Positions 1 to 11,361 of a stretch of DNA of 11,361 nt are shown one piece after another. The position numbers and the translations under genes were made by a program. The notes under the pieces were generated by a model. It was not told the origin of the DNA, ran no database searches, and saw only the letters and a list, made by a program, of their open reading frames with translations. Origin of the DNA: Chloroflexota bacterium (lineage in GTDB: Bacteria > Chloroflexota > Dormibacteria > CF-121). The stretch's first letter is position 1. Each line of letters starts with the position of its first letter. Where the stretch lies: positions 1 to 11,361 of the forward strand of contig VBFF01000057.1 of NCBI GenBank assembly GCA_005889285.1, written 5' to 3'.

Positions 1-1239
1 CACCTTGCGACTCTCGATCGCGGCGGTGTAGGTGAAGATCTTGAAGCTGGATCCGGGAGGACGCGGCACGTCATAGGCAAGGTTGAACTGTCCGCCCGGC
101 CTTGTGTAGTCGTCCCCGCCGACCATCGCGAGGACCTCGCCCGTCTTGGGGTTCATGCTGACGAGGGCGGCATCGTGGAAGTTGTAGTAATTCCCCTTCT
201 GCGCGATCTGTTCGCGCACCACCTGCTCCGCCATGTGCTGGAGGTTCAGGTCGAGGCTGGTGTACACGCGATACCCCTTGCGGTTGTTATCGGAATTGTT
301 GATGTTGTAAGGGGGCTTGGCGAGCGTCTTCAGGACATAGTCGACGAAGTAGGGTGCCTCGAATTTCGTGATCGGAGGTGAGACCTGGAGCTTGACGGCA
401 TACGCCGCTTCGGCCTGCGCAGCGGTGATGTACTTTTCACCGACCATGGCGGCCAGCACCTGCGCCTGTCGCTGCTTGGCCGACTGAAAGTTCACGACCG
501 GGTTGTACTGCGTCGGCGCCTGGGGTAAGCCGGCGAGCATCGCGGCCTGCGCCAGGCTGAGGTCGTGGGCGTTGCTCTGAAAGTAGCTGCGGGCCGCGGC
601 CTCGATCCCGTAGGTCTGACTTCCATAGAAGATCGTGTTGAGGTACATCTCGAGGATCTGGCTCTTGCTGTACTCACGGTTGAGCTCGATGGCGAGGATC
701 GCTTCCTTCAGCTTGCGCTGGATGTCCGCAGGAGCGTTCGTGCCGATGTAGACCTGTTTCACCAACTGCTGGCTGATCGTGCTACCACCCTGCTTGACCT
801 TGTGATGCTGGTAGTTGGCGATCGCCGCGCGCACGATGCCGCCGATGTCGATCCCGCTGTTGGAATAAAAGGTGCGATCCTCGGTCGCGAGGGTGGCTTT
901 GACCACCCAGGGCGAGATGTAGTTGAGCGGCACCACGATGCGATGGTCACCCGCCTTGCCAATATCGGCGAGCAAGGTGCCATGGCGGTCGTAGATGAGG
1001 GTGTCCTGATCCATCTTGTTGGAGGCAAGCCCGCTGACCGCCGGGAGGGGACCAACCGCCTGTGCGGTGATCGCCGGGATGCCCATGAGGGGCACGAGGA
1101 AGACAACGATGAGGCCGAGAATGATCACGCGGCGAAAGTCGCGGCGGCTCCGCTTGCGCCAGCGAGCGAGATGACGCTGGCTTCGCCGACGGGCGGCTAG
1201 GCGCTCAGAAACCCGAAAATCCCGGAAAGCAGGAGCCAA
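1..1239 (-). CDS. Class A penicillin-binding protein, PBP1A type (3' part missing)
   Basis: Bifunctional peptidoglycan synthase, glycosyltransferase GT51 plus transpeptidase. It polymerises lipid II and cross-links stem peptides outside the membrane. With a start at TTG 1239, 413 residues are visible. There is an Arg-rich cytoplasmic tail (about 1-37) and one membrane span (about 38-57). The GT51 motifs are EDRTFYSNSG at 120-129 (catalytic Glu120), GGSTISQQLVKQ at 151-162, and an RKLKEAILAIELNREYSK stretch from 175. The transpeptidase begins near 340 and reaches its SSFK nucleophile motif (Ser397, Lys400) just before the window edge; the SxN and KTG boxes lie outside. The His usual in the EDxxFxxHxG motif is Asn127 here. 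The start is uncertain because no ATG precedes the membrane span: TTG 1239 or GTG 1266 are candidates, and both overlap the upstream small gene. Family assignment is secure; start position is weak. Confidence 0.93.
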   Translation of the reverse strand, partial: MAPAFRDFRVSERLAARRRSQRHLARWRKRSRRDFRRVIILGLIVVFLVPLMGIPAITAQAVGPLPAVSGLASNKMDQDTLIYDRHGTLLADIGKAGDHRIVVPLNYISPWVVKATLATEDRTFYSNSGIDIGGIVRAAIANYQHHKVKQGGSTISQQLVKQVYIGTNAPADIQRKLKEAILAIELNREYSKSQILEMYLNTIFYGSQTYGIEAAARSYFQSNAHDLSLAQAAMLAGLPQAPTQYNPVVNFQSAKQRQAQVLAAMVGEKYITAAQAEAAYAVKLQVSPPITKFEAPYFVDYVLKTLAKPPYNINNSDNNRKGYRVYTSLDLNLQHMAEQVVREQIAQKGNYYNFHDAALVSMNPKTGEVLAMVGGDDYTRPGGQFNLAYDVPRPPGSSFKIFTYTAAIESRKV

Positions 1240-1391
1240 AGAGAGACAAGGATAACCGCTCCCCACCCCGCGCCGCTGGCGAGGGTTCGGAGCGCCGACC
1301 GGCGCTGCCGTCGGATCTGGCGTCGCCGAGCCGCGAGGGATGAGAGGCCGCTGGCCGTCGCTGGGTGCGTCGCATGCCGGATGCTTATCAA
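1197..1391 (-). CDS. Small single-span membrane protein upstream of PBP1A
   Basis: A 64-residue protein of no recognised family. Residues 1-40 are polar and strongly basic, with an RRRQIRRQRR run. Residues about 41-63 form one hydrophobic span, so a type II, cytoplasm-in topology is expected. The TTG start at 1391 is supported by an AAGGGG Shine-Dalgarno sequence six bases upstream, and a TATAAT box lies about 50 bases further up. Its 3' end overlaps the probable start of the PBP gene in another frame, which suggests translational coupling. A role as a PBP partner or divisome accessory protein is only inference from position. It could instead be a spurious ORF in GC-rich DNA, but the ribosome binding site and membrane span argue against that. 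It is not a frameshifted PBP N-terminus, because the PBP has its own basic tail and span. Confidence 0.6.
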   Translation of the reverse strand: MISIRHATHPATASGLSSLAARRRQIRRQRRSALRTLASGAGWGAVILVSLWLLLSGIFGFLSA

Positions 1392-1443
1392 TTCAGGCCC
1401 CTTAAATCGTTACTATCCTGCTTTCCGAAAAGTTGACTTCGCC

Positions 1444-1449
1444 ATTATA
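1444..1449 (-). promoter_or_regulatory. -10 box for the minus-strand small protein / PBP operon
   Basis: A perfect TATAAT followed by GG on the minus strand, about 53 bases before the TTG start at 1391. No good -35 hexamer lies 16-18 bases upstream, so this is a -10-only call. It would start a transcript near 1437. Confidence 0.45.
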
Positions 1450-1572
1450 ACCTAGGCGGAGCACCTTCGCACCAGGTGGCCGCCGAAATGTCCCCGTGCT
1501 GCCTGTCCAACGGGGGCGGGCGCGGTTTGGTTACGGCGCCCGGAGGTCCACGTGGCTCGCGATCGACGCCCG

Positions 1573-1578
1573 TATAAT
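1573..1578 (+). promoter_or_regulatory. -10 box for the zinc-ribbon membrane protein
   Basis: A perfect TATAAT followed by GG, 28 bases before the ATG at 1606. The -35 region is poor. It is divergent from the TATAAT at 1449-1444. A transcription start near 1585 would rule out an ATG at 1552 as the translation start and favours 1606. Confidence 0.45.
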
Positions 1579-1605
1579 GGGGCCGCTTTGTCGAGTTCGG
1601 AACCG

Positions 1606-2130
1606 ATGGCGAAAGCGGGGACCGTGTTCTGCCGCTCGTGCGGCAAGGCGATCGAGGCGGGCGCCCGGTTCTGCCGGTTCTGCGGTAAGTCGCAGGCCGA
1701 TCCGGGCGCTGGCGTGCCCTCCGCCGCATCGGCGTCGGGCCCGGCCCGCCAACCCGCCGAGGCCGGCCTCGAGCACCGGCTTCGCCAGATCTTCCCCCGG
1801 CACCATCTCCAGGACGAGTTCACCCACGTGGGCACGATCGCGGCCTTCCTGATGGCACTGATCGGGTTCATCGTCGGCTTCTTCATCAACTACAGCTGGC
1901 TCGGAACAAATTTCCTCCTCGGCTCGATCGCCCTGCTGCTCTTCCTCATCCTGCGTGAGTCGACCTTGAGCCACATCCGGGTACGCAACGGTGGATCGGC
2001 GTCCACCTCCGAGGGGGGAACCCGTTACCATGCGGGACGGCGTCCCGCCGGTGACGCCGGTCCGGCGGAGGCGGCTACGGCCGAGTCATCGCCACCCGCC
2101 GGTGGCAGGCCCCCCGCCACCCCTCGATAG
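1606..2130 (+). CDS. Zinc-ribbon membrane protein
   Basis: A 174-residue protein of unknown role. The N-terminus is a short zinc ribbon with CRSCGK and CRFCGK knuckles (Cys9, Cys12, Cys23, Cys26), as in the 'zinc_ribbon_2' type found at the start of many bacterial membrane proteins. A Pro/Ala/Ser linker follows, then two close hydrophobic spans (about 76-96 and 100-117). The last about 55 residues are basic, Gly/Pro/Ser-rich and probably disordered. The ribbon should sit in the cytoplasm. An in-frame ATG at 1552 would add 18 residues but lies upstream of the TATAAT at 1573, so 1606 is preferred; only a weak GGA sits in front of it. The gene ends convergently with the CsbD-like gene. The domain reading is firm; the function is unknown. 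Confidence 0.8.
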   Translation: MAKAGTVFCRSCGKAIEAGARFCRFCGKSQADPGAGVPSAASASGPARQPAEAGLEHRLRQIFPRHHLQDEFTHVGTIAAFLMALIGFIVGFFINYSWLGTNFLLGSIALLLFLILRESTLSHIRVRNGGSASTSEGGTRYHAGRRPAGDAGPAEAATAESSPPAGGRPPATPR

Positions 2131-2157
2131 AAAAGGCCGGCCCGAAGCGGACCGGCC
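2131..2157 (-). terminator. Rho-independent terminator of the CsbD-like gene
   Basis: On the minus strand GGCCGG pairs with CCGGCC, and CCG pairs with CGG inside it across a single mismatch, leaving a short loop. The stem is followed directly by TTTT. It lies 13 bases past the TAG of the CsbD-like gene. On the plus strand the stem has no T run, so it serves mainly the minus strand, although it also ends just past the zinc-ribbon gene's stop. Confidence 0.75.
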
Positions 2158-2169
2158 CGTCGAATTCGC

Positions 2170-2336
2170 CTAAACGCCCTTGTCGCCAGCCGTCTCTGGC
2201 GCGGTCGGATCGCCCTGGGTCATCTCGCGACCAACCTCCTCGACCTTGCCCTTCGCCTTCTGAGCCTTGCCTTCCCATTCCATCTGCCGCCGGTGTCTTT
2301 GACCTCGCCTTCGACCTTGTCACGCAACTCGCCCAT
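2170..2336 (-). pseudogene. CsbD-like small stress protein, broken by a one-base frameshift
   Basis: CsbD-family proteins are short, highly charged, general-stress proteins of unknown mechanism. Reading from ATG 2336 gives MGELRDKVEGEVKDTGG in one frame. The next frame then continues from the ATG at about 2283-2281 as MEWEGKAQKAKGKVEEVGRE and so on, ending in ETAGDKGV and a TAG at 2170. The interval of 167 bases is one short of 56 codons, so a single missing base near 2283 joins the two halves into a normal-length protein of about 55 residues. The start has an excellent GGAGG six bases upstream and a terminator follows, so the gene was recently functional. Either the frameshift is real or the base was lost in sequencing or assembly. 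The EGxxKxxxGK-type repeats support the CsbD assignment. Confidence 0.72.
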
Positions 2337-2469
2337 GCTGCACCTCCGGTTTTTCAGCGCGATACGGCGCCTGTTATGAAACATGATAACGCTGGACTAC
2401 CGTTCCGTCTACTACGTGAGCGCGGAGCTGGGCCGTCAAGTGAGTTCACATCTATTTACGAAACGTGCG

Positions 2470-2498
2470 TTGAGCTGGGGCGACCTGCTCCCTATACT
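2470..2498 (+). promoter_or_regulatory. Sigma-70-type promoter of the first HspR-like gene
   Basis: TTGAGC at 2470-2475, a 17-base spacer, and TATACT at 2493-2498. It gives a transcription start near 2505 and a leader of about 75 bases before ATG 2581. Just upstream (2440-2449) is GTGA-GT-TCAC, a small dyad that could be an operator half. It does not match the actinobacterial HAIR consensus. Confidence 0.6.
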
Positions 2499-2580
2499 CG
2501 GGAGGATTTACGCCGGTCGGAGATGTCACGTGGCGCTCGCCGTATTCAGACCGGGAGGCAGACACATCATGGAGGCTCCT

Positions 2581-2928
2581 ATGGCAACCGTTCTCAAGCG
2601 TGATACCCGGCGCGACACGAATATCTCCCTCGACAAGCCGATCTACACCATCAGCGTCGCGTCCGAGATCCTCGAAACCCATCCGCGGACGCTCATGATG
2701 TACGAGCACCTCGGGCTGGTCGTCCCCAAGCGGACCTCGACCAACCGCCGGCGGTTCTCGCAACGCGACGTCATGAAACTGCAAACCATCCAGAAGCTGA
2801 CCCGGCACCACTCGGTCAACCTGGCCGGCGTTCGCTACATCCTGAAGTTGCTCAAGCTGCTCCAGGAGCATCAGCTTCCCTCGCCCGTCGAGCTGCGCGA
2901 CCTCGACGTTTCGCAGCTGGACGTCTAG
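2581..2928 (+). CDS. HspR-like MerR-family transcriptional regulator (copy 1)
   Basis: A 115-residue DNA-binding protein. MerR-type winged helix-turn-helix spans about 20-75: YTISVASEI, then THPRTLMMYEHLGLVVPKR (helix-turn-helix) and TSTNRRRFSQRD (wing). This matches HspR, the repressor of chaperone genes in Actinobacteria and relatives, in the phrases 'HPRTL..YE.LGLV.P.RT...RR.S..D' and 'GVNLAGVRYIL'. The C-terminus ends in ELRDLDVSQLDV, shared with copy 2. There is no ligand-binding domain. ATG 2581 has GGAGG five bases upstream and gives the same length as copy 2. An in-frame ATG at 2569 is also possible. No dnaK, grpE or clpB lies in the window, unlike classic hspR operons. It may autoregulate, as HspR does. 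Family confidence is high; targets are unknown. Confidence 0.88.
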   Translation: MATVLKRDTRRDTNISLDKPIYTISVASEILETHPRTLMMYEHLGLVVPKRTSTNRRRFSQRDVMKLQTIQKLTRHHSVNLAGVRYILKLLKLLQEHQLPSPVELRDLDVSQLDV

Positions 2929-3006
2929 AAATTTTTGCGCCGCGTGTTGCAACGCGGTAGCACGTTATCGATAGTGGCGGCAGGATACTTCCTTACTGTC
3001 TCGGTG

Positions 3007-3035
3007 TTGACAAGGCATCAGCCCCTGCCTATAAT
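3007..3035 (+). promoter_or_regulatory. Consensus sigma-70 promoter ahead of the response regulator
   Basis: Perfect TTGACA (3007-3012), a 17-base spacer, and perfect TATAAT (3030-3035). This is the strongest promoter seen in the window. The predicted start is about 3042, only some 23 bases before a terminator-like hairpin. It may therefore make a short RNA or an attenuated leader for the response regulator at 3208. Confidence 0.8.
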
Positions 3036-3064
3036 CCGACTTAGTTCTTCTGCCCCCCTCTTCG

Positions 3065-3093
3065 GGCCCTCCCTTCGGAGGGCCTTAACTTTT
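3065..3093 (+). terminator. Terminator or attenuator hairpin in the response-regulator leader
   Basis: GGCCCTCC (3065-3072) pairs perfectly with GGAGGGCC (3077-3084) around a CTTC loop, followed by TTAACTTTT. The 8-bp GC-rich stem is strong and the U tract is imperfect. It can end transcripts of the first HspR-like gene. It can also end, about 50 bases after its start, the RNA made from the consensus promoter just upstream. Confidence 0.65.
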
Positions 3094-3116
3094 CCGGGAC
3101 TGTAGCCCAGGAACGT

Positions 3117-3218
3117 ATGCCCACTAAGGAGTCCGACGTATTGCTTCCCGTAAACGTCGCGAGATGCGCGAAGTTCGTCTATACTGCTTCGCGCCAAGGG
3201 GAGTGTTATGGAAAGTAA
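3117..3218 (+). CDS. Possible 33-codon leader ORF overlapping the response regulator
   Basis: ATG 3117 has AGGA four bases upstream. The frame runs for 33 codons to TAA at 3216-3218, ending 11 bases inside the response-regulator gene. The product begins MPTKESDVLL and ends QGECYGK, and resembles nothing known to me. An alternative TTG start at 3141 has AAGGAG ten bases upstream. Its position after the hairpin and its overlap with the next start fit a coupling or leader peptide. An ORF this short can easily arise by chance. Confidence 0.25.
   Translation: MPTKESDVLLPVNVARCAKFVYTASRQGECYGK
3166..3194 (+). promoter_or_regulatory. Inverted repeat straddling a -10 box (candidate operator)
   Basis: GCGCGAAG (3166-3173) and its exact complement CTTCGCGC (3187-3194) flank 13 bases that contain TATACT at 3180-3185. 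There is no good -35 hexamer 16-18 bases upstream. A protein bound to this dyad would cover the -10 box of a proximal promoter for the response regulator. The half-sites could also pair in RNA next to the Shine-Dalgarno sequence at 3196-3203. Confidence 0.5.
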
Positions 3219-3645
3219 GACGCGCCGCAGCGCCGGCGCGAGCCCTGCCAGTCAGGCGGCCCAGGCCGATGAGGACCTGGTCGACGTTCTCCTCGTGGAA
3301 GACGATCCTTCTGTCCTCGAGATGTACCGTCTCAAGCTCGAGCTCGATGGGTACCGCGTCAACACCGCGCTCGACGGTGAGGAAGGCCTCAAGAAGGCCA
3401 GCGATCTGAAGCCGGACATCATCTTTCTCGATATCCGTCTCCCCAAAATGGACGGACTCGAGGTCTTGAGGAAATTGCGAGCGCAGGATAAGACGCGCGA
3501 GATTCCGGTTATCATCCTCTCTAACTACGATGAAGAAGACCTGGTCGCGCGAGGGCTGCGGCTGGGAGCGCACGAGTACCTCATCAAAGCGCGCACGACG
3601 CCGACCAGCCTCTCAGAAGGAATCGAGGATTGGCTAAAGGAGTAA
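3208..3645 (+). CDS. Stand-alone receiver-domain response regulator
   Basis: A 145-residue CheY-like protein with no output domain. After a 25-residue Ala/Ser-rich N-terminal extension comes a full receiver: acidic pocket Asp32/Asp33 in VEDD, phospho-acceptor Asp75 in FLDIRLPKMDG, Ser105 in IILSNYDEED, and Lys127 in YLIKA. All catalytic residues are present, so it should accept phosphate from a histidine kinase, which is not in this window. ATG 3208 has AAGGGGAG four bases upstream. The last codons overlap the TTG start of the second HspR-like gene by 16 bases, so the two are co-transcribed and probably translationally coupled. The output is probably through protein contact. The adjacent HspR-like protein is the obvious candidate partner, but that is inference. 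Confidence 0.92.
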   Translation: MESKTRRSAGASPASQAAQADEDLVDVLLVEDDPSVLEMYRLKLELDGYRVNTALDGEEGLKKASDLKPDIIFLDIRLPKMDGLEVLRKLRAQDKTREIPVIILSNYDEEDLVARGLRLGAHEYLIKARTTPTSLSEGIEDWLKE

Positions 3646-3977
3646 CCCGCCGCGCACCGAGCGATACGAGCCTCTCGCTCGATAAGCCGATCTATACCAT
3701 CAGCGTCGCGTCGGAGATTCTGCAGACGCATCCGCGCACGTTGATGATGTACGAGCACCTCGGCCTGGTGGTGCCCAAGCGGACGTCGACCAACCGGCGA
3801 CGGTTCTCGCAGCGCGACATCCGCAAGCTGCAGGCGATCCAGACGCTGACGCGCCAGCACGGGGTCAACCTCAATGGCGCCCGCTACGTGCTGCGCTTGC
3901 TGCGCATCCTGGTCGATAACGGGCTCGCTGCGCCGCCTGAGCTACGCGACCTCGACGTCAAAGAACTAGACGTCTAA
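3630..3977 (+). CDS. HspR-like MerR-family transcriptional regulator (copy 2)
   Basis: A 115-residue paralogue of the regulator at 2581. Over the last 102 residues 78 are identical by direct count. The recognition helix and wing (THPRTLMMYEHLGLVVPKR and TSTNRRRFSQRD) are unchanged, so both should read the same operator. Differences cluster in the dimerisation helix after residue 63, while the terminal ELRDLDVxxLDV is kept. The start is TTG 3630, inside the last codons of the receiver gene, with AAGGA eight bases upstream at 3617-3621. No ATG or GTG fits. The gene ends in TAATAG. Being coupled to a receiver is unusual for HspR, which normally responds to DnaK. Heterodimer formation with copy 1 is possible but untested. 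Confidence 0.88.
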   Translation: MAKGVTRRAPSDTSLSLDKPIYTISVASEILQTHPRTLMMYEHLGLVVPKRTSTNRRRFSQRDIRKLQAIQTLTRQHGVNLNGARYVLRLLRILVDNGLAAPPELRDLDVKELDV

Positions 3978-4083
3978 TAGGCGCCAAAGCGCGGGGCGCA
4001 GCGTGACGCACCGGAAACATCTTTGCGGCGAATCGATTGCCGAAATGTTAGCTTCGATCTGCGCCGATACGGTATGAGCACGC

Positions 4084-4575
4084 ATGAGCTTTCGGCCGGA
4101 TAGCCCGCTGAATCGCCTCGTGATCCTCTGGCCCGGCGTGCCGATCGCGGCCTGTGCCCTGGGCTTTGTGCTGGCCGTCGTCGAGATCTCGGAGACCCAC
4201 AGTGGATCGTTCGCCGCCCTCGCGATTGCGATGGGCTGCGGCATGGCCTTCAGCCTCGGTTTGCTCTTCCACAGCTTCTTCATCGAGTGGACGGAAGTGA
4301 TCGTCAGCCACGAAGGGGTCGCGCTCCGGCCGGTCGGCCACGCCTGGCTCAATCGCCAACCCCGCCTGATCCCATGGGACCGGGTGCATGGCATGAACCA
4401 GGTCATCACCCGCAAGGGCGGCCACCTGGAGATCGCGGCCGGCAGCCAGGTCGTGAAGCTGGATCGGGCGCTCTTCCGGGAGGATACGTTCGAGAACCTC
4501 TGCGCCGCCCTCGCGCAGCGCACTCGGCAGTGGGGGGCCGCCGGTTACGACGATGAGCTGGCCACCGCGGCCTGA
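4084..4575 (+). CDS. Two-span membrane protein with PH-like cytoplasmic tail
   Basis: A 163-residue protein. Two hydrophobic spans (about 12-34 and 43-67) are followed by a soluble domain of about 85 residues (EVIVSHEGVALRP, then LIPWDRVHGMNQV, then a GGHLEIAAGSQVVKLDR stretch). Strand pattern and layout resemble bacterial PH-domain (bPH/YdbT-like) membrane proteins, a family of unclear biochemical role. The last about 30 residues are helical. A TGA at 4075-4077 is in frame, so ATG 4084 is the earliest start; no clear Shine-Dalgarno sequence precedes it, and a leaderless mRNA is possible. It lies about 106 bases after the HspR-like gene across an imperfect dyad, so it is probably a separate unit. 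Its stop is nine bases from that of the convergent peptidase gene. PH-like assignment is moderate. Confidence 0.75.
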   Translation: MSFRPDSPLNRLVILWPGVPIAACALGFVLAVVEISETHSGSFAALAIAMGCGMAFSLGLLFHSFFIEWTEVIVSHEGVALRPVGHAWLNRQPRLIPWDRVHGMNQVITRKGGHLEIAAGSQVVKLDRALFREDTFENLCAALAQRTRQWGAAGYDDELATAA

Positions 4576-4584
4576 GCGCGCCTC

Positions 4585-5205
4585 CTAGCCGCGGTAGTAG
4601 ATCTGCGCCGAGTGCACCGCCTGCTGGTAGTTGCCGTAGCGCGCCTGCAGCGTCGTGCGGTCGCCAAACCAGGGGTCGTTGATATTAAGGATGTGGCCGC
4701 TGTGGCCGGTGATCACGACGAAGTGCATCCCGCCGTAGAGTCGCACCTCAGCCACAACGAGGCGGCCAGCGTCGAGCTGGGCTTCAACGAGTGACTGCGG
4801 GGGTAGGTCCTCGATGTCCTGGTCGCCGGACTTGAGTTGCGACACCATGCCGGGCACGTGGAGCCACTGCCAGCGGACGGAGCCCTGGGTGGCAGCGCCC
4901 GCCTGGCGCCAGAGCAGCAAATCGTTCTCGATGTAGCCGCCGTGCTCGGTGAGCCAGCGGTTCAGCTGTTGCGGGTTGGTCGAGTAGCCGTAGGCCGCCG
5001 TCACCATGGTGACCGCGGTCAGGGCGCAACCGGCCGAGCCGATCGTGTCAACCGGATCGCTGCCAAGCGCGTCGCGTGACCACTGATGCGATCGCTGGCT
5101 GAAGGTGGGAACGGCCGGAGCGGCGACAGCCGAGAGCCCGGCGTACGACCATGACGCCAGCGCCAGCAAGCTTGCCCCCAGCGCACGGCGCCACCCCCGC
5201 TTCAC
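4585..5205 (-). CDS. Secreted C39-like cysteine peptidase family protein
   Basis: A 206-residue exported protein. Residues 1-29 form a signal peptide (KRGWRRALG, a hydrophobic core, then SAVAAP). The rest is a papain-like 'peptidase C39_2' domain. Cys60 sits in GSAGCALTAVTM, His161 in GGMHFVVITGH, and Asp177 in NINDPW, the expected Cys-His-Asp/Asn set, in the usual order and at the usual spacing. In bacteriocin exporters the related C39 domain cleaves double-glycine leaders. Secreted C39_2 proteins like this one stand alone and their substrates are mostly unknown; wall peptides or extracellular proteins are guesses. The start is GTG 5205. No Shine-Dalgarno sequence is visible, but a promoter placed so that the RNA begins at the GTG suggests leaderless expression. 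Confidence 0.85.
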   Translation of the reverse strand: MKRGWRRALGASLLALASWSYAGLSAVAAPAVPTFSQRSHQWSRDALGSDPVDTIGSAGCALTAVTMVTAAYGYSTNPQQLNRWLTEHGGYIENDLLLWRQAGAATQGSVRWQWLHVPGMVSQLKSGDQDIEDLPPQSLVEAQLDAGRLVVAEVRLYGGMHFVVITGHSGHILNINDPWFGDRTTLQARYGNYQQAVHSAQIYYRG

Positions 5206-5211
5206 GGGCCA

Positions 5212-5240
5212 ATCTTAAAGTCGAGGCTGGGTTAAGTCCA
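5212..5240 (-). promoter_or_regulatory. Promoter giving a leaderless peptidase mRNA
   Basis: On the minus strand: TGGACT (5240-5235), a 17-base spacer, and TAAGAT (5217-5212), then six bases to GTG 5205. The predicted transcription start falls on the start codon. Each hexamer matches consensus at four of six positions. Confidence 0.45.
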
Positions 5241-5313
5241 GCGGCGGCGGTGTCTGCTTTGACACAGCCCTGGGAGGATGGCCGAGTGGATTGTTACGAC
5301 CTGGTGACGGGGG

Positions 5314-5634
5314 TCAGCGCAGCAAGCTGGCGAAGTCGCCCTCGAAGCGGGCGAGCGCCAGCCGCGCATCGAGCACGTCATCGGTCGTAATCGGCGTTCC
5401 AAGCTCATCGGCAGGCTGGTCCCGAACGTCGTCGATCACCGGCGCAGTTTCGGCTTCAGTGGCGATGGCGACCGCGATCACCCGGATGTCCTGACAATGG
5501 ACGCAGGTCACCTTGACCAGGGACTGGTCGTCGTGATGCGCCACCATCTCGAGCTGGCAGTCGGCCAGGCTCTGCCCGCATTTGGGGCACTGAAACCGGC
5601 CCGCCTGACGGCGAAGGATATCGAGCATGTCCAC
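5314..5634 (-). CDS. Small zinc-finger-like double-CxxC protein
   Basis: A 106-residue cytoplasmic protein. CPKC (Cys16, Cys19) and CVHC (Cys44, Cys47) are spaced like a single zinc ribbon, with the phrase HHDDQSLVKVTC between them. The second half is acidic, with an ITTDDVLDARLALARFEGD segment that looks helical. The pattern is that of a zinc ribbon with an acidic tail. I do not recognise a named family, although the N-terminus resembles small conserved hypotheticals of uncultured soil bacteria. The start is GTG 5634 or ATG 5628 (GTG GAC ATG); an AGGGG sits 12 bases before the GTG, which is rather far. It is divergent from the GH18 gene across a dyad-rich intergenic region. Confidence 0.75.
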   Translation of the reverse strand: MDMLDILRRQAGRFQCPKCGQSLADCQLEMVAHHDDQSLVKVTCVHCQDIRVIAVAIATEAETAPVIDDVRDQPADELGTPITTDDVLDARLALARFEGDFASLLR

Positions 5635-5671
5635 GCTATGAGCGTACCCCTGATCTCAGAGCGACAAACGA

Positions 5672-5775
5672 CGCAAAGCGGATTTGCGCCTGGACGACTT
5701 CGGAGCAAAGCTGATAGTGCCAGGACGCCCTAAGGCACTAACGGCTGAGCCTCAGTTGCTGCCATAACGATCGTT
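5672..5775. promoter_or_regulatory. Cluster of four inverted repeats in a divergent intergenic region
   Basis: Within 104 bases lie CGCAAA-N5-TTTGCG (5672-5688), TAGTGCC-N12-GGCACTA (5715-5740), CTGAG-C-CTCAG (5745-5755) and AACGATCGTT (5766-5775). All four are perfect. A weak TTGCGG-17-GATACT pair (5775-5780, 5798-5803) directly follows the last and could start the GH18 transcript. The dyads could be operators or RNA hairpins. The rest of the 5635-5813 gap shows nothing else. Confidence 0.45.
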
Positions 5776-5813
5776 TGCGGTTCTGATGGCGCGCGCCGAT
5801 ACTCGCGTCCGGC

Positions 5814-7430
5814 ATGCGCCTTCCGGTCTTTCTGGGCGCCGGCGCCGTCACCACCGGCATGTTGCTGCTGGGGGGCCTGGCGGCGACCGAGCTGAACCCG
5901 GTGCCGGTCGTCAACGTGGATGCCATGGAGCTGGACGGCGCGTCCATTCTGTCCGCGCCGCCGCCCCAGGTCTCGCCCAAGCCCGAGCTGGTCGTGAGGG
6001 TGAGCCGCGCTTTGCGCGCGGGCGACTGGCAGCTCTCCATGGACGGCCGCCGGGTCGCACTGGCGGCCGCACCGGTGGCCACGATCCTTCGCGTGGCACT
6101 TCCCGGTCCGCTGCCGATGGGCAGTAAACACACCGTCCAGCTGACATTCGAGGTCGTCCCGCCGCTCGGCGCGGAGGTGTCGATGCGCCTCTATCACCTG
6201 CAGGTTGACGGACCAGCCAGCATCGCGGCCACCATCCAATTTTCGCGTGCGGTCGCGGACCGTGCCCAGGCGCAGACCCACCTGCGGATGACGGGACATC
6301 CGACCTTCACCTGGCGCGATGCGCGCACCGTCGAGCTGGTCTCGACCGGCTTTGCGCTCTCGGACCACGCCGCCGTCACAGTCGACCCCGGGATCCAGGC
6401 GGCCGATGGGACGTGGAGCCGTCAGGGCCAGAGCGCCGAACTCACGGTCCCGTCGACGCTGACGGGCGTCCTGCCGGGCCGGATGGTCCAGATGTACTAC
6501 GTCAATACCGATGAGGGCCGCGCCTCCCTCCTCGCCCACCTGCGCCAGATCGACGTGCTGAGCCCGGCCTGGTACGACGCCAATGCCGACGGCGGCATCA
6601 TCGGGTACGCGCGACGCGACGTGATCGATGCGGCCCACGCCGGCGGTGTTGCGATCATTCCGCTGGTCGTCAACAAAGACGTCGATCCCGATGTCGCGCA
6701 TGCCATCCTGGCGGATCCCGCCCGGCGCGCCGCCCTTGCCGCCAACCTGGTCAATGAGGCAAAGACCTACGGATATGCGGGGTTTCAACTCGACTTCGAA
6801 CAGATCCGGTGGACCGACCGCGACCTCTTGACGGCGCTGACGCAGGACTGCGCCAGCGCCTTTCATGCCGCGGGGCTGAATCTATCGATCGCCGTCATTC
6901 CGCGGCTGCCGGGCGATGCCGGCGCGAGCGGGACGCTGCTCGACTATTTCCGGCAGTGGTCCGGCGCCTATGACTTCGCTGCGCTTGCTAAGGCCGCCGA
7001 TTTCCTCTCCTTCATGACCTACGACGAGCACAATGGCGTGACGCCGCCGGGGGCCGTCTCGGGGACGCCCTGGATCCGTCAGGCGCTGGAGTTCTCGCTG
7101 CAGGGCGTGCCCCCCGAGAAGGCGACGCTCGGCCTGCCAACCTACTACCACGATTGGACGGGCGTCGGACGCTTGACCTCGAGCTCGTACGACGACGCGA
7201 TGATCCTCGCGCAGCGTTATGGCGCGACGCCCACCTTCGACGCCGTCGAGGAGGAGATGCACTTCGGCTACGACGTTTACGGTGTGCACCACGAGCTCTG
7301 GATTCAGAGCACCGACACCCTTCGGCGCAAGCTGCCGCTGATGTACGAGTACGGCCTGAAGGGGATCAGCGTCTGGCGGCTGGGCTTCGAAGATCCTTCG
7401 TTCTGGAACCTGATCCCGCCGCGCCGCTAG
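5814..7430 (+). CDS. Secreted GH18-fold glycosidase, SleL/YaaH-like
   Basis: A 538-residue exported protein. Residues 1-25 are a signal peptide or membrane anchor. Residues about 55-215 are beta-rich; the stretch IQFSRAVADRA to VTVDPGIQAADG looks like a bacterial Ig-like (Big_5/SbsA) domain. Residues about 222-535 form a TIM barrel of glycoside hydrolase family 18. Catalytic Glu329 lies in GFQLDFEQI, FMTYDEH is at 400-406, KATLGLPTYYHDW at 436-448, and GISVWRLGFEDPSFW near the end, as in YaaH/SleL spore-peptidoglycan N-acetylglucosaminidases. The DxxDxDxE signature is reduced to Asp327 and Glu329, with Gln325 and Ala322 at the outer positions. The likely substrate is peptidoglycan or another GlcNAc polymer. 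There are no LysM repeats. ATG 5814 has no clear Shine-Dalgarno sequence. Confidence 0.88.
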   Translation: MRLPVFLGAGAVTTGMLLLGGLAATELNPVPVVNVDAMELDGASILSAPPPQVSPKPELVVRVSRALRAGDWQLSMDGRRVALAAAPVATILRVALPGPLPMGSKHTVQLTFEVVPPLGAEVSMRLYHLQVDGPASIAATIQFSRAVADRAQAQTHLRMTGHPTFTWRDARTVELVSTGFALSDHAAVTVDPGIQAADGTWSRQGQSAELTVPSTLTGVLPGRMVQMYYVNTDEGRASLLAHLRQIDVLSPAWYDANADGGIIGYARRDVIDAAHAGGVAIIPLVVNKDVDPDVAHAILADPARRAALAANLVNEAKTYGYAGFQLDFEQIRWTDRDLLTALTQDCASAFHAAGLNLSIAVIPRLPGDAGASGTLLDYFRQWSGAYDFAALAKAADFLSFMTYDEHNGVTPPGAVSGTPWIRQALEFSLQGVPPEKATLGLPTYYHDWTGVGRLTSSSYDDAMILAQRYGATPTFDAVEEEMHFGYDVYGVHHELWIQSTDTLRRKLPLMYEYGLKGISVWRLGFEDPSFWNLIPPRR

Positions 7431-8910
7431 AGGGAAACAGCAGCTCATATAGATGTTGCTGGCGGCGTCGCGCGCGCTCGTAACGCGCCTGCACCGCGGG
7501 ACGTGGGCGGAAGCTGCGGCCGCGCGCCGGCGTGCTCGACCATAGCATCGGGAGTTTGCCCAGGGCGTGCAGCACGAGCAGCGCCGCTCCCCGGCTCGAG
7601 GCTTCCCGCTCCGGCGAGGTCGTCACCCGAATACCGAGCGCATCGGCGAGCATCTGCGTCCACGCCGGCGAGTGGATCAACTGGCCGCCGGTGGCGATGA
7701 CCGATTCTGGCCGAGGGACGACGCGCTGCATCGCGGCCGCGACGGCGACGAGCTGATAGGTAATCGCCTCCATCGCCGCCCGGAACAGCTGCGCCGGCTG
7801 CGTGCCCAGCGAAAGGCCCGCGATCACCGCCCGCGCATCGCCGCGCCAGTTCGGACTCCGCTCACCGGCCCAGAAGGGAAGGACGGTCAGGCCATGGCTG
7901 TCTGGTGCGAGGGCGCCCGCCGCGCGTTCGTATTTTTTCTTGGGTTTGAGGCCGAGGTTGTCGGTGAACCAGCGCACGACATTGCCCCCCTCACTGAGCG
8001 CGCCGCCGAGGACGTAGCGATGGCGATCGACGCGGTAGACGAAGGTCCCCCACGGCACCGTCACGCGCGGCCGATCGATCAGGACGCGCAGGGCACTCGA
8101 GGTGCCAATCGTGGCGCACGCCCAGCGGGGACTGACGCAGCCGGCCCCAATGTTAGCCAGCCCACCGTCGCCGAGCGCGAGATACCAGGGCACATCGCGC
8201 AATTCCGGCCAACGAGTGACAAAGATCGGGCGCAACGAGCGGGCTGGTTGATCCCAATCGCTGAGTGGCGAGAGCTGCGCCGGTGTGATGCCGGCCAGCC
8301 GGAGCGCGGCAGCGTCCCACTGGCAGCGGTTGACGTCGAGCAGCCCGGTCCCGGAGGCGATCGAATGGCTGACCCGGGTCTCGCCGTGGAGCTCCTGGTA
8401 GAGGTATTCGCCCAGCGAGATCCAGCGCACCGTCCGGCGCACGGCGGCGCGGCGGGTGGCGCGCAGCCAGCGGAGCTTCGCCGGCCAGTAGCTGGCGTGG
8501 AAGAAACAGCCCGTGCGCGCGTGGTAGGCGCGCTCGTCGAAACGCGAGCGCATCCTGCCGATTTCCGCTGCGCTCCGCGTGTCGGCCCAGGTGAGGAGCT
8601 CGGTAGTGGGGCGACCGGTGCGGCCGACACCCATCAGGCTGTGCCAGTAGCACGAGACACCGACGCCGAGGATGGCGACCTTCTCTTTGCGCGCCGCCTT
8701 GAGCGCGCCGTCGATGCTCTGGGCGATGAGCTTGACCAGCGCGTCGGGATCTGAGGAAACTTCGCCCGCGTCCGTCGTGCGGACCTTGTACGGGAGGTCG
8801 GTCAGGGTCTTCTCCAGCATCGCGCCACGGGTGTCGTAGACGACCGCGCGGACCGACGACGTCCCGAGGTCGAGCGCGAGAACGCCTTCACCGGATGCGG
8901 CCCTGGGCAT
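7366..8910 (-). CDS. FGGY-family carbohydrate kinase (gluconokinase/xylulokinase-like)
   Basis: A 514-residue cytoplasmic kinase that phosphorylates a sugar or sugar acid with ATP. The two actin-like domains are both present. The phosphate-1 loop LALDLGTSSVRAVVYD is at 11-26. SCYWHSLMGV and TWADTR lie in the sugar-binding region. The phosphate-2 motif is IGTSSALRVL, followed by GGALSEGGNVVRWF and, near the C-terminus, ATGGQLIHSPAWTQMLADALG and EREASSRGAALL. The length suits the family. 'GGALSEGGNVVRW' and 'TWADTRS' resemble gluconokinases more than xylulokinases or glycerol kinases, but substrate cannot be settled here. The start is ATG 8910 without a clear Shine-Dalgarno sequence. The last about 22 codons are antisense to the GH18 gene, so the protein has a Ser/Arg-rich tail beyond the usual YELL end. 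No sugar dehydrogenase or transporter is adjacent. Confidence 0.9.
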   Translation of the reverse strand: MPRAASGEGVLALDLGTSSVRAVVYDTRGAMLEKTLTDLPYKVRTTDAGEVSSDPDALVKLIAQSIDGALKAARKEKVAILGVGVSCYWHSLMGVGRTGRPTTELLTWADTRSAAEIGRMRSRFDERAYHARTGCFFHASYWPAKLRWLRATRRAAVRRTVRWISLGEYLYQELHGETRVSHSIASGTGLLDVNRCQWDAAALRLAGITPAQLSPLSDWDQPARSLRPIFVTRWPELRDVPWYLALGDGGLANIGAGCVSPRWACATIGTSSALRVLIDRPRVTVPWGTFVYRVDRHRYVLGGALSEGGNVVRWFTDNLGLKPKKKYERAAGALAPDSHGLTVLPFWAGERSPNWRGDARAVIAGLSLGTQPAQLFRAAMEAITYQLVAVAAAMQRVVPRPESVIATGGQLIHSPAWTQMLADALGIRVTTSPEREASSRGAALLVLHALGKLPMLWSSTPARGRSFRPRPAVQARYERARRRQQHLYELLFPSSGAAGSGSRTKDLRSPAARR

Positions 8911-8932
8911 AGCTGAATTGTGATCGACCCTC

Positions 8933-8941
8933 TGCTAGACT
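8933..8941 (+). promoter_or_regulatory. Extended -10 promoter of tRNA-Gln
   Basis: TGC followed by TAGACT, an extended -10 pattern, ending 21 bases before the mature tRNA. No convincing -35 hexamer. The predicted start is about 8948. Confidence 0.4.
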
Positions 8942-8962
8942 GTCCCAGCCTAAGCCGACCGC

Positions 8963-9037
8963 TGGGGCGTGGCCAAGTGGTAAGGCGCCTGACTCTGGAT
9001 CAGGTAAACCTAGGTTCGAATCCTAGCGCCCCAGCCA
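8963..9037 (+). tRNA. trnQ: tRNA-Gln, anticodon CTG
   Basis: Full cloverleaf read by hand. The acceptor stem TGGGGCG pairs with CGCCCCA over all seven bases. D stem GCC/GGC; anticodon stem CCTGA/TCAGG with loop CTCTGGA, so the anticodon is CTG (8995-8997), decoding CAG. T arm CTAGG-TTCGAAT-CCTAG. Discriminator G9034 and an encoded CCA at 9035-9037. Its 3' end is repeated at 10260-10274. Confidence 0.97.
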
Positions 9038-9044
9038 TCGCCTT
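9030..9044 (+). repeat. 15-bp direct repeat, copy 1, at the tRNA-Gln 3' end
   Basis: CCCAGCCATCGCCTT, made of the last eight bases of the tRNA (with CCA) plus seven flanking bases. An identical copy lies at 10260-10274. Position and orientation fit an attachment-site-like core, although no recombinase is present between the copies. Confidence 0.6.
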
Positions 9045-9115
9045 CAAATAAGCCCTCGCCACACCGAAGCGCGGACGAGCCGTAACTGGCATCGGTCCCG
9101 TCGAGTTACCCCTAC

Positions 9116-10174
9116 GTGAGGCGGCTGACATCCATGCTTCTTTTCGTGCTTGCAGCCTGCGGAAGTCAGCAAACAACTCAGCGCATCGCGAGCTCGCCAA
9201 CCGCGACCCCGACTGCCTTCCAGAGCCCATCGTGTCACCGAGTGCTGACGGCTAAGACGATCGGCGCACCTTCCCCTCGGGAAAGCGCGGGGATGGTATA
9301 TGACGCCACCCAGAAGAGCGTCCTGCTCTTCGGCGGCGATCGCGCCACCAATCGCGAACTCCTGGGTGACACGTGGACGTGGGATGGCACACGGTGGACC
9401 GAACGCCATCCCAGCGGGAGCCCGTCACCCAGGACCCGCATGGCAATTGCCTATGACGAGGCGCATCAGGTCGTCGTACTCTTTGGTGGGACCGATCGTT
9501 TTCTGACTGTGCCCGGCTCGGCGAATCGCAGCGACACCTGGATCTGGGATGGGAACCTCTGGACCCAGCGGCAGCCAGCGCTTGCGCCCAGCCTCGCTGA
9601 GGCAGTTATGACTTTCGACGAATCCTCAAGAAACGTTGTGCTCTTCGGAAGTCGCGTCGAAGGCGGAGCGCCCGAGACGTGGACCTGGAACGGAAGTACA
9701 TGGAACCAGGCGCACCCAGCCGGCAGTCCGGCTGGTCGGGATGGCGCCAGCCTGACATATGACGCCTCCTCGCACCGGGTTCTGTTGTTTGGCGGCTTCA
9801 ACCAACATGACGGCAATCTGAACGACACATGGGCCTGGGACGGTCGCAGCTGGACTCAGCAACATCCAACACACGCCCCACCGCCGCGTCAGCAGGCTGC
9901 CTTGGGAAGCGGCTCACCGGGGCTTCTCTTGTTCGGCGGAGCCGGCGTGCAGGGTCCGACGTTTGACGACACTTGGAAATGGAGCGGCCTGGACTGGCTA
10001 CTGCTACAGCCGTGCACCGTTCCGCGCGCACGCGTAGGCGCATCGGTCGCCTACGACGGCGAGACCTCGGCTTTCGTCATGTTTGGCGGCGTCGTTGTCC
10101 CCTTAGGCGCTTCCGGTGGCTACGGCAACGAGACATGGCTGTGGGACGGTACCGACTGGCGCCCAGTGACGTAG
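9116..10174 (+). CDS. Kelch-like six-blade beta-propeller lipoprotein
   Basis: A 352-residue predicted lipoprotein. MRRLTSMLLFVLAAC is a short signal peptide with a lipobox (LAAC, Cys15), followed by a Ser/Thr/Pro linker to about residue 40. Six Kelch-like repeats of about 50 residues follow, each with the pattern YD....VLLFGG....NDTW.WDG..W....P...P..R. Blade 5 is degenerate and lacks the YD. This is the galactose-oxidase/Kelch propeller fold; such domains bind proteins or sugars, and the copper ligands of true galactose oxidase are not seen. It should sit on the outer face of the membrane. The start is GTG 9116, which gives the Arg-Arg n-region; ATG 9134 is an alternative. No good promoter is visible. 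It is the only gene between the two 15-bp repeats. Confidence 0.85.
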   Translation: MRRLTSMLLFVLAACGSQQTTQRIASSPTATPTAFQSPSCHRVLTAKTIGAPSPRESAGMVYDATQKSVLLFGGDRATNRELLGDTWTWDGTRWTERHPSGSPSPRTRMAIAYDEAHQVVVLFGGTDRFLTVPGSANRSDTWIWDGNLWTQRQPALAPSLAEAVMTFDESSRNVVLFGSRVEGGAPETWTWNGSTWNQAHPAGSPAGRDGASLTYDASSHRVLLFGGFNQHDGNLNDTWAWDGRSWTQQHPTHAPPPRQQAALGSGSPGLLLFGGAGVQGPTFDDTWKWSGLDWLLLQPCTVPRARVGASVAYDGETSAFVMFGGVVVPLGASGGYGNETWLWDGTDWRPVT

Positions 10175-10259
10175 GCGCGATCAACAAGTGCGGCATGGAT
10201 CCGCCTAATCGAGACGATCAACGGACCGCCGAGGACAGTTGCCAGACCTGACCAATTGA

Positions 10260-10274
10260 CCCAGCCATCGCCTT
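10260..10274 (+). repeat. 15-bp direct repeat, copy 2
   Basis: Exact copy of CCCAGCCATCGCCTT from the tRNA-Gln 3' end, in the same orientation and 1,230 bases downstream, 86 bases past the Kelch-like gene. No rest of a tRNA lies around it. Otherwise the gap 10175-10347 shows nothing I can identify. Confidence 0.6.
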
Positions 10275-10347
10275 AAAGCGGGCCAGTCGGTTGCTCATCC
10301 TAATACGCCGCCCGTTTCTGATGCGCCGGATGCTCAAACAGACGTGG

Positions 10348-11361
10348 CTAAAGGCCGCCGGGAATGGAACCGGCAAAGAAGCCAGCGGTCCCGACCTGAG
10401 TCTGGGCGAGAGATCTATCCGCGTCAACTCGCGCGACGAGATGATCGCGATCGATCCACCCGAGCGGCGTCGCCCGAATCGCAGTGGGCTTTGTGCTGCC
10501 ATTGCGGGCGACCAGATTTACAGTCCTCGGATTTCCCTGGCACTCTGCGATTAACGAACCATCTGGCGATAGAGCTCCGCCACCGCACCCGGCGTCCGCA
10601 ATGATCGAACGCGAGGCGCCATTCCAATCCGACACTTTGTAGGCCGGGTAATTGACGCACACGGTTCCTGCCGGCACCGGAGGAGCCGAAGCGTCGAATC
10701 CATCGCATACATTCGCCAGACGGGCGCCTGTGGTGGCATCGGCGACGTGGTAGCCGCGATAGCCGTAATTGAACCACTCGCCCGCGTTTTGTGGCGAAGC
10801 GTTGATGCCGAGTGCGATTACGAGGTGTCCCTCATGCCAACCGGCTGGCCACTCGAGCGCGCTACTTGACGAGAAAATGTCGACATGATGGCCGCCGTCG
10901 GCTAAATCCTCGACGTAGATCCTCGTCCTCGCGGGATAAGGAAAGGTGATGACGGCTACAGCGATCCGCCTGTCGTCCGGGCTCACCGAGAAGACTGCTA
11001 CGGAGCTGGCATCGAGTGAAATCGTGGTTGCAGCCCCAACGGTGCCGTTGCGGGACAGGAATTTGATCGTTGAGTCGCCATCGAGGAAATAAAGACGCGT
11101 GTTTGAAGCGGAAAGATTGGGCATTTGAATGGACACACCTGTCGGACGACTGCGGCGCTGGCCGCCGGCAGAGGCAACCACGCGCCCGTCGCTCCCTATG
11201 AGGCTCACCGTATAAGTCGGGCCGCCGTCGAGAAAGTCCTTGACTACGACACCTAGGGGGGACCCGACCGGTTGTGAGCTGGTGGCGGAGGTGATCGAAA
11301 CCGTGGCTGGCGGCGTAGCTGACGCCGCTCGTGGAGATGGACTGGGAATATTCGCTCCTGT
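10348..11361 (-). CDS. WD40/TolB-like beta-propeller protein (5' end missing)
   Basis: The reading frame is open to the right edge, so 337 residues of a longer protein are visible; the GTG at 11208 is probably internal. The first about 35 residues are a Pro/Ser/Thr/Ala-rich linker (such as IPSPSPRAASATPPA), typical of the region after a lipobox or signal peptide. The rest is beta-propeller-like: VSPDDRRIAVAV and LSPDGSLIAEC are classic WD40-like/TolB 'SPDG' repeats, with LYFLDGD, YVEDLADGGHH and similar blade phrases. Three or four Cys residues in the second half (VCDGFD, VCVNYP, GCGGG, ECQGN) could form disulfides in an exported protein. Its ligand is unknown. With the Kelch-like gene it makes a pair of propeller genes facing each other downstream of the tRNA. 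Confidence 0.75.
   Translation of the reverse strand, partial: TGANIPSPSPRAASATPPATVSITSATSSQPVGSPLGVVVKDFLDGGPTYTVSLIGSDGRVVASAGGQRRSRPTGVSIQMPNLSASNTRLYFLDGDSTIKFLSRNGTVGAATTISLDASSVAVFSVSPDDRRIAVAVITFPYPARTRIYVEDLADGGHHVDIFSSSSALEWPAGWHEGHLVIALGINASPQNAGEWFNYGYRGYHVADATTGARLANVCDGFDASAPPVPAGTVCVNYPAYKVSDWNGASRSIIADAGCGGGALSPDGSLIAECQGNPRTVNLVARNGSTKPTAIRATPLGWIDRDHLVARVDADRSLAQTQVGTAGFFAGSIPGGL

Follow-up and report, generated by a model that had tools for sequence, protein, structure and literature searches.

The window, by which we mean the whole analysed stretch of 11,361 nucleotides, is an entire contig (C56) of a genome that comprises 1.73 Mb in 193 contigs and is 82% complete. Named relatives of this genome are soil or permafrost MAGs, and a close receiver, P0012, is assigned by name to Candidatus Dormibacteraeota. 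Within the window, two genes encoding small MerR-type repressors, hspR-A and hspR-B, flank RR1, a gene encoding a receiver-only response regulator (Table 1). All three genes of this order, HspR-like / receiver / HspR-like, which had been put forward in an original prediction, are real and are arranged as it said. The same prediction proposed that the second repressor starts with TTG and overlaps the receiver by 16 bases, and both points were confirmed, the TTG being the earliest ATG, GTG or TTG after the stop in the hspR-B frame. The proposed beginning of the cassette, position 2470, had to be revised, as it belongs to a -35-like box and holds no start codon. Instead, hspR-A starts at an ATG with GGAGG five bases 5′ of it (an in-frame alternative ATG lies at 2569). 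Further along the window, a tRNA-Gln (CTG) gene occupies positions 8963-9037 (+ strand), between genes for an FGGY-type sugar kinase and a Kelch-repeat protein.

Table 1. Features of the cassette and its surroundings, in window coordinates
Feature	Position	Strand	Basis or remark
Zinc-ribbon membrane protein, island neighbour	1552..2130	+	same place in L059 (by eye)
CsbD-like stress gene, frame interrupted in the window	2165..2345	-	compared with L059:14265-14498
hspR-A upstream region: conserved box GTTCACATCTATTTACG (2444-2460); promoter-like TTGAGC (2470-2475), 17 nt, TATACT (2493-2498)	2444..2498	+	
hspR-A, HspR-like MerR repressor, 115 aa	2581..2928	+	ATG 2581; Pfam, NCBIfam
Intergenic element: TTGACA (3007-3012), 17 nt, TATAAT (3030-3035), C-rich stretch, hairpin 3065-3084, T-rich tail	3007..3095	+	
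Receiver's own -10-like TATACT (3180-3185) and Shine-Dalgarno AAGGGGAG (3196-3203)	3180..3203	+	conserved in aligned rows
RR1, receiver-only response regulator, 145 aa	3208..3645	+	ATG 3208; Pfam Response_reg E 1.5e-26
RR1/hspR-B overlap, 16 nt: WLKE stop of the receiver and TTG start	3630..3645	+	
hspR-B, second HspR-like MerR repressor, 115 aa	3630..3977	+	TTG 3630; Pfam, NCBIfam, predicted model

HspR-A and HspR-B both match Pfam MerR_1 (E 2.3e-15 and 2.1e-16, respectively). Their proposed HspR-type identity held up in that HspR is the best NCBIfam match of both (E 1.6e-26 and 4.3e-25), though the scores of 92.1 and 87.5 bits fall under the equivalog cut-off of 105 bits, and we therefore call the proteins HspR-like rather than HspR. 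A predicted model of HspR-B (pLDDT 87.1, pTM 0.75) has as its best Foldseek match a GlnR-DNA complex (4r4e, E 1.1e-4), and a profile search likewise returned GlnR as the nearest solved structure; the GlnR-type DNA-binding fold is common to MerR proteins in general. The two repressors share 82 of 115 residues end to end, and 80 of 104 when counted from the common ‘DT..SL’, close to the 78 of 102 counted originally. In the winged-helix part, the two copies hardly differ. At the DNA level, 233 of 312 positions are identical over these 104 codons, and only 57 of the 104 third positions, so the duplication that produced the two genes is old.

RR1 has only Response_reg above the Pfam cut-off, with no output domain in its 145 residues. 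The residues expected of a phosphorylation site (E31, D32, D33, D75, S/T105 and K127) are kept in 10/10 aligned receiver rows, Thr105 occurring in one. One coupled receiver outside those rows, that of genome G021 (L131:3044-3448), has diverged and partly lost the acidic pocket, and that of G013 (G013:C168:13872-14129) is interrupted by TGA. The HspR genes adjoining these decayed and stop-interrupted receivers are intact.

The 279 nt between hspR-A and the receiver gene contain a consensus promoter and a terminator-like hairpin, which are parts of the intergenic element of Table 1. This element occurs in 17 of the 18 genomes of the window's family and in none of 23 others (the eighteenth, G004, is without the region). 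It is always at the hspR-A/receiver locus, and G003 has it twice, on two contigs. Comparison of 18 distinct sequences showed no variation in a core of 21 bases, the loci having been chosen by this same core; a pattern search permitting three mismatches found one. No Rfam family matched 3007-3095 at E≤1. The element may encode a small RNA or act as an attenuator in front of the receiver gene. When the C-rich RNA was scored for base-pairing to the starts of genes, hspR-B gave the best value (-21.8) and the others ranged from -15.8 to -17.1, to be read against two controls, at -17.1 and -9.8, which are too few for a target to be named. Upstream of hspR-A, the box of Table 1 is conserved in alignments of the family, and the promoter there is a consensus match only.

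In the corresponding locus L059, the cassette is one end of an island. Over about 12.4 kb it carries five paralogues of HspR and two receivers, set among genes for stress and the cell envelope. From the far end, the island consists of HspR5 (- strand), a trehalose-6-phosphate synthase (Glyco_transf_20), HspR4 (- strand), a gene that matches nothing in Pfam, an M41 protease resembling FtsH, HspR3 with a second receiver, RR2, ahead of it (both - strand), and two YtxH-like genes, one of them under the Pfam cut-off. There follow a class A penicillin-binding protein, the zinc-ribbon protein, the CsbD-like gene (whose match in L059 is under the Pfam cut-off), HspR-A, RR1 and HspR-B. The other half of the island in the window's genome, with RR2, HspR3, HspR4 and HspR5, is on contig C51. 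Beyond HspR5 lies a third receiver. It forms the C terminus of a protein of about 480-690 aa that is rich in proline and apparently anchored in the membrane; this protein was present in all seven genomes of the family that were read (the window's own and six others; L058:1222-3156, L171-L176), with one copy running off its contig.

Conservation of the receiver-repressor pair

The sample of the class Dormibacteria comprised 41 genomes, namely the window's own and 40 relatives, divided among families f1 (18 genomes, including that of the window), f2 (8), f3 (11) and f4 (4). HspR matches at E≤0.001 were found in 39 of the 41 and are strong in 36, while those in the other three, all from f4, lie near 1e-5 to 1e-6. 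The adjacency of receiver and repressor, which would have counted against the original prediction had it been confined to a single genome, recurs widely: a receiver leads into a same-strand HspR gene in 27/41 genomes from three families (f1 18/18, f2 5/8, f3 4/11, f4 0/4). The coupled genomes are G018, G020, G022, G028 and G040 in f2, and G021, G023, G031 and G033 in f3; a damaged receiver is found in two of the 27 (G013 and G021). The complete HspR-receiver-HspR order is present in 21/41, comprising 17/18 of f1, where the contig of G004 ends inside the receiver so that the full order is not visible, and 4/8 of f2 (G020, G022, G028 and G040). Because the arrangement recurs in other genera and families, it is more than chance. 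A strong HspR without coupled receiver is seen in 9 of 36 genomes (seven from f3, two from f2).

The junction itself is also conserved. At the first junction, RR1-HspR-B, the overlap is 16 nt in all 18 f1 genomes (in G013 via the receiver remnant) and in 5/5 from f2, of which G022 and G040 were read by eye. It is the Trp codon in the receiver's [DE]W[LV]KE/RE end that supplies the HspR start codon, whether this reads TTG, GTG or ATG. The second junction, RR2-HspR3, has the same 16-nt overlap in 6 of the 11 genomes read. For the others, the longest reading frames put the spacing at +3, +4, -1 and -29, and in G016 it is +110. In f3, the genes overlap by 4 nt in G023 and G031, and by eye in G021, and are separated by a gap of 5 in G033. 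Across 16 f1 rows, from which one with a broken receiver had been dropped, the third codon positions of the receiver do not vary at 5 of 6 sites within the first overlap, versus 9 of 120 in 3270-3629. The overlap was also inspected by eye for signs of programmed frameshifting, and no slippery heptamer was seen.

These observations bear on whether the genes were simply juxtaposed once and then retained by descent without functional reason. As 18 of the 27 positive genomes come from one family, there are few independent events, which speaks for such retention. Against it stand the occurrence of the same junction in f1 and f2, a related pair in another context in f3, and the extra third-position conservation in the overlap, and we regard this explanation as very improbable. 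A functional link between receiver and HspR is likely.

Separation from chaperone genes and history of the pair

The original prediction saw the receiver as occupying the place of dnaK, and there is indeed no dnaK nearby, with a receiver in the partner's position. Although dnaK is present in 40 of the 41 class genomes, it never shares a contig with an HspR match, and none of 30 dnaK loci of 3.3-4.8 kb contains an HspR-like frame. Since MAG contigs are short, this result speaks to linkage and not to regulation, and a dnaK gene at another place may nonetheless be among the targets. Sites matching the HAIR consensus of HspR operators (TTGAGY-N7-ACTCAA, up to 4 mismatches) number 3 in the window, versus 6.4 expected from shuffled background. 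Scanning with this consensus gave no excess at class loci and identified no HspR operator in them; the chaperone-linked control loci, whose promoters possibly lie outside the stretches, were likewise without clear sites, with the sole exception of one 2-mismatch site in L123.

In a phylum-wide sample, HspR was detected at E≤1e-15 in 86/121 genomes. Receivers of the subfamily, by comparison, were detected at E≤1e-35 in 13/121, all within the 15 class genomes drawn. Of the 73 genomes outside the class that have HspR, we read 20, and all 20 HspRs lie by lon, dnaK/dnaJ or clpB, which is nearly always the next gene; receivers (E≤1e-8) are absent from all 20 stretches. Of these neighbours, phmmer identified DnaK in six stretches, while Pfam confirmed nine cases of Lon, three of DnaJ and two of Clp (L115 and L123); that of L112 was assigned by motifs. 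Several of the outside HspRs (L112, L120-L122 and L127) have a long coiled-coil-like C-terminal helix, whereas the class HspRs are short-tailed.

Phylogenies of both proteins were built from short alignments, with bootstraps that had not settled, and their support values are to be read accordingly. The HspR tree of 106 rows unites the 86 rows of the class in a single clade (100/99). Inside it, HspR3 from f1 joins the f3 HspR that is linked to obgE/nadD (97/79), and HspR-A, HspR-B, the f2 copies and the remaining f3 copies form a separate clade (99/97). In the receiver tree, RR1 from f1 falls together with the receivers of f2 (92/90, an unstarred fork), while RR2 and the f3 receivers are largely unresolved. 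The placing of coupled HspRs in two clades, with the first-type receivers of f1 and f2 together, is as expected if the pairs were inherited as pairs.

The single class clade, the lack of dnaK linkage and the chaperone or protease neighbours of 20/20 outside HspRs therefore indicate that this HspR lineage left the chaperone operons and paired with a receiver. On the simplest reading of the trees and gene contexts, the pair would predate the family split and would have been duplicated on the way to f1, and in f3 the receiver beside HspR would have decayed (G021) or been lost (7/11). In Dormibacteria, an HspR-type lineage apart from chaperone operons forms, in three families, an overlapping two-gene unit with a stand-alone receiver that retains its phosphorylation residues. 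In the window's family, the unit exists in two copies, within the island of five HspR paralogues.

Possible control of the repressors by the receiver

The mechanism that in our analysis fits best is direct control, in which the receiver would be the signal input of the repressor, and we assign it a probability of roughly 45%. A histidine kinase encoded elsewhere would phosphorylate the receiver, and the phosphorylated receiver would bind the co-translated HspR-B, and perhaps also the near-identical HspR-A. Binding would change the grip of HspR on operators in the island, with the receiver acting as either co-repressor or anti-repressor, and so doing the job that falls to DnaK in classical HspR systems and to glutamine synthetase for GlnR. 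Likely targets would be the regulators of the island and their neighbours, i.e. the genes for trehalose-6-phosphate synthase, the FtsH-like protease, the class A penicillin-binding protein and the YtxH/CsbD proteins.

We count in favour of such a switch the coupling in 27/41 genomes, the 16-nt first junctions in f1 and f2 and the third-position conservation of the overlap, along with the phosphorylation residues kept in 10/10 receivers, the unlinked dnaK, and a fold resembling GlnR, itself a protein-switched repressor. Counting against it are the nine of 36 genomes with uncoupled HspR and the subfamily receivers that also occur away from HspR, as well as the fact that no fusion was found, that no operator was identified and that the scan of island proteins revealed no histidine kinase. 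As for fusions, among the best 120 of 1753 and the best 120 of 897 matches, the sole two-domain entry is P0109 (252 aa, receiver and MerR), and this is no true receiver-HspR fusion: about 35 residues at its receiver end are out of frame, and it is therefore taken for a frameshift product. A read-through single chain of RR2 and HspR3 (L063, 15 rows) was modelled with a pTM of 0.46, the receiver end being poorly modelled, and this speaks neither for nor against contact.

Three f3 genomes have a subfamily receiver that is unlinked to HspR and converges on a Clp ATPase gene (L157:3361-3783, L160:2938-3420 and L170:3021-3443; the Clp ATPase was checked by Pfam on L157).

One alternative is that the genes share expression and nothing more. 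HspR-B would then autoregulate the operon and thereby set the level of a receiver whose partner lies elsewhere, such as a kinase or another effector; the two products would make no contact, and the overlap would fix their ratio. MerR-type repressors often control their own operon, which favours this account, as do the existence of subfamily receivers away from HspR, including the three beside Clp ATPase genes, and the persistence of HspR where the coupled receiver is missing or decayed. It explains less well why the pairing was kept through duplication and in two contexts (the island, and obgE-nadD in f3), and we consider it rather unlikely.

A second alternative concerns which repressor is addressed. 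The receiver may act on HspR-A or on HspR3-5, or on mixed HspR dimers that change partners, leaving HspR-B mainly an autoregulator. This is favoured by the presence of five paralogues in a single island and by the likeness of HspR-A to HspR-B, whose tails are the same and whose winged helices barely differ. However, receivers are coupled at HspR-B and HspR3 only, and HspR4 and HspR5 have diverged and bear different tails, so that this appears improbable.

For direct control of the repressors, the original prediction offered a possible contact site, the common C-terminal motif ELRDLDVxxLDV. Here the evidence points the other way, as the tail is also found in stand-alone HspRs of f3, and HspR3, which is coupled to RR2, differs in its tail. 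The f3 HspRs that keep the tail without an adjoining receiver are those of L073, L076, L140 and L141; G023 and G033 have the coupled receiver elsewhere in the genome, and in G039, whose HspR bears the tail, no receiver of the subfamily was found at E≤1e-25.

More tentatively than for direct control as such, we picture a histidine-kinase pathway whose endpoint would be a free receiver rather than a response regulator that has its own DNA-binding domain. Once phosphorylated, the receiver would bind and switch co-translated HspR-type repressors in place of a chaperone sensor. In one family, this system would have grown into a stress island of five repressors and two receivers coupled to repressors, with a membrane-anchored third receiver at the far end. 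The genomic pattern suggests that the HspR/receiver pairing of Dormibacteria is a rewired stress switch specific to this lineage. Should the receiver indeed control the repressor, a single switch would unite two-component signalling with HspR-type control, and MerR-type repressors would answer to a wider range of protein partners. The cassette also provides a concrete entry to stress control in soil bacteria that are known mainly from metagenomes.

Comparison with known systems

HspR is the classic case of a repressor that senses protein damage via DnaK. Its targets in Streptomyces are dnaK, clpB and lon, and DnaK is described as a corepressor (PMC2687793). The cassette repressors resemble the HspR of Streptomyces and other bacteria in being small winged-helix proteins of MerR type whose best NCBIfam match is HspR. 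Unlike classical HspR, they are unlinked to dnaK, clpB or lon, score under the equivalog cut-off and are coupled to a receiver, and unlike the dnaK-linked HspRs of the phylum, the class HspRs are without a coiled-coil-like C-terminal extension.

A repressor switched by a protein partner is known in GlnR, a MerR-like repressor whose C-terminal tail inhibits DNA binding until glutamine synthetase binds the tail (PMC9249791). GlnR and TnrA resemble the proteins described here, since they provide the nearest solved fold and are short MerR proteins with a C-terminal tail and a protein partner that is encoded adjacently. In the HspR-like case, though, the partner gene encodes a receiver and not glutamine synthetase (no gene for the latter was seen among the island proteins scanned), and the evidence on the tail speaks against contact through it. 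Another MerR-type repressor, CarA of Myxococcus, is relieved by the antirepressor CarS (PMC8156234). As CarS does for CarA, a small protein might here relieve the repression exerted by its MerR-type partner; unlike CarS, which has an SH3-like fold and mimics operator DNA, the candidate partner here is a phosphorylation receiver.

Stand-alone receivers are known from Spo0F, DivK and CheY. RR1 is like these in having intact phosphorylation residues and no output domain, and unlike them in that its gene overlaps that of a DNA-binding repressor. No published description of a receiver-HspR layout was found in a search of the open literature, with subscription papers mostly outside its reach. The arrangement is real, conserved and, as far as was searched, undescribed: known parts in a new wiring.
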